A stretch of 64,000 nucleotides of DNA, taken from NCBI RefSeq assembly GCF_013426915.1, contig NZ_AP023179.1, forward strand, positions 806,001 through 870,000, written 5' to 3'. The DNA comes from Paraburkholderia sp. PGU19. Its GTDB lineage: Bacteria > Pseudomonadota > Gammaproteobacteria > Burkholderiales > Burkholderiaceae. A program made the translations under genes and the position numbers. Shown piece by piece: positions 1-64,000 of this stretch; position 1 is the stretch's first letter, and each line of letters starts with the position of its first letter. Below the pieces are notes generated by a model. That model was not told where the DNA came from. It made no database searches and saw nothing but the letters and a program-made list of their open reading frames with translations.

Positions 1-305
1 CCGCTGTTCGTGAAGAACACCTTGTCGAAGCAGCTATGCTGCGTGAGCAGGCCCGCGAGCTTCGCCATCGGTTCGTTGTAGAACGCGGGCGACGGGTTGA
101 TCAGCGTGCGCGCCTGTTGCGTGAGCGCTTCGATCACGCCGTCGTTGCAATGGCCGAGGCTGTTGACGGCCCAGCCCTGAATGAAATCCAGATATCGCTT
201 GCCGGTGTTGTCGTAGAGCCACGAGCCCTTGCCGTGCGTGAAAACGATTTCGGGCCGGTTCGTGATGTACATCAGCGAATCGATCGGATACTCATTGAAG
301 TTCAT
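1..305 (-). CDS. argD: Acetylornithine transaminase family protein, N-terminal part (cut by window edge)
   Basis: The frame opens with ATG at 305 and runs off the left edge, leaving about 101 residues beginning MNFNEYPIDSLMYITNRPE. The stretch YLDFIQGWAVNSLGH is typical of the N-terminal region of class III PLP-dependent aminotransferases of the acetylornithine/succinylornithine type, which transfer the delta-amino group of N-acetylornithine to 2-oxoglutarate in arginine metabolism. The PLP lysine lies outside the window. A bidirectional-looking palindrome at 404-427 separates it from the reductase gene upstream. Other class III enzymes of similar N-terminus cannot be excluded, so the substrate is inferred. 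Confidence 0.75.
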   Translation of the reverse strand, partial: MNFNEYPIDSLMYITNRPEIVFTHGKGSWLYDNTGKRYLDFIQGWAVNSLGHCNDGVIEALTQQARTLINPSPAFYNEPMAKLAGLLTQHSCFDKVFFTNS

Positions 306-641
306 GGCTACAGGCTCCAGGCAAACAGGGATGAAAAACCGCCTCGGACAACATGGCCCAGCAACGGAAAGAAAAAAGCGCGACAGGTAAGGCAGAAATA
401 CAAAAAGCCACGGCATGCCGTGGCTTTCATGATTCGAACTGCTTGCGCGTTGTTCGCGCGAATCCGTGACGAAGCCAGCGGCGCCCCTAAGGGAGCAGCG
501 AGCGGCGACGTCGAAGTTCGGACTGGATGCGGTTCATGCGCGAAAGAATACGACAATGCCGGCGCCCGTGTAAACCTGCAATTTGCATGTTTTTACGCAC
601 TGCCGGCCGTTTCTCAGAGCTGAAGCGTGCTTGCGCAACGA
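306..641. other. Intergenic region between aminotransferase and flavin reductase
   Basis: This 336-base stretch holds the terminator-like palindrome at 404-427 and, between it and the aminotransferase start, space for that gene's promoter. Several short frames cross it but none has a plausible ribosome-binding site or a recognisable product. No RNA gene was recognised. Confidence 0.5.
402..427 (-). terminator. Rho-independent terminator of the flavin reductase gene
   Basis: Positions 404-427 form a perfect 24-base palindrome (AAAGCCACGGCA followed by its complement). On the minus strand it is followed by TTTTT, the layout of an intrinsic terminator downstream of the reductase gene at 642-1673. 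Confidence 0.75.
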
Positions 642-1673
642 TCAGACGGGGTTCGCGAGATCGGCTGCGCTCGTGAACGAATCCGCGTAGAACTCGTCTT
701 CCGGCAGGCGATGATGCTGCGTGAAATCGCGCTGTGCCGACTCGACCATCACAGGTGCGCCGCACGCATACACCTGATACGCCGACAAGTCTGGCAGATC
801 TTCGATGACGGCCCGATGAACGAAGCCCACGCGGCCCGTCCATGCGTCGTCCGCATCCGGTTCCGAGAGAACCGGCACGAACTTGAAGTTCGGAATCTCG
901 CGCGCCCATTGCTCGGCAAGTTCCATCATGTACAGGTCTTTCTTGCGGCGCGCGCCCCAATAGAGTGTCATCGGACGCGTGATGTTCTTGAACACGGCAT
1001 GCTCGACGATCGCCTTCAGCGGCGCGAAGCCCGTGCCCGACGCGAGCAGCACGATCGGCTTGTCCGACTCTTCGCGCAGGAAGAACGTGCCGAGCGGCGC
1101 CTCGAAGCGCAGGATGTCGCGCTCCTTCATCGTGTTGAAGACGTGATCCGTGAACGCGCCGCCCGGCATGTGGCGGATATGCAGTTCGACGGGACCGTCC
1201 GCATGCGGCGCGCTCGCCATCGAATAGCTGCGGCGCTTGCCGTCCTTCAGGATGAATTCGAGGTACTGGCCCGCCATATATTGCAGGCGCTCATTCGCGG
1301 GCAGTTGCAGCTTCAGCACGACGACGTCGTCGGCCTTGCGCTCGATCGCGTTCACGCGGCACGGCAGCTTCTTGATCTGCACGTCGCCGATGCCCGTCAC
1401 TTCGCGGATGTCGATCTCGAGGTCCGTGCACGCAGTTGCGCAACACAACAGCGCCAGGCCGCGTGTCTTCTCGTCGTTCGACAGCGCCGACGACGAATGC
1501 GCGCGCTGCTCGACCTCGCCGCCGACGACCGCGCCCTTGCACGAGCCGCATGCGCCGTTCTTGCAGCCGTACGGCAGGCCGATGCCCTGGCGAAGGGCGG
1601 CTGTCAGCACGGGTTCATCGGGTTCCACCTGAAACTGCCGGCCGCTTTGCCGGAGCGTTACGTTGAATGCCAT
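642..1673 (-). CDS. Ferredoxin-type NAD(P)H-flavin reductase (CDP-6-deoxy-delta-3,4-glucoseen reductase-like)
   Basis: A 343-residue protein starting MAFNVTLRQSG. An N-terminal plant-type 2Fe-2S ferredoxin domain has the cysteine pattern CKNGACGSC plus a later Cys in LLCCATAC. It is followed by an FAD-binding domain with RSYSMAS and an NAD(P)-binding domain with GTGFAPLKAI. This is the architecture of AscD/RfbI-type reductases and of phenol hydroxylase or methane monooxygenase reductase components, which pass electrons from NAD(P)H through FAD and the cluster to a partner. In this group the gene is usually annotated as CDP-6-deoxy-delta-3,4-glucoseen reductase, but no sugar biosynthesis genes are nearby, so the real electron acceptor is unknown. 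The start at 1673 gives the family length; an in-frame ATG further upstream overlaps the divergent gene. Confidence 0.85.
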   Translation of the reverse strand: MAFNVTLRQSGRQFQVEPDEPVLTAALRQGIGLPYGCKNGACGSCKGAVVGGEVEQRAHSSSALSNDEKTRGLALLCCATACTDLEIDIREVTGIGDVQIKKLPCRVNAIERKADDVVVLKLQLPANERLQYMAGQYLEFILKDGKRRSYSMASAPHADGPVELHIRHMPGGAFTDHVFNTMKERDILRFEAPLGTFFLREESDKPIVLLASGTGFAPLKAIVEHAVFKNITRPMTLYWGARRKKDLYMMELAEQWAREIPNFKFVPVLSEPDADDAWTGRVGFVHRAVIEDLPDLSAYQVYACGAPVMVESAQRDFTQHHRLPEDEFYADSFTSAADLANPV

Positions 1674-1747
1674 AAGTCGTTCAGTCTTCGAATACAGAAA
1701 GTCGGTAACCAATGCGTGTCGTGGATCGCGGCTACAATGCGTCCACG

Positions 1748-2800
1748 ATGAAAGCGACACGAAAATTGCGCAGACCGCGCGTGCTGATCGTCGGTTGCGG
1801 CGATGTCGGCATGCGCTGCGTGCGGCAACTGCAGGGACGCGCGCGTCTTTATGCGCTCACCAGCCACGCGGAGCGCCGCGACGAACTGCGCGCGGCGGGC
1901 GTCACGCCCATCGTCGGCGATCTCGACGTGCGCGCGAGCCTTGCTCGTCTTGCCCATCTCGCGCCGACTGTCCTGCATCTCGCGCCTCCGCAACGAACAG
2001 GCGAGGCCGACACGCGCACGCGCGCGCTGATCGCCACGCTGACTGCGCCGCGTGTCCGGCGTGCCCGTCATCTTGCGACGGGGCGCCTGCGGCGCGCACA
2101 GCACGGCATTCGTGCACGCAAAACATCCAGTATTGTACCCGACGGGGGGTACCCGGCTTCGCGGGCCGGGCATCGGCCGAGCCGGCGTTCGCGTGTCGTC
2201 TATGCGAGCACGACCGGCGTCTACGGCGACTGCGGCGGCGCGTGGCTCGACGAAACGCGTCCTGTCGCGCCCGCCAACGAGCGCGCGAAGCGCCGCGTGT
2301 CGGCGGAGACGCAATTGCGGCGCGCGGCTGCGCGGCGTGTGATCACGGCGAGCATCGCACGTATCCCGGGCATCTACGCGGGCAACCGGCTGCCGCTCGC
2401 GCGGCTGGAAAAACGCACCCCGGCGCTCGTCGATGCCGACGACGTCTACACCAATCACATCCACGCCGACGATCTCGCCGCGATCCTGCTGCGCATGTCG
2501 ACGCACGGTCGTCCGTCACGCGTGATCCACGCATCCGACGACACGACGCTGAAAATGGGTGAGTACTTCGACCGCGTGGCGGACGCATTCGGCATCGAGC
2601 GTGCGCCGCGTATCGCGCGCGACGAAGCGGAACAGCAGCTCGGCGAGATGATGCTGTCGTTCATGCGCGAGTCGCGGCGGCTCGTCAACACGCGTCTGAA
2701 GCGCGAGTTGCGCTTCAGACTGCGCTATCCGAGCGTCGACGACCTTCTCGACACGGTCGCGAGCCATAGCCGCACGCAACCGCGCACAGACAAGCCGTGA
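1748..2800 (+). CDS. SDR-family NAD(P)-dependent epimerase/dehydratase-like protein (YeeZ-like)
   Basis: Predicted 350 residues starting MKATRKLRRPRVLIVGCGDVG. The N-terminal GCGDVG is a dinucleotide-binding glycine motif, and RVVYASTTGVYGDCGG further on matches the active-site strand of extended or atypical SDR proteins of the YeeZ type. The remainder, with NHIHADDLAAI, also fits an NAD-dependent epimerase-like fold. Substrate unknown. Between residues about 107 and 150 there is an Arg-rich, low-complexity insertion encoded by GC-rich inverted repeats, absent from the core fold and probably variable between species. It is divergent from the flavin reductase (75 bases apart). The ATG at 1748 was preferred to an upstream ATG in the divergent promoter region. 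Confidence 0.75.
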   Translation: MKATRKLRRPRVLIVGCGDVGMRCVRQLQGRARLYALTSHAERRDELRAAGVTPIVGDLDVRASLARLAHLAPTVLHLAPPQRTGEADTRTRALIATLTAPRVRRARHLATGRLRRAQHGIRARKTSSIVPDGGYPASRAGHRPSRRSRVVYASTTGVYGDCGGAWLDETRPVAPANERAKRRVSAETQLRRAAARRVITASIARIPGIYAGNRLPLARLEKRTPALVDADDVYTNHIHADDLAAILLRMSTHGRPSRVIHASDDTTLKMGEYFDRVADAFGIERAPRIARDEAEQQLGEMMLSFMRESRRLVNTRLKRELRFRLRYPSVDDLLDTVASHSRTQPRTDKP

Positions 2801-2815
2801 CGGAAAGCGCAGCGA

Positions 2816-3004
2816 TCAGGTGAGGGCAGGTAGCGCTTCCAGCAACAGGAAGCAGCAGAACGCGCCGATCAGCGCGGCGAGCAGATTCGGCTCGTACCTG
2901 TGCCGACGATGCATGACGGCCAGCACGCCGCCAATCAGCAAAAGTCCGAGCGCGATGAACGCGATCATCGCGTATGAAACCGGCAGGTTGCCGTAAATGA
3001 CCAT
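2816..3004 (-). CDS. Small two-helix membrane protein
   Basis: A 62-residue protein starting MVIYGNLPVSYAMIAFIALG with a strong ribosome-binding site (GGAGG seven bases or so upstream). Two hydrophobic segments, about residues 8-30 and 42-58, flank a basic turn (MHRRHRYEP), predicting a small inner-membrane hairpin protein. I do not recognise a family with known function. It lies convergent with the SDR gene, 15 bases apart, and the 164 bases before rsuA are otherwise empty. Confidence 0.65.
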   Translation of the reverse strand: MVIYGNLPVSYAMIAFIALGLLLIGGVLAVMHRRHRYEPNLLAALIGAFCCFLLLEALPALT

Positions 3005-3168
3005 GGCGCCTCCTTGCCAGCTTTGTAATCGTTGTTGATCCGAGTATAGGACGGGCGTTCGGAGCAAGCATGCTGCGTCGCAGCGCTCTGCAAGGTTTTT
3101 GTAGCGGTTTTGTTCGGAATCCCACGTAGTCTCAATGACTTGAAACGATGCGGGCGGGCATTGATCGT

Positions 3169-3873
3169 TTACCCGTTCCGTAGTGCGCCCAGGTCGGCTT
3201 CATCGAGCCATTGCCACGCGCCTTCGGCCAGCGAAGCGGGCAACGCCAGCCCGCCGACCCGCTCGCGATGCAGCGCCTCCACACGGTTGCCCGCCGCCGC
3301 GACCATCCGCTTCACCTGATGGTATTTGCCTTCCAGCACGGTGAGTTCCAGCGCGTGGTCACCGCGCGCATGAGCGGCGACGGCCGCGATCGGCTTCGCT
3401 TCGCCGTGCAGCAGCACGCCTTCGCGCAACGCGGCGAGTTGCGCGTCGTCGAGTGGATGACGGGTCGTCGCGAGATAGATCTTCGGCACCTTGCGTTTCG
3501 GCGACGTGTACGCGTGAACGAACTGGCCATCGTCGGAGAGCAGCAGCAGGCCCGTCGTGTCCTGATCGAGCCGTCCAACGCACTGGACGCCGCGCGTCGC
3601 GAACTGCGCGGGCAACAGATTGAACACGCTCAGATGATGCTGCGGGTCGCGCGAGCATTCATATCCCGCAGGCTTGTTGAGCGCGATGTAAGCGCGCTCC
3701 CGGTAAGGCCACGCCGTGCCGTCGACTTCGAACGCCAGCGCATTCGTATCGACGTTGGCGTCGGGATCGGCGAGCGTCGTGCCGCCGACCGACACGCGGC
3801 CATCCGCGATCATCGCGCGGCACTGGCGGCGCGAACCGAAACCTTGGGAAAAGAGAACGCTTTCGAGATTCAT
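3169..3873 (-). CDS. rsuA: 16S rRNA pseudouridine synthase RsuA family
   Basis: A 234-residue enzyme of normal family length. An N-terminal S4 RNA-binding domain (MNLESVLFSQGFGSRRQCRAM) is followed by the pseudouridine synthase domain with the catalytic motif GRLDQDTTG, in which Asp103 is the expected nucleophile, and KVPKIYLA and GKYHQVKRM blocks typical of the RsuA/RluB/E/F group. RsuA modifies U516 of 16S rRNA in the small-subunit precursor. RluE or RluF paralogues share these motifs, so the exact target uridine is inferred from overall resemblance. It stands alone between the small membrane protein and the betaine transporter genes. Confidence 0.88.
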   Translation of the reverse strand: MNLESVLFSQGFGSRRQCRAMIADGRVSVGGTTLADPDANVDTNALAFEVDGTAWPYRERAYIALNKPAGYECSRDPQHHLSVFNLLPAQFATRGVQCVGRLDQDTTGLLLLSDDGQFVHAYTSPKRKVPKIYLATTRHPLDDAQLAALREGVLLHGEAKPIAAVAAHARGDHALELTVLEGKYHQVKRMVAAAGNRVEALHRERVGGLALPASLAEGAWQWLDEADLGALRNG

Positions 3874-4008
3874 TGGAGCGGGCAGAAGGGCACAGACGAC
3901 TAGCGATGCATCAAACGTCGACGGCGTCCTTCGTGATGAAGGACGCCGTCATCGCCTGCATTTTACCCGCCGCCTTGCGTTGCTCCGCCCGTGTCAGCGC
4001 AAGAGCGC

Positions 4009-4830
4009 TTAGTGCGCGCCCGAGCGCCGCTCGACGAACCGCGCAACGTAGTCGTCGGCGGGCTTCGTGAGGATTTCGTTCGGCGTGCCTTCCTGCACCA
4101 GCGTGCCGTCGCGCAGAATCGCGATGCGGTTGCCGATGCGCAGCGCTTCGTCCAGATCGTGCGTGATGAACACGATGGTCTTGTTGAGCGTCGCTTGCAG
4201 TTGCAGAAGCTGGTCCTGCATTTCCGTGCGGATCAGCGGATCGAGCGCGGAGAACGCTTCATCCATCAGCAGCACGTCGGTATCGGCGGCGAGCGCGCGT
4301 GCGAGACCCACGCGCTGACGCATGCCACCCGACAGTTCATCCGGATAGTGATCGCCGTACCCGTCGAGCCCGACCTTGCCGAGCCACATGCGCGCCTTCT
4401 CGTTCGCTTCCGCCTTGCTTTCGCCGCGCGTGCGCAGCGCATACGCGGTGTTGTCGAGCACGGTCTGATGCGGCAGCAGGCCGAAGTTCTGGAACACCAT
4501 GCTCACCTTGTAGCGGCGCAGCTCGCGCAGCCCATGCGGATCGAGCTTGATGACGTCCGAACCGTCGATCACGATCTCGCCCGCCGTCGGCTCGATCAGC
4601 CGGTTGAAGTGGCGCACGAGCGTCGATTTGCCCGAGCCCGACAGCCCCATGATCACGTAGATTTCACCCGAGCCGATATGCAGGCTCACGTTGTTCAGGC
4701 CGACGTTGCAGCCCGTTTGTACGAGTACTTCGGCCTTGCTCCTGCCGCTTTTCAAAAGTTCGAGCACGCGCCGATGACCGGCTTCCGGGCCAAAGAGCTT
4801 GTACACGTTCTTCACTTCGATCGATGACAT
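4009..4830 (-). CDS. proV: Glycine betaine/proline ABC transporter ATP-binding protein (ProV-like)
   Basis: A 273-residue ATPase starting [14 protein letters not shown]. It has Walker [10 protein letters not shown], signature LSGGMRQR, Walker [14 protein letters not shown] and the switch histidine in THDLDEALR. The insertion between strand 1 and Walker A ([19 protein letters not shown]) is typical of ProV/OpuAA. Unlike E. coli ProV (about 400 residues) it ends shortly after the ABC domain and lacks the C-terminal tandem CBS domains used for osmotic or ionic-strength sensing. It may therefore serve uptake for catabolism rather than osmo-gated uptake; that is inference. It is the last gene of a leftward unit, 14 bases after proW. 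Confidence 0.9.
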
Positions 4831-4844
4831 GTCCGTGCCCTCCG

Positions 4845-5834
4845 TCAATCCGCCGTGCGGGTTTCGAGGCCGCTCTGCGTTGCGTTTTCGTTGCCCGTTG
4901 CCGTTGCTTCGTCGTCACGCGGGGCGCCTGCATTCCGATACGGCACGCGTGACGCCGCCTTCGCCCTGCGGCGCTGCGCGACGAGCTTGCGCGTGCGGCG
5001 GTCCTGCCCGTAGCCCTGGCTGATACGGTCGATCACGATGGCCAGAATCACGATCGCGATGCCCGCCTGCATGCCCTTGCCGATATCGAGCGTCTGGATG
5101 CCGGCGAGCACGTCTTCGCCGAGTCCGCGCGAACCGATCATCGACGCGATCACGACCATCGACAGCGCCATCATCGTCGTCTGGTTGATACCCGCCATGA
5201 TGCTGGGCCGCGCGAGCGGCAACTGCACGTTGACGAGCAACTGCCAGCGCGTCGTACCGAACGCGCGCGCCGCTTCGACGACATCCGCATCCACATGCCG
5301 GATGCCGAGATCGGTCAGGCGGATCAGCGGCGGCAGCGCGTAGATGATCGTCGCGAGAATCGCGGGCACCTTGCCGAGGCCGAACAGCATCAGCACGGGG
5401 ATCAGATACACGAAACTCGGCAGCGTCTGCATGATGTCGAGCACGGGCAGCAGCACGCGCCGCATCCACGGGCTGCGCGACGCCCAGATGCCGAGCGGCA
5501 CGCCGAGCACGACGGACAGGACGGTCGCGACCAGCATCAGCGCGAGCGTCTGCATCAGCTTGTCCCACAGACCGAAGCAGCCGATCACATACAGCAGCAG
5601 CACGAAGAAGCCCGCGATGCCGATGCGCCGCGTCGCGTTCAGCGTCAGCAGTCCGACGGCGATCAGGATCGCCCATGGCGGTGTCGCGCGCAGCACGCCT
5701 TCAAGTGGGACCAGCACGTAGCGCAAGAGCGCGGTGCTGAAGTCGTGAAAGCTGTCGCCGTACGCGGCGACGAACGATTGCACATGGTCGTTCACCCAGT
5801 CGGCAATCGACAGATGCAGAAAGATCGAATTCAT
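4845..5834 (-). CDS. proW: Glycine betaine/proline ABC transporter permease (ProW-like)
   Basis: A 329-residue inner-membrane permease starting [17 protein letters not shown] behind a GGAGGG ribosome-binding site. The N-terminal amphipathic region resembles the ProW N-terminus. At least six hydrophobic segments follow, and the coupling-helix region [22 protein letters not shown] is the EAA loop that contacts the ATPase. A basic, low-complexity C-terminal tail of about 50 residues follows the last helix. It sits between proX and proV, with 41 and 14 base gaps, and would form the channel of the same betaine importer. A longer open frame extends upstream through proX, but only the ATG at 5834 has a ribosome-binding site and family-like sequence. 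Confidence 0.9.
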
Positions 5835-5875
5835 GTTGAAACCCTCCGGTGCGTCATGACGCGTCGGTGTCGAGA

Positions 5876-6913
5876 TCAGGTCGCCAGCGCGGCTTGAACC
5901 TTTTGCGCGACGTCGGTCGGCACCCATGCCTTCCACATGTCCGGGTGATCGCGCAGGAACTGTTTCGCCATCGTCGGGCCGTCGATTTTCTTGCTCGTCA
6001 TTTCGAGGATGGTCTTGTTGAGGAAGTCCATCGGGAAGCTGACCTTCGAATAGGTGTCCATCAACTGCGGCTCGGCCTGATAGAACGGCGTCGATACGCC
6101 AACCTTCAGATGCGACACGAGATACGACGACGCGCATTGCGATGTGCTGTTATCCGCGCGCAGTGTGTCCCAGCACTTCTGGTTGAACGCAGGCATCTTC
6201 AGCTGGACGAACTTGTACTTCGCCATCAGCGCTGCGGGTTCCCAGTAGTAGAAAAGGATAGGCTTGCCGCGCTGATACGCCGATTCGATTGCGGCATCGA
6301 GCGCCGCGCCCGTGCCGGGGCGGAAGTCGGTGTACGAATCGTCGAGATTCAGCGTCTTCAACAGACGCCGGTTCACGCGCTCGCAGTCCCAGCCCGACGG
6401 GCAGTTGAGGAAGCGGCCTTTGCCCGGCTCTTCGTCGTCTTCGAACACGCCTTTGTACTTCGGCAGATCGGTCACGGACACGAGGTTCGGCGCGACGGGT
6501 TTGATGTTGCGCTTCGCGTCACCCTTCACCACGTACTCGGGCACGAACCAGCCTTCATTCGTGCCGCCCGGCAGCGTGTCGCCGAGCAGCTTCACGTGGC
6601 CGTCGGCGACCGCTTTCGCGATGATCTCCGAGCGGCCCGTCCACTGTTCGGACCACACTTGCAGATCGTCGCGCGACAGCGCCGTTTCCGTTGCGGCCGT
6701 GTTGCCGGGAATCGTGTCCGTCTTGCAGCCGTAGCCTTTTTCGGTGATGAAGCGCAGCACTTCCGACGTGAACGAGCCGCTTTCCCACGTGACGCCCGCA
6801 AAGCGCACGGGTTTCCCCGCCGAGCACCAGGTGCCGGCGTGAGCGGCGGCGGGCCATAACGCGCTGGCGGCGAGCGCGACCGTGGCGGCGCGCATCAGGG
6901 ATCTGATCTGCAT
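5876..6913 (-). CDS. proX: Glycine betaine/proline-type periplasmic binding protein (ProX-like)
   Basis: A 345-residue OpuAC-family solute-binding protein. Residues 1-26 form a Sec signal peptide ending AAAHA before GTWCSAG. The mature part has GVTWESGSFTSEVL, LQVWSEQWTG and LFYYWEP. Aromatic residues of this kind form the cage that binds quaternary ammonium compounds in this family. Several cysteine pairs suggest disulfides. It lies first of the three transporter genes and 63 bases after the enolase-superfamily gene. Binding of glycine betaine, proline betaine or a related compound is a family-level inference. Confidence 0.88.
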   Translation of the reverse strand: MQIRSLMRAATVALAASALWPAAAHAGTWCSAGKPVRFAGVTWESGSFTSEVLRFITEKGYGCKTDTIPGNTAATETALSRDDLQVWSEQWTGRSEIIAKAVADGHVKLLGDTLPGGTNEGWFVPEYVVKGDAKRNIKPVAPNLVSVTDLPKYKGVFEDDEEPGKGRFLNCPSGWDCERVNRRLLKTLNLDDSYTDFRPGTGAALDAAIESAYQRGKPILFYYWEPAALMAKYKFVQLKMPAFNQKCWDTLRADNSTSQCASSYLVSHLKVGVSTPFYQAEPQLMDTYSKVSFPMDFLNKTILEMTSKKIDGPTMAKQFLRDHPDMWKAWVPTDVAQKVQAALAT

Positions 6914-6976
6914 GGTGTGTCTCCGATTGTGATTGGATAGTTGGCGCTGTCGTCGAGCGCCTTTCGGGCCGAGGCG

Positions 6977-8152
6977 TCAGCCGTATGTGCTACTGGAACT
7001 GAGCGTCGCGGCGAGGATGTCTTCGTCGATCGAAAGACCGAGGCCCGGCGAATCGGACAGCGTGATCCAGCCTTCGCTGTCGATATCGATCGGGTTCTTC
7101 AGCATGAAGTCGCGGCGCTCGATCGACCATTCGGGCGGGTCGTACGGAAATTCGATGAACGGCGCGCTCGCGGCGCCCGCCGTCAGATGCAGGTTCGCGG
7201 CGAGGCCGATGCCGTTGCCCCACGTGTGCGGCGTGAAAACCTTGCCGTGCGCCTCGACGGCTTGCGCGAGCTTGCGCAGCCCTTCCATGCCGAGCGAGCA
7301 CGCGACGTCCGGCTGGAACACATCGAGGCAATCGCCTGCGAGCAGTTGATCGAACTCGTAGCGCTCGCGCGTCATCTCGCCGCCGGCGATGCGCAATGCC
7401 GGCGATACCGCCTCGCGCAGCCGCGCCATGCCGTCGTAATCGCCGCGATGCAGCGGCTCTTCCATCCAGTAGACGCGGTGTTTTTCCAGTTGGCGGGCGA
7501 CGGCGAGCGCTTCGTCGAAAGTCCACGGCGCGGCCGTGTCCCACGGCATGCGCCAGCCCTGATTGCAATCGACCATCAGTTCGAGCCGGTCGGCGACGGC
7601 TTCGCGCACGGCGGCGAGCACAGCGAAATCGTCTTGCAGTTGCGGACGTCCGAAGCGGATCTTGAGCGCCGGAAAGCCGCGTTCGGCGACATGCAGCGCC
7701 ATGCGGGCCATCTCGTCGGGGCGGCGGTGCACGCCGCTCGATGCGTACGCGCGAATCCGGTTGCTGCGTCCGCCGGCCATCCGCCAGCACGCTTCGCCGC
7801 GGATTTTCCCGGCGAGATCCCACAGCGCGATATCGAGCGGCCACGGACGGCCAGCGTGAAAACCGATGTTGTCGAGCACGGCGCTGTGGCGCGCGAGGTC
7901 GAGCGGATCGGTGCCGATGAACAGATGCTGATAGTCGGCGAAGCCGTACATCGCGTCGCCGGAGCCGATGCCGACGCGGCCGGCGTCGTCGTGAACGCGC
8001 ACGATCGTCGCGGGAAATTTGCGGCGCGGCTGGCTATCCCAAGAGGCGGGGAAGGGCGGGTCGAGCACCAGTTGATGGTGCGTTACTTCGATCCGGGTGA
8101 TGCGGGCCGTTTGCGCGGTCCGGCTCACGGCCTCGCTTGTTTCAGGATCCAT
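6977..8152 (-). CDS. Enolase superfamily enzyme, mandelate racemase subgroup
   Basis: A 391-residue protein starting [12 protein letters not shown] behind an AGGAGG ribosome-binding site. The capping domain is followed by a TIM barrel whose end-of-strand residues can be read: Lys164-x-Arg166 (ALKIRFG), metal ligands Asp195 (MVDCNQGW), Glu231 (WMEEP) and Glu259 (AGGE), Asp282 (FQPD) and His309 ([10 protein letters not shown]). Opposing Lys and His acid/base residues place it in the mandelate racemase subgroup (racemases and acid-sugar dehydratases) rather than the muconate-lactonising subgroup. It is cotranscribable with proXWV, so a betaine or amino-acid derivative is a possible substrate, but the sequence does not fix it. 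Confidence 0.82.
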
Positions 8153-8360
8153 CAGGCGTCTCCTCCTGAATTGATGCAGTGCGGCATTCAATGTGATGCG
8201 CAATGCGTTTCGAATGGGATAAGAATGACGCCATGCTATGAAGGTGACGCAGGCAACTCAATCGCTTCAATTAAAGTAAATGACTGCATCCAATTTTGGG
8301 ATATGCGTTGCGTATCATCCGAATGACACAACTCAACGAATTTCCGGAGACCGTCGCATC
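8153..8360. promoter_or_regulatory. Divergent promoter region, enolase-proXWV / MocR regulator
   Basis: These 208 bases separate the two divergent starts and are more AT-rich than the flanking genes around 8250-8340. An imperfect palindrome, GATATGCGTTGCGTATC at 8300-8316 (one mismatch in seven-base arms), is a candidate site for the MocR regulator. GntR/MocR proteins usually bind between themselves and the genes they control; the site itself is inference. Confidence 0.4.
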
Positions 8361-9791
8361 ATGGCGATGAATGCCTGGCTGCCAAGAATCGAGGCGGGCA
8401 GCGAACCGAAATATCAGGTGATTGCGCGTGCTTTCGCGCAGGCCATCCTCAACGGGCAGTTGCCCGCCGGCGAGAAGCTGCCACCGCATCGTTCGCTTGC
8501 CAGCGAGCTGAAGGTGACGACGGGCACGATCAGCCGCGCCTACGCCGAACTGGAGCGCCAGGGCCTCGCGAATGCGCGCGTCGGCGACGGCACGTATGTG
8601 GCGCAGGCGCGCTCGCGCGAGTTGCCGCCTGCTTCCAATGGCTACGCGGCGCTGCGTCCCGGCGCGGCCAGCGCGCCGCCACTGATCGATCTCGGCCAGA
8701 ACGTGCCGCAATCGACGGAAGAGGCGGCTGCGCTCTCCACCACGCTCGCCGAGATCGCCACCGACCAGCGCCTCGCGGCGGAACTGCTGCAATACGCGCC
8801 CGAAGCCGGTTCGATGCGCCATCGGCTGGCGGGCGCCGCGTGGCTTGGCCGCGCGGGCAGTCCGGCGAGCGCCGCGCGCGTGCTCGTCACGCAGGGCGCG
8901 CAGCATGCGCTCGCGTCGGTGCTGCGTGCCGTCACGCGTCCCGGAGACACCGTGCTGGCTGAGGTGGTCAGCTATCCGGGCATCATCGCGCTCGCGCGGC
9001 AACTCCGGCTGCACCTGGTGGGCGTGGAAATCGATCAGGAAGGGCTGGTGCCCGCCGCGCTGGAACTCGCGTGCAAGTCGCTGCATCCGCGCGCGATCTT
9101 CTGCGTGCCGACCATCCACAATCCGACCACGGCGACCATGTCGGAGCAACGGCGCGACGCCGTCGCGGAAATCCTGCTGCGTCACAGCGTGCTGCTGATC
9201 GAGGACATCGTTCCCGCGATGCTGATGGAAGCGCCGCCCGAGCCACTCGCCGTGCGCATGCCGGAACAGGCGTTCCTGATCGCAGGGCTGTCGAAGTCGG
9301 TTGCGCCGGGCTTGCGGGTCGGCTATCTGCAGGCGCCGAGCGCGTGGTGCTCGAAGATCGCCGCCGTGATCCGCAGCGACTGCTGGATGACGGCGCCGCT
9401 GATGGCCGAGATCGTGTCGCGCTGGATCGAAAGCGGCGAGATGGACCGGCTCAACGCATTGCAGCGCGCGCGCATCGATGCCGAACACGCGACCGCGAAC
9501 GAAGCGCTCGAAGGCGTCACGTACCGGCACGCGCCAACCAGCTCGCACCTGTGGCTGCCGCTGCCCGAGCCGTGGCGCGCGGCGGAATTCGCGGCGGCGC
9601 TGCGCCAGGAAGGCGTGCTCGTGAAAACGGCCGACAGCTTCGTGATCGGCCGCAACGCGGCGCCGCACGCGATCCGCGTGTGCATGAGCGGCGCTGTCTC
9701 GCTCGATGCGCTCGCGCGCGGCCTTGCGCTGATCCGCACGACGCTCGATCACGGGCTGGAAAGCGGAATGGCGTCGTCGTATGCGCCTTGA
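8361..9791 (+). CDS. MocR-type regulator: GntR DNA-binding domain fused to aminotransferase domain
   Basis: A 476-residue protein starting MAMNAWLPRIEAGSEPKYQ. Residues about 15-80 form a GntR winged helix (LPPHRSLASELKVTTGTISRAYAELERQG). The rest is a fold-type I aminotransferase domain with the PLP-lysine block LSKSVAPGLRVGYLQ and the NPTT loop. MocR proteins bind PLP and an amino compound and regulate transport or metabolism genes, usually adjacent divergent ones. Here the divergent unit is the enolase/betaine-transport cluster, which makes that cluster its likely target. The start at 8361 was chosen because it gives the normal N-terminus; an in-frame ATG at 8280 lies too far upstream. Confidence 0.85.
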   Translation: MAMNAWLPRIEAGSEPKYQVIARAFAQAILNGQLPAGEKLPPHRSLASELKVTTGTISRAYAELERQGLANARVGDGTYVAQARSRELPPASNGYAALRPGAASAPPLIDLGQNVPQSTEEAAALSTTLAEIATDQRLAAELLQYAPEAGSMRHRLAGAAWLGRAGSPASAARVLVTQGAQHALASVLRAVTRPGDTVLAEVVSYPGIIALARQLRLHLVGVEIDQEGLVPAALELACKSLHPRAIFCVPTIHNPTTATMSEQRRDAVAEILLRHSVLLIEDIVPAMLMEAPPEPLAVRMPEQAFLIAGLSKSVAPGLRVGYLQAPSAWCSKIAAVIRSDCWMTAPLMAEIVSRWIESGEMDRLNALQRARIDAEHATANEALEGVTYRHAPTSSHLWLPLPEPWRAAEFAAALRQEGVLVKTADSFVIGRNAAPHAIRVCMSGAVSLDALARGLALIRTTLDHGLESGMASSYAP

Positions 9792-9905
9792 CGCGCGTGT
9801 GCTTCACGTCGTTGTCTGATGAAATCACAGAGCAAGAAGCGGAGCGTAACGACGGGCTGAAACCGTGACGATGGGTTTTTCGTCATCGCGTCACGGAGGC
9901 TGCCG

Positions 9906-11165
9906 ATGCGCTTTCCCTTGCCGTTTTCCACGTCCCGCGCGCCATTGCCCGCGCCGTTCCAGCAACTTGCGTGGTCGAACCTGATCGCGCAATCCGCCGA
10001 GCAGATCAGCCTTGCCGCCGCGCCGCTCGTCGCCGTATTCACGCTCGGCGCGACCGCGCGCGATACCGGGCTGCTGCAAACCGCGCAGACCTTGCCGTTC
10101 CTGCTGCTGTCGATACCGCTCGGCGTCTACGCCGACCGCCGCTCGCGCCGCGCGCTGATGGCGGTTTCGGAAGGCGTGCGCGCGCTGGCGATGGCGAGCG
10201 TGCTGCTGCTCGTGCTGGCGCATGCGTTGACGCTGCCGTTGCTCGCTGTGCTCGGCTTTCTCGGCGCGACGGGCACGGTGGCGTACAGCGTTGCCGCTCC
10301 GGCGCTCGTGCCTTCGCTGGTTTCGCGCGCTGTGCTTCCCGTCGCGAATGGACGCATCGAGCTGGCGCGCAGCGTCGCGTATTCGGCGGGGCCGGCGCTC
10401 GGCGGGCTGCTGGTCGGCTGGATCGGCGCGGGTTGGGCTTACGGATGCGCGGCGGCGCTGTCGACGCTCGCGGCCGCGTTGCTGGCCGGCCTGCGCGAAC
10501 CGCCGCGCGCGACGACGGCGACGCGCCATTTCATGGTCGAACTGCGCGACGGCGCGCGCTTCGTGTTCGGCGACGCATTGCTACGCCCGATGCTCGCGAC
10601 GGCCGTATTCTTCAACATCGGCTTTTTCACGCTGCAAGCCGTGTACGTGCCTTATGCGGTGCATCGGCTGGGTTTGAGCGCGTCGGCCATTGGCGCGACG
10701 TTGGGCGCGTTCGGCATCGGCATGGTGTGCGGCGCGCTCGCGGCGTCTTCCGTCGCGCGGCGGATGACGTTCGGGCGCATGTTGCTCGTCGGGCCGTTTT
10801 GCGGACTGGCCGCTTCGCTTGTGATGGTGGCGACGCTTGCCGTGCCGTCGTTCTGGCTCGCGGCGGCGAGCTTCTTCCTGATGGGCGCGGGGCCGATTCT
10901 CTGGACGGTCGGCTCGACGACGCTGCGTCAGGCGATCACGCCCGCCGGCATGATGGGCCGCGTGTCGGCGCTCAACAGCACGGCGACCTATGGCGCGCGG
11001 CCCGTGGGCGCGCTGCTCGGCGCGGCGATCAGCGCGCGCTTCGGCATGGATGCCTGTCTCGTCGCGGCCGCGCTCGGCTTTGCGGTGCAGGCGTGGATCA
11101 TCGTGATTTCACCGGCGGCGCGGCTCGCGCGGATTCCGGACGGCGGCGCGGCGCTGTCGCCGTGA
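9906..11165 (+). CDS. MFS transporter (EntS/arabinose efflux-like)
   Basis: A 419-residue protein with about twelve hydrophobic segments and the major facilitator signature between helices 2 and 3 (LGVYADRRSRRALM). The glycine-rich helices GPALGGLLVGWIGAGW and the conserved GRVSALNSTATYG after helix 10 resemble the MFS_3/EntS group of exporters. Substrate unknown. It follows the MocR gene on the same strand after 114 bases and may or may not be cotranscribed with it. Confidence 0.8.
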   Translation: MRFPLPFSTSRAPLPAPFQQLAWSNLIAQSAEQISLAAAPLVAVFTLGATARDTGLLQTAQTLPFLLLSIPLGVYADRRSRRALMAVSEGVRALAMASVLLLVLAHALTLPLLAVLGFLGATGTVAYSVAAPALVPSLVSRAVLPVANGRIELARSVAYSAGPALGGLLVGWIGAGWAYGCAAALSTLAAALLAGLREPPRATTATRHFMVELRDGARFVFGDALLRPMLATAVFFNIGFFTLQAVYVPYAVHRLGLSASAIGATLGAFGIGMVCGALAASSVARRMTFGRMLLVGPFCGLAASLVMVATLAVPSFWLAAASFFLMGAGPILWTVGSTTLRQAITPAGMMGRVSALNSTATYGARPVGALLGAAISARFGMDACLVAAALGFAVQAWIIVISPAARLARIPDGGAALSP

Positions 11166-11196
11166 AGCCGCACGCACCGCCCGCCCGGCACGGCCG

Positions 11197-12129
11197 TCAT
11201 TCCTTGCCGAACTCCTTCGCTGCGCGGTCGATCGCATCCGCCGTCGCACCGGCATGCGCGACGGGCACCAGATGGCTCGAAGGCGTCTCGACGATCGTCG
11301 CGCCGATCCGATGCGCCATCCAGCGCTGGATTTCCGGCGACACGGCGCGGTCGCGCGACGTCACGATGTAAAACGACGGCTTGTAGCGCCACGCGGCTTG
11401 CGTCGCGTGTTCCTCGAAGGCTTTGGCCGCGATCGGCTGCTGCGCGGCGACGAGCACGCGGGTCAGGGTTTCGGGCACGTCGGCGGCGAAATCGCTGTGG
11501 TAGCGCGCGGGATCGAGCCACAGAAAGCCGGTGCTGTCCTGGACCATTGCCGAGCCGGCAGGCATCTGCGGGCCGCGCTTGAGAATATCGACGGCGGACT
11601 CCCCGACGTCCGGCGCGATCGCCGCGACGTAGACGAGGCCAACCACCTTCGACGCGTCCGGTCCCGAGCCGGCCTCCGTAATCACGACGCCGCCCCACGA
11701 ATGCCCGACCAGCACGGTCGGACCGGATAGTTGAGCGAGCACCCGTTTCGTCGCGGCGAGGTCGTCGGCCAGCGACGTCAGCGGAATCTGCACCGACGCG
11801 ACCCGATAGCCTTTCTTCTGCAATCGCTCAATCACGCCGTTCCAGCTCGATCCGTCGACGAACGCGCCGTGCACGAGCACGATGTTCCGCACCGGGCCGC
11901 TCGGCGGCGCGGCAGCGGCAGCGGCGGCGGGGCGGGGAGCGGGCGCTGGAGCCGCTGCTGGCGGCGGTGCGGGCTCGGCGGCGGCAGGCTCAGGCGGAGG
12001 CGGCGGTGCATCCGCCGGTTCTGCCGCTGGCGCAGGCTGTGGCGCGGGTTGTCCCGTCTGCGCGAACACGCCGGTTGTGGCGACGCAGGCGCCAAGGAGA
12101 ACGGCATAGAGCAGATGTTTCGGCGACAT
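11197..12129 (-). CDS. Secreted alpha/beta hydrolase with Pro/Ala-rich linker
   Basis: A 310-residue protein starting MSPKHLLYAVLLGACVATTG. A Sec signal peptide is followed by a roughly 55-residue Pro/Ala/Glu low-complexity segment and then an alpha/beta hydrolase domain beginning NIVLVHGAFVDGSSW. The nucleophile elbow is GHSWGG, and a C-terminal histidine lies in SSHLVPVAH. The domain resembles EstC-like esterases and salicylate-esterase/hydroxynitrile-lyase relatives. Export suggests a periplasmic or envelope-associated role; the natural substrate is unknown. It is convergent with the MFS gene (31 bases). Confidence 0.8.
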   Translation of the reverse strand: MSPKHLLYAVLLGACVATTGVFAQTGQPAPQPAPAAEPADAPPPPPEPAAAEPAPPPAAAPAPAPRPAAAAAAAPPSGPVRNIVLVHGAFVDGSSWNGVIERLQKKGYRVASVQIPLTSLADDLAATKRVLAQLSGPTVLVGHSWGGVVITEAGSGPDASKVVGLVYVAAIAPDVGESAVDILKRGPQMPAGSAMVQDSTGFLWLDPARYHSDFAADVPETLTRVLVAAQQPIAAKAFEEHATQAAWRYKPSFYIVTSRDRAVSPEIQRWMAHRIGATIVETPSSHLVPVAHAGATADAIDRAAKEFGKE

Positions 12130-12383
12130 GGCGACTCCATCGGCTGGACGGGATTCTGCGAACATACCGAACGCGGGCCAGGGTGACAACCGCTATCCCA
12201 CGGAGTTTTCGGACACGTTGCGCAACGGTTTGGCGGTTGCGTGGAAATCTATTGCGACGGTGCCGATGCAGGCACGACGCGCCAGCCCAATAGGTGGTCA
12301 CTACGTCGAAGGGTACAATTTACGGTTTTTCCGGGCGGGTTTTGCCCGGGCAGTGCGTATTCAATGCAGTGGAGTGAGACATC
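12130..12383 (+). promoter_or_regulatory. Promoter region of the amino acid permease with leader hairpin
   Basis: A TACAAT -10-like hexamer at 12314-12319 lacks a convincing -35. Just downstream, CCGGGC at 12331-12336 and GCCCGG at 12344-12349 make a hairpin in the presumed untranslated leader before the TTG start at 12384. The hydrolase on the other strand also starts from this region. Confidence 0.35.
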
Positions 12384-13772
12384 TTGAGCAACGGACAGCA
12401 GCATGACGGCCTGAAGCGCGGCCTGAAGAACCGGCATATCCAGCTGATCGCGCTGGGCGGCGCAATCGGCACGGGCCTTTTTCTCGGATCGGCGGGCGTA
12501 TTGAAGTCGGCGGGACCGTCGATGATTCTGGGCTACGCGATTGGCGGTTTCATCGCGTTTCTGATCATGCGGCAGCTCGGCGAAATGGTGGCGCAGGAAC
12601 CCGTTGCTGGCTCGTTCAGCCACTTCGCGTACAAGTACTGGGGTGATTTCCCCGGCTTCCTTTCAGGCTGGAACTACTGGGTGCTGTATGTGCTCGTCAG
12701 CATGGCCGAACTGACGGCCGTCGGCACCTATGTGCACTTCTGGTGGCCGGAGGTGCCGGCGTGGGTGTCGGCGCTCGTGTGCTTCGTCATCGTCAACGCG
12801 ATCAACCTCACGAACGTGAAGGCGTACGGCGAGACCGAGTTCTGGTTCGCGATCATCAAGGTCGTGGCCGTGATCGGCATGATCGTATTCGGCGGCTATC
12901 TGCTGGTGAGCGGGCATGGCGGTCCGCAGGCGTCGATCTCGAACTTGTGGAGCAAGGGAGGTTTCTTCCCGTACGGTTTCCACGGCCTGTTCATGATGCT
13001 TGCCGTGATCATGTTCTCGTTCGGCGGGCTGGAACTGATCGGCATCACGGCCGCCGAAGCGGACAATCCGCAGAAAAGCATTCCGAAGGCCGTGAATCAG
13101 GTGATCTACCGGATTCTGATTTTCTACATCTGCTCGCTGGTCGTGCTGCTGTCGCTGTATCCGTGGAATCAGGTGGCGGAAGGCGGCAGCCCGTTCGTGA
13201 TGATCTTTTCGCAGATCGGCGCGGGTTTGACGGCGAATGTGCTTAATGTGGTCGTGTTGACGGCGGCATTGTCGGTGTACAACAGCGGCGTCTATGCGAA
13301 TAGCCGCATGCTGTACGGCCTCGCCGAGCAGGGCAATGCGCCGCGCGCGTTGCTCAGGGTCGACCGACGCGGCGTGCCGTACATGGCGATCGGCCTGTCG
13401 GCGGTTGCGACGTTCGCTTGCGTGATCATCAATTACCTGATTCCCGCGAAGGCGCTCGACGTGCTGATGGCGCTGGTGGTCGCCGCGCTGGTGCTGAACT
13501 GGTCGCTGATCAGCCTCACACATCTGAAGTCGCGTCGCGCGATGCTTGCGCAGGGTGAGACGCTTGTATTCAAGTCGCTGTGGTTCCCGGTCGGCAACTG
13601 GATCTGTCTTGCGTTCATGGCAATGATCCTCGTCATTCTCGCGATGACGCCAGGACTCAACGTGTCGGTGCTGCTGGTGCCCGTGTGGCTCTTCGTGATG
13701 TGGGTTGGCTATGTCGTGAAGCGCCGGCGCGCGGCTGCGCATCAGTTGGCTGGGGTGGCGGGCGGGCGCTGA
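12384..13772 (+). CDS. Amino acid permease, AroP/PheP-like (APC family)
   Basis: A 462-residue APC-superfamily transporter with twelve predicted helices. The N-terminal block LKRGLKNRHIQLIALGGAIG and helix 1 GTGLFLGSAG are diagnostic of the AroP/GabP/ProY subfamily. The sequence most resembles aromatic or general amino acid:proton symporters; exact specificity is not readable. The start is the uncommon codon TTG at 12384, supported by GGAG at 12371-12374 and by the normal N-terminus MSNGQQHDGLKRGLK; no in-frame ATG fits. It ends before a strong terminator. Confidence 0.88.
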   Translation: MSNGQQHDGLKRGLKNRHIQLIALGGAIGTGLFLGSAGVLKSAGPSMILGYAIGGFIAFLIMRQLGEMVAQEPVAGSFSHFAYKYWGDFPGFLSGWNYWVLYVLVSMAELTAVGTYVHFWWPEVPAWVSALVCFVIVNAINLTNVKAYGETEFWFAIIKVVAVIGMIVFGGYLLVSGHGGPQASISNLWSKGGFFPYGFHGLFMMLAVIMFSFGGLELIGITAAEADNPQKSIPKAVNQVIYRILIFYICSLVVLLSLYPWNQVAEGGSPFVMIFSQIGAGLTANVLNVVVLTAALSVYNSGVYANSRMLYGLAEQGNAPRALLRVDRRGVPYMAIGLSAVATFACVIINYLIPAKALDVLMALVVAALVLNWSLISLTHLKSRRAMLAQGETLVFKSLWFPVGNWICLAFMAMILVILAMTPGLNVSVLLVPVWLFVMWVGYVVKRRRAAAHQLAGVAGGR

Positions 13773-13809
13773 AGCGCGCCGCATTTCTGACACTGTCGAT
13801 GGAACAGAC

Positions 13810-13842
13810 GCCGGATTGGCCGTAAGGCGATCCGGCTTTTTT
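13810..13842 (+). terminator. Rho-independent terminator of the amino acid permease gene
   Basis: GCCGGAT at 13810-13816 pairs with ATCCGGC at 13830-13836 and is followed directly by TTTTTT on the plus strand, 38 bases past the permease stop. Confidence 0.8.
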
Positions 13843-13863
13843 ACGCGCATGGTGCGCGGCCAG

Positions 13864-13903
13864 AAAACACAAAACCCGCGGCATCTAACGATGAACGCGG
13901 GTT
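13864..13903 (-). terminator. Terminator downstream of tRNA-Leu
   Basis: On the minus strand, AACCCGCG (13903-13896) pairs with CGCGGGTT (13880-13873), followed by a T-rich run (TTGTGTTTTC). It lies 18 bases beyond the CCA end of the tRNA. Confidence 0.65.
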
Positions 13904-13920
13904 CGTGTGAAGCTGAATTC

Positions 13921-14005
13921 TGGTGCCCAGGGCCGGACTCGAACCGGCACGCCTTGCGGCGGGGGATTTTGAGTCCCCTGCGTCTACCTGTTTCACCACC
14001 TGGGC
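13921..14005 (-). tRNA. tRNA-Leu (anticodon CAA)
   Basis: An 85-base gene read on the minus strand with a seven-base acceptor stem (GCCCAGG at its 5' end), a long variable arm as expected for a class II tRNA, the T-loop GGTTCGAGTCC and an encoded CCA. The anticodon loop CTCAAAA gives anticodon CAA, which reads the leucine codon TTG. Confidence 0.95.
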
Positions 14006-14063
14006 TTGCGTTGCGGCCTTTGCAGGCTGTCTCGTCCGGCTTTGACGCCAGGCGAAGACGCAG

Positions 14064-14092
14064 ATTATGGCGGAAAACCTCCCGACGGGCAA
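14064..14092 (-). promoter_or_regulatory. Promoter of tRNA-Leu
   Basis: On the minus strand TTGCCC (14092-14087) is separated by 17 bases from CATAAT (14069-14064), placing a start about 50 bases before the tRNA. The same TTGCCC -35 appears at tRNA-Gly in this window. Confidence 0.5.
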
Positions 14093-14110
14093 GTTGGCCC
14101 GTCGTTGCGG

Positions 14111-15523
14111 CTAGACCGTCCGCGAAAAGCGTTGCATCGCCTGCTGGCCGAGATAGCGGTCGAACACCATCGCGATGTTGCGCACGAGCATCCGCCCGGC
14201 AAGCTGCACATCGAGCCGCCCTGCGCCGATTTTCACTAGCCCGTCGTCCTCGAAGGCGCGCAGGCGCTCCAGTTCCGGCGCAAATGCGTCAGGAAAGCGG
14301 ATGCCGTATGCCGCTTCGAACTCGTCGAAGCGCAGTTCGAGATTGCACATCAGTTGCGTGATGATGTCGCGGCGCAGCCGGTCGTCGGCGGTGAGGCGCA
14401 CGCCACGTTTGATCGCCAGTTCGCCTTTGTCGATTGCTGACGCGTAGCCCGTCAGGTCTTTCGCGTTTTGCGCGTAGACATCGCCGACTTTGCCGATCGA
14501 CGACGCCCCGAAGCCGATCAGATCGCATTCGGCCCGCGTGCTGTAGCCCTGGAAATTCCGATGCAGCGTGCGCCTCGCCTGAGCGCGCGCGAGCTCATCG
14601 GTGGGCAGCGCGAAGTGGTCCATGCCGATGTAGACATAACCCGCGCCCGTCAGACGCTCGACCACGAGCCGCAGCAGCGCAAGCCGCTCGGCAGGCGAGG
14701 GCAGCGTGGATGCATCCATCTGCCGCTGCATCTTGAAGAGCTGCGGCATGTGCGCGTAGCCGAACACCGAGATCCGATCGGGCGCAAGTTCGAGCATCGT
14801 GTCGAGCGTCCTGCTGAAGCTCCTGACCGTCTGATACGGCAGCCCGTAGATCAGATCGACGCCGATCGAATGAAAGCCCGTTGCGCGCGCGGCGCAAATC
14901 ACGCTGGCTGTCATCTCGAGCGGCTGGATGCGGTTGATCGCGCGCTGCACGACGGGGTCGAAGTCCTGCACGCCCAGGCTCAGCCGGTTGAAGCCGAGAT
15001 TGCGCAAATGCACGATGGTTTTCGGCGATGCTTCGCGCGGATCGACTTCGATCGAGAACTCGCCTTCGGCGTCGCTGCGCAGCAGGAAGTGCTCGTGCGT
15101 CGTGGCCATCAGCTCGGTCATTTCGTCGTGCGACAGAAACGTCGGCGTGCCGCCGCCCCAATGCAGTTGCGACACGGGCCGCGCGGTATCGAACAGCGAC
15201 GCCTGCAACGCGATCTCGCGCTTGAGGCGCGCGAGATACGGCGCCGAGCGCGCGCGGTTCTTCGTCACGACCTTGTTGCAGCCGCAGTAGAAGCAGACGG
15301 TGTCGCAAAACGGAATGTGGAAGTACAGCGACAGGTCAGTTTCCGTCGCGCCTTTGTCGGCGGCGGCGCGGCGATAGTCGTCGAGCGGGAAGTCGTCGCG
15401 GAACTGAAGGGCGGTCGGATAGGACGTGTAGCGCGGGCCGTTTGCGCTGTATTTGGCGAGCAGGTCAGGGCGGAACAGCGAATCCGCCGAAGGGAAGAAT
15501 GGGCCGGAAGGAGCGGTGTTCAT
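14111..15523 (-). CDS. hemN: Oxygen-independent coproporphyrinogen III oxidase HemN
   Basis: A 470-residue radical SAM enzyme of typical HemN length, starting [14 protein letters not shown]. The cluster motif is C73-x3-C77-x2-C80-x-C82 ([11 protein letters not shown]), preceded by YFHIPF. The block [12 protein letters not shown] and the C-terminal HemN domain are present. It oxidatively decarboxylates two propionates of coproporphyrinogen III to give protoporphyrinogen IX in haem synthesis without oxygen. An FNR-like box at 15705-15718 lies in the divergent promoter region, consistent with known anaerobic control of hemN. A longer upstream frame exists but has no family sequence. Confidence 0.95.
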
Positions 15524-15704
15524 CGGATGGTCTCCAGACGCCCGCCGGACGATGCGCAAGCCGCTTCGGATGCGGCTCGCGGTGACGCTCGGATGAACCG
15601 GGCAGGCGCCGCGCGAGCGTGGGTTGAGCTCGAACGAGTGTACGGGAGCACGTGCGCGAGAGATCGGGTAAAAAGGTCGCACTCGGCAGATGGCACAATG
15701 CTGG

Positions 15705-15718
15705 TTGATCGGTGTCAA
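15705..15718. promoter_or_regulatory. FNR/ANR-like binding site between hemN and the YkgJ-family gene
   Basis: TTGATCGGTGTCAA at 15705-15718 matches the FNR/CRP-type consensus TTGAT-N4-ATCAA at nine of ten defined positions. It lies 55 bases upstream of the rightward YkgJ-family start and about 180 bases upstream of the hemN start. Confidence 0.55.
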
Positions 15719-15772
15719 GGTTTCGAACGATTTTTCCGCCGTTTAGCGTGTTCGTGTTTCAGGAAGTGCGTA

Positions 15773-16069
15773 GTGTCCGTCCATTTGTCTCAACCACCGT
15801 CCGCGAGCGCCGATCACGCGTGCCGCCCCGATTGCGGCGCGTGCTGTATCGCGCCGTCGATCACCAGCCCGATTCCGGGCATGCCGAACGGCAAGCCCGC
15901 AGGCGTGCGCTGCGTGCAGCTCGGCGACGATCTGCGCTGCGCGATTTTCGGCAAGCCGGAACGTCCGGCCTGTTGCTCGGGTCTACAGCCGCAGGCGGAA
16001 ATGTGCGGCAGCTCGCGCGATGAAGCGCTCGTCTGGCTCGCGCGTCTGGAGGCCGACACGCGGCCGTGA
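15773..16069 (+). CDS. YkgJ family cysteine-cluster protein
   Basis: A 98-residue protein with a GTG start at 15773 preceded by AGGAAG. Conserved cysteines lie in [28 protein letters not shown] and EMCGSS, the pattern of the YkgJ/Fli(B)-like zinc- or iron-cluster family (CxxxCxxCC core). Function is not established for this family; metal binding is inferred from the cysteines. It is divergent from hemN and shares the FNR-like box, which would make its expression oxygen-responsive. The GTG start keeps the first cysteine motif near residue 17, as in relatives. Confidence 0.75.
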
Positions 16070-16214
16070 CCGTGGCGCAGGTTTGTGTTCAGCGCATCCG
16101 CCGGAAAGCAGTCACTCGAATCCGCGCGCCGATCAAGTCCGGAAATCGACCAATACCGACGCGGCGCGCGCCGTTTCATAGCGGCCATCGTGCATGGCCG
16201 ACAGGAGAATCCGC

Positions 16215-16808
16215 ATGACCCAATCCGCTGCGCCCGCACGGCGCCGCTTTCTGATTTCCGCGCTGTCCCTCTGCGCGGCCGCGAGCGTCACGGCGCCGCT
16301 CGCCGCGTGCGCAACGTCGACGTTTCCGTTTATTCCGGATCACTACACGTTTTCGCAAAAGCAGGTTCAGGACGCCGTTCAGCGCAAGTTTCCGTATCAA
16401 CGCACGGTGTCGCAGGTGCTCGATGTCGCGTTGACCAATCCTGTCGTCGGCTTGCTGGCCGATACGAACCGCGTGTCGGTGCGGGTCGATGCGCGGCTCG
16501 CCAGTCCGTTCCTTCAGCAGCCCGTGAACGGCGTGCTCACGCTGTCGAGCCAGCTCGAATACGATCCGCAGAGCCGCTCCGTCGTGCTGCGCTCGCCCAA
16601 TGTCGACAACGTCAGCGTCGACGGCAACGCGCAAGCCTACGCGCAGCAGATCAACGCGGCCGCCGCGCTGATGGCCACCCAGCTGCTGGCCAACTATCCC
16701 GTCTACACATTCAAGCCTGAGCAACTGCAATTTGCCGGAGTGAACTACGAACCCGGTACAATCACGGTCCTTACAAACGGCATACGCGTGCAGATCGTCG
16801 AAAAGTGA
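16215..16808 (+). CDS. DUF1439 lipoprotein (YceB-like)
   Basis: A 197-residue protein starting MTQSAAPARRRFLISALSL behind AGGAG. The N-terminus carries arginines ahead of a hydrophobic stretch and a lipobox LAAC near residue 33, so it should be a lipoprotein. The mature domain (ITFS-like FTFSQKQVQDAVQRKFPYQRT) matches DUF1439, a TULIP-like fold found in YceB, an outer-membrane-associated lipoprotein of poorly known function. It precedes uppP on the same strand by about 80 bases. Confidence 0.75.
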   Translation: MTQSAAPARRRFLISALSLCAAASVTAPLAACATSTFPFIPDHYTFSQKQVQDAVQRKFPYQRTVSQVLDVALTNPVVGLLADTNRVSVRVDARLASPFLQQPVNGVLTLSSQLEYDPQSRSVVLRSPNVDNVSVDGNAQAYAQQINAAAALMATQLLANYPVYTFKPEQLQFAGVNYEPGTITVLTNGIRVQIVEK

Positions 16809-16889
16809 CGCATGCGCGGCCGGGTGGCCGCGCGATCCTGTCTGACGTGGCCGCGCATCGCCTACCAACTCCAAGCTAAAAGGCCACGG

Positions 16890-17726
16890 ATGGACTGGAT
16901 ACTCACGTTGAAGGCGCTGATTCTCGGCGTCGTGGAAGGCTTGACCGAATTTTTGCCGGTCTCGAGCACGGGTCACCTGATCGTCGCGGGCAGTGTGCTG
17001 AACTTCGATGTGCCGCAGGAAAAGACTTTCGATGTCGTGATCCAGCTCGGCGCGATTCTCGCCGTGTGCTGGGAGTTCCGGCAGCGCATCGTCGACGTCG
17101 TGTCGGGGCTCGGGACACGGCCTGAGGCGCGCCGTTTCACGCTGAATGTGATCATCGCGACGATTCCGGCGATCGTGCTGGGCCTGCTGTTCGAAAAATC
17201 GATCAAGGCAGTGCTGTTTTCGCCCGTGCCCGTCGCGCTTGCGCTGGTGGTGGGCGGCGTGCTGATTCTCTGGGTCGAGTCGCGGCAGCGCAACCGGCCG
17301 GACGTCCATGCACGCGTGCATTCGGTGGACGACATGAGCCCGCTCGACGCCCTCAAGGTCGGCCTCGCGCAATGCTGCGCGCTGATTCCGGGCATGTCGC
17401 GCTCGGGTTCGACGATTATCGGCGGCATGCTGTTCGGGCTCGACCGGCGCGTCGCGACTGAATTCTCGTTCTTCCTCGCGATCCCAATCATTTTCGGCGC
17501 GACCGTTTACGAGCTGCACAAAGGCTGGCACGAACTGTCGACGGATGCGCTCGGGCTGTTCTCGATCGGCTTTCTCGCGGCGTTCGTCAGCGCGTTTGCG
17601 TGCGTGCGCTGGCTGCTGCGCTATATCGCGGCGCACGATTTCAGCGCGTTTGCCTGGTATCGGATCGGCTTCGGTCTGTTGATCCTGCTGATCGGCTATA
17701 GCGGCGGGTTGAGCTGGGCGGATTGA
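16890..17726 (+). CDS. uppP: Undecaprenyl-diphosphate phosphatase UppP (BacA)
   Basis: A 278-residue polytopic membrane protein starting [20 protein letters not shown]. Both signature regions are present: [15 protein letters not shown] near residue 17 and [10 protein letters not shown] near residue 168, which hold the catalytic Glu, His and Arg residues. It recycles undecaprenyl diphosphate to the monophosphate lipid carrier for peptidoglycan and other envelope polymers, and excess confers bacitracin resistance. The ATG at 16890 gives standard length; the upstream frame extension is not conserved. It ends at a strong shared terminator. Confidence 0.95.
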
Positions 17727-17751
17727 GATTTACGGCGTCGGATGGATGCAA

Positions 17752-17785
17752 AAACGGCCTGCGGTTTGCGAACCGCAGGCCGTTT
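17752..17785. terminator. Bidirectional terminator between uppP and trmB
   Basis: AAACGGCCTGCGGTT at 17752-17766, tetraloop TGCG, then the exact complement at 17771-17785. Arms end in T runs on both strands, and the element lies between convergent uppP and trmB. Confidence 0.85.
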
Positions 17786-17810
17786 CTGTTTCTGAAGCCG
17801 ATTTTGCGTG

Positions 17811-18608
17811 TCAGCTATTCGGACGACGTTTGTAAATCAGATCCCACACGCCATGTCCCAGGCGCAGGCCGCGCTTCTCGAACTTCGTCACGGGACGATA
17901 ATCGGGGCGCGGCGCGTAACCGTCGGCGGTGTTCTCCAGGGCAGGCTCCGCGCCGAGCACTTCGAGCATCTGCTCCGCATAGTTCTGCCAGTCGGTCGCG
18001 CAATGGATATACGCGCCCGGCTTCATGCGCGACACCAGCAGCGCGACGAACTTCGGCTGGATCAGGCGACGCTTGTGATGGCGCGCCTTGTGCCACGGAT
18101 CGGGAAAGAAGATGTGCACGCCGTCCAGGCTCTGCGGCGCGATCATGTTTTCGAGCACCTCGACGGCGTCGTGCTGGATGATGCGGATATTCGACAGGTT
18201 CTGGTCGCCCATCAGCTTCAGCAGCGCGCCGACCCCCGGCTCATGCACTTCGACGCCGAGAAAGTCGTCGTCGGTGCGATGCGACGCGATCTCGGCCGTG
18301 GTCGCGCCCATGCCGAACCCGATCTCCAGAATGCGCGGCGCGCGGCGGCCGAAGACGGCGTCCCAGTCCGGCTGCCCGGGCGTGTAGGGCACGACGAAGC
18401 GCGGGCCGAGTTCGTCCATCGCGCGGCGCTGTCCCGTCGATACGCGGCCCGCGCGCGTCACGAAGCTGCGGATGCGGCGCAGGTGCAGCGCGTTGTCCGG
18501 CGCGGTGGCGTCGGTGGTTTCGGCCGGTTGGGGCAGTTCGGTCGGGTTGTCGCTGGAAAGCTCGGAAGGATCGCGCGGCTGACCGGCTTCGTTCGGATCG
18601 TGAATCAT
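17811..18608 (-). CDS. trmB: tRNA (guanine-N7)-methyltransferase TrmB
   Basis: A 265-residue SAM methyltransferase starting [17 protein letters not shown]. The SAM motif [16 protein letters not shown], the acidic loop [11 protein letters not shown] and the catalytic region [15 protein letters not shown] are characteristic of TrmB, which methylates G46 in the tRNA variable loop. The N-terminal ~45 residues form a disordered acidic extension seen in Burkholderiaceae. The start at 18608 was preferred to an in-frame ATG 24 codons upstream because the MIHDPNE start is the family one. Confidence 0.92.
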
Positions 18609-18700
18609 CGTGATGAAGACAAGGGTGGCGGCGGGAAACGGCTGCGCGTGAGGGCGCGTCGTTCGAGCGTCGTTTGACATTCGCGGCAGGACGCACGCTA

Positions 18701-18728
18701 TAAAAAAGCCGCCTTCAGGGAGGCGGCT
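18701..18728 (-). terminator. Terminator downstream of tRNA-Gly
   Basis: On the minus strand AGCCGCCT (18728-18721) and its complement (18714-18707) form an eight-base stem with a six-base loop followed by TTTTTT. It lies about 65 bases after the tRNA-Gly. Confidence 0.8.
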
Positions 18729-18794
18729 CTCACGCTGGCTTCTCCGCCTGATCGCTCCGCCAGTGCGTGCTGCGGCAGAGGGAGCGGCTGAAAT

Positions 18795-18868
18795 TGGAGC
18801 GGGCGATGGGAATCGAACCCACGGCTCTAGCTTGGGAAGCTAGGGTATTACCATTATACGACGCCCGC
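18795..18868 (-). tRNA. tRNA-Gly (anticodon CCC)
   Basis: A 74-base gene read on the minus strand with acceptor GCGGGCG, D-arm TCGTATAATGGTA, anticodon loop TTCCCAA (anticodon CCC), T-loop GGTTCGATTCC and encoded CCA. It reads the glycine codon GGG. Confidence 0.95.
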
Positions 18869-18878
18869 AGAGCGCGCT

Positions 18879-18908
18879 ATTTTACGCGGTTTCGGCGGCT
18901 TTGGGCAA
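18879..18908 (-). promoter_or_regulatory. Promoter of tRNA-Gly
   Basis: On the minus strand TTGCCC (18908-18903), an 18-base spacer and TAAAAT (18884-18879) lie directly upstream of the tRNA gene, so transcription would begin within a few bases of its 5' end. Confidence 0.5.
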
Positions 18909-18948
18909 ATCGCCGGATGCGCAGCGCACCCGGCGCGCACCAACCCGT

Positions 18949-19512
18949 TCAGATGCCGAACAGCGTCAGCGACACGGCGGCGCGCGTGACGACCATCAGC
19001 AGCACCTGGACAATCACGAACAAAAGGATCGGCGAAAGGTCGATGCCGCCCAGGCGCGGCATGATCTTGCGCAGCGGATCGAGAAACGGCGCCGTCAGCT
19101 GATACAGGATCGGCATGGCGGGCGAACGCGGGTTGAGCCACGACAGCAATGCCATCAGGATGGTCAGCCAGATCAGCAGGTTCAGCGCCCATTTGATCAC
19201 GGTCAGCAGCGCGACGATCAGCAGCGACGGCATCAGCCCAAGCGGATCGACGCCGACGATCGCCACCATCAGCACGACATACACGAGCGACGTGAGCAGC
19301 GTGGCGACGATGCTCGCCCAGTCGATCCCGCGCGTGCTGGGAATGATCTTGCGCAGCGGCAGCACGAGCCAGTTGGTCGCCTGCATCACCGCGCTCGACA
19401 CCGGGTTGTACGGCTGCATGCGGATGAACTGGAGCCAGGCGCGCAGCAGCAGCGCCGCACCGAACAGCGTGAAGATGGTATTGAGCAGAAAACGGGCGAT
19501 ATCGCCGAACAT
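18949..19512 (-). CDS. YggT family membrane protein (two YggT domains)
   Basis: A 187-residue protein made of two repeats of the YggT unit: hydrophobic helix, amphipathic NPVSSAVMQATNWLVLPLRKIIP and LNPRSPAMPILYQLTAPFLDPLRKIMP, then another helix. YggT proteins are inner-membrane proteins linked in some bacteria to osmotic-shock tolerance and, in others, to division or photosystem placement; the molecular role is unclear. It stands alone upstream of tRNA-Gly on the same strand. Confidence 0.85.
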   Translation of the reverse strand: MFGDIARFLLNTIFTLFGAALLLRAWLQFIRMQPYNPVSSAVMQATNWLVLPLRKIIPSTRGIDWASIVATLLTSLVYVVLMVAIVGVDPLGLMPSLLIVALLTVIKWALNLLIWLTILMALLSWLNPRSPAMPILYQLTAPFLDPLRKIMPRLGGIDLSPILLFVIVQVLLMVVTRAAVSLTLFGI

Positions 19513-19649
19513 CGTGGGTCCTTTCCTTCAGAAAACGTCCCGTCAAGCGGGACGCATGGCGCCGGCGGGCCGGCGGACGGCTGAAAACATCGAGCGCGCG
19601 ACGTGCATTGCGCGTCTCACCAGATTGGTGGTGCGCGCCCGTCGCGGCG

Positions 19650-19970
19650 CTAGACCGCGACCTTGACTTCGCTAATCAGGATCTTGCCGTTGCCGCCGTC
19701 CGTGTAATTCGGAATGTCGGCGAGCAATGTGTCGCTGGCGGGTTTGAAGACTTCATAAAACGCGTCGGCGGTATCGAACAGGAAATGCCCGGCCGCGACG
19801 AACGGCGGCGGTGAGCCGGGCGGCCCGGCGTTGATGCCGACGTCGACCGACCAGCCCTTCAGCGCCGCGCCGAACAGCTTCGCGGCGAGCGGCATGTGCG
19901 TGCCGCTGTAATAGTCGACGTCGAAACGTCCGCCTTCTCGATATGGATAGAGGATGCTGACCTTGATCAT
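19650..19970 (-). CDS. EthD family protein
   Basis: A 106-residue protein of the EthD dimeric alpha/beta-barrel family, with MIKVSILYPYREGGRFDVDYY and the conserved HMPLAAKLFG around residue 25 and ALKGWSVDVG following. Members include EthD, needed for ethyl tert-butyl ether degradation, and small reductase- or isomerase-like proteins; the function here is unknown. No operon partner is evident: its neighbours are 137 bases (YggT) and 170 bases (DUF2520 gene) away on the same strand. Confidence 0.75.
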   Translation of the reverse strand: MIKVSILYPYREGGRFDVDYYSGTHMPLAAKLFGAALKGWSVDVGINAGPPGSPPPFVAAGHFLFDTADAFYEVFKPASDTLLADIPNYTDGGNGKILISEVKVAV

Positions 19971-20140
19971 TGTGCGTTCTCGTCGATTGGTCGCGATGCG
20001 CAGGAAGGCGTCGTGCGCCTGCTGCGTACCGTTGCCCGCGTGGTGGTCCAGCGTTGCCGGCGGGCCGTCCGTGCCGCCGCGCCCCGTAAGGGACGGCAGT
20101 CATGAAGGCCCGCTCATGCCGGACGTCACATTATCACGGC

Positions 20141-21079
20141 TTACTCGGCGCTTGCACCTTTCGCCGCGCCTTTGAGCGTGCGGCTCAGCGAGCGCTCGAC
20201 TGCCGCGCCGATGGCGTCGACGGCGGCGGGCGGCGTCGCGCGCTGGCGCGCGAGCGCGACCGCCCGCCGCGACATCAATCCGAACAGCGCGCCATGATCG
20301 CCGCCCATTTCCTCCATCAGCGACAGTTGCTTTTCCGCCACGCAAAGGTCACCCCGCGAAACCGGTCCCGCTAGCGCGTTGGCGAGCCCCCGGTCGCGTG
20401 CGGTTTCGAGCGTGCCTGCCATCATCGGGAGTAGCGCGCGCAGCGCGTCGTGTTCGTCAAAGCCGAGCTTGCGCCATAGATTCACATTCTCAGCCAGACT
20501 GCATAAGGCAAAACTCGCCGCATAGTGGGCCGCCGCGTGGTACAGAAGTCGCCCGCCGGCGGGAATCGACAGCGGATGGCAGCGCAATGCGCCGGCGAGC
20601 GCCATCAGCGTGCCCTTGAGCGCGCCGTCGGCTTCGATCGTCACCGAGCAGCCGGCGATGCGATCGACATCTGTCAAATCGCCGCTGAACAGGTAAAGTG
20701 GATGAAAACCACCGATCGACGCGCCCTGGTCCCGAGCCGGGGCAAGCAGTTCGACGGGCGACGCACCGCTGCAATGCACGACGGCCCAGGCTTCCTTGCC
20801 GGGCGCCGCGCGGGCGGGAAACGCGAGTGTGTTCGCTGTCGAACCGATACTGTCATCGGGGACGGTTAAAAAGAGTAGGTCCGCCGACTCGACGATCCGC
20901 TGGGGGTCGTCATACGCGGCGCAGGATTCGATCTGACTGGCGAGCTGCCGTGCCGATTCCGGCGAGCGGCTCGCGATGGCCGTGACGGGATACCCGGCGC
21001 GTGCGAAGCCGAGCGCAAGACAGCGCGCAATCCGGCCCGCGCCGACGAATCCGAGGCGCGGCAAGGAGGGCTGGGACAT
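20141..21079 (-). CDS. Rossmann-like and DUF2520 domain protein
   Basis: A 312-residue protein starting MSQPSLPRLGFVGAGRIARC behind GGAGGG. An N-terminal Rossmann fold with GAGRIARCLA is followed by a DUF2520 domain (GGFHPLYLF, LLYHAAAHYAASF). The organisation resembles NADP oxidoreductases such as ketopantoate or pyrroline-carboxylate reductases, but the reaction of this family is not established. It starts divergently from a small basic ORF at 21346. Confidence 0.8.
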   Translation of the reverse strand: MSQPSLPRLGFVGAGRIARCLALGFARAGYPVTAIASRSPESARQLASQIESCAAYDDPQRIVESADLLFLTVPDDSIGSTANTLAFPARAAPGKEAWAVVHCSGASPVELLAPARDQGASIGGFHPLYLFSGDLTDVDRIAGCSVTIEADGALKGTLMALAGALRCHPLSIPAGGRLLYHAAAHYAASFALCSLAENVNLWRKLGFDEHDALRALLPMMAGTLETARDRGLANALAGPVSRGDLCVAEKQLSLMEEMGGDHGALFGLMSRRAVALARQRATPPAAVDAIGAAVERSLSRTLKGAAKGASAE

Positions 21080-21345
21080 GGTTCCTGCTCCCGACGGGAC
21101 TGAGGACGGAAGCTGGAGTATCGCGCTCCAATAAATCCTGGACGCGAACTGGCGGTTTCCGCAGGTGGTTTGGGCGCATGCAGACGCGCGTTTCGCGGTC
21201 AACTGATGCTTTCAGGGCAGCTCGCGAACGCACGGTTGTGACAGCACGGGCAAACAGGCGCGAAAACTGCTTCAGGATTTCCGTAGGAGTGGATTGGCAG
21301 TCACCTTGGGTTTCAATGTCTCGCAGTCAGAATCGGGAGGTCACG

Positions 21346-21507
21346 ATGAGCATCTTTGCTTACCGAAAGCACTTGCGGTTCCTCACGCATTCCCAACGCC
21401 GTCGCTGGTGGGACCAGAAGAAGCGTCTTACGCCACGGGTCAAGATCAGCGGCGCTTATGTGCCGCCCAACGTCACGCGCGAGTTCACATACGTGAAAGT
21501 CGGTTGA
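21346..21507 (+). CDS. Small basic protein, 53 residues, unknown function
   Basis: An ATG at 21346 behind GGGAGG opens a 53-codon frame starting MSIFAYRKHLRFLTHSQRRR. The product is rich in Arg and Lys, has WWDQKK in the middle and ends in TREFTYVKVG. Nothing identifies a family. The strong ribosome-binding site, the basic composition and an intrinsic terminator 29 bases after the stop support a real short gene transcribed alone. A nucleic-acid-binding role is only a guess from charge. Confidence 0.65.
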   Translation: MSIFAYRKHLRFLTHSQRRRWWDQKKRLTPRVKISGAYVPPNVTREFTYVKVG

Positions 21508-21535
21508 CGCTCATTCCATTTCCGATCGTGCGAAA

Positions 21536-21565
21536 CGCCCGGCCACGCGCCGGGCGTTTTTCTTT
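21536..21565 (+). terminator. Terminator of the 53-residue ORF
   Basis: CGCCCGG at 21536-21542 pairs with CCGGGCG at 21550-21556 around a seven-base loop, followed by TTTTTCTTT. Confidence 0.8.
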
Positions 21566-21900
21566 GACGGGCGTTTTACCGCTTCGCGGTTGCTGATGCG
21601 AGCCCGCAACACCCGTCGGTGAATTTGTAAATAAACATTACCGAAGCGCGCCAGGCGGGACGTGCAAAGGCGGTCAGGATGCCCGGTTTGCCTTCAATCG
21701 ACGGGCAAGCCCTTGATTTGCGCGATGATCTGCATCATCTGATCAATATAGAAAGAGCGCTGACTGACGAACCGCTTTACGGTAATTGCAATTTGCAACA
21801 AATGCAGACAACGGCATGCAGGCTTTTTCGATACATTGAATTCAGAGCATGTCCGTCATGCGACCCGGTCGTGGTGGCCGAGCCGCCAGGAGAAATACAA
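21566..21900. other. Intergenic region upstream of the PXPV-type protein
   Basis: No gene seen. Two palindromic elements stand out: GATGATCTGCATCATC near 21726-21741 and TTGCAATTTGCAA at 21786-21798. The region is AT-rich relative to its surroundings from about 21770 and presumably carries the promoter of the following gene. Confidence 0.4.
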
Positions 21901-22188
21901 GTGAAGAAGATCGTTCCGTTCATCGCTGCAGCCGCACTCGGGGTGGGTATGGCCACTGCGGCGCAGGCTCATGTGTCCGTTGGTATCGGCATCGGTATAC
22001 CCGTGGCGCCCGCTTATCCCGTCTATGCCGCGCCGCCGCCCGCGTATTACGCGCCGCCGCCTCCGCCCGTGGTGTATGCACCGCCGCCCGTGGTCTATGC
22101 GCCGCCTGTCGTCGTTGGCGGGTATTACGGCTATCACCGGCCTTATTACCATCACGGCTACTACGGTCGTCCGTACTATCGCTATTGA
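21901..22188 (+). CDS. Small secreted Pro/Tyr-rich protein with PXPV-like repeats
   Basis: A GTG at 21901, behind AGGAG, starts a 95-residue protein beginning MKKIVPFIAAAALGVGMATA. The Sec signal peptide ends AAQAH. The mature part is VSVGIGIGIPV followed by proline/valine/tyrosine repeats (three VYAPP-like units) and a Tyr/His/Gly-rich tail. This matches the PXPV-repeat type of small exported proteins common in Burkholderiaceae, whose function is not known. It is a single-gene unit ending near two hairpins. Confidence 0.75.
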   Translation: MKKIVPFIAAAALGVGMATAAQAHVSVGIGIGIPVAPAYPVYAAPPPAYYAPPPPPVVYAPPPVVYAPPVVVGGYYGYHRPYYHHGYYGRPYYRY

Positions 22189-22198
22189 TGTTCTGGCT

Positions 22199-22220
22199 GC
22201 GTAGCGCGTCGGCGCTACGC
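22199..22220. repeat. Perfect nine-base inverted repeat with four-base loop
   Basis: GCGTAGCGC at 22199-22207, loop GTCG, and the exact complement at 22212-22220. It sits 11 bases after the PXPV-type ORF and has no T run, so it is probably a transcript-stabilising or pausing hairpin. Confidence 0.5.
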
Positions 22221-22233
22221 AGGCCGAATGGAA

Positions 22234-22273
22234 AAACGGCGCAACGCCGGCTGATCGCCGCGTTGCGCCGTTT
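22234..22273. terminator. Bidirectional terminator between PXPV-type gene and lysE-family gene
   Basis: A perfect 14-base inverted repeat (AAACGGCGCAACGC at 22234-22247 and its complement at 22260-22273). It ends in five Ts on the minus strand and three on the plus strand, between convergent genes. Confidence 0.75.
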
Positions 22274-22312
22274 GCATTTCACGGGCCGATCGCGTGGCCA
22301 CGACGCTTCATA

Positions 22313-22990
22313 TCAGCTTGCCGCTTGCGCCGTCTGGACGATCAGGTCGTGGTAGCCGTTGACGATCACGCTGTACGAGAAATAAGCGAACAGCAGCGCG
22401 GATAACACGTGGCAGATGCGCAGCAGGCCCGTGCCCGCGCGTTTGCGCCCGTGGCTCGCCAGTCCGCAGATGAAGAGCGTCCAGCACAGTCCGCCGAGAA
22501 AAAAGCCGCCGAGAAACACAGGCGCAGTCGTCACCGTCGTCGCGCCGGCTTTGGCGATCAGCGCGCCGCCGACGGCTGCGAACCACAGGATCGCGCTCGG
22601 CGACGAGACGGCGAGCAGCACGCCGCGCAGGAAGCCGCGCGCCGGATCGAGATGCGGCGTCGACGCGTCGGCTTGACCTTCGACGGGCGGCGCCGAGGCC
22701 GGAACCAGCGCCTCGCGCGCCATCTTCCATGTCAGAAAAAGCAGGATCGCCGCGCCGCCGATCCATACGACCCAGCGCACCGATTCGAACTGCAGCAGCG
22801 CAGCCATGCCCGCAAGCGCGAGCGCGGCGTAGATGAGATCGCCGAAACAGGAACCGAGGCCGAGCCAGAAGCCGGGCCTGAAGCCGTGCGACAACGTCAG
22901 CGAGATGATCGCGACGTTGACGAGACCGATATCGAGGCACAACGACAATGACAGAAAAAAACCGTCCGACAACATCGACAAGCTATGCAT
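22313..22990 (-). CDS. LysE/RhtB family amino acid exporter
   Basis: A 225-residue membrane protein with six hydrophobic segments. The N-terminal block (DGFFLSLSLCLDIGLVNVAI) and GFWLGLGSCFGDLIYA match the LysE/RhtB translocator fold, and GFLRGVLLAVSSPSAILWF is the conserved middle region. Such proteins export basic or neutral amino acids; the substrate here cannot be read. It lies 47 bases downstream of ubiD's stop side and may be independent. Confidence 0.85.
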   Translation of the reverse strand: MHSLSMLSDGFFLSLSLCLDIGLVNVAIISLTLSHGFRPGFWLGLGSCFGDLIYAALALAGMAALLQFESVRWVVWIGGAAILLFLTWKMAREALVPASAPPVEGQADASTPHLDPARGFLRGVLLAVSSPSAILWFAAVGGALIAKAGATTVTTAPVFLGGFFLGGLCWTLFICGLASHGRKRAGTGLLRICHVLSALLFAYFSYSVIVNGYHDLIVQTAQAAS

Positions 22991-23037
22991 CCGTCCAACC
23001 GTGTTGATGATTTGTTGTTATTGAAACCTTGCGCGAC

Positions 23038-24615
23038 TCACAGGCCGAGTTCGTTCCACAAGCCGTCGATGCGCGCCTTGACGGCATCGTCCATCACGAT
23101 CGGCTGGCCCCATTCGCGGTCGGTTTCGCCGGGCCACTTATTGGTCGCGTCGAGCCCCATCTTCGAACCAAGACCCGCGACGGGCGACGCGAAATCGAGA
23201 TAGTCGATCGGCGTGCGATCGACCAGCACAGTGTCGCGCGTCGGGTCGATGCGCGTCGTGATTGCCCAGATCACTTCCTTCCAGTCGCGGATGTTCACGT
23301 CCTCATCGACGACGACGATGAACTTCGTGTACATGAACTGACGCAGGAAGCTCCACACGCCGAACATCACGCGCTTCGCGTGGCCCGGATAGCTCTTCTT
23401 CATCTGCACGATGGCCATCCGGTAGCTGCAGCCTTCGGGTGGCAGATAGAAGTCGGTGATCTCGGTGAACTGCTTCTGCAGCAGCGGCACGAACACCTCG
23501 TTCAGCGCGACGCCGAGCACGGCGGGTTCGTCGGGCGGCTTGCCGGTGTAGGTGGAGTGATAGATCGCGTCGCGGCGCATCGTGATGCGCTCGATCGTGA
23601 AGACGGGGAACCACTCCTGCTCGTTGTAGTAGCCGGTGTGATCGCCATACGGACCTTCGAGCGCATGTTCGTACGCGGCGCTCGCGCCTTTCGAAGGACG
23701 CGGCGGTGCGCCTTCGGGCGCCGGCGCCGGCGCGCCTTCCTGCGGGTAGATGAAGCCCTCCAGCACGATCTCCGCGCGCGCGGGCACCTGCAGCGTGTCG
23801 ACGCCGGGCGTGATGCACTTCGCCAGTTCGGTGCGTCCGCCGCGCAGCAGGCCGGCGAACTGGTATTCGGACAGCGTGTCGGGCACGGGCGTCACTGCGC
23901 CGAGGATCGTCGCGGGATCGGCGCCGAGCACCACGGCAACGGGATACGGCTTGCCCGGGTTCTTCAGCGCGAACTCGCGGAAGTCGAGCGCGCCGCCGCG
24001 ATGCGCGAGCCAGCGCATGATGACCTTGTTCCGCCCGATCACTTGCTGACGATAGATGCCGAGGTTCTGCCGCGTCTTGTTCGGCCCGCGCGTGACGGTC
24101 AGCCCCCAGGTGATCAGCGGCCCAGCGTCGCCGGGCCAGCAGGTCTGAACAGGCAGCTTCGCGAGATCGACGTCGCTGCCTTCCCAGACGATTTCCTGGC
24201 AGGGTGGGGCGCTCACCGTCTTCGGCGCCATGTCCCACACCGCCTTCGCGAGCGACAGCAGCTTCCCTGCGTCCTTGAGGCCCTTGGGCGGCTCCGGCTC
24301 CTTCAGCGCGGACAGCAGCCGCCCGACGTCGCGCAGCGACTCCAGCGCCGCGCTGTCGCTGTCCGCGGCGCCTTGCGCGGAAGTATCGATGCCCATGCCG
24401 AGCGCGACGCGCCGCGGCGTGCCGAACAGATTGCCGAGCACCGGGAACGCATGAGTCTGCTTCGACTCGAACAGCAGCGCGGGGCCGCGCGCGCGCAGCA
24501 CGCGATCGCATAGCTCGGTCATTTCCAGGATAGGCGACACGTTTTGCGAGATACGGCGCAGTTCGCCAAGCGATTCGAGGCGGCTCGCGAAGTCGCGCAG
24601 GTCTTTGTATTTCAT
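23038..24615 (-). CDS. ubiD: 4-hydroxy-3-polyprenylbenzoate decarboxylase UbiD
   Basis: A 525-residue member of the UbiD family with the normal start [20 protein letters not shown]. UbiD uses prenylated FMN to decarboxylate 4-hydroxy-3-polyprenylbenzoate in ubiquinone synthesis. Blocks that belong to the family include [17 protein letters not shown], the central region [18 protein letters not shown] and [12 protein letters not shown]. The gene is followed by LysE and preceded by a 614-base non-coding stretch. UbiX, which makes the cofactor, is not in the window. Confidence 0.93.
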
Positions 24616-25229
24616 CGGGGCGGTCTGGCAGCCGCGAAGCGGCCGTGCAAGGGCTGAAAACGGTGGCGAAGCGGGCGGCGCGGTGACGATCAACCGACCA
24701 CCAAGCGGCCCGAACGGATTGTCGATTTTACCTGCGTTAGGAAGCGCACGTTGAATACCGAAATTGCCAATCGGCTGGAAAGGCCCTTGTGCAGGGGGAT
24801 CCGGCAAACTGAACACTGTTCATTATTACAATTAGTTATAGTTTTGACATCCTATAGTGTTGACGATCTATAAAACCCTGCTAGAATCCGGTCACATTGG
24901 TTGCAGGGAATTGATAGTTTTTACCACCGTCCCCCGGTCCTTCAGACGCTACGCGTCGCTCTTACCGCCCCTGCTCGGTATTGACGGTCAAATGTAGTCT
25001 CCACCAGCGCATTTCGACGCTGGTATTTCGCGTGGGAGCCATCGTGTGCGTGCTTTTTTGGCATGCAGGCGGCCCTTTTTGAGATTTTGGCTCCCCAACG
25101 GTACTTTTTGCCGTTTCCCGACGCCGTTGTCGCCTTAACCAGAGCAGGCGGCGTCTTGGTTCTTCCGAACAGCAGTCCAGCCGGTCATTCTTACGGTGTT
25201 CGCGAAAGCCAGCAACATGGGAGATCTGA
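24616..25229. other. Non-coding region with promoter and long structured leader of the lytic transglycosylase gene
   Basis: No convincing gene. A sigma-70 promoter at 24860-24887 would give an approximately 335-base leader. The leader has several potential hairpins: ACCAGCG with CGCTGGT at about 25002-25023, TGCGTGC with GCATGCA near 25047-25066, and ACGG/CCGT flanking a T run near 25098-25113. A small perfect palindrome TTGACGGTCAA lies at about 24981-24991. A T-rich pattern recurs after several hairpins. A 105-codon antisense frame here lacks a ribosome-binding site. Confidence 0.5.
24860..24887 (+). promoter_or_regulatory. Sigma-70-like promoter upstream of the lytic transglycosylase gene
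   Basis: TTGACG at 24860-24865, 16-base spacer, TAGAAT at 24882-24887. A second TTGACA-like hexamer (TTGACAT) lies 17 bases further upstream. Confidence 0.55.
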
Positions 25230-26432
25230 ATGAACGCCTGGTTATCGTGGCGTCCCAACGAGCGGATCGCGCAAGTCATGCGCGGCGCGCTGCGTCAAGG
25301 GACGCGTGTTAGTCATCATCTATTCAGCGTGGTCGGCGGCTTTGCTGTCCTGTTCGCGCTTACGCTGTGGCTGATGCCGAGCTGGCGCCTGACGCTGGCA
25401 ACGCGGCTGATGCCCTTCATCACGGCCGCCGTGCAGGCTGGCCCCGCCCGTCTGCTGCAGGGCAACCCGCTGCCGTCGTTCGCGCCTCAACAGCGTAGCA
25501 ACGCGGCGCCCCAAGACGATACGCTGTCGACCTCGTCCATCTCGTCGAGCCCGACGGACAACCCCAACACGGCGGCTGCCGCCGCTGACGCCGGCTACAA
25601 CGTCGCCAGCGACAACAGCAGCTTTACGGCTCCTTCCGGCTCGGGCGTGAGCACTGGCCTTTCGTCAGCTGCGCTCAACGGCCTCGATCCACGCACGCTG
25701 CCCAGCGTCGGCACGATCGCTTCGATGATTCCGTCGCAACGCGTGTCGCCTGACGCCCGTGACGACCGCGTGCTGGTTTCCACCCGTGAGCAGGACCTCG
25801 TCGCGACGTTCATCGCGCGGCGCTACCGCGTCGCTCAGGAGCCCGTCAGCGAGCTCGTGAGGGCGGCGTTCGACACCGGCCGCGAAGTCGGCCTCGACCC
25901 GTTGCTGCTGCTCGCCGTGATGGCGATCGAGTCGGGCTTCAACCCGTACGCGGAAAGCGGCGTCGGCGCGAAGGGCCTGATGCAGGTGATGTCGACGGTT
26001 CATTCGGACAAGTTCCGGTACTTCGGCGGCCAGAGCGCAGCGCTCGAACCGCTCGCGAACATCAAGGTCGGCGCGATCGTGCTGAAGGATTGCATCGCGC
26101 GTGGCGGCTCGTTGCCGGGCGGTCTGCGCCTGTACGTTGGCTCGACGTCGCAGGACGACGGCGGTTACGGCGCGAAGGTGATGGCCGAGCGCACGCGCTT
26201 GCGTGATATCGCGCGCGGCCGCAAGGTGCCGATCAACTCGCCTCAGTCACCGTCGACGGTGACGGCTTCGACGTCCACAGCAGCGGCGTCGAATGGTGCG
26301 AACAAGCGTGTACAGATGACGCTCGACGGCCACCCTTTGAGCGCCGCAGCGCCGGTGAAGGGCGCGGAGCAGGATGACGCGAGCGCGAACGCAGCGAAGC
26401 ATGTGGCGCAGCAGCCTGAACTGGGCGCCTGA
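25230..26432 (+). CDS. Membrane-anchored lytic transglycosylase (SLT domain)
   Basis: A 400-residue protein. One transmembrane segment (about residues 31-50) is followed by a Ser/Thr/Ala-rich linker and then, from about residue 185, an SLT-type lysozyme-like domain. The catalytic Glu234 lies in VMAIESGFNPYAESG, followed by GAKGLMQVM. The C-terminal about 70 residues are low-complexity. Lytic transglycosylases cleave the MurNAc-GlcNAc bond to form 1,6-anhydro ends during wall remodelling. It starts after a long leader and ends in a strong terminator, so it is a single-gene unit. Confidence 0.87.
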   Translation: MNAWLSWRPNERIAQVMRGALRQGTRVSHHLFSVVGGFAVLFALTLWLMPSWRLTLATRLMPFITAAVQAGPARLLQGNPLPSFAPQQRSNAAPQDDTLSTSSISSSPTDNPNTAAAAADAGYNVASDNSSFTAPSGSGVSTGLSSAALNGLDPRTLPSVGTIASMIPSQRVSPDARDDRVLVSTREQDLVATFIARRYRVAQEPVSELVRAAFDTGREVGLDPLLLLAVMAIESGFNPYAESGVGAKGLMQVMSTVHSDKFRYFGGQSAALEPLANIKVGAIVLKDCIARGGSLPGGLRLYVGSTSQDDGGYGAKVMAERTRLRDIARGRKVPINSPQSPSTVTASTSTAAASNGANKRVQMTLDGHPLSAAAPVKGAEQDDASANAAKHVAQQPELGA

Positions 26433-26467
26433 TCGCGTTCGGACACACTGATTGCGTAAAAGAAAAA

Positions 26468-26491
26468 GGGCACCTTCGGGTGCCCTTTTTT
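26468..26491 (+). terminator. Terminator of the lytic transglycosylase gene
   Basis: GGGCACC at 26468-26474, loop TTCG, GGTGCCC at 26479-26485, then TTTTTT. Confidence 0.9.
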
Positions 26492-26564
26492 CGTTGGATG
26501 GCGAGCTTTCTTACGCCTTGAGGCTGGTTTTTGGCGGTGCGACGGCACGCCGCCGCGTACGTAC

Positions 26565-27758
26565 CTACCCGCCGAACAGCTTCCGCAGACGCTCGACGGC
26601 CTCTTCGAGCTTCGAATACGCAGTCGCATACGACAGTCGGATGTACTCGCGCGGCTGATACGAGCCGAAGTCCATGCCCGGCACGAGCACGATGCCCGCG
26701 TCGTGCAGCATCGCGCTCGTCAGCGCGGCGCTGTCGCCGGCGGCCGGGTGCGCGACGCTGCGGCAGTCCGCGTAGACATAGAACGCGCCGTCCGGCATGA
26801 CGGGCACCGTGAACCCCAGCGATTCCAGCGCGGGTGCGATGAAATCGCGGCGGCGCTTGAACTCCAGCCGGCGCGCTTCGTAGATCGCGAGCGTATCCGG
26901 CTCGAAGCAGGCGAGCGCCGCGTGCTGCGCGAGTGCTGACGCGCAAATGAACAGATTCTGCGCGAGCTTTTCGAACGCGCCGACGAGGGCAGGCGGCACC
27001 ACGAGCCAGCCCAGACGCCAACCCGTCATGTTGAAGTACTTCGAAAAGCTGTTGACGGTGACGACATCCTCGCCGAACGACAGCGCCGACACGGGCGGCG
27101 CGTCATAACTCAAGCCCTGATAAATCTCGTCGACGATCGTGAAGCCGCCGCGCGCGCGGACCGCTTCGACGATGCGCTTCAGCTCGGCCGGCTCGATCGA
27201 CGTGCCCGTTGGATTCGACGGCGAGGCCAGCAGCACGCCGCGCGTGCGCGCATTCCACAGGCGCTCGACATCATTGGCCGTCAACTGGAAGCGCTCGACC
27301 GGGCCGCTTGGCACCAGCACGGGCTTGCCCTCGGCGGCGGCGACGAAATGGCGGTTGCACGGATAGCTCGGGTCGGGCATCAGCACTTCGTCGTCGCGAT
27401 CGACGAGCGCCGCGCACGCCAGCAACAGTGCCGCCGAGGCACCCGCCGTCACGACGATTCGCGCCGGATCGATGTCCAGACCATACGCGTGCTTGTAATG
27501 ACCCGCGATGGCCTCGCGCAGCGGGTGAATGCCGAGCGCGCTCGTGTACTGCGTGACGCCGCTCCGCAGCGCTCGCGTCGCGGCTTCGATCACGGGTTCC
27601 GGCGCGGTGAAATCGGGTTCGCCGATTCCCATATGGATGATGTCGCGCCCGGCGCGCTCCAGCAGCGCCGCTTCCTTCGCCAGTTCCATCACATAGAAAG
27701 GCTGGATGGCGTCGACGCGGGCGGCCAGTTTCACGAGGGGTTCGGTCACGCTGTTCAT
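26565..27758 (-). CDS. PLP-dependent aminotransferase (class I/II, aspartate aminotransferase-like)
   Basis: A 397-residue fold-type I aminotransferase starting MNSVTEPLVKLAARVDAIQPF. It shows MGIGEPDFTAPEPV near the N-terminus, ASPSNPTGT, and the PLP-lysine block SFSKYFNMTGWRLGW. The family covers aspartate, aromatic and alanine aminotransferases; no feature fixes the substrate. It follows nusB on the same strand but a terminator at 27801-27838 separates them, so it is probably transcribed separately. Confidence 0.85.
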   Translation of the reverse strand: MNSVTEPLVKLAARVDAIQPFYVMELAKEAALLERAGRDIIHMGIGEPDFTAPEPVIEAATRALRSGVTQYTSALGIHPLREAIAGHYKHAYGLDIDPARIVVTAGASAALLLACAALVDRDDEVLMPDPSYPCNRHFVAAAEGKPVLVPSGPVERFQLTANDVERLWNARTRGVLLASPSNPTGTSIEPAELKRIVEAVRARGGFTIVDEIYQGLSYDAPPVSALSFGEDVVTVNSFSKYFNMTGWRLGWLVVPPALVGAFEKLAQNLFICASALAQHAALACFEPDTLAIYEARRLEFKRRRDFIAPALESLGFTVPVMPDGAFYVYADCRSVAHPAAGDSAALTSAMLHDAGIVLVPGMDFGSYQPREYIRLSYATAYSKLEEAVERLRKLFGG

Positions 27759-27800
27759 TCGATGAGTCCAGTTCAATACAAAGCCCGCACACAGTGGTGC

Positions 27801-27838
27801 AAAAAACAAAGGCGGGCCCGCGTAACGCCGGACCCGCC
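27801..27838 (-). terminator. Terminator of the rib-nusB operon
   Basis: Read on the minus strand, GGCGGG (27838-27833) pairs with CCCGCC (27816-27811), with further inner pairing, followed by TTTGTTTTTT. It lies just past the nusB stop. Confidence 0.75.
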
Positions 27839-27881
27839 TGCATCGCCAACATCTGAAGCCCGCTACGCGCGTCGCGCGTGC

Positions 27882-28319
27882 TTACTGCTTGCGGCCGGCC
27901 GCCTGCGTTTCCGCTTCGCGCAGTTTCACCGACAGCTTGTCGAGCACGCCATTCACGTACTTGTAGCCGTCCGAGCCGCCGAAGGTCTTCGCGAGTTCGA
28001 CCGCCTCGTTGATGACGACGCGATACGGAATGTCGACGTGATTCTTCAGCTCGTACGCGGCCACCAGCAGCACCGCGCGCTCGACGGGCGACAACTGGTC
28101 GATCGGGCGGTCGAGGCAGGGCGTGAGGTCGGCGGACAATGCCTCCGAATCGCGGATCACGCCATGCAGGATCGCGTCCAGATGTTCGTGGTCGGCCTTG
28201 TCGTAACCTTGGGCGCCGCGCAACTGCGCGTCGATCTCACCTGCCGGCGAACCCGACAGCAACCACTGATAAAGCCCCTGCGTGGCCAGTTCGCGGGAGC
28301 GTCGGCGTGCGCTCTTCAT
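27882..28319 (-). CDS. nusB: Transcription antitermination factor NusB
   Basis: A 145-residue protein beginning [20 protein letters not shown], the NusB start with its arginine-rich helix. It ends with a helical core including [19 protein letters not shown] and [12 protein letters not shown], as in E. coli NusB. NusB with NusE binds boxA RNA in antitermination complexes, mainly on rRNA operons. Its start codon overlaps the ribH stop by four bases, so the two are translationally coupled in the usual ribH-nusB arrangement. Confidence 0.95.
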
Positions 28320-28834
28320 GCCCGTTCCTCTTCGTCGTCCTCGTCTTCGTCTTCCTCGTCGTCGCCGCCGTCCAACTGTTCGAGCGCGACTGCGAGATTT
28401 GCCATTTCGACAGCGGTGCGCGCCGCGTCACGACCTTTTTCGGTCATGCGGGCAACGGCCTGCTCGTCGTTTTCGGTGGTCAGCACGGCGTTTGCGATGG
28501 GCGTGCCGAAGTCGAGCGCAATACGCGAGATGCCCGAGCCGCTTTCGTTCGACACGAGTTCGAAGTGATATGTCTCGCCGCGGATGACTGCGCCGAGCGC
28601 GATCAGCGCGTCGAACTGGCCGCTTTCAGCGAGCTTTTGCAGTGCGAGCGGGATTTCCAGCGCGCCCGGCACGGTGACGAGCAGCACGTCTTCGCCCGTC
28701 ACGCCGAGGCGTTCGAGTTCTTCGATGCATGCGTCCGCGAGGCCGTTGCAAACGGGTTCGTTAAAGCGCGATTGGACGATGCCGATGCGCAGACCGTCGC
28801 CATCGAGATTCGGTTGGTATTGTCCGATTTCCAT
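28316..28834 (-). CDS. ribH: 6,7-dimethyl-8-ribityllumazine synthase RibH
   Basis: A 172-residue lumazine synthase with [39 protein letters not shown] and the catalytic histidine in that last block. It condenses the dihydroxybutanone phosphate and the ribityl pyrimidine made by upstream enzymes, the penultimate step of riboflavin synthesis. The C-terminal 16 residues are almost all Asp and Glu, an acidic tail beyond the normal fold. It lies 78 bases after ribBA and overlaps nusB by four. Confidence 0.95.
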
Positions 28835-28912
28835 TTGAGATCCGTAGTGTGTTGGTTGAGCGCAGATACGCGGAAACTGGGCGAAAACTGGTCGTGAAAA
28901 CAGTTGATGCGT

Positions 28913-30049
28913 TCAGCAGTTCTGCGGCTTTTCGGCCGCGCTGCCCGGCATCGGCACGAAGCCGGTGACTTCGAGCCCATAGCCGGACATGCTGCCCAGC
29001 TTGCGCGGGTTCGACAGCACCTGCATCTTGCCGACACCGAGTTCGCGCAAAATCTGCGCGCCGATGCCATACGTCTTGAAGTCCACCGGGCGGCGCTTGA
29101 GCGCCTCGGCCCGGCTCTTTTCGTCGAATGCCTTGAACACGTCGATCATGTGTTCTTTCGAGTCGCCGCAGTTCAGCAGCACGATCACGCCGTGATCGCG
29201 CGCGGCAATTTCCTTCATGGCGGCGTCGAGCGTCCACGAGTGCGTGGACGTGCCGACTTCCAGCAGATCCAGCACAGAGAGCGGCTCGTGCACGCGCACC
29301 ATGGTTTCGCGCTCCGGCGTAGGCGTGCCGCGCACCAGCGCCATGTGCGGCTGGCCGCTCGGCTGGTCCAGATACATCACCGCGCGGAACGGGCCGTGCA
29401 CGGTTTGCATCGTGCGTTCGCAGACGCGCTCGACGATCGATTCCGTGCGGCTGCGATAGTGGATCAGGTCGGCGATCGTGCCGATCTTCAGGCCATGTTC
29501 TTCGGCGAACGTCAGCAGGTCGGGCAGGCGCGCCATCGTGCCGTCGTCCTTGATGATTTCGCAGATCACGGCAGCGGGCGTGAGGCCCGCGAGCGCCGTG
29601 AAATCGCAACCGGCTTCCGTGTGGCCCGCGCGCACCAGCACGCCGCCCGGCTGCGCCATGATCGGGAACACGTGGCCCGGCTGAACGATGTCCTCGGTGC
29701 GCGCGTTTGCCGCGACGGCCGTGGCGATGGTATGCGCGCGGTCCGCCGCCGAAATGCCCGTGGTGACGCCTTCAGCCGCCTCGATGCTGACGGTGAACGC
29801 CGTGCCGTACTGCGTGCCGTTGCGGTGCGTCATCAGCGGCAGGTTCAGCAGCCTGCAGCGTTCCTGCGTGAGCGTCAGACAGATCAGGCCGCGGCCATAG
29901 CGCGCCATGAAGTTGATCGCTTCGGGCGTGATGAACTCCGCTGCGATGACGAGGTCGCCCTCGTTTTCGCGGTCTTCTTCGTCGACAAGAATCACCATCC
30001 GGCCCGCTTTGAGCTCGGCGATGATTTCAAGGGTGGAGGCGAGTGTCAT
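28913..30049 (-). CDS. ribBA: 3,4-dihydroxy-2-butanone-4-phosphate synthase with degenerate GTP cyclohydrolase II-like domain (RibBA/RibBX)
   Basis: A 378-residue two-domain protein. Residues 1-205 are the 3,4-DHBP synthase RibB, with the acidic loop [11 protein letters not shown] and HTEAGCDF. The C-terminal half has the fold-length of GTP cyclohydrolase II, but where the three zinc cysteines should be (pattern GxxxxSLRCDCG) it reads [15 protein letters not shown], with no cysteine triplet. The GCH II activity is therefore probably lost. A separate RibA elsewhere would then supply the pyrimidine precursor. It sits between ribE and ribH in the operon. Confidence 0.93.
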
Positions 30050-30106
30050 GTTGGCGAGAAGTTTGGGAAAGCGCGTATTTTACGCCACGCCGCCCGGCAA
30101 GTCGCC

Positions 30107-30134
30107 CGTCCGAATGGCATATGCCGTCCGGACG
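30107..30134. other. Hairpin between ribE and ribBA
   Basis: CGTCCG at 30107-30112 pairs with CGGACG at 30129-30134, enclosing GGCATATGCC, itself a palindrome. The 114-base gap does not show FMN riboswitch motifs. The hairpin could tune relative expression of the two cistrons. Confidence 0.35.
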
Positions 30135-30163
30135 AATATTCAGCCGCGAAGAGACGCGCGAGA

Positions 30164-30778
30164 CTACTTCGGTGCGTTGAGCATCCGCTCGACGTAACGC
30201 GCAATCAGGTCGATCTCCAGATTGACCCTCGTCCCGTCATTCAAGGCCTTGAGCGTGGTGACTTCAACCGTATGCGGAATCAGATTGATCGAAAACTCGC
30301 AACCGTCGTCGCGGTCTGTCACCGAGTTCACGGTGAGGCTCACGCCGTTCACGGTGATCGAGCCCTTGTACGCCAGATACTTGCCGATCTCGCGCGGCGC
30401 CAGCACGCGCAGTTCGTGCGATTCGCCCACGCGCGCAAAGCGCGTCACCGTGCCGAGCCCGTCCACGTGGCCCGAGACGATATGGCCGCCGAGGCGATCG
30501 TGGGAGCGCAGCGCCTTTTCGAGGTTCACTTCGCCTGTGTCGCCGAGGCCCACCGTGCGGTTCAGGCTTTCGCGTGACACGTCGACGTCGAACGAAGCCG
30601 GCGTTTTTTCGATCACGGTCATGCACGCACCCTGGATCGCGATGCTGTCGCCCAGTTGCACGTCGTCGAGATCGAGGCCGCCCGCTTCGACGGTCAGGCG
30701 GACGCCCGCGTCCGGCTCGTTGCCGAGCGGCTTGATCGCTGCAATGCGGCCTACTGCCGCGACGATTCCCGTAAACAT
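30164..30778 (-). CDS. ribE: Riboflavin synthase alpha subunit RibE
   Basis: A 204-residue protein of two homologous lumazine-binding domains. The first begins [15 protein letters not shown] with [13 protein letters not shown]; the second has [11 protein letters not shown] and [12 protein letters not shown]. The enzyme dismutates two lumazine molecules to riboflavin and the pyrimidine. It is the second gene after ribD (24 bases) in the riboflavin operon. Note that some databases call this ribC in other species. Confidence 0.95.
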
Positions 30779-30802
30779 CGTGTCGTGTCCTCTATCTATC
30801 TG

Positions 30803-31924
30803 TCAGAGCGCGGGCGGGTTCGGCAACAGGCGCGCAAGAATCCGCACGTCACTGCCAATCCGGTCCACGGCATGAAATTCGAGTTGCGTGCGCGCATCCA
30901 GCGAGCCGGGTGCGGCGAGATTGAACATGCTCATCGAGTCGTTGCCGAGCAGGCTCGGCGCGAGATAAACCAGCAGTTCGTCGACGCAGCCTTCGCGCAA
31001 CAGCGAACCGTTCAGCTTGTAGCCCGCTTCCACGTGCAGTTCGTTGACCTCGCGCTTCGCGAGTTCTTCGAGCATGCGCGGCAGATCGACCTTGCCTTGC
31101 TCGTTCGCGAGCGGCACGATCTCGGCGCCGCGGTCATGCAGCACGGCGGCGCGTTCTTCGAGCAGCGGCGTGAGCGTGCTGCAGAAAATCAGCGTCGGCG
31201 CGCCCGCGAGAATTTGCGCTTCGGGCGGCACTTCCAGCTGGCTGTCGATCAGCACGCGGTGCGGCTGGCGTGGGGTATCGACGGCGCGCACGGTCATGCG
31301 CGGATTGTCTTCCTTCACGGTGCCGATGCCCGTCAGGATCGCCGACGCGCGGGCGCGCCACGCGTGCCCGTCGTTGCGCGCCGCTTCGCCCGTGATCCAT
31401 TGGCTTTCGCCCGACGGCAAGCCCGTGCGGCCATCCAGCGACGCCGCCACCTTCATTCGCACCCACGGCCGGCCGCGCATCATTCGCGACACGAAGCCGA
31501 TGTTCAGTTCGCGCGCTTCCGTTTCGAGCAGGCCGCAGCGCACTTCGATGCCCGCGTCGCGCAGCATCGACAAGCCGCGTCCCGACACGCGCGGATTCGG
31601 GTCTTCCATCGCGGCGACCACGCGCGCGACCTTAGCCTCGATCAGCGCGTTCGCGCACGGCGGAGTGCGGCCGAAGTGGCTGCACGGCTCGAGCGTTACA
31701 TAGGCCGTCGCGCCACGCGTATCGTTGCCGCGGCTGCGCGCGTCCTTGAGCGCCTGGATTTCCGCGTGATCGTGCCCGGCGGGCTGCGTGAAGCCTTCGC
31801 CGATCACCTCGCCGTTCTTCACCAGCACGCAACCGACGCGCGGATTGGGGTCGGTCGTGTACAGGCCGCGCCAGGCGAGGGCCAGCGCGCGTTCCATGTG
31901 GACGAAATCGTTCTGCGAGAACAT
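30803..31924 (-). CDS. ribD: Bifunctional riboflavin biosynthesis protein RibD (deaminase/reductase)
   Basis: A 373-residue enzyme. The N-terminal zinc deaminase has PNPRVGCVLVKNG, HAEIQAL and the zinc cysteines in PCSHFGRTPPC. The C-terminal domain is the pyrimidine reductase (GRPWVRMKVAASLDGR, GIGTVKEDNPRMTVR). It deaminates and reduces the pyrimidine formed from GTP. It lies 39 bases after hemL's stop and leads ribD-ribE-ribBA-ribH-nusB. No riboswitch fits in that gap. Confidence 0.95.
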   Translation of the reverse strand: MFSQNDFVHMERALALAWRGLYTTDPNPRVGCVLVKNGEVIGEGFTQPAGHDHAEIQALKDARSRGNDTRGATAYVTLEPCSHFGRTPPCANALIEAKVARVVAAMEDPNPRVSGRGLSMLRDAGIEVRCGLLETEARELNIGFVSRMMRGRPWVRMKVAASLDGRTGLPSGESQWITGEAARNDGHAWRARASAILTGIGTVKEDNPRMTVRAVDTPRQPHRVLIDSQLEVPPEAQILAGAPTLIFCSTLTPLLEERAAVLHDRGAEIVPLANEQGKVDLPRMLEELAKREVNELHVEAGYKLNGSLLREGCVDELLVYLAPSLLGNDSMSMFNLAAPGSLDARTQLEFHAVDRIGSDVRILARLLPNPPAL

Positions 31925-31963
31925 CGGCTTCGGGTTATCCGTTCAGTGTTTCGTCGTGGTGGA

Positions 31964-33244
31964 TCAGGCGAGCGACTTGAATGCGCCGCGCGCGGCTTCG
32001 ATGGTGGCGTCGACGATCGCGTCGTCGTGCGCGCTCGACACGAAGCCGGCTTCATACGCCGACGGCGCGAAGTACACGCCCGCATCCAGCATCTTGTGGA
32101 AGAACGTGTTGAAGCGCGGCACGTCGCAGCGCGAGATTTCCGCGAAGCTGCCCGGCACCGATTCCGAGAAATACAGGCCGAACATACCGCCCACGGAATC
32201 CGCCGCGAACGGCACCTTTGCTTCGCGCGCCGCTTCCTTGAGACCTTCGACGAGGCGGGTGGTCTGACGCGACAGCGCGTCATAGAAGCCCGGCGCCTGG
32301 ATCAATTGCAGCGTCTTGAGGCCAGCCGCGACCGCAATCGGATTGCCCGACAGCGTGCCCGCCTGATACACGCCGCCCAGCGGTGCGAGATGGGCCATGA
32401 TGTCGCGCCGTCCGCCGAAGGCCGCCGCCGGCATGCCGCCGCCGATCACCTTGCCGAGACACGTGAGGTCCGGTGTGATGCCATACAGTTCTTGCGCGCC
32501 GCCCAGCGCGACGCGGAAACCGCACATCACTTCGTCGAAGATCAGCACTGCGCCGTACTCGGTGCACAGGCGCCGCAGCGCGCCGAGGAACTCCGGCGTC
32601 GCGCGCACGAGGTTCATGTTGCCCGCCACCGGCTCGACGATCACGGAAGCGATTTCGTCGCCGAACGCCTTGAACGCTTCTTCGAGCGCCGCGACGTTGT
32701 TGTATTCGAGCACGGTGGTGTGCTTCGCGATATCGACAGGCACGCCCGCCGAGGTCGGGTTGCCAAATGTGAGCAATCCCGAGCCTGCCTTGACGAGCAG
32801 GCTGTCCGCGTGACCGTGATAGCAGCCCTCGAACTTGACGATGCGGCTGCGGTTCGTGAAGCCGCGCGCAAGGCGCAGCGCGCTCATCGTCGCTTCCGTG
32901 CCGCTCGACACCATCCGCACCTGTTCCATCGAAGGCACCAGCTTGCAGATTTCCTCGGCGATCTCGATCTCAGCCTCAGTCGGCGCGCCGAACGAGAAGC
33001 CGTTCACCAGTACGCGCTGCACGGCTTCGAGCACTTCGGGATGCACATGGCCGACGATCATCGGTCCCCAGGAGCCGATGTAGTCGATGTAGCGCTTGCC
33101 CTCGGCGTCCCAGAAGTACGCGCCTTGTGCGCGCTCGATGAAACGCGGCGTGCCGCCGACCGAACGGAAGGCTCGCACGGGCGAGTTGACGCCGCCCGGA
33201 ATGGTTTTCTGGGCGCGGTCGAAGAGTTCTTGATTGCTGGACAT
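31964..33244 (-). CDS. hemL: Glutamate-1-semialdehyde 2,1-aminomutase HemL
   Basis: A 426-residue class III PLP enzyme starting [20 protein letters not shown], the exact family start. It has [31 protein letters not shown], and the PLP-lysine block [11 protein letters not shown]. It isomerises glutamate-1-semialdehyde to 5-aminolevulinate, the first committed haem precursor. It directly precedes ribD on the same strand, so haem and flavin genes may share a transcript. An upstream in-frame ATG lies in non-conserved sequence. Confidence 0.96.
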
Positions 33245-33453
33245 GAGCGTTGGACCTGCTTGGGTTGGGATCGCGCGTCGGACGGCTGTGACTGGCGCGA
33301 ATGCAGTACAAGGGCGGTATCGATGCGGTGCAAAGGCTTGCCGCGAAGCGCGCAGCGTTCGCACGAGCCTGAAATGACCTCACGAAATTGTACCGGAGTC
33401 GTGTGCGGTCGGCCGCGAGCCGTGCCGGTCCGGCGACGCGCCGGGTATTGCGC

Positions 33454-34095
33454 TCAGGTGTCGCCGGCGTCGCCCCCGCCATTGCCTTCGCCGTCGCCGG
33501 GCGTGCTATTTGGGCGTTTGGGCGAACTGAAGTACATCGCGACGCGTGCCGCGCGCTTGCCGGCAGCGGCCTTGTTCGCCGCGCTCCACACTTGCGAGGC
33601 GTGCTCTTTGGTCGATTTGGCGGGCGCGTCCGCAACCGGCGCGACAACGGGCCGCGCGCGCTTACCCGTGCGTTCGATCCAGAGCTTTTCGAGGGCGCCT
33701 TCGGCCATCGGCTTGATCGAGATGCCAGAGGTTTGGGCGTCCCACGTCTGCACGGAGAACGGATGCTTGCGCAATTCGTCGCGTGTGATCACGACCTCAT
33801 GATGCGCGTCGACCAGATAGTCGTAGACGAAATCGACGCACAGCCGGTAGCCGCGCTTTTTGGTCGCGTCGGGCACCTCGTACGGCGCGCGCGTCACGTA
33901 GCCCGACGCGAACACGCCCTTTGGCTCGAGCGTCACACGATGGATGAACACGCGGTCGCCCGGCAGGATGCTGCGCGAGAAGCCGCAGCCCCAGACATCA
34001 GTTACGGCTTCGCCGGCCGCGACGCGTTTTGCCACGTCCGGCAATTCGGGCCACGGCCACTTCTTCGGGCTCCAGATCAGCAAAAAGGCAGTCAT
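33454..34095 (-). CDS. EVE/PUA-like domain protein
   Basis: A 213-residue protein. The first ~130 residues (MTAFLLIWSPKKWPWPELPD, WGCGFSRSILPGDRVFIHRV, GVFASGYVT, YRLCVDFVYD) match the PUA-like/EVE fold often fused to HNH nucleases or found near restriction and modified-base-sensing systems. The C-terminal 75 residues are Lys/Ala-rich and end in a Gly/Asp-rich tail, with no nuclease motif visible. Binding of a modified base is inferred. No other defence gene lies beside it; hemL is the downstream neighbour, 209 bases away. Confidence 0.6.
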   Translation of the reverse strand: MTAFLLIWSPKKWPWPELPDVAKRVAAGEAVTDVWGCGFSRSILPGDRVFIHRVTLEPKGVFASGYVTRAPYEVPDATKKRGYRLCVDFVYDYLVDAHHEVVITRDELRKHPFSVQTWDAQTSGISIKPMAEGALEKLWIERTGKRARPVVAPVADAPAKSTKEHASQVWSAANKAAAGKRAARVAMYFSSPKRPNSTPGDGEGNGGGDAGDT

Positions 34096-34288
34096 CTGGG
34101 TCGGAAATCGGTATCGAAGGAACGGACGGTCAGCTTAACCGATAAGGCGAGGAAAGCCCGGCGAGTGCTGACACCGGGCAGGGCGATGGCGGGCGTCGGG
34201 TACAATCGGGGGCCGTATCCGCAGCGCGGCACGGTCCGCTGGGCCCAGCATCGACCGGTCTTCGCGCGCTGCTTCTCAATGGAATTCC

Positions 34289-35491
34289 ATGTCTCACGAC
34301 GTCAGATCCCGGCCAGATGCCCGGCTGATTCTGCTGCTCGGCGCGCTTGCCGCGTGCGGGCCGATTTCGATCGATATGTACCTGCCCAGCCTGCCGTCGA
34401 TCACGCAGGCGTTCAGCGTCAGCGTCGGCGCCGCGCAGAGCACGTTGACCAGCTTCATGCTCGGGTTTTCGATTGGCATGCTGCTGTATGGCCCGATGTC
34501 TGATGCTTACGGACGCCGTCCCGTGCTGCTCGGTGGCATCATCATGTACACGCTGGCGACGATTGCCTGCACGCTGTCGTTTTCGATTGGCGCGCTCATT
34601 ACGTTTCGCTTCCTTCAGGCGCTTGGCGCGGGCGCGGCATCGGTGCTGGCGCGCGCGATTGCCCGCGATGCGCACGGGCCAAGCGACGCGGCTCGCGTTT
34701 TGTCTATGCTCGCTATTGTCACGTCGATTGGGCCGTTGCTTGCGCCTTTGATTGGCGGGCAATTGTTGTTGCTTGGTGGCTGGCGCGTCGTGTTCATCGC
34801 GCTGACGATTTTCGGTGCGGTCTGCGCTGTTACCGCGTTCTTGCGTGTTCCTGAGACCTGGCCTCGTGAGAAGCGCGCACACGGCGCGGTGCTGCAGTCA
34901 TTTGCCGCGTACGGCACGCTGTTGAAAGACCCCGTCACGTGGGGGCACATGCTATGCGGCGGCATGGCGTTCGCGTCGATGTTCGCTTATATCACCGCTA
35001 CGCCGTTCGTTTACATCGAGTACTTTCATGTGTCCGCGCAGCATTATGGGTTTCTGTTCGGGCTGAATATTGTCGGCATCATGCTTGGCAACTTTATCAA
35101 CACGCGCGTTGTTGGGCGCACCGGGCCGCTGCCTATCATTTCTGCTGCTGCGACTATCAGCTTCGTTGCGTCGCTGTTCGTTGCTCTGATGTGTCTGACA
35201 GGGTGGGGCGGGTTGTGGTCGATCGTTGCTGGGCTGTTCTTCGTCGTGGGCGTGGTTGGCTTGCTGTCGGCCAATTGCACGACCGACCTCATGCATCGCT
35301 ATCCGCGTAATGCCGGCGCGGCGGCGGCTGTGTTCGGGGCTATGCAGCTTGCGCTTGGGGCTTTGTCGAGTTTTGCCGTTGGGCTCTGGCATGACGGGTC
35401 GCCCCAAGGGATGGGGGTGACGATTGCTGTCGCGGGGTCGTTGTGTTTTGTTGGGAGAGGGTTGGTTTTGAAGTGGCATCCGCGGAGTTGA
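34289..35491 (+). CDS. Bcr/CflA family multidrug efflux MFS transporter
   Basis: A 400-residue twelve-helix transporter. ISIDMYLPSLPSITQAF in helix 1 and GMLLYGPMSDAYGRRPVLLGG across loop 2-3 are characteristic of the Bcr/CflA drug:proton antiporters (bicyclomycin, chloramphenicol or sulfonamide efflux in relatives). The 3' third is markedly rich in G and T on the coding strand. No clear ribosome-binding site precedes the ATG at 34289, and a TACAAT at 34201-34206 may be its -10. It ends just before the 35.5-36.1 kb repeat pair. Confidence 0.87.
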   Translation: MSHDVRSRPDARLILLLGALAACGPISIDMYLPSLPSITQAFSVSVGAAQSTLTSFMLGFSIGMLLYGPMSDAYGRRPVLLGGIIMYTLATIACTLSFSIGALITFRFLQALGAGAASVLARAIARDAHGPSDAARVLSMLAIVTSIGPLLAPLIGGQLLLLGGWRVVFIALTIFGAVCAVTAFLRVPETWPREKRAHGAVLQSFAAYGTLLKDPVTWGHMLCGGMAFASMFAYITATPFVYIEYFHVSAQHYGFLFGLNIVGIMLGNFINTRVVGRTGPLPIISAAATISFVASLFVALMCLTGWGGLWSIVAGLFFVVGVVGLLSANCTTDLMHRYPRNAGAAAAVFGAMQLALGALSSFAVGLWHDGSPQGMGVTIAVAGSLCFVGRGLVLKWHPRS

Positions 35492-35553
35492 TGTGTTTGC
35501 TGCGCAAGCCTTGGCGGTGGGTGTTTTGGGCTTTGCGTTGGCATCCGCGATTT

Positions 35554-35669
35554 CGCTGGCATCCGCGATTCGTTAGCGTGCTTCAAGCGTCGCCCCTGTG
35601 CGGGGCGGCACCTACTTTTCTTTGCCGCCGCAAAGAAAAGTAGGCAAAAGAAAGCGGCTAACACCGCCA
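35554..35669 (+). repeat. Left arm of 116-bp inverted repeat
   Basis: This arm matches the reverse complement of 35972-36087 over all 116 bases with two mismatches. It contains two internal hairpins: CGCCCC/GGGGCG at 35591-35607 and a perfect 15-base stem with four-base loop at 35611-35644 (CCTACTTTTCTTTGC and complement). The T-rich run in the second makes it look like a transcription terminator on either strand. Confidence 0.85.
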
Positions 35670-35971
35670 GCCTGTGTTCCTATCCACGGGCCCCCAACGT
35701 CCCCACGCTTCACATGACAGTGCCCTGGTCGGTGCTCGTTGCCAACGCTTCGAATGAACGCCTCACCCACTTCAGACACCCACACAAGAATTAGCGGCAG
35801 CGAATGGTATGTGCCACCTGGGCGGCCGTGGAATGTCTGGCACGGCGTGCGGCGACGCGGGTGCGTGAAGCGGGTGAGGCGCACCGCAAGAGCGCTGGCA
35901 ACAAGCAAGGGTCACGTGATTGCCGTGTGAGGCGTAAGAACCTTTGGGGGCCCTCAGGCAGGAAGAAATGT

Positions 35972-36087
35972 TGGCGGTGTGAGCCGCTTTCTTTTGCCTA
36001 CTTTTCTTTGCGGCGGCAAAGAAAAGTAGGTGCTGCCCCGCACAGGGGCGACGCTTGAAGCACGCTAACGAATCGCGGATGCCAGCG
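35972..36087 (-). repeat. Right arm of 116-bp inverted repeat
   Basis: Reverse-complement copy of 35554-35669, with the same internal 34-base palindrome at 35997-36030. The arm ends about 145 bases before the glucokinase-HexR stop. Confidence 0.85.
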
Positions 36088-36232
36088 CATAAGCAATAAA
36101 ACCAACTGCAACACCAACGTCGGCACGACAAACCGCGCATCGCGGACTGCCTGTGCTAAAGCAAACAACACCGATCGCCTGCGGCGCGAAAGCCCCAACA
36201 ACAAACCCCAAGCGCCGCAGGCAAAAAAAACC

Positions 36233-38149
36233 TCAATCCCGCGGCGACGCCGCCGCCCCATGACTCAGCCAGTCGAGCACAGCCGACGTATCATCATCCG
36301 AGCCCTTGCGGGTCTTAGCGACGGCAGCACTAACCTCAGAAGCCGGCGCCGCCCGCCGAATCGCGACCCCAACAGCAAGAATATCGATCATCAACAGATG
36401 CAGCACCCGCGAGATCATCGACAGTTGCGACTCGCGAATCTCGATATGATCGGTTTCCAGCGCAACGGTCGCGCGCTTAGCCAAAGGCGTATTACTCGAC
36501 GTAATCGCGATCACCTTGGCACCCGCCTGCATCGCCACTTCCAGAACACGCAGCAATTCGGGCGCACGTCCCGACTTCGAAACAGCGACGATCACGTCAC
36601 CCTTACCGAGCAACGCAGCCGACGCCGCCTGCATATACAGATCGCCATAAGCAATAGTCGGAATGCCAAAACGGAAGAACTTGTAATGCGCATCCTGCGC
36701 GACGATGTTCGAATTACCGAGACCATAAAACTCGATACGCCGCGCACTGTTCAGCAGATCGATGGCCGCCTCGACGTGCTCGAAGTTCAGATGCTCGCGC
36801 AACTGCAAAATCGCCGACACCGTGTTGTCCAGCACCTTCGCGCCGAAGTCCGTCGCCGTATCGCCAAGATGAACCTGGCTATGCGAGACGGGAATGGTGC
36901 CCGTCAAACCCGTCGCAAGCTTCAGCTTGAAATCGGACAAGCCCTGGCAGCCAAGTGAACGGCAGAAGCGGATCACCGTCGGCTGGCTCACATCGGCCTT
37001 GCGCGCGATATCGACGATCGGGTCGTTGATGATCGAACGCGGGTGATTCAGCGCGAGATCCGCGACGCGCCGCTCGGCAGGCGTCAACGCATCACGCATC
37101 TGGCGAATGCGCTCGAATACCGCCGACGAACTGCCGCCCGCGCGGTTCGACAACTGCTCCGCGAGAATCGCCGATACACCGAGAAACGCCGGATATTCCG
37201 CCGTGATCACATAAGTCGGCACGTTCTTCAGATACGCCTCGAAGCGGCCCTTCGCCTCGAAACGCTGGCGGAACGACGAGCGCGCGAACACTTCGCCCAG
37301 ACGCGGCACGACGCCGCCGCCGATATAGATGCCGCCCAGCGCGCCCAGCGTCACCGCGATATTGCCGGCGAAGGTGCCGAGAATGCCGCAGAACACATCG
37401 ATGGTTTCCGCCGCGAGCGCGTCGCCATCAAGACCTTTCTTGACGATCTCCGATACTTCGAGCGTCGCGGGCACGCGCTTCTTGTCGCGTTGGGCCAGCG
37501 CGCGATAGATCACTTCGATGCCGGGCCCCGCCGCCACGCGTTCGAACGACACATGCGACCACTTCTTGCGTGCGTACTGCAGCACGAGGTCTTCGCGTTC
37601 GTCCATCGGTGCGAACGTCGCGTGGCCGCCTTCGCTGCCGAGCGCGATCCAGCGGTCATCAGCGGGAATCAAGCCCGACACGCCCATGCCCGTGCCCGGC
37701 CCGAGCAGGCCGATCACGCTGTTCTGACGACGCGAGCCGCCGCCCACCTGCACGCGCTGCGCATCGGTGAGACCCGGAAGCGCCATCGCCAGGGCGGTGA
37801 AGTCATTGACGACCAACAGCGTATCGAAGCCCAGCGCGCGGCGCGTCGCTTCGATCGAGAACGTCCAGTCGTGATTGGTCATGCTGACCTGATCTCCATC
37901 GACCGGGTTCGCAATCGCAATCGCCGCATGATTCACGCGGCCGATCTTGGTGTCTTTCAGATACTTCTTGATGACCTCTGCAACACCCGGATACTCCGCG
38001 CAGGGATAGACCAACACCTGCGTGATTTCGCCAGGACCCGTCTCAAGCGCAAAGCGCGCATTGGTGCCGCCGATGTCGGCGAGCAGCCTCGGTCCGTCGG
38101 CGTGCTGTCCCGCACCGGGGACAGTCTTAGTTTGCACACCAGTAGACAT
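36233..38149 (-). CDS. glk: Bifunctional glucokinase / HexR-type RpiR-family transcriptional regulator
   Basis: A 638-residue fusion. Residues 1-335 are a glucokinase of the bacterial type: [12 protein letters not shown] for [16 protein letters not shown] with the catalytic Asp116, [11 protein letters not shown] and [10 protein letters not shown]. Residues about 343-415 are an RpiR helix-turn-helix with recognition helix [13 protein letters not shown]. Residues about 470-600 are a SIS sugar-phosphate domain ([23 protein letters not shown]), as in HexR. The protein would phosphorylate glucose and repress ED-pathway genes, derepressed by a sugar phosphate such as KDPG in relatives. Its ATG at 38149 overlaps the pgl stop by 23 bases, so the two are coupled. 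The 3' end is GT-rich on the coding strand. Confidence 0.93.
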
Positions 38150-38834
38150 CGAGTCTCACTCCCTTGTCGTTCGCCAACGTCGAGATGGCATTTTTTTGTT
38201 GGGCGGCTGCGGCGGCATTGAGCACGTCGAGCTTTTTCTGACCGGCGATCAGCAGGAACACCCGGTCGATCTTCTTCAAGGCGGACATCGACCAGCTCAC
38301 GCGCGCATGCGGCGCGGCGCCGGGATGCACGGCGACGAACGGATCGGCTGTCGAGATCGCATGGTCCCATTCGGGCGCGTCCGCGAAAATCGATGCCGTG
38401 TGGCCGTCTTCGCCCATGCCGAGCACGGCAATGTCGGGCAAATGACGATCGCCGCTCGCAACTTCGCCGTTCAGCGCGGCAATGTAGGCATCGAGCGATT
38501 GCGTCGTATCCACGAGCGGAAGGAAGGCGGCGTCACGCGCGGCATGCTGCAACAGCGTCTCGCGTGCAAGGCGCGCGTTGCTGGCGTCGTCGGTTTCGGG
38601 CACCCAGCGGTCGTCGACGAGCGTCACCGCGATGCGCTTCCAGTCGAACGGCTGCGTGGACAGGGTTTGCAGAAACGGACGCGGACTCGTGCCGCCGGAC
38701 ACGGCAAGCGTCGTTGCGCGGGCGCGGGTCGCGCTCGCACGGGCGGCGAGCGACGCATGTAACGCGTCGCCGACCGCCTTCGCCAGCGCGTCGGATTGGG
38801 CGCGCGGGTCGTCGAAAGCGTGAAGCTCGATCAC
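38127..38834 (-). CDS. pgl: 6-phosphogluconolactonase
   Basis: A 235-residue enzyme of the SOL/DevB family. It has [15 protein letters not shown], the [20 protein letters not shown] region and [12 protein letters not shown], which carry the phosphate-binding and catalytic residues that hydrolyse 6-phosphogluconolactone. The start is taken as GTG at 38834, behind GGAGGAGAA, because the homologous N-terminus ([13 protein letters not shown]) begins there; the longer ATG frame is not conserved. It lies between zwf (237 bases upstream) and glk-hexR. Confidence 0.9.
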
Positions 38835-39071
38835 TTCTCCTCCATGCTGCTTTCTTTGTTTGATCTGAATTGCTGCGGCGCGACGTCGGTTCCAGATAGG
38901 AGCCGCCGTCGACATGTCCCGCGGCTGCCGCTACCGGTCCTTTGTGATCCAGGTCCGGTCCGGCGATTCAAGCTGTGTTCAATCGATACTTCATACGGCG
39001 CGCCGCGAGACAAACATCGATCATCGCAGGACAAAACAAAACGCGCCGCTCAAACGTCCAATCGAGTCAGT

Positions 39072-40529
39072 TCAATTCTCTTCTTCGAGCCAGCAGGTGC
39101 CATGCTGCGCGAGCATCGCGCTCGCGGCGGCGGGACCCCACGTGCCCGACGCGTAAGGCTTCGGCTTGCCTGACGCGGCCCATTCGTTGAGGATCGGCTC
39201 GACCCACTTCCATGCCGCTTCCTGTTCGTCGCGACGCACGAAGAGGGCGAGGCGTCCGTTGATCACGTCTAGCAGCAGACGTTGATACGCCTCCATCTGG
39301 CCTTCCTTGAAGAACTGGTCGAAGGCGAGATCGAGGTGGACGCTCGACAGGTTCATCCCTTCGCCCGGCTTCTTCGCGAGGCAATAGAGGCGAATCGTTT
39401 CGTTCGGTTGCAGGCGGATCACGAGACGGTTCGCGCCCGCGCGCAGCGCCGACGCCCCGAGCGCCGAATGCGGCACCGCGCGGAAGTTGACCACGATTTC
39501 CGCGACGCGATCGGCGAGCCGCTTGCCCGTGCGCAGGAAGAACGGCACGCCCGCCCAGCGCCAGTTTTCGATCTCGACCTTCAGCGCGACGAACGTTTCC
39601 GTCGCGCTGTCCGTCTTCACGCCGGATTCCGTCGCATACGCGGGCACGGATGTGCCGCGAATGACGCCCGCGTGATACTGGCCGCGCACGGCGACCTTGC
39701 TGATATCGCGCGGATCGATCGGCTTCAAGGCGCGCAGCACGCGCAGCTTTTCATCGCGGACGGAATCCGAATCCATGGAATGCGGCGGTTCCATCGCGAC
39801 GATCGAAAGCAGTTGCAGCAAATGGTTCTGCACCATGTCGCGCAACGCGCCCGTATTGTCGTAGAAGTCGCCGCGCGCTTCGACGCCGAGTTCTTCCGCA
39901 ATCGTGATCTGGATGCTCTCGACCCACTCGCGCCGCCATAGCGGTTCGAACAGCGCATTGCCGAAACGCAGCGCCAGCAGGTTCTGCACGGGCTCTTTGC
40001 CGAGATAGTGGTCGATGCGGTAGATCTGCTCTTCGGCGAAGATCTCGCCGACAGCGTCGTTGATCGCATTCGACGAACGCAGGTCATAGCCAAGCGGCTT
40101 TTCCAGCACGATGCGCGCGTTCTCGTTCAAGCCCACGGACGCGAGCGCATGGCAGATCGGCACGAACAGCGACGGGCCTGTGGCCAGATAGAACACGCGC
40201 GTACCGGCGTGATCCTGCAAGGCATCGCGCAGCTTGACGAAGTCTTCGGCCTTGCCGAGATCGAGCTTCACATACTCGATACGGTCGACAAAGCCCGCCC
40301 ACGCGTTTTCATCGATGCCGCTCTTCGCGACATGCGCCTTCACGTGCTCATTGACCCATTGCAGATAACCCGCACGGTCTTCCTCATGACGCGCGACAGC
40401 AACGATCTTGCCGCTCGCCGCGAGCATGCCTGCACGGTGCGCTTCATACAGAGCCGGGAGAATCTTGCGCATCGACAGATCGCCAGTTCCGCCGAAGAGA
40501 ACGAAGGTGAAGCTAGAGTCGGTTTGCAT
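39072..40529 (-). CDS. zwf: Glucose-6-phosphate 1-dehydrogenase
   Basis: A 485-residue enzyme starting MQTDSSFTFVLFGGTGDL behind GGAG. The N-terminal FGGTGDLSMRK binds NADP, RIDHYLGKEPVQN holds the substrate-binding lysine and histidine, and the C-terminal domain is full length. It oxidises glucose-6-phosphate to the lactone that Pgl then opens, feeding the Entner-Doudoroff route. It is first of zwf-pgl-glk. The HexR-like palindrome 71 bases upstream probably controls it too. Confidence 0.95.
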   Translation of the reverse strand: MQTDSSFTFVLFGGTGDLSMRKILPALYEAHRAGMLAASGKIVAVARHEEDRAGYLQWVNEHVKAHVAKSGIDENAWAGFVDRIEYVKLDLGKAEDFVKLRDALQDHAGTRVFYLATGPSLFVPICHALASVGLNENARIVLEKPLGYDLRSSNAINDAVGEIFAEEQIYRIDHYLGKEPVQNLLALRFGNALFEPLWRREWVESIQITIAEELGVEARGDFYDNTGALRDMVQNHLLQLLSIVAMEPPHSMDSDSVRDEKLRVLRALKPIDPRDISKVAVRGQYHAGVIRGTSVPAYATESGVKTDSATETFVALKVEIENWRWAGVPFFLRTGKRLADRVAEIVVNFRAVPHSALGASALRAGANRLVIRLQPNETIRLYCLAKKPGEGMNLSSVHLDLAFDQFFKEGQMEAYQRLLLDVINGRLALFVRRDEQEAAWKWVEPILNEWAASGKPKPYASGTWGPAAASAMLAQHGTCWLEEEN

Positions 40530-40588
40530 GCGTCTCCGTGGGATGTCCGATGGGCCTGTAAGGCGCCCGTAGTCCAATAAAATATTTT

Positions 40589-40617
40589 TTGACACTGAAT
40601 TGTAGTTTAACTACAAT
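40589..40617 (+). promoter_or_regulatory. Strong sigma-70 promoter facing the sugar ABC transporter genes
   Basis: TTGACA at 40589-40594, 17-base spacer, TACAAT at 40612-40617, close to consensus. Transcription would start near 40624 and run through a roughly 437-base leader to gtsA-like. The HexR-like palindrome lies across its spacer and -10. Confidence 0.7.
40600..40616. promoter_or_regulatory. HexR-like operator
   Basis: TTGTAGTTTAACTACAA is a perfect 17-base palindrome with eight-base arms around a central T. It resembles published HexR sites (TGTA-N7-TACA; TTGT-N-ACAA type). It occludes the -10 of the rightward promoter and lies 71 bases upstream of zwf, whose downstream gene encodes a HexR domain. 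Binding is inferred from motif and context. Confidence 0.72.
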
Positions 40618-41060
40618 CCAAATCAAGAGGTAACGTGAATTCGATGAAAAAAGCGTGCGGGGCTTGTGAACAAGCGCCTTTTCGCGGGTGATCGTAGCTT
40701 CCCTGCATGTTAACGGACAACGCGTTCCGACATGCGCCAGCGTGCCCTTTGAGCGCGGCGCAGCATGACGGAGACAGGCGTTTTCATTGAACGACGTGCG
40801 CGGACCACCTCGAGTCTGCAACGCGCCGCAGTCAGAAGGCGGAGCAGGCAAAAATCAAAAGAGGAGACAGTTCTTGCATCGCAAATCACTCATCTCTTGA
40901 GCGTCACGCGGCCGAGCCTCGGCACGCTGGCACAACCACATCATCATGTGCCTGCCCGACGCTCGACCGTCCATCGCATTGCCTGTTTGACCAACCATCA
41001 CACCCTGGTGACATCAGGGGCCACTCGTTTTTAAGTTCAGGTGTCTGGAGGAGATAAGCA
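40618..41060 (+). other. Long leader of the sugar ABC transporter operon, with attenuator-like hairpin
   Basis: About 440 bases lie between the promoter and the first gene, with no established product. GGGGCTTG at 40659-40666 pairs with CAAGCGCC at 40671-40678 (seven of eight) and is followed by TTTT, a weak terminator-like element just downstream of the start. A frame from GTG 40635 to 40691 (18 codons, with MKKACGACEQAP) has an AGAGG upstream. A 13-base palindrome GCCGAGCCTCGGC lies at 40911-40923. Confidence 0.45.
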
Positions 41061-42308
41061 ATGAAATTCCGTGCGATCATGGGCGCCCTGTGCGCCGCAG
41101 GTCTGATGTGTGGCGTCGCCACGGCACAGGCGGCCGAATCGGTTGAAGTGCTGCACTGGTGGACCTCGGGCGGCGAATCGAAGGCTGTCGGCGTGTTGAA
41201 GGACGACCTGCAGAAGCAGGGATACACGTGGAAGGACTTCGCGGTGGCAGGCGGTGCGGGCGCAGCGGCCATGACGGCACTGAAGACCCAGGTGATCTCG
41301 GGTAACGCGCCGAGCGCGGCTCAGATCAAGGGTCCGCTGATCCAGGACTGGGCATCGCAAGGCGTGCTGGTGAACATCGACTCCGTCGCGGGTGACTGGA
41401 AGAAGAACCTGCCGCCCGAAATCGACAAGATCATCCACGCAGACGGCCACTATGTCGCCGCGCCGTTCTCGGTGCACCGCGTCAACTGGCTGTACATCAA
41501 CAAGGAAGCGCTCGACAAGGCAGGCGGCAAGGTGCCGACCACGTGGCCTGAGTTCTTCGCTGTCGCCGACAAGATGAAGGCAGCCGGCATCCAGCCGATC
41601 GCCATGGGCGGCCAGCCGTGGCAAGACCTGACGCTGTGGGAAGACGTCGTGCTGTCGCAAGGCGCGGACTTCTACAAGAAGGCGCTGGTCGACCTCGACC
41701 AGAAGACGCTGACGTCGGAGAAGATGGTCGGCGTGTTCGACACGGTCCGCAAGATCCAGGGTTACTTCGACAGCGGCCGCACGGGCCGTGACTGGAACCT
41801 GGCAACGGCGATGGTCATCAACGGCAAGGCCGGCATGCAGTTCATGGGCGACTGGGCGAAGGGCGAGTTCGCGAACGCGAACAAGAAGTCCGGTTCCGAC
41901 TACATCTGCGCAGCGGTTCCGGGCACGGAGAAGTCGTACACGTTCAACGTCGACTCGTTCGTGTTCTTCCAGCAGAAGGGCCAGAAGGCAGCGACGGCGG
42001 GTCAGCTCGCGCTCGCGAAGACCATCATGAGCCCGGACTTCCAGGAGCAGTTCAGCCTGTACAAGGGCTCGATCCCGGTCCGCCTGGGTGTGTCGATGGA
42101 TAAATTCGACGACTGCGCGAAGAAGTCCTACGCTGATGAACAGACGGCCATCAAGTCGGGCGGCTATGTGCCGTCGCTGGCTCACGGCATGGCTCAGCCG
42201 GACGCAGCAGCAGGCGCAATCTCGGACGTCGTGACGAAGTTCATGAACTCGAATCAGGACTCCAAGACCGCCGTTGCTGCACTCGCGAAGGCTGCGAAGA
42301 CCAAGTAA
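41061..42308 (+). CDS. gtsA: Glucose/mannose ABC transporter substrate-binding protein (GtsA-like)
   Basis: A 415-residue family 1 (sugar) solute-binding protein. A signal peptide (MKFRAIMGALCAAGLMCGVA, cleaved after AQA) is followed by EVLHWWTSGGESKAV, KTQVISGNAPSAAQIKGP and HRVNWLYINKEAL. These match the Pseudomonas glucose-binding GtsA family closely. Strong GGAGGAG ribosome-binding site. It is first of four transporter genes and is followed by an intercistronic hairpin. Glucose as substrate is supported by the divergent zwf-pgl-glk. Confidence 0.9.
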   Translation: MKFRAIMGALCAAGLMCGVATAQAAESVEVLHWWTSGGESKAVGVLKDDLQKQGYTWKDFAVAGGAGAAAMTALKTQVISGNAPSAAQIKGPLIQDWASQGVLVNIDSVAGDWKKNLPPEIDKIIHADGHYVAAPFSVHRVNWLYINKEALDKAGGKVPTTWPEFFAVADKMKAAGIQPIAMGGQPWQDLTLWEDVVLSQGADFYKKALVDLDQKTLTSEKMVGVFDTVRKIQGYFDSGRTGRDWNLATAMVINGKAGMQFMGDWAKGEFANANKKSGSDYICAAVPGTEKSYTFNVDSFVFFQQKGQKAATAGQLALAKTIMSPDFQEQFSLYKGSIPVRLGVSMDKFDDCAKKSYADEQTAIKSGGYVPSLAHGMAQPDAAAGAISDVVTKFMNSNQDSKTAVAALAKAAKTK

Positions 42309-42338
42309 GGCAGTCGTAGCACAGTTGTAGCAGAACGC

Positions 42339-42375
42339 CCGGCGCGCATGGCCTTTAATAAACCATGCGTGCCGG
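42339..42375 (+). other. Intercistronic hairpin after the binding-protein gene
   Basis: CCGGCGCGCATGG at 42339-42351 pairs with CCATGCGTGCCGG at 42363-42375 (13 pairs, one G-U) around an 11-base loop, with no T run. Such hairpins after a solute-binding-protein gene usually stabilise its mRNA and raise binding protein over permease. Confidence 0.55.
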
Positions 42376-42461
42376 ACGACGATGGTGCAATGCATCACCG
42401 CGCCTCTGCCGTTCTGGTGTCTTCCCCTGATGCCTGACGGCACAGTTCCAGGAGTCAAGTT

Positions 42462-43400
42462 GTGACTGCTTCTATTAGCGGAAACGCAAAAGGCACGGCG
42501 TCAACCGCACGCGTGTCGCCGATGGCGGCATTGGCCGACCGCTGGATGCCGAAGCTGGTGTTGTCTCCCAGCATCGTAATCAGCCTTGTCTTTGTCTACG
42601 GTTTCATTCTCATCACGGGCTATCTGTCGCTGTCTACTTCGCGATTGATGCCGCGTTACGATTTCGCCGGTTTCGACCGGTACGTCGAACTGTTCGATAA
42701 CGACGTATGGTGGACGTCGGCGGCGAACCTTGGCTGGTTCGGCATTCCGTTTATCGCGATCTGCGTCGGCTTGGGTCTGTTTCTCGCGATCCTGCTCGAT
42801 CAGAAAATTCGCAATGAAGGCGCATTGCGTGCGGTGTTCCTGTATCCGATGGCGCTGTCGTTCATCGTGACGGGCACGGCATGGCAGTGGATTCTGAACC
42901 CCGATCTCGGCTTCCAGAAAGTGCTGAACGACTGGGGCTGGACGAGCTTCTCGTTCGGCTGGCTGGGCGACCCCGACAAGGCGATTTTCTGCGTCGTGAT
43001 CGCGGCCGTGTGGCAATCGACGGGTTTCGTGATGGCGCTGTTCCTCGCGGGTTTGCGCGGTGTCGACAGCGAAATTTTCAAGGCTGCTCAAGTGGACGGC
43101 GCGACGCTGCCGACCATCTACCGCAAGATCGTGATTCCGAGCATGCGCCCCGTGTTCTTCTCGGTGCTGCTGATTCTCTGCCACATCACGATCAAGACCT
43201 TCGACCTCGTCGTCGCGTTGACGGCGGGCGGTCCGGGCACGTCGTCGTCGCTGCCCGCGATGTTCATGTACACGTTTTCGTTCAACCGTGGGCAACTGGG
43301 CGTCGGCGCTGCGTCGTCGATGATGATGCTCGCAACCGTCGTGGCCGTGCTCGTGCCGCTGATGTATCTCGAATCGAGGAGCACGCGCAATGCAGCCTAA
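42462..43400 (+). CDS. gtsB: Sugar ABC transporter permease 1 (GtsB-like)
   Basis: A 312-residue permease starting with GTG at 42462 behind GGAG. Six predicted helices follow a long N-terminal segment. The EAA loop appears as EIFKAAQVDGATLPTIYRKI, consistent with the MalF-like subunit of sugar importers. It follows gtsA by 153 bases, including the hairpin, and overlaps the next permease gene by 11 bases. Confidence 0.9.
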   Translation: MTASISGNAKGTASTARVSPMAALADRWMPKLVLSPSIVISLVFVYGFILITGYLSLSTSRLMPRYDFAGFDRYVELFDNDVWWTSAANLGWFGIPFIAICVGLGLFLAILLDQKIRNEGALRAVFLYPMALSFIVTGTAWQWILNPDLGFQKVLNDWGWTSFSFGWLGDPDKAIFCVVIAAVWQSTGFVMALFLAGLRGVDSEIFKAAQVDGATLPTIYRKIVIPSMRPVFFSVLLILCHITIKTFDLVVALTAGGPGTSSSLPAMFMYTFSFNRGQLGVGAASSMMMLATVVAVLVPLMYLESRSTRNAA

Positions 43401-44247
43401 GATGAACATCAGTCGCGTTGTCATCTATGCGGCGCTGATTCTGTTTGCGTTGTACTTCCTGTTCCCGCTGTACGTGATGCTGTCGACGTCGTTCAAGGAC
43501 ATCGACCAGCTGCGCAGCGGCAACCTGCTGACGCCGCCGACGCACTGGACCTTCGCGCCGTGGATCAAGGCATGGAGCGAAGCCTGTACGGGCGTGCGCT
43601 GCGAAGGCATGCAGCCGTTCTTCTTCAATTCGGTGAAGATGGTGATCCCGGCCGTGCTGTTGTCGTCGATCATCGGCGCGTTCAACGGTTATGTGCTGAC
43701 GCACTGGCGCTTCCGTGGCGCGGATGCGTTCTTCACGATGCTGCTGGTCGGCTGCTTCATTCCGTTCCAGGCGATCCTGCTGCCGATGGCGCGCGTGCAA
43801 GGCTACTTCGGCCTGTCGAACACGATTGGCGGGCTGGTGCTGGTGCACGTGGTCTACGGTATCGCATTCACGACGATGTTCTTCCGCAACTTCTACGTGA
43901 GCGTGCCGGCAGAACTCGTTAAGGCGGCGCGTATCGACGGCGCCGGGTTCTTCATGATCTTCACGAAGATCATGATGCCGATCTCGCTGCCGATTTTCAT
44001 GGTGTGCCTGATCTGGCAATTCACGCAGATCTGGAATGACTTCCTGTTCGGTATCGTGTTCTCCGGCGTCGATTCGATGCCGATCACCGTGGCGCTGAAC
44101 AACCTCGTGAATACGTCGACGGGCGTGAAGGAATACAACGTCGACATGGCGGGCGCGATCATCGCGGCACTGCCGACGCTGCTCGTCTACGTGATCGCCG
44201 GCCGCTATTTCGTGCGCGGCCTGACGGCGGGCGCGGTGAAGGGTTAA
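43390..44247 (+). CDS. gtsC: Sugar ABC transporter permease 2 (GtsC-like)
   Basis: A 285-residue MalG-like permease. The EAA loop is VKAARIDGAGFFMIFTKIMMP. It begins with MQPKMNISRVVIYAALILFA; the ATG at 43390 overlaps the gtsB end by 11 bases, and a second ATG four codons later is possible. It forms the channel heterodimer with the preceding protein. Its stop is 114 bases before the ATPase gene. Confidence 0.9.
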   Translation: MQPKMNISRVVIYAALILFALYFLFPLYVMLSTSFKDIDQLRSGNLLTPPTHWTFAPWIKAWSEACTGVRCEGMQPFFFNSVKMVIPAVLLSSIIGAFNGYVLTHWRFRGADAFFTMLLVGCFIPFQAILLPMARVQGYFGLSNTIGGLVLVHVVYGIAFTTMFFRNFYVSVPAELVKAARIDGAGFFMIFTKIMMPISLPIFMVCLIWQFTQIWNDFLFGIVFSGVDSMPITVALNNLVNTSTGVKEYNVDMAGAIIAALPTLLVYVIAGRYFVRGLTAGAVKG

Positions 44248-44361
44248 TTTTTGTGTAGACCGCTGCTTGCGCGTTGACGTGAGCGGCGGTGCTCAACGGT
44301 ATTCGGCTCGCGTCGCCAGCTAGCGATGCATCCGCAGTACAGAGACTAGAGGATTCACAGC

Positions 44362-45477
44362 ATGGCAAGCCTTTCCATCCGTGACGTGTACAAGACCTAC
44401 CCGAACGGGGTGCCTGTCCTGAAGGGTGTCAATATCGACATCGAAGACGGTCAGTTCCTGATTCTCGTCGGCGGCTCGGGCTGCGGTAAGTCGACGCTGC
44501 TCAACATGATCGCCGGTCTCGAGACCGTGACGAAGGGCGATATTCAGATCGGCGGCAAGACGGTGAACAACCTGTCGCCGAAAGATCGCGATATCGCGAT
44601 GGTGTTTCAGTCGTATGCGCTGTATCCGTCGATGACGGTGCGCGAGAATATTTCCTTCGGGTTGAATATCCGCAAGGTCGCGAAGGGCGAGCAGGATCAG
44701 ATTGTCGCTCGCGTTTCGAAGCTGCTGCAGATCGAGCATTTGCTGGATCGGAAGCCTGGCCAACTGTCTGGTGGGCAGCGTCAGCGGGTGGCGATGGGGC
44801 GTGCTTTGGCGCGTGATCCGGCTATGTTCCTGTTTGACGAGCCGTTGTCGAACCTCGATGCGAAGCTGCGGATTGAGATGCGCTCGGAAATCAAGCTGCT
44901 GCATCAGCGCCTGGGTACGACTATCGTTTATGTGACGCATGATCAGATCGAGGCTATGACGCTCGGCGATCGTATCGCGGTTATGAAGGATGGCGTCGTT
45001 CAGCAGTTCGGTGCGCCGCAAGAGATTTATGATTCGCCTTCGAATCTGTTTGTGGCTGGGTTTATCGGCGCGCCGCCGATGAACTTCATTCAAGGTAAGG
45101 TTGTTGAGCAAGGTTCAGGCGTTGGGCTCGAGCTTGATACGGGTGTAAAGCGGTCGGTGCTGAATCTGCCTTTCGATGGGGCGGTAAAGGGGCATGTGGG
45201 GAAGGATGTGATTCTCGGTCTGCGTCCTGAGCGGATCACCGATGCGCGTAATGCTCATAATGCCGACGACGCTAAACTGCAAGCTATCGATGTTAAGGTC
45301 GATGTGATCGAGCCGACTGGGCCGGATACTTTGGTGTTCGCGCAGGTTAATGGGAAGCGCATCGTTAGCCGCGTTCACCCGAGTTCTAATCCGCTGCCTG
45401 ATCAAAACATGGCGCTGATGTTTGATGTCTCTAAGGCGGTTCTGTTTGATCCTAAGACGGAAGAGCGGATTGCTTAA
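44362..45477 (+). CDS. Sugar ABC transporter ATP-binding protein (MsmK/UgpC/GtsD-like)
   Basis: A 371-residue ATPase starting MASLSIRDVYKTYPNGVPVL. Walker A is GGSGCGKST, signature LSGGQRQRVAMGRAL, Walker B MFLFDEPLSNLDAK and the switch histidine VTHDQIEA. A C-terminal TOBE-type regulatory domain of about 130 residues follows, as in MalK. It energises the importer encoded by the two permease genes upstream. The last 400 bases use noticeably more G and T (GGT, ATT codons) than the first half. Ends in a terminator. Confidence 0.9.
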   Translation: MASLSIRDVYKTYPNGVPVLKGVNIDIEDGQFLILVGGSGCGKSTLLNMIAGLETVTKGDIQIGGKTVNNLSPKDRDIAMVFQSYALYPSMTVRENISFGLNIRKVAKGEQDQIVARVSKLLQIEHLLDRKPGQLSGGQRQRVAMGRALARDPAMFLFDEPLSNLDAKLRIEMRSEIKLLHQRLGTTIVYVTHDQIEAMTLGDRIAVMKDGVVQQFGAPQEIYDSPSNLFVAGFIGAPPMNFIQGKVVEQGSGVGLELDTGVKRSVLNLPFDGAVKGHVGKDVILGLRPERITDARNAHNADDAKLQAIDVKVDVIEPTGPDTLVFAQVNGKRIVSRVHPSSNPLPDQNMALMFDVSKAVLFDPKTEERIA

Positions 45478-45510
45478 AGGCAGACGTTAGTAAATTAGCC
45501 TCAAGGAAAA

Positions 45511-45542
45511 GGTCCCGTGGATGATTCCCGGGGCCTTTTTTA
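45511..45542 (+). terminator. Terminator of the sugar ABC transporter operon
   Basis: GGTCCCG at 45511-45517 and CGGGGCC at 45529-45535 form a seven-base stem with one G-U pair, followed by a T run. Confidence 0.75.
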
Positions 45543-45566
45543 TTTCTGCAGCCGACCAGGGGAAGT

Positions 45567-46187
45567 TCAGTGTGGCAGTCTCACATCCAACTTGAACGTC
45601 ACCAATCGAGCCACAAGAATGAACCCCGTAGCAATCAACACGCTGTAGACCGTATCAAAGTTGATGTAATCCAGCAGCAGATAAACCCAACACCCAACGA
45701 GTGCACAAGTCGCATACGGCCGCGAATCACGAAGGATGAGCGGCACCTCATTGCAAATCACATCCCGAATAATCCCGCCGAACACGCCGGTGGCGACGCC
45801 CATCATCGAAGCCACGAACCACGGCATCTGCGCATCGAGCGCGAGCGACGTCCCCGAGATGCTAAACAGCCCGAGCCCCACTGCATCCGCCACCAGCAGA
45901 GCCCGCTCGTTAAAAACCCGCGTATATGCCTTAAGCACAAACGGCGCAAAGAACGAGAGAACAAAGATCAGAATCGCGTACCACTGATGCTCGACCCAAT
46001 AGAACGGCCTCCGATCGAGCAAAATATCTCTCACCGTCCCACCGCCGAAAGCCGTCGCCATCGCCACAAGAAAAGTCCCAACAGCATCGAGCCGTCTCGT
46101 ACGAGCTTCGATGAACCCTGAGATTGCGTAGGCGAGAATAGCCAGCGCTTCCATGATTGAAAGCGCGAGAGTGAGACGAGGATGCAT
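45567..46187 (-). CDS. TRIC cation channel family protein (YicG/UPF0126)
   Basis: A 206-residue protein made of two similar three-helix halves. The diagnostic GGGTVRDILL near residue 48 and GGIIRDVICNE near residue 137 are the paired glycine-rich kinks that form the pore in prokaryotic TRIC channels, which conduct potassium or other monovalent cations as trimers. A physiological role in this organism is not known. Gene composition is A/C-rich on the plus strand (G/T on coding), like its neighbour. Confidence 0.85.
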   Translation of the reverse strand: MHPRLTLALSIMEALAILAYAISGFIEARTRRLDAVGTFLVAMATAFGGGTVRDILLDRRPFYWVEHQWYAILIFVLSFFAPFVLKAYTRVFNERALLVADAVGLGLFSISGTSLALDAQMPWFVASMMGVATGVFGGIIRDVICNEVPLILRDSRPYATCALVGCWVYLLLDYINFDTVYSVLIATGFILVARLVTFKLDVRLPH

Positions 46188-46202
46188 CGTTGAAAAGCCT
46201 TC

Positions 46203-47018
46203 TCAGACTTTGCCGGACGACGAAGAGGAGGACCCAGGACCAACCGACCCAGGCTGCAACAACACAAGCACAGCACCCGCGCCGCCATCATGCGCACGCG
46301 CTTGAGAAAACGCGATCACTTCTTCCTTCTGCACGAGCCACGCGCGAACCTTGCCCTTGAGCACAGGTTCTTTCCCAATCGATCCGAGCCCTTTCCCATG
46401 AATCACCCGCAAGCACCGCAATCCACGCTTGCTCGATTCACGAATAAACTCAGACAGCGCCTCACGCGCTTCTTCCCGACGCATCCCATGCAGATCAAGC
46501 TGCGCCTGGACAATCCAGGCACCGCGCCGGAGCTTCTTAACGATTTCCTGGCTCACACCCGGCCGACAATAGGAAAGCGACTCATCGGTATCGAGCAGGA
46601 CTTCAGGATCGAACTCATCGGAGATCGCCTCATGCAGCACGGCTTCTTCATCGAGTTTCGTCTGAACGGGAACCGGCGCGGGCGGCGTGCGGGGCACAGC
46701 CGCGCGCGGTTTCGCGCCGAGCGGCGCGACTTCGCCAATCTCACGTCGAAACAGATCGGCATCCGCAGCAGCCTCGCGTGACGCCTGCGCTGCCGCAGCT
46801 TTCTGCCGTTGAGCGCGTTGAGTCGCGCCTTTCAACGCATCGCGCAGACCGCCAAGCCCAGCCAACCCAGCACCAGACTCGACCAACGGCTTTTTCGATG
46901 AAGCCGAAGACGAACCCGACCCAGCATCAGAGAATGCCGACGAATCCTCATCAGCAGGAGTAGCCGCCGCAATACGCGGCCGTTTCGGTTCGCTCGGATG
47001 GGGCAGATTCTTAGGCAT
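46203..47018 (-). CDS. Smr/MutS2-C domain protein
   Basis: A 271-residue protein starting MPKNLPHPSEPKRPRIAAAT. The N-terminal half is low complexity with Ser/Ala runs. The C-terminal 90 residues form an Smr domain: LDLHGMRREEARE near residue 185 and VIHGKGLGS further on. Smr domains act as nicking endonucleases or in RNA processing in other proteins. Here it stands as the usual stand-alone YdaL-like protein of unknown role. The stop of the TRIC gene is downstream on the same strand. Confidence 0.8.
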   Translation of the reverse strand: MPKNLPHPSEPKRPRIAAATPADEDSSAFSDAGSGSSSASSKKPLVESGAGLAGLGGLRDALKGATQRAQRQKAAAAQASREAAADADLFRREIGEVAPLGAKPRAAVPRTPPAPVPVQTKLDEEAVLHEAISDEFDPEVLLDTDESLSYCRPGVSQEIVKKLRRGAWIVQAQLDLHGMRREEAREALSEFIRESSKRGLRCLRVIHGKGLGSIGKEPVLKGKVRAWLVQKEEVIAFSQARAHDGGAGAVLVLLQPGSVGPGSSSSSSGKV

Positions 47019-47079
47019 AGCGATCAGACGATGATTCGAAGCGGACAACGGACAATCACCCACAGCAACCCGGGCGAAG

Positions 47080-47117
47080 AAAAAACAAAAAGGGCCGCCG
47101 ACATTCGCCGCGGCCCT
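47080..47117 (-). terminator. Terminator of trxB
   Basis: On the minus strand AGGGCCGC (47117-47110) and its complement (47098-47091) form an eight-base stem followed by TTTTTGTTTTTTC, 115 bases after the trxB stop. Confidence 0.75.
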
Positions 47118-47231
47118 TCCTACAACGAGAATCTCAGCAACCGCGGCAAGCAGGTGTCTGCCGCTATTCTACCGATCCGCGTCCGCCGTTCTACTGAAAC
47201 AACCCGGCAAACCCGGACGCGTCAACACCGA

Positions 47232-48715
<1,484 letters not shown>

Positions 48716-51031
48716 ATGGCAAAAGCTACCTATTCCGCGAACGCGCAGGCATTGCCCCATCGCATGTCGCGCCTTTTCACCGAAATCCGCTGGATTCTTC
48801 AGGTGGCGCTCGGCGTTTTCCTCGTGATGGCGCTGATCAGTTACAGCCGCCGCGACCCAAGCTGGACGCACGCGGCGCAGGTCGATCACATCTCGAACTG
48901 GGCCGGCCGCGTCGGCGCCTGGACCTCCGACATTTTCCTTCTGCTCTTCGGCCTGTCCGCCTGGTGGTGGATCGTGCTGATCGCGCGCCGCATTTCGGCG
49001 AATTACAAGCGCATCACGCGTCACGAAGAACCGGACGAAGACGCGCCGCGTGACCATAGCTGGCTCGCGGACGTGTTCGCGTTCGTGCTGGTGCTGCTCG
49101 CTTGCGACGGCATCGAAGCGCTGCGCATGTGGTCGCTGAAAGTGCAGTTACCGCGCGCGCCCGGCGGCGTGGTCGGCGAGGCGGTCGCGAAGGGCGTCTC
49201 GCATGCGCTCGGCTTTACAGGCGGCACGCTGGCGCTGCTGATCGCGCTGGGTATCGGCTTGTCGCTGTACTTCCGTTTCTCGTGGCTTTCGGTGTGCGAG
49301 CGGGTCGGCGATTCGATCATCAACGGTGTCACGCTGGCCAAACTGCGCCGCGAAGCGGGCCGCGACCGCAAGCTCGGCGAAGCGGCGGCCGTGAAACGCG
49401 AGGGCAAGGTCGTACAGAGCCGCGTGAAGATCGAGGAGCACGAGCCCGTCGTGATCGTGCCGCCCGTGACGAAGCCGGAGAAATCGGAGCGCGTCGAGAA
49501 AGAACGCCAGGTGCCCCTGTTCGACAGCCTGCCTGGCGATTCCACGCTGCCTGCCATTTCGCTGCTCGATCCCGCGCCTGCATCGCAAGAAACCATTTCC
49601 GCCGATACGCTCGAATTCACCTCGCGTCTCATTGAGAAGAAGCTGAAGGATTTCGGCGTCGATGTGAGCGTGGTTGCGGCTTATCCTGGTCCGGTGGTCA
49701 CGCGTTACGAAATCGAACCGGCTGTCGGCGTGAAGGGCAGCCAGATCGTGAATCTGGCGAAGGACCTGGCGCGCTCGCTGTCGCTGACGTCGATTCGCGT
49801 CGTCGAGACAATTCCGGGCAAGAACTTCATGGCGCTCGAACTGCCGAACCAGCGTCGTCAGACGGTGCGGCTGTCGGAGATTCTCGGCTCGGCCGTGTAC
49901 GCCGACGCCGGCTCGCCGCTGACGATGGGCCTCGGCAAGGACATCGGCGGCAAGCCGGTGTGCGCGGACCTCGCGAAGATGCCGCACTTGCTGGTCGCGG
50001 GTACGACGGGTTCGGGCAAATCGGTCGGTATCAACGCGATGATTCTCTCGCTGCTCTATAAGGCGAGCGCGGATCAGGTGCGAATGATCCTGATCGATCC
50101 GAAGATGCTCGAAATGAGCGTCTATGAAGGCATTCCGCATCTGCTGTGTCCCGTCGTCACAGACATGCGTCAGGCCGGTCACGCGCTGAACTGGACCGTC
50201 GCCGAAATGGAACGCCGCTACAAGCTGATGAGCAAGCTTGGCGTGCGTAATCTCGCGGGCTTCAACAACAAGATCGACGAAGCGGCGAAGCGCGAAGAGA
50301 AGCTTCCCAATCCGTTCAGCTTGACACCGGACGAACCTGAACCGCTGTCGCGTCTGCCGCATATCGTCGTCGTGATCGACGAACTGGCTGACCTGATGAT
50401 GGTGGTCGGCAAGAAGGTCGAAGAACTGATCGCGCGTATCGCACAGAAAGCGCGTGCGGCGGGTATCCATCTGATTCTCGCGACGCAGCGTCCGTCCGTC
50501 GACGTCATCACCGGCCTCATCAAGGCCAATGTGCCCACGCGGATGGCGTTCCAGGTGTCGTCGAAAATCGACTCGCGCACCATTCTCGATCAGCAGGGCG
50601 CTGAATCGCTACTCGGCATGGGCGACATGCTGTATCTGCCGCCGGGCTCCGGCTTGCCGGTCCGCGTGCACGGCGCGTTCGTGTCCGACGACGAAGTGCA
50701 TCGCGTGGTCGAGAAGCTCAAGGAGCAGGGCGAGCCGAACTATATCGAAGGGCTGCTCGAAGGCGGCGTGTCGGGCGAAGGCGACGAAGGCTCGGCCGAC
50801 GCGTCGGGAACCGGCGCGGGCGGCGGCGAGTCCGACCCTCTGTACGATCAGGCGGTCGAAATCGTCGTCAAGAACCGCCGCGCGTCGATCTCGCTCGTGC
50901 AGCGGCATCTGCGCATCGGCTACAATCGTGCCGCGCGTCTGCTCGAACAGATGGAGCAGTCGGGGCTGGTGTCGGCGATGTCGTCGAACGGCAACCGCGA
51001 AATTCTGGTGCCGGCGCGCGAGACGGATTGA
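48716..51031 (+). CDS. ftsK: DNA translocase FtsK (SpoIIIE family)
   Basis: A 771-residue protein. Four hydrophobic segments lie in the first ~190 residues, a charged linker runs to about 280, and the RecA-like motor has Walker [15 protein letters not shown] and Walker [17 protein letters not shown]-terminal winged-helix gamma domain ([22 protein letters not shown]) reads KOPS-type polar sequences. It couples chromosome segregation at the septum with XerCD resolution. It is the short-linker form usual in betaproteobacteria and is followed by lolA. Confidence 0.95.
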
Positions 51032-51137
51032 TCTCCGGCGCTTCATTCATGCGACTGATGACGGACAGCGGCACGCGTCGAGCGTAGCCGCTGTTTTGGC
51101 TCACACTCGCTTCGGTCTGGTTAAGGGAGAAAACAAT

Positions 51138-51833
51138 ATGTTGCAAATCGTTGGGTCTAAGACCCGTCTTGGCAGTCTGATGCGCACGCTGGCTTTCGGC
51201 GCATCGATGCTCGTCGCGTCGCATGCATTCGCAGGCGGCACGGATCAACTTAAGCAGTTCGTGTCGCAAGTGCATTCGGCGCGCGGCGAATTCGTGCAAA
51301 CGGAAGTGCGCGCACCGAGCAACACGCAGCAACAGGCGAGCGGCGTGCTGTCGACGCAAAACGCGACGCAGAACAAGGTGTCGAGCGGCACGTTCACGTT
51401 CGCGCGTCCGGGCAAGTTCATCTGGGCGTATGAGAAGCCGTACGCGCAATTGCTCCAGGCCGACGGCGACAAGCTCTACGTCTACGACAAAGACCTGAAT
51501 CAGGTGACCGTGCGCAAACTGGGCGGCGCGCTCGGTGCGAGCCCGGCCGCGATCCTGTTCGGCAGCAACGATCTCGACAAGAACTTCACGCTGAAGGACG
51601 CGGGCGTGAAGGCGGGCATCGACTGGCTCGAACTGATTCCGAAGTCGAAGGACACGCAGTTTCAGCGCGTCGGCATCGGCTTTCGTGATGGCAACCTCGA
51701 AGCAATGGAACTGCACGATGTGTTCGGCAACGTGACGCTGCTGAAATTCTCGAACATCCAGAAGAACCCGCCGCTGCCCGCCGACGCATTCAAGTTCACG
51801 GTGCCGAAGGGCGCCGACGTGATCAACGGCTAA
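51138..51833 (+). CDS. lolA: Outer-membrane lipoprotein chaperone LolA
   Basis: A 231-residue periplasmic protein. A long signal peptide ends ASHAFAGG, then [23 protein letters not shown], the characteristic LolA start. The central [20 protein letters not shown] and [16 protein letters not shown] match the hydrophobic lipid-binding barrel. It carries outer-membrane lipoproteins from LolCDE to LolB. ATG at 51138 follows GGGAGA, 106 bases after ftsK. Confidence 0.95.
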
Positions 51834-51842
51834 CCGCCTCGT

Positions 51843-52757
51843 TCACGCCTGAAGGCCGGGCGACGGATGCGCGGCCTTCATATCGTCGATAAACGCATCG
51901 ACGATTTCCGTCCGATGCTGCCGCATGCGCGTGACCATGTGAAACGCGACGCGGTAGCCCATCTGCTGCGCGTTCAACGCGGCAAGCAAACCCTCCTTCA
52001 CATACGGCGCGGCGAAGTGCCCCGGCAGATAGCCGAGGTGATGACCCGACAGCACGAGCATCGCGACGGCTTCCATGTTGTCGGCAACTGCGGTGACGTT
52101 GTGCGGCGTCGTCGACGCTTCGGCTTCGGGCAGCGGATAACTGCGCCACGCCCATTCATGCTGCGCCGCGTCGGCGGGTGAGACATTGCCTGCCTGGTCG
52201 AACAGCGGATGCCCCTTCGCGCAATACGCAAGCTGTTCCTCGGAAAAAATCTCCGTGTACTCAAGCGACGGAACGCGATGCCAGAAATATCCGATACCGA
52301 TCTGAATCCGTCCGCTCAGCAGCAATTCTTCGAGTTCGCCCGGCGAGCGCACCAGAATTGAGAAGCGTACAGATTCGTCCCGGGCGCGAAAGCGGGCGAT
52401 TGCATCGCTGATTCGCGCACTTTCCGACACGGGCGTGTGCCCGATCATCCCGATTCCGAGCGTCCCGACCAGTTTTCGTCCGACATTTCGCGCCTGCGCG
52501 CCGAACGCGTCGACGGCGGAAAGCAGCGCTCGCGCCGCTTCGACGAACTGCTCGCCTCGCGCGGTCAGGCTAAATCCGCTGCGGCCGCGCTCGCACAGCC
52601 GATAACCCAGACGGGTTTCGAGCGTCGATAGTTGGGTGCTGATCGTGGATTGACCTACATTCAAGGTAGCCTGTGCGGGCGAAACGCCGCCCGCGTCCAC
52701 GATGGCGAGGAACACGCGGATCAGGCGAAGGTCTAGATCGGTGAGTTGCGAGAACAT
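51843..52757 (-). CDS. LysR-type transcriptional regulator
   Basis: A 304-residue LysR regulator. The N-terminal winged helix is LRLIRVFLAIVDAGGVSPAQATLNVGQSTIS with the recognition helix near residue 35. The effector domain starts at about residue 90 (VGTLGIGMIGHTPV). It is convergent with lolA (9 bases) and divergent from the ureohydrolase gene, 162 bases between starts. By the usual LysR rule it should control that gene, perhaps responding to a guanidino compound or amine. The frame has only this ATG with family sequence. Confidence 0.9.
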   Translation of the reverse strand: MFSQLTDLDLRLIRVFLAIVDAGGVSPAQATLNVGQSTISTQLSTLETRLGYRLCERGRSGFSLTARGEQFVEAARALLSAVDAFGAQARNVGRKLVGTLGIGMIGHTPVSESARISDAIARFRARDESVRFSILVRSPGELEELLLSGRIQIGIGYFWHRVPSLEYTEIFSEEQLAYCAKGHPLFDQAGNVSPADAAQHEWAWRSYPLPEAEASTTPHNVTAVADNMEAVAMLVLSGHHLGYLPGHFAAPYVKEGLLAALNAQQMGYRVAFHMVTRMRQHRTEIVDAFIDDMKAAHPSPGLQA

Positions 52758-52919
52758 ACGGCAGGATACATCGGTACGAATCGATGTGAAGTTTTTTCTG
52801 TTGGCATTTTATCTTCGCCGGAACTGCACAAAAATAAGAAATGCCCCGGCCTCGCGCGCCTTGCGGCGGCTGGATCTCAAGCTTTTATAAGACACGGCGC
52901 CTTTCATTGGCGAACCACG

Positions 52920-53912
52920 ATGAATACTTCTTCGAATTTCATTTCCCCGGACCTGACGGAACGGCCCCAGCCGTTGTCGGGCAACGCGATGCCGCGCTCG
53001 GGCGGGATTGCCACGATGATGCGGCTGCCGAATGTCGGGTCGGCGGAAGGGCTCGACGTGTGTTTCGTCGGTGTGCCGTTCGATCTGGGGACGTCGAACC
53101 GCACGGGCGCACGCTTCGGGCCGCGCCAGATTCGGGCGGAATCGGTCCTGCTGCGCCCGTACAACATGGCGACGCGTGCCGCGCCGTTCGACTCGCTGCG
53201 CGTCGCCGATATCGGAGACGTTGCGATCAATCCGTATAACCTGCTGGATTCGATCGGCCGGATAGAGCGCGCTTACGACGAGATCCTCCAACACGGCGCG
53301 AAGCCGATCACGCTGGGCGGCGATCACACGATCGCGCTGCCAATCCTGCGCGCAATTCACCGCAAGCACGGCAAGGTCGGTCTGATTCACGTCGACGCGC
53401 ACGCGGACGTCAACGACACGATGATGGGCGAGAAGATCGCGCACGGTACGCCGTTCCGCCGCGCGGTCGAAGAGGGCCTGCTGGATTGCGATCGTGTCGT
53501 GCAGATCGGTCTGCGCGGCACGGGTTACGCGGCGGAAGATTTCGACTGGTGTCGCGATCAGGGCTTCCAGGTCGTGCAGGCCGAGGCATGCTGGAACCAG
53601 TCGCTGGCGCCGCTGATGTCGCGCGTGCGCGAACAGATGGGCGACGGCCCCGTCTACATCACATTCGATATCGACGGGATCGATCCTGCTTTCGCGCCGG
53701 GCACGGGCACGCCGGAGATCGCGGGTCTGACGGTGCCGCAGGCGCTCGAAATCATTCGCGGCGCGCGTGGGTTGAATATCGTCGGCTGCGATCTGGTGGA
53801 AGTCGCGCCGCCGTACGATCCGTTCGGCACGACGGCGCTGCTCGGCGCGAATCTCGCGTTTGAGTTGCTGTGCGTGCTGCCGGGCGTCGAGTATCGGCCG
53901 GCGGGACGCTAA
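52920..53912 (+). CDS. speB: Agmatinase/guanidinobutyrase-type ureohydrolase
   Basis: A 330-residue arginase-superfamily enzyme. The di-manganese ligands are readable: LGGDHTIALP (His136), HVDAHADVND (Asp159, His161, Asp163) and ITFDIDGIDPAFAPG. The N-terminal region and TGTPEIAGLT suit agmatinase or guanidinobutyrase rather than arginase. It hydrolyses a guanidino compound to an amine plus urea. Divergent LysR regulator supports catabolic use of guanidino compounds. The choice between agmatine and 4-guanidinobutyrate cannot be made from sequence alone. Ends at a strong terminator. Confidence 0.88.
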   Translation: MNTSSNFISPDLTERPQPLSGNAMPRSGGIATMMRLPNVGSAEGLDVCFVGVPFDLGTSNRTGARFGPRQIRAESVLLRPYNMATRAAPFDSLRVADIGDVAINPYNLLDSIGRIERAYDEILQHGAKPITLGGDHTIALPILRAIHRKHGKVGLIHVDAHADVNDTMMGEKIAHGTPFRRAVEEGLLDCDRVVQIGLRGTGYAAEDFDWCRDQGFQVVQAEACWNQSLAPLMSRVREQMGDGPVYITFDIDGIDPAFAPGTGTPEIAGLTVPQALEIIRGARGLNIVGCDLVEVAPPYDPFGTTALLGANLAFELLCVLPGVEYRPAGR

Positions 53913-53950
53913 GTCTTACCGCGCTCGCGTCTGACGCGAATTAGATGAAG

Positions 53951-53984
53951 ACGCCCCGTGACTTGTGTCGCGGGGCGTTTTTTT
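53951..53984 (+). terminator. Terminator of the ureohydrolase gene
   Basis: ACGCCCCG at 53951-53958 pairs with CGGGGCGT at 53971-53978, followed by a T run of six. Confidence 0.85.
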
Positions 53985-53993
53985 CGCGCTTTG

Positions 53994-55310
53994 TTACGCG
54001 TAAGCCTGCTTGCGCGTCGACACCAGCGCGAGATAGCACACCGCGCCGATGGCCAGCGCGGGCAGCGTCGCGCCGAGATTCGGCAGCCACTGGTTGATCG
54101 CCTGATACGCGGCGATGCCGACTGCCCACGCGATAAATGCGCTCACGTGCCAGCCGCCCGAGAAGCCGTAGCGGCCTTGCGTATCGGCGAGCGCGGCGGC
54201 TTCGATGCGCCGCTTGCGCACGATGAAGTGATCGACCAGCACTACGCCGAACAGCGGTGCAAACACCGAACCGATCAGCAGCAGGAAGTTCTGGTACTTC
54301 GCCATCGGCACGACCAGCGCGATCAGCGTGCACAGCGCGCCGAACCCGGCGGACAACAGCGGCACGCTCGCCCGCGTCCAGAACGTGCCCGTCGAGACAG
54401 CGGCCGAATGCACGTCGGCGAATGCGTTGTCGATTTCATCGATCAACACCAGCAGTAGCGCGAGGCCGCCGCCCGCTTGCGCGAGCGCCGTCGTCAGCAG
54501 CGCATCGCCGCCGCCCGCCGCAAGCCCGTACACCGCGCCGAGCGCGTAGAACCAGATATTCGCAATGCCGTAGCCGAGAATCGTGCCGCGGAACGTCTCG
54601 CCCGCCTTGCGGCCGAAGCGCGTGTAGTCCGCGATCAGCGGCAGCCACGACAACGGCATCGCGACAACCAGATCCACCGCGCCGCCGAACGACATCTCCC
54701 CAGTGCCCGGACGACGCATCAGCGCGCCGAGATCGTGCTGCGCAAGAACGGCGTAGGTAAGCCACGCGGCGCCCGCGAGCAGCAGCCAGATGCCCCACGA
54801 GCGCAGAAAGCGCCGCACGAACGAAAGCGGCCCGCTGATCGCGAGCAGCGTGGCCAGCACGCCGAAAATCAGCGTCCAGACAAGCGGCGCCGAGAAGCCG
54901 AACGCCTGTTTCGACAGCGCGTCGGCGGAATCGCGCATCACGATCACTTCGAACGAGCCCCAGCCGGCCAGCTGGATCATGTTCAGCACGGCGGGAATCG
55001 ACGCGCCGCGCACGCCGAGCGTCGGGCGCAGCGACGACATCGCGGCTAGCCCCGTATCCGTGCCGATCACTCCCGCGAGCGCGAGCAGCACGACGCCGAT
55101 CACGCTGCCGATCAGGATCGCCAGCAACGCATGCGGCAGCGACAGGCCGGGCACCAGCAGCGCGCCCGCCTGCGCGACCAGCAGCCCGATACCGAGCGAA
55201 AACCACAGCGCGAATGCGTCGCCCGTCTTGAACGCGCGGCGCGAGTCCGGCACCGGCTTGAGCGGCGCGTAGGTCGAACCGGACTCGCCGGCGATTGGAT
55301 CCTGAACCAT
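53994..55310 (-). CDS. NCS1 family cytosine/hydroxymethylpyrimidine-type permease (CytX-like)
   Basis: A 438-residue membrane protein with twelve predicted segments, starting MVQDPIAGESGSTYAPLKPV. The block LSWLPLIADYTRFGRKAGETFRG is diagnostic of the NCS1 family (cytosine, allantoin, thiamin-precursor permeases). Its length and N-terminus are like the CytX transporter annotated for hydroxymethylpyrimidine, but no TPP riboswitch is visible upstream, so the substrate is unresolved. It is convergent with the ureohydrolase and divergent from rarA. Confidence 0.8.
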   Translation of the reverse strand: MVQDPIAGESGSTYAPLKPVPDSRRAFKTGDAFALWFSLGIGLLVAQAGALLVPGLSLPHALLAILIGSVIGVVLLALAGVIGTDTGLAAMSSLRPTLGVRGASIPAVLNMIQLAGWGSFEVIVMRDSADALSKQAFGFSAPLVWTLIFGVLATLLAISGPLSFVRRFLRSWGIWLLLAGAAWLTYAVLAQHDLGALMRRPGTGEMSFGGAVDLVVAMPLSWLPLIADYTRFGRKAGETFRGTILGYGIANIWFYALGAVYGLAAGGGDALLTTALAQAGGGLALLLVLIDEIDNAFADVHSAAVSTGTFWTRASVPLLSAGFGALCTLIALVVPMAKYQNFLLLIGSVFAPLFGVVLVDHFIVRKRRIEAAALADTQGRYGFSGGWHVSAFIAWAVGIAAYQAINQWLPNLGATLPALAIGAVCYLALVSTRKQAYA

Positions 55311-55605
55311 CGAAATTTTCCTGTCTGTCTGTCGTTGTCGTGTCGGCCGTGCGTTCGGCCTTCTTGTGCGGCTCGTGCGGTACGCGTCTTGCGGACCGCT
55401 CATCAGAAACAGCCTATAACGTTTGCCGCGGGCCTCGCCGCGCGGCGGCTGTCATAATGCACAACTCTGCATGCGCCGCAGCCCGCCGGATGACGGTTTC
55501 GCGCGGTTGCATGCCGTTCAGGGCCATGCCGTCGCGCGGCCGGTGCTGCATTCTGTGCATCGTGACGGTTTATACCCGAAAAGCCGAGATTATCCCCAAA
55601 ACGCC

Positions 55606-56916
55606 ATGTTCGAAGAAACCCGCGCCAATGTTCCGCTCGCCGAGCGCCTGCGGCCCCGCACCATCGACGATGTCATCGGGCAAAAGCATCTGCTCGGCCC
55701 GAACAAGCCGCTGCGCGTCGCGTTCGAGTCGGGCGAAGCGCACTCGATGATCCTCTGGGGTCCGCCGGGCGTCGGCAAGACCACGCTCGCGCGGCTGATG
55801 GCCGACGCGTTCGACGCACAGTTCATCGCGCTGTCGGCGGTGCTGTCGGGCGTGAAGGATATCCGCGAAGCCGTTGAAACGGCGCAGATCCATCGCGCGA
55901 ATGGTCATCAGACGCTCGTGTTCGTCGACGAAGTGCATCGCTTCAACAAGAGCCAGCAAGACGCGTTCTTGCCGCACGTCGAGTCGGGGCTGTTCGTGTT
56001 TGTCGGTGCGACGACGGAAAATCCATCGTTCGAGGTGAACAGCGCGTTGCTGTCGCGGGCGGCCGTGTATGTTCTCAAGAGCCTCGATGCCGACGAGCAG
56101 CGCGAACTGCTGGACCGCGCCCAGAAGGAACTGGGCGGCTACACCTTCACTGACGAAGCGCGCGACGCCTTGGTCGGCTCCGCCGACGGCGACGGCCGCA
56201 AGCTGCTCAACAATATGGAAATTGTCGCTCGCGCGGCGGCGCAGCAGAAGAAAACGGACATCGACGGCGAACTGCTCGCCAGCGCGTTGTCCGAAAACCT
56301 GCGCCGATTCGACAAAGGCGGCGACGCGTTCTACGACCAGATCAGCGCCTTGCACAAGTCGGTGCGCGGCAGCAATCCGGACGGCGCGCTGTACTGGTTC
56401 TGCCGGATGCTCGACGGCGGTGCCGACGCGCGCTATCTGTCGCGGCGCCTCGTGCGGATGGCATGGGAAGACATCGGACTTGCCGACCCGCGCGCCGCGC
56501 GCATCGCGCTCGACGCCGCCGAAACCTACGAACGCCTCGGGACGCCCGAAGGCGAGCTGGCGCTCGCGCAGGCGGTGATCTATCTGGCCGTCGCGCCGAA
56601 GTCGAACGCGGGCTACAACGCGTACAACCAGGCGCGCAGCTTCGTCGGCAAGGATCAGTCGCGCGCCGTGCCCGTCCATCTGCGTAACGCGCCGACCAAA
56701 CTGATGAAGGAACTCGGCTACGGCCACGAGTACCGCTACGCGCACGACGAACCCGATGCTTATGCCGCGGGCGAAACCTATCTGCCCGACGGCATGCGCG
56801 ACCCGAACTGGTATCAGCCGACGCCGCGCGGGCTCGAAGGCAAGATCGGCGAGAAGCTGTCGCGTCTTGCCGACCTCGACGCCCAATGGCGCAGCGAGAA
56901 CCGCAAGAAAAGCTGA
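55606..56916 (+). CDS. rarA: Replication-associated recombination protein A (RarA/MgsA)
   Basis: A 436-residue AAA+ ATPase starting MFEETRANVPLAERLRPRT. Walker A GPPGVGKTTLARL, Walker B VFVDEVHRF and the sensor region GATTENPSFEV are read clearly, and the MgsA C-terminal domain (YNAYNQARSFVG) is present. RarA acts at stalled forks and with SSB in recombination and repair. It often neighbours serS, as here, 93 bases before it. An in-frame ATG 61 codons upstream lies in a non-conserved extension. Confidence 0.93.
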   Translation: MFEETRANVPLAERLRPRTIDDVIGQKHLLGPNKPLRVAFESGEAHSMILWGPPGVGKTTLARLMADAFDAQFIALSAVLSGVKDIREAVETAQIHRANGHQTLVFVDEVHRFNKSQQDAFLPHVESGLFVFVGATTENPSFEVNSALLSRAAVYVLKSLDADEQRELLDRAQKELGGYTFTDEARDALVGSADGDGRKLLNNMEIVARAAAQQKKTDIDGELLASALSENLRRFDKGGDAFYDQISALHKSVRGSNPDGALYWFCRMLDGGADARYLSRRLVRMAWEDIGLADPRAARIALDAAETYERLGTPEGELALAQAVIYLAVAPKSNAGYNAYNQARSFVGKDQSRAVPVHLRNAPTKLMKELGYGHEYRYAHDEPDAYAAGETYLPDGMRDPNWYQPTPRGLEGKIGEKLSRLADLDAQWRSENRKKS

Positions 56917-56934
56917 GCCGCGCGTTGCGCCTGA

Positions 56935-58308
<1,374 letters not shown>

Positions 58309-58365
58309 GCGAAGTGGTCTCTTCAGATCGATCCAAGTCCTCTTCAAGTTTCTGCGAAAAAGGGC

Positions 58366-58394
58366 TTGGAATTCAAAAACAGGTGTTCTATAAT
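58366..58394 (+). promoter_or_regulatory. Promoter of tRNA-Ser
   Basis: TTGGAA at 58366-58371, 17-base spacer, consensus TATAAT at 58389-58394. The tRNA starts 72 bases downstream. Confidence 0.75.
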
Positions 58395-58466
58395 CTTCGT
58401 CTCACGCAAGCAGCGACCCGCTTAGTGTGACGCGACAAGACCACTTGCTGGTAAGTCAAAGAATCT

Positions 58467-58557
58467 GGAAAGGTGGCAGAGTGGTCGAATGCGCCGGACT
58501 CGAAATCCGGTGTACAGTTATGCTGTACCGTGGGTTCGAATCCCACCCTTTCCGCCA
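58467..58557 (+). tRNA. tRNA-Ser (anticodon CGA)
   Basis: A 91-base class II tRNA with acceptor GGAAAGG, anticodon loop CTCGAAA (anticodon CGA, reading TCG), a long variable arm, T-loop GGTTCGAATCC and encoded CCA. Length and arms are standard for serine. Confidence 0.97.
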
Positions 58558-58568
58558 GATGCAAAGCG

Positions 58569-58595
58569 AAACAGGCCCTTCGGGGCCTGTTTTCG
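58569..58595 (+). terminator. Terminator of tRNA-Ser
   Basis: AAACAGGCCC at 58569-58578, loop TTCG, GGGCCTGTTT at 58583-58592, then TCG TTT. The stem begins 12 bases after the tRNA. Confidence 0.85.
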
Positions 58596-58861
58596 TTTGT
58601 GAGGCTTCTAAAGAGTCGGTATCGCTGACTTTGCCAATACGCGACGTGGGGCGTCGCAATTTACAACGCATTCGCCTTACACACCCGTCTTTCCGCCTTT
58701 TGCGCTTCGTTCTTTCCACACGGCGCTTTAGCGCATGTTCTCCCGCACATCGAATGTCACTCAGGTGTTGCGGGCGTCCGACTATTCTTCGAACGCTTGC
58801 CACCGTTCCATTGGTATGGTTGTTGCGTCGTAGAGGCCATCTAAACAGGATGGAGTCCACG

Positions 58862-59092
58862 ATGACGAACCCCAAGGGAGAAGAGCACACCGAGCCGAGA
58901 GATCCGGCCGAAATTCCGCCGAACGAGCTCAACAAGCCGATCGGCGATGCCATCCCCACGCCCGTCGAGCCTGGCCTCGATCAGCCATTGCCCGAAAAGC
59001 CGAAGACGGATGATAAAGATCCGGCCGAGTCGATAGGCGACGATGATCCGCCGCCCGGCGTTCCGGCGCCAGGTCCGTCCGATTTTGCCTGA
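58862..59092 (+). CDS. Small acidic proline-rich protein, unknown function
   Basis: A 76-residue protein starting MTNPKGEEHTEPRDPAEIPP, with ATG at 58862 behind GGAG; an alternative start 12 bases upstream overlaps that ribosome-binding site. Composition is rich in Pro, Asp and Glu with no hydrophobic segment, so it should be soluble and largely disordered. I do not recognise a family with known function. It lies between tRNA-Ser and a 552-base non-coding stretch. Confidence 0.55.
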   Translation: MTNPKGEEHTEPRDPAEIPPNELNKPIGDAIPTPVEPGLDQPLPEKPKTDDKDPAESIGDDDPPPGVPAPGPSDFA

Positions 59093-59644
59093 CTCTCCAA
59101 CCTCCCCGCGTGATCCCCAGCGGATCCCAAAGCAACCCGAGATATTCCAGTAAACCTTCGATTATTTCGGGTTGCGCATCAAACGCTGCCATTAAAACGC
59201 TTGCTTCAATAAGCATTGCCCTACGAAGCCAATGCGAAATCTGATGGCCGCATGTAGTTTTTCGTTAAGGGCTACCGTGATCCTTTACTAAGGCTTACTT
59301 TCTGCATAGGATGAAGTTGCATTTTTTTCCTCACATTGGTGCGGAAGAGTGAAGAATCGACCGCGATAATTGACCAAAAATGATATTGAATATTCGCAGT
59401 CCATATGAAGATTCGAGTGGTATATCAACGGCGATTTCACAGTTCTTTGTTTGCAGCAGATTATTAAACTCGTCGGTCGACGAGATGCATCACGACAAGA
59501 CGTTGTCACGGTTTCATGCGTAAAGGCAGAGGCGTCGCGCGCCCGATTCCCGCGCCGTCGCCCGGTTGCGTTGCTAACAACAACGAAGGCGCGCGCACGT
59601 GGTCACGGCAGTTCGAGTGCGAACGTCTTGAGGAACGGTAAGCC
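59093..59644. other. AT-rich non-coding region upstream of the sensor kinase
   Basis: Clearly more AT-rich than the rest of the window between about 59140 and 59500, and no credible gene on either strand. TTGACC at 59370-59375 is a possible -35 without a good -10. A perfect palindrome CTCGTCG-GT-CGACGAG lies at 59469-59484, about 160 bases before the kinase start. Confidence 0.45.
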
Positions 59645-60970
59645 ATGCACATCGCTATTCCTGCTTTGACAGTCGCGGTGGCTGCAATCGTCGTCTGGTG
59701 GTCGCTGCATCCGCGCCGCATCGCGCCGGAACGCGCAGGGGCGTCCGTACATACGCGCAACGGCGTGTCCGTATCGATGATGCTCAATCGCGTGATGAAT
59801 CCAATTGCGCACAGTAGAACCATGCAAGGCGCAAGCGCCTTTTTCACGTTCGCGCACCGACGACGCGGCGCGATGAACGAGCTCGCCGATGTAATCGAAT
59901 GCCTGCCCGTGGCGTCCGTCGTGTTCGACGAACATGGCGTGATCGTCCTCGCCAACGCGCAGGCCGAACGTCTCTTCGACTATCCGCGCGGCGTGCTGGC
60001 GGGCGCATGTGTCGGCCTCGTTGCGCCGGCGCTTCCGCACGAGCACCGCGCGGGCGCCGCGCATCCGGGCCGCCCGGCCGGCACGAGCAGTCTGCGCGCC
60101 CGCCGCCGCGACGGCAGCGAGTTTCCCGCCGAAATTGCCACGAGCGCGATCCGTTATGAAGGGCGCGTCGCGACTGTCGCGTTCATCACCGACATGACGG
60201 AGCGCTTCGAACTCGAACGCAATCGCCGCGAGCTGGCGCACCTGACGCGCATATCGACGATGGGCGAACTCGCCGCATCGCTCGCGCACGAACTGAACCA
60301 GCCTCTGACGGCGATCCTCAGCAACGGTCAGGCTGCGCAGCGCTTCATGGATCAGACGCCGATCGACCTTGCCGAAGTGCGCGACATCCTGAAGGACATC
60401 GTCGACGACAGCGGCCGCGCGAGCGAAGTGATCCGCCGGATGCGCGCCTTCGTGAAAAAGGAAGAGCAGCCGCAACTGGCGAATCTCGATGTCGGCGGAC
60501 TGCTGCGCGACGTCGCGCTGCTCGTGCATGGCGATGCCGTCGCGCGCGGCATCCACGTGTCGCACGTGATCGACGATGGCTTGCCTCCGGTGCGCGGCGA
60601 CAGGGTGCAACTGCAGCAGGTGCTACTCAACCTGCTGCTCAACGCGTTCGATGCCGTCAGCGAGTGCGGCCCGTCTGATCGCGTGGTGGCGCTTTTTGCG
60701 CGAGCCGACAGCGAAGGCAGGGTGCGCATCGCCGTGCGCGACCGCGGGCATGGACAGACGGCGGACAAGCTCGAATGCATCTTCAAGCCGTTCGTCACGT
60801 CGAAGCCGCAAGGCCTGGGCCTCGGGCTGTCGATCAGCCGCTCGATCGTGCAGATTCACGGCGGCCGCCTGTGGGCCGAGAACAATTTCGACCACGGCAT
60901 GACGTTCTATGTTGCGCTGCCCGCATCGCGCGATGTGAGCAACGCTGGCGTTGTGCAGGCGGCGTCATGA
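59645..60970 (+). CDS. PAS-domain sensor histidine kinase (FixL-like)
   Basis: A 441-residue kinase. A hydrophobic N-terminus (MHIAIPALTVAVAAIVVWWS) may anchor it. A PAS domain spans about residues 78-195 (VVFDEHGVIVLANAQAERLF). The phosphoacceptor is His215 in SLAHELNQPLTAI, and the ATPase domain has NLLLNAFDAVS, RDRGHGQ and GLGLGLSISRSIV. The HELNQPL-type H-box resembles FixL-type kinases. No haem-binding residue can be claimed, so the signal is unknown. Its stop overlaps the response-regulator start by four bases. Confidence 0.88.
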   Translation: MHIAIPALTVAVAAIVVWWSLHPRRIAPERAGASVHTRNGVSVSMMLNRVMNPIAHSRTMQGASAFFTFAHRRRGAMNELADVIECLPVASVVFDEHGVIVLANAQAERLFDYPRGVLAGACVGLVAPALPHEHRAGAAHPGRPAGTSSLRARRRDGSEFPAEIATSAIRYEGRVATVAFITDMTERFELERNRRELAHLTRISTMGELAASLAHELNQPLTAILSNGQAAQRFMDQTPIDLAEVRDILKDIVDDSGRASEVIRRMRAFVKKEEQPQLANLDVGGLLRDVALLVHGDAVARGIHVSHVIDDGLPPVRGDRVQLQQVLLNLLLNAFDAVSECGPSDRVVALFARADSEGRVRIAVRDRGHGQTADKLECIFKPFVTSKPQGLGLGLSISRSIVQIHGGRLWAENNFDHGMTFYVALPASRDVSNAGVVQAAS

Positions 60971-61701
60971 ACGAAGCGGCCGCGCTCGTCTACGTCGTCG
61001 ACGACGACCCGTCCGTGCGCCGCGCGCTCACGCGGCTCGTCCGGTCGGCAGGTCATGAGGTCGAGGCGTACGGTTCGGCGCGCGAATTCCTCGAGCATGC
61101 GCGTGGCGAGCGCACGCCGGCTTGCGTCGTGCTCGACGTGCAATTGCCCGATCTGAGCGGACTCGAGTTGCAGCGCGAGCTCGATGCGCGTCTGCCCATT
61201 GTTTTCCTGACGGGGCACGGCGACATCGCAATGACAGTCGGCGCGATCAAGGCCGGCGCGACCGATTTCCTCACCAAGCCCGTTCGCGACGACGACCTGT
61301 TACGCGCGATCGATCTGGCGCTGGCGAGTTCCGTCGAAGTGTCGAAGTCGATCCACGAAATGGAAGAATTGCGCAGCCGCGTCGGACGCCTGACGGTGCG
61401 CGAGCGCGAAGTGATGAATCTCGTCGTGCTCGGCCGCCTGAACAAGCAGGTGGCCTGCGAACTCGGCACGGTCGAGAAAACCGTCAAGGCGCATCGCGCG
61501 CGCGTGATGCAGAAGATGGAAGTGAGTTCGCTCGCCGAGCTGGTGCGCATCGCCGACAAGGTGGCCGTCACCAGCCACGCCAACCCCGCGAACCATTTAC
61601 CCGCGCCGCCGCACACGGATTCCTCCGCCGATGCGCGCAGGCCGGCCTCCAGGCCGATACGGGACCAAGGTCCAATACCACCGACGCCCGCAGTCTCATA
61701 G
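60967..61701 (+). CDS. FixJ-like response regulator (receiver plus LuxR-type HTH)
   Basis: A 244-residue regulator starting MNEAAALVYVVDDDPSVRRA. The receiver has the acidic pocket VDDD, phosphoacceptor Asp57 (VVLDVQLPDLSG) and the Lys in FLTKPV. A LuxR-type HTH follows (LTVREREVMNLVVLGRLNKQVA, residues about 135-160). A Pro/Ala-rich tail of about 45 residues is unusual for FixJ. The ATG overlaps the kinase stop as ATGA, implying coupling. GGACCAAGGTCCAAT lies in its 3' end. Confidence 0.88.
   Translation: MNEAAALVYVVDDDPSVRRALTRLVRSAGHEVEAYGSAREFLEHARGERTPACVVLDVQLPDLSGLELQRELDARLPIVFLTGHGDIAMTVGAIKAGATDFLTKPVRDDDLLRAIDLALASSVEVSKSIHEMEELRSRVGRLTVREREVMNLVVLGRLNKQVACELGTVEKTVKAHRARVMQKMEVSSLAELVRIADKVAVTSHANPANHLPAPPHTDSSADARRPASRPIRDQGPIPPTPAVS
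61662..61676. repeat. Palindromic element, copy 1 (GGACCAAGGTCC type)
   Basis: GGACCAAGGTCCAAT at 61662-61676 lies in the last codons of the FixJ-like gene, about 90 bases before the stand-alone receiver gene. The same 15 bases recur at 62237-62251. Confidence 0.55.
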
Positions 61702-61712
61702 TCTATTGCTGA

Positions 61713-61741
61713 GACGTCCGCGCACCGTTTGCGTGGACGTC
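61713..61741. other. Hairpin between the two response regulator genes
   Basis: GACGTCCGCGCA at 61713-61724 pairs with TGCGTGGACGTC at 61730-61741 (12 pairs, one G-U) around a five-base loop, without a T run. It may separate expression of the two genes. Confidence 0.5.
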
Positions 61742-61763
61742 GCGGCTCAATGGGCTAATCAGA

Positions 61764-62150
61764 ATGGGCACAGACAAACCCTTCGTCGTCGTGGTCGACG
61801 ACGATGCGTCGGTGAGCAGGGCGATCAGGCGTCTGTTGCGCTCCGTCGGGATCGCGGCCGATACGTACACGAGTGGGGACGAATTTCTCGATGTGCTGTC
61901 GGCCACGCCTTCGTACCATCCCGATTGCGCGATCCTCGACGTGCAGATGCCCGGCGCCAACGGGATCGAGGTGCAGCGCCGGCTGGCCGGCAGCGCCGTG
62001 CCCGTCATTTTCATCACCGCTCACGACGACGCCGGCGTGCGTGAAGCCGCGCTCGCGGCGGGCGCGAAGGCCTATCTGCGCAAGCCCTTCAACGATGTGC
62101 TTTTTATCAGGACAGTGTGTGCCGTGCTCGGCATCACTGCGCCGCTATGA
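61764..62150 (+). CDS. Stand-alone response regulator receiver protein
   Basis: A 128-residue single receiver domain. Acidic pocket VVVDDDASVSRA, phosphoacceptor Asp59 (AILDVQMPGANG), Thr in FITAHDD and Lys in LRKPF. There is no output domain. Its first half resembles the receiver of the preceding regulator, suggesting a duplicated receiver. It could be a phosphate sink or accept phosphate from the same kinase. Start at ATG 61764. Confidence 0.85.
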   Translation: MGTDKPFVVVVDDDASVSRAIRRLLRSVGIAADTYTSGDEFLDVLSATPSYHPDCAILDVQMPGANGIEVQRRLAGSAVPVIFITAHDDAGVREAALAAGAKAYLRKPFNDVLFIRTVCAVLGITAPL

Positions 62151-62233
62151 CTCAGCGACCGTTTAGCCAGCAGAACAGTCTGGCACAGGAGCGAGCCCAT
62201 GTGCTTGCGCAAGATCATTGTCCCGAACGGCTT

Positions 62234-62251
62234 ATTGGACCAAGGTCCAAT
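62234..62251. repeat. Palindromic element, copy 2 (ATTGGACC-AA-GGTCCAAT)
   Basis: An 18-base palindrome with eight-base arms around AA, in the 237-base gap before the glycine-zipper gene. It shares 15 bases with the copy at 61662-61676. Position and symmetry suggest a regulator binding site, possibly for the FixJ-like protein. Confidence 0.55.
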
Positions 62252-62387
62252 TGTTTTCGACCTGGCCCGATTCCACACTGGACGCATCGGATTCGCCAGG
62301 CCGGGTGACGCTCATCTGGATTTGTTCGCCGCGCGATGTGCGCAATAGGCGCGGCGGACGCAACCGTATCGCTTGGGAAGCTTCAAC

Positions 62388-62867
62388 ATGAAACGAGTTC
62401 TTGGAACGACGCTGATATTCGCTACGACGTTGCTGCTGGCAGATGCAGCAGCGGCACAACAACCTATCTTCTATCCCGCCAAAGGCCAGAGCCAGCAGAC
62501 GCAGTCCAACGACACGGCGCAGTGCCACAACTGGGCGACGCAGAACACGGGCGTCAATCCTGCCGCGCTTGCGCAGAACGCCGCGAATCAGCCGCCGCCG
62601 CCGGGACCGTCCGGACAGCGGCTGGGCGGCGCGGCGCGCGGTGCGGCCGGCGGCGCGGCGATCGGCGCGATCGCGGGCGACGCAGGTAAAGGCGCGGCGG
62701 CGGGCGCGATCGTGGGCACGATGGCGGGCGGCGCGCGGCAACGCCGTCAGACTGCCGCTGCTCAGGAGCAACAGCAGGCCACCCAACAGCAGACATCGCA
62801 GCAGATGGCTACCTGGAACCGCGCGGTCGCGGCCTGCATGACGGGACGCGGGTATACGGCGCAATGA
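62388..62867 (+). CDS. Exported glycine-zipper domain protein
   Basis: A 159-residue protein starting MKRVLGTTLIFATTLLLADA behind GGGAAG. The signal peptide ends DAAAAQ. A glycine-zipper stretch (GGAARGAAGGAAIGAIAGDAGKGAAAGAIVG) spans about residues 84-115 and is flanked by a Gln/Pro-rich region. A cysteine near the N-terminus of the mature part and one near the C-terminus may pair. Glycine-zipper proteins of this kind are outer-membrane or periplasmic; no function is assigned. Confidence 0.75.
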   Translation: MKRVLGTTLIFATTLLLADAAAAQQPIFYPAKGQSQQTQSNDTAQCHNWATQNTGVNPAALAQNAANQPPPPGPSGQRLGGAARGAAGGAAIGAIAGDAGKGAAAGAIVGTMAGGARQRRQTAAAQEQQQATQQQTSQQMATWNRAVAACMTGRGYTAQ

Positions 62868-62892
62868 CATGTCGATCGAAGGGAGCCGCGCG

Positions 62893-64000
62893 ATGAATTG
62901 TCGATCGTACGTGGGCATGTCAGGGACGGGGCCGGCTGCCATGCAGCATTGGGGCCGCGCTGCGGCACGTGCGTCACGCTGGCCGCTGGCGGCGCTCGTG
63001 TCCGTGCTGTGCCTCACCGCCTGCAAGAAAGCCCCCACCGAACCCCCACGCCCGAGCGTCGAAGTCACCGTCGTCACGGTGCGGCAGCAGGAAACGCCCG
63101 TCGATTTCGAGTTCACCGCGCAGACGCAGAGTTCACGCGAGGTGGAAATCCGTGCGCGCGTGGATGGTTTTCTGGAGCGGCGCATGTACACGGAAGGCGC
63201 GCTTGTCAAGGACGGCCAGGTGCTGTTCGTGATGGACAAGCAGCCCTTCGAGGCGGCACTGCAGTCCGCCAAGGGCGCGCTCGCGCAGCAGCAGGCCCGG
63301 TTACTCGTCACGAAGCAGAACCTCGCCCGCGTGATTCCGCTGGCTGCGCAGAACGCGTTGAGCAAGAAGGATCTCGACGATGCCACCGGCAACGAGAAAC
63401 AGGCCGAAGCCGCTGTAATCGCCGCGCAGGGCGAAGTGCGCACGGCCGAGCTGAACCTGAGCTACTGCACGATCCGCTCGCCGCTGCAGGGGCTGTCGAG
63501 CTTCGCGCGTGTGCAGGACGGCAGCTATGTGACGCCGAACCAGTCGGGGCTGCTCACCTACGTCTACCAGCTCGATCCGATGTGGGTGAACTTCAGCATC
63601 TCCGAGAACGAACTGCTGCGCTATCGCGATCAGATCACCAAGGGCCTGCTGCGCTTTCCGGCCGACAACCAGTTCGACGTAACGATCATCCAGGCCGATG
63701 GCTCGGTCTATCCGCAGAAGGGCCGCATCGACTTCGCGAACCCCGCGTTCAGCCAGGAGACGGGCACCTTCCTCGTGCGCGCCACCTTCGCCAATCCGAA
63801 GGGCACGCTCAAGCCCGGCCAGTTCGTGCGCGCGATGGTCTCGGGCGCGGTACGGCCCAATGCCGTGCTGGTGCCGCAGCGCGCGGTGCTGCAGGGCGCG
63901 AAGAGCCACTTCGTGTGGGTGCTCGACCAGGACTCGAAGCCGCATCAGCGCGTGGTCGACGTCGGCGACTGGCACGGCGACGACTGGTTCGTCAACGAAG
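62893..64000 (+). CDS. RND efflux periplasmic adaptor lipoprotein (cut by window edge)
   Basis: The frame opens with ATG at 62893 behind GGGAG and is open at the right edge, giving at least 369 residues. It begins with MNCRSYVGMSG and has a hydrophobic stretch ending in lipobox LTAC. After it come the barrel-sandwich/lipoyl half (VEITARVDGFL-like EIRARVDGFLERR), a hairpin region with Ala/Gln-rich coiled coil, and YVTPNQSGLLTYVYQLDP and the PGQFVRAMV block typical of membrane-fusion proteins (AcrA/MexA family). It links an inner-membrane RND pump to an outer-membrane channel, neither of which is in the window. Confidence 0.85.
   Translation, partial: MNCRSYVGMSGTGPAAMQHWGRAAARASRWPLAALVSVLCLTACKKAPTEPPRPSVEVTVVTVRQQETPVDFEFTAQTQSSREVEIRARVDGFLERRMYTEGALVKDGQVLFVMDKQPFEAALQSAKGALAQQQARLLVTKQNLARVIPLAAQNALSKKDLDDATGNEKQAEAAVIAAQGEVRTAELNLSYCTIRSPLQGLSSFARVQDGSYVTPNQSGLLTYVYQLDPMWVNFSISENELLRYRDQITKGLLRFPADNQFDVTIIQADGSVYPQKGRIDFANPAFSQETGTFLVRATFANPKGTLKPGQFVRAMVSGAVRPNAVLVPQRAVLQGAKSHFVWVLDQDSKPHQRVVDVGDWHGDDWFVNE

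Follow-up and report, generated by a model that had tools for sequence, protein, structure and literature searches.

The locus raises the question of which protein acts on a perfect palindrome lying between two divergent sets of sugar genes, and whether this one site serves both directions. The whole stretch of DNA analysed (the window) covers 64,000 nucleotides of the 11.2-Mb genome of Paraburkholderia sp. PGU19. Three genes run leftward on its minus strand: zwf, encoding glucose-6-phosphate dehydrogenase (39072-40529; TIGR00871, 573 bits), pgl, encoding 6-phosphogluconolactonase (38127-38915; TIGR01198), and a gene for a protein of 638 amino acids in which a glucokinase is fused to an RpiR-family regulator (36233-38149). 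Four importer genes run rightward on the plus strand, with the palindrome in between. They encode a gtsA-like solute-binding protein (41061-42308; weak matches to sugar or glucose binding-protein models, below the cut-offs), gtsB-like and gtsC-like permeases (42462-43400 and 43390-44247; below-cut-off matches only, the best to a glucose permease model) and a UgpC/MalK-like ATPase (44362-45477; NF008653, 469 bits against a cut-off of 432). The substrate of the importer is predicted to be a sugar.

The palindrome, TTGTAGTTTAACTACAA (40600-40616), is made up of two perfectly matched 8-base arms around a single central base, with the core TGTAGT-TTA-ACTACA. In the first-pass annotation, this 17-base palindrome was described as spanning the spacer and most of the -10 hexamer of a plus-strand promoter, TTGACA-17-TACAAT. 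Both features were recovered: the promoter occupies 40589-40617, with its hexamers at 40589-40594 and 40612-40617 and a spacer of 17. A promoter scan of 40450-41100 returned two sigma-70-like promoters, compared with a mean of 0.3 after shuffling. The second, TTGATT-16-TACAAT, lies on the minus strand (40599-40626, with its -35 at 40621-40626), faces zwf, overlaps the importer-side promoter and is also marked by conservation. The importer-side promoter matched the consensus at 11 of 12 positions, against 9 of 12 for the zwf-side promoter. Each -10 hexamer consists of a palindrome end and a single adjoining base. The palindrome was confirmed to lie 71 bases from the zwf ATG (40529), and the earlier suggestion that both directions may respond is strengthened by the conserved consensus promoter found on the zwf side. 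Transcription is predicted to start near 40624 on the importer side and near 40592 on the zwf side, and the leaders would measure approximately 437 nt and 63 nt, respectively. A conserved CGTAGTCC block with an A+T-rich stretch precedes TTGACA in the alignment (40568-40588) and is putatively UP-element-like. Within it, CGTAGTCCRATAAAA or near variants (40568-40582) were preserved between the operator and zwf, importer-less genomes included, and the Ralstonia-like loci printed were without CGTAGTCCRATAAAA. No terminator was found in a search of 40450-41100.

In 64 kb, a perfect 8+1+8 palindrome is in itself no rarity. Two were found in the window, the second at 29182 and no others, compared with a mean of 2.85 in 20 dinucleotide shuffles; in the 531-base gap between zwf and gtsA, one was expected 0.008 times (2000 shuffles). 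A chance origin was ruled out by conservation across the family genomes. The palindrome was also considered as an RNA element, and this was rejected for want of any Rfam match up to an E value of 1 in 40400-41300. The importer leader, folded as a stretch of 447 nt, had no marked RNA structure (z -1.14), and RNAalifold on 24 leaders yielded four pairs. An 18-codon GTG open reading frame just after the promoter was discarded, its GTG being present in only 3 of 26 aligned sequences.

It had been proposed that other genomes of the family be searched for the same palindrome. In a sample of 200 family genomes, the 17-mer with no more than one mismatch was present in 107, at most once per strand. The stretch 40589-40617 was invariant in 26 aligned sequences, and the flanking 20-base windows at 40550 and 40650 had a mean identity to the window of 0.49 and 0.52. 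In the whole host genome the 15-base core occurred once without mismatch, and the palindrome is thus its only full-quality site. Core matches with two mismatches numbered 7 and 9, compared with 32 and 27 in the reversed control; being rarer than the control, they were treated as background as a group. The site was found at three mismatches or fewer in 164 of 169 loci. The exceptions were a locus that had lost the regulator half (L072, genome G028), two from genomes without the fusion (L089 and L090), a stretch ending 882 bases before the fusion (L122) and L074. In the last (genome G185), zwf, pgl, the fusion gene and gtsA were all broken and the operator was not found, a decay of the whole locus.

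Removal of repeats left 152 distinct loci, namely 127 of importer type (gtsA 188-515 bases from the site), 17 of edd type and 8 with neither gene on the right. TTGACA and TACAAT were present in all 127 importer-type loci and the palindrome was the same in 125; the zwf-side -10 was TACAAT in 124 and the zwf-side -35 began with TTG in 123. All 17 edd-type loci had TTGACA, TACACT and a zwf-side -35 beginning with TTG, and 14 had the zwf-side TACAAT. Among the 8 loci with neither gene, TTGACA at the 17-base spacing was found in none (L053 kept it at a spacing of 15) and the zwf-side TTG in two. These importer-less genomes (L015 and seven of genus g8) represent about two events, and the palindrome was kept in them, exactly so in three of the eight. 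The loss of the importer-side -35 is suggestive, as it fits a lost need for the importer-side promoter, although the contrast is not clean, the same eight genomes having a weak zwf-side -35 as well. Where the search, limited to 400 bases, located zwf, the gene lay 48-180 bases from the site; the distance was approximately 494 in G016 (L080), and zwf was missing near the site in L068 and L079.

A further conserved region of the importer leader (40860-40900) contains a mini-ORF of 8 codons (40874-40900, plus strand), which starts with TTG after the Shine-Dalgarno-like AGAGGAGACA. The arrangement, with GGAGACA (which the window has as AGAGGAGACA) ahead of TTG and 8 codons, lies 137-232 bases before gtsA. 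It was present in 121 of the 127 distinct importer-type leaders, with exactly 8 codons in 117; GGAGACA was not found in the leaders of L079, L081, L082, L083, L113 and L152. The 120 mini-ORFs found by script all started with TTG, stopped with TGA (99) or TAA (21) and encoded 41 different peptides. Two of them had 9 codons, in L013 through a 3-base insertion, and one each had 33 and 36. The conservation of length and frame, but not of the peptide, suggests that the act of translating the mini-ORF matters rather than its product.

The divergent operon was said earlier to encode one protein with both glucokinase and RpiR/SIS domains, and all of these domains were found. By profile, the glucokinase domain appears complete (PF02685, 372 bits, residues 22-331, covering positions 1-313 of 314), and the kinase half could be aligned to E. 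coli Glk (1q18). HTH_6 (residues 345-413, 69.5 bits) and SIS (residues 466-593, 67.3 bits) both scored above their cut-offs. The whole protein (residues 1-638) matched NF010701, the bifunctional regulator/glucokinase model, with 1286.9 bits against a cut-off of 920, and its best named matches were from Paraburkholderia and Burkholderia. A structure prediction of the fusion from 31 sequences gave a mean pLDDT of 62 and a pTM of 0.43, with residues 623-638 below 50. In genomes from other families of the order, the glucokinase and regulator matches were adjacent yet separate (G368, G354, G362 and G384), and in G368 the matched stretches overlapped by 5 bases. A simple reading would be that the fusion arose from neighbouring genes.

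The label HexR, which the first-pass annotation gave to the regulator half and to the palindrome, was not supported in its strict sense. The fusion scored 237.7 bits with the curated HexR model NF008451 (240.3 in a second comparison), below the cut-off of 296, and its regulator half was nearer to RccR, with 41% identity to the aligned piece of that protein and 35% to E. coli HexR. Linkage to zwf, as for HexR, was present. The arms of the Pseudomonas HexR consensus TTGT-N7/8-ACAA were also present, but at a spacing of N9, while the 15-bp RccR form TGTAGT-N3-ACTACA was found in full at 40601-40615. The HexR consensus of Shewanella is a 17-bp sequence with N9. The fusion has the Arg pair of the recognition helix (RFCR), with position numbering matched by us to P. 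putida HexR, for which the pair is named in the relevant passage of PMC5902321. An operator of the HexR/RccR type, cognate to the fused protein, is supported by comparison.

The NF010701 model was above its cut-off in 108 of the 200 family genomes. The fusion and the site (at most one mismatch) occurred together in 104 genomes and were both missing from 89; four had the fusion only and three the site only, and these counts are not independent trials, since the genomes share ancestry. In all four genomes with the fusion only (G048, G072, G090 and G168), the site was present at two mismatches. Around the match in G019 (L067), one of the three with the site only, no zwf, gtsA or fusion was found, and this is probably a chance match; L067 is not among the 169 loci above. 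The fusion of G036 fell just under the cut-off (883.8 bits), and in the reduced genome G060 the match stops short of the regulator half.

Rearranged loci tell more than these counts. In G036 (L079), the order was fusion, site, importer, with no zwf or pgl match in 7 kb. No zwf or pgl match was found in 9 kb in G017 (L068) either, and here the site was present in two copies, at 4518-4534 and 5978-5994, one before the importer and the other flanked by the fusion and a gene judged by eye to be porin-like. In the 17 loci of the Ralstonia-like genus g11, the core lay between zwf and edd (assigned from the protein start and then matched), with a one-base change in one locus. The fusion and the site are the constant pair in all these rearrangements. 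A second, imperfect copy, e.g. GTGCTTTAACTACA, was seen in the Ralstonia-like loci L055-L066, approximately 20 bases past the operator towards edd. Genus g8 contributed eight genomes (1.1-3.8 Mb); in the loci read from them, the importer was absent or in pieces (L051, L054, L072 and L075), and zwf, pgl and the glucokinase half remained. The site was found at three mismatches or fewer in seven of the eight, and the regulator half was missing in four. In these four (G007, G028, G060 and G070), the core was intact in one, changed in two and gone in one. Site changes were also observed in G046 and G090, fusion-bearing relatives of the reduced clade.

We consider it likely that the fused glucokinase-repressor has the palindrome as its operator, shared by the promoters of zwf-pgl-fusion and of the importer. 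As each palindrome end supplies one -10, a single bound protein could shut both promoters. A bound dimer would cover both -10 hexamers, so that uptake, phosphorylation, oxidation and the protein's own synthesis would be blocked together. In the absence of bound repressor, the overlapping footprints would set the two promoters in competition for polymerase, and release would be brought about by a sugar phosphate from early in the pathway.

The operator might instead act in one direction, on the importer only, with zwf transcribed from another promoter and the opposite-strand -10 arising as a by-product of the palindrome. The poorer consensus match on the zwf side fits such an arrangement, and the zwf-side -10, being almost wholly inside the palindrome, would be conserved whatever its use. 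The zwf-side -35 is outside the palindrome, however, and its TTG was retained in nearly all importer-type and all edd-type loci. The scan of 40450-41100 revealed no further promoter-like site, the site lies near zwf where zwf was located, at a greater distance in G016, and the palindrome is retained by genomes without the importer. These points make a one-directional operator improbable. It is more improbable still, and to a marked degree, that the fused regulator activates one of the two promoters rather than repressing it. Leyn and colleagues are reported to have described, in 2011, a dual action of HexR, with activation of gluconeogenic genes in Shewanella. Here the site lies over the spacer and -10 of both promoters, where a bound protein is expected to obstruct polymerase; being near consensus, the importer-side promoter would hardly need an activator.

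The other candidate for the palindrome is a second protein of the same genome. A stand-alone paralog of HexR/RccR type is encoded divergently from edd, at 3270835-3271665 of C1, also delimited as 3270832-3271674 (4333-5178 of L176), and if it bound the palindrome, the fused regulator would be a bystander or act elsewhere. In favour of the paralog are its higher score with NF008451 (251.5 against 240.3 bits) and its KDPG pocket, in which the nine positions are kept with Thr for two Ser (the last two positions by our own count). Some of its sites also have one half-site in common with the palindrome, and some cross-binding is possible. The paralog has operators of other forms, though. The gap before its gene contains two operators unlike the palindrome, and the sites seen in this gap across 28 relatives, less strong in L224, include AGTAGAAAAACTACA, TGTAGATTTTCTACA, TGTAGTTTTTGTACA and AGTAGAAATTCTACA. 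Among 40 genomes searched, an ortholog at 71% or above was not found in G048, G072, G046, G080, G016 and G036; all six have the fusion, and the palindrome core is intact apart from one change in G046. The reverse was seen in the Cupriavidus-like G002 and G190, where a 54% relative is present, yet neither the fusion nor the palindrome. In these genomes the site persists where no ortholog of the paralog was found and is absent where the fusion is absent, which indicates that the palindrome belongs with the fusion, and binding by the paralog in its place is unlikely. The first-pass proposal that one fused regulator acts in both directions from one shared site is the one that the genome comparison favours most; the fused protein is not the sole regulator of its kind in the genome, given the edd-linked paralog.

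KDPG had been proposed as the inducer of the fused repressor, and this part fared less well. According to the structural passages of PMC10810197, P. aeruginosa RccR contacts KDPG through S139, H148, R152, H164, S183, S185, S188, K270 and R277. At the first seven positions, the fusion has S480, Y489, R493, Y505, S524, S526 and A529 (RccR numbering plus 341), so that four contacts are kept (S, R, S and S) and three are changed (H148 to Y489, H164 to Y505 and S188 to A529). Positions 148 and 164 are also different in E. coli HexR and are thus not decisive. For K270 and R277, no matching C-terminal Lys/Arg helix was found in the fusion; the aligned piece of RccR excludes the C-terminal end of that protein. 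The Lys/Arg pair was present in E. coli HexR, the HexR of L179 and the edd-linked paralog, and the L181 relative and the C2 paralog were without the full pair, in a comparison that involves few stand-alone proteins because HexR was above the cut-off in only 1 of 143 class-level genomes.

In 103 distinct full fusions, position 489 was always Tyr, position 505 was Tyr in 102 and His in one (L079), and position 529 was Ala in 85, Ser in 17 and Leu in one. Fusions from elsewhere, with Massilia, Telluria, Janthinobacterium, Roseateles and Rhodocyclaceae among the names, differ at the pocket positions, some having His at both, as in RccR. All 103 ended in a W-L-x-H-G tail, and S629 and H630 reached at least 90% conservation in alignment A1. 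Among the 113 RFC-motif proteins listed, mostly fusion fragments, 104 had Ser-His near the C-terminus, 6 had Thr-His or Leu-His and 3 had neither. The Ser-His motif (36233-36300 in the window) follows a variable linker and takes forms such as WLSHG, LISHLDS and LTSHSR; it was absent from E. coli HexR, the HexR of L179 and the edd-linked paralog, which were aligned to their ends. The fused pocket thus differs from those of its KDPG-reading relatives, which leaves release by KDPG unproven. By analogy, KDPG is retained as the default effector of the fusion, with glucose 6-phosphate as the bold alternative. Tentatively, and with more doubt than confidence, it may be suggested that the canonical KDPG pocket is gone from the SIS half, which would instead sense the kinase's own product, glucose 6-phosphate, or a different sugar phosphate formed early; the fusion would then control uptake and oxidation, and the KDPG-type paralog, with its different operators, would control edd-eda. 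If such a self-reading switch is real, the Ser-His tail would belong to the rebuilt pocket or help to couple kinase and repressor.

The locus was compared with known systems on the basis of passages in PMC5489143, PMC5902321, PMC10810197, PMC5343134 and PMC3223726. HexR, as presented in those of PMC5902321, is likewise a glucose catabolic repressor of the RpiR family with HTH and SIS domains, a site at the zwf promoter and a divergent layout. It differs in that its gene stands alone, its target operons are several and its sites are TTGT-N7/8-ACAA, whereas in the window the regulator is fused to glucokinase, the arms are N9 apart, the importer lies opposite zwf and the genome has a single full-quality operator. 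RccR of Pseudomonas shares the 15-bp site and the identity of the regulator half over the aligned piece (PMC5489143, PMC10810197). In contrast, the RccR targets given there include aceE, aceA and pckA (PMC5489143), and KDPG is read through the nine residues (PMC10810197). Over its full length, the fusion belongs to NF010701/PRK14101, 'bifunctional transcriptional regulator/glucokinase', a model name that gives no operator, target or effector. The RegPrecise reconstruction of HexR regulons in Proteobacteria likewise has zwf-pgl and glk as targets (PMC5343134). The HexR text of that paper, in the part consulted, names gammaproteobacterial lineages only, and RegPrecise may list this site for Burkholderia. 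The zwf-pgl-glk cluster in these genera is described in sections of PMC12568896 and PMC8231600, the former naming a bifunctional glucokinase-HexR and neighbouring ABC transporters. No study of the operator or effector of the fusion was found in a literature search that had most subscription journals outside its reach, and glucose, glucokinase and sugar are never mentioned in the main text of the B. cenocepacia start-site paper (PMC4603805).

At this locus the regulator and the operator are fixed, and the gene across the site varies (importer, edd or porin-like). If the preferred reading of a shared operator of the fused protein is true, one protein carries out the first step of glucose use and, through one operator, governs both the importer and its own gene, in 104 of the 200 sampled genomes. 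Two paralogs whose operators can be told apart would then share the job of one Pseudomonas HexR, and direct tests would become possible for the effector of this fusion enzyme, which is widely annotated.
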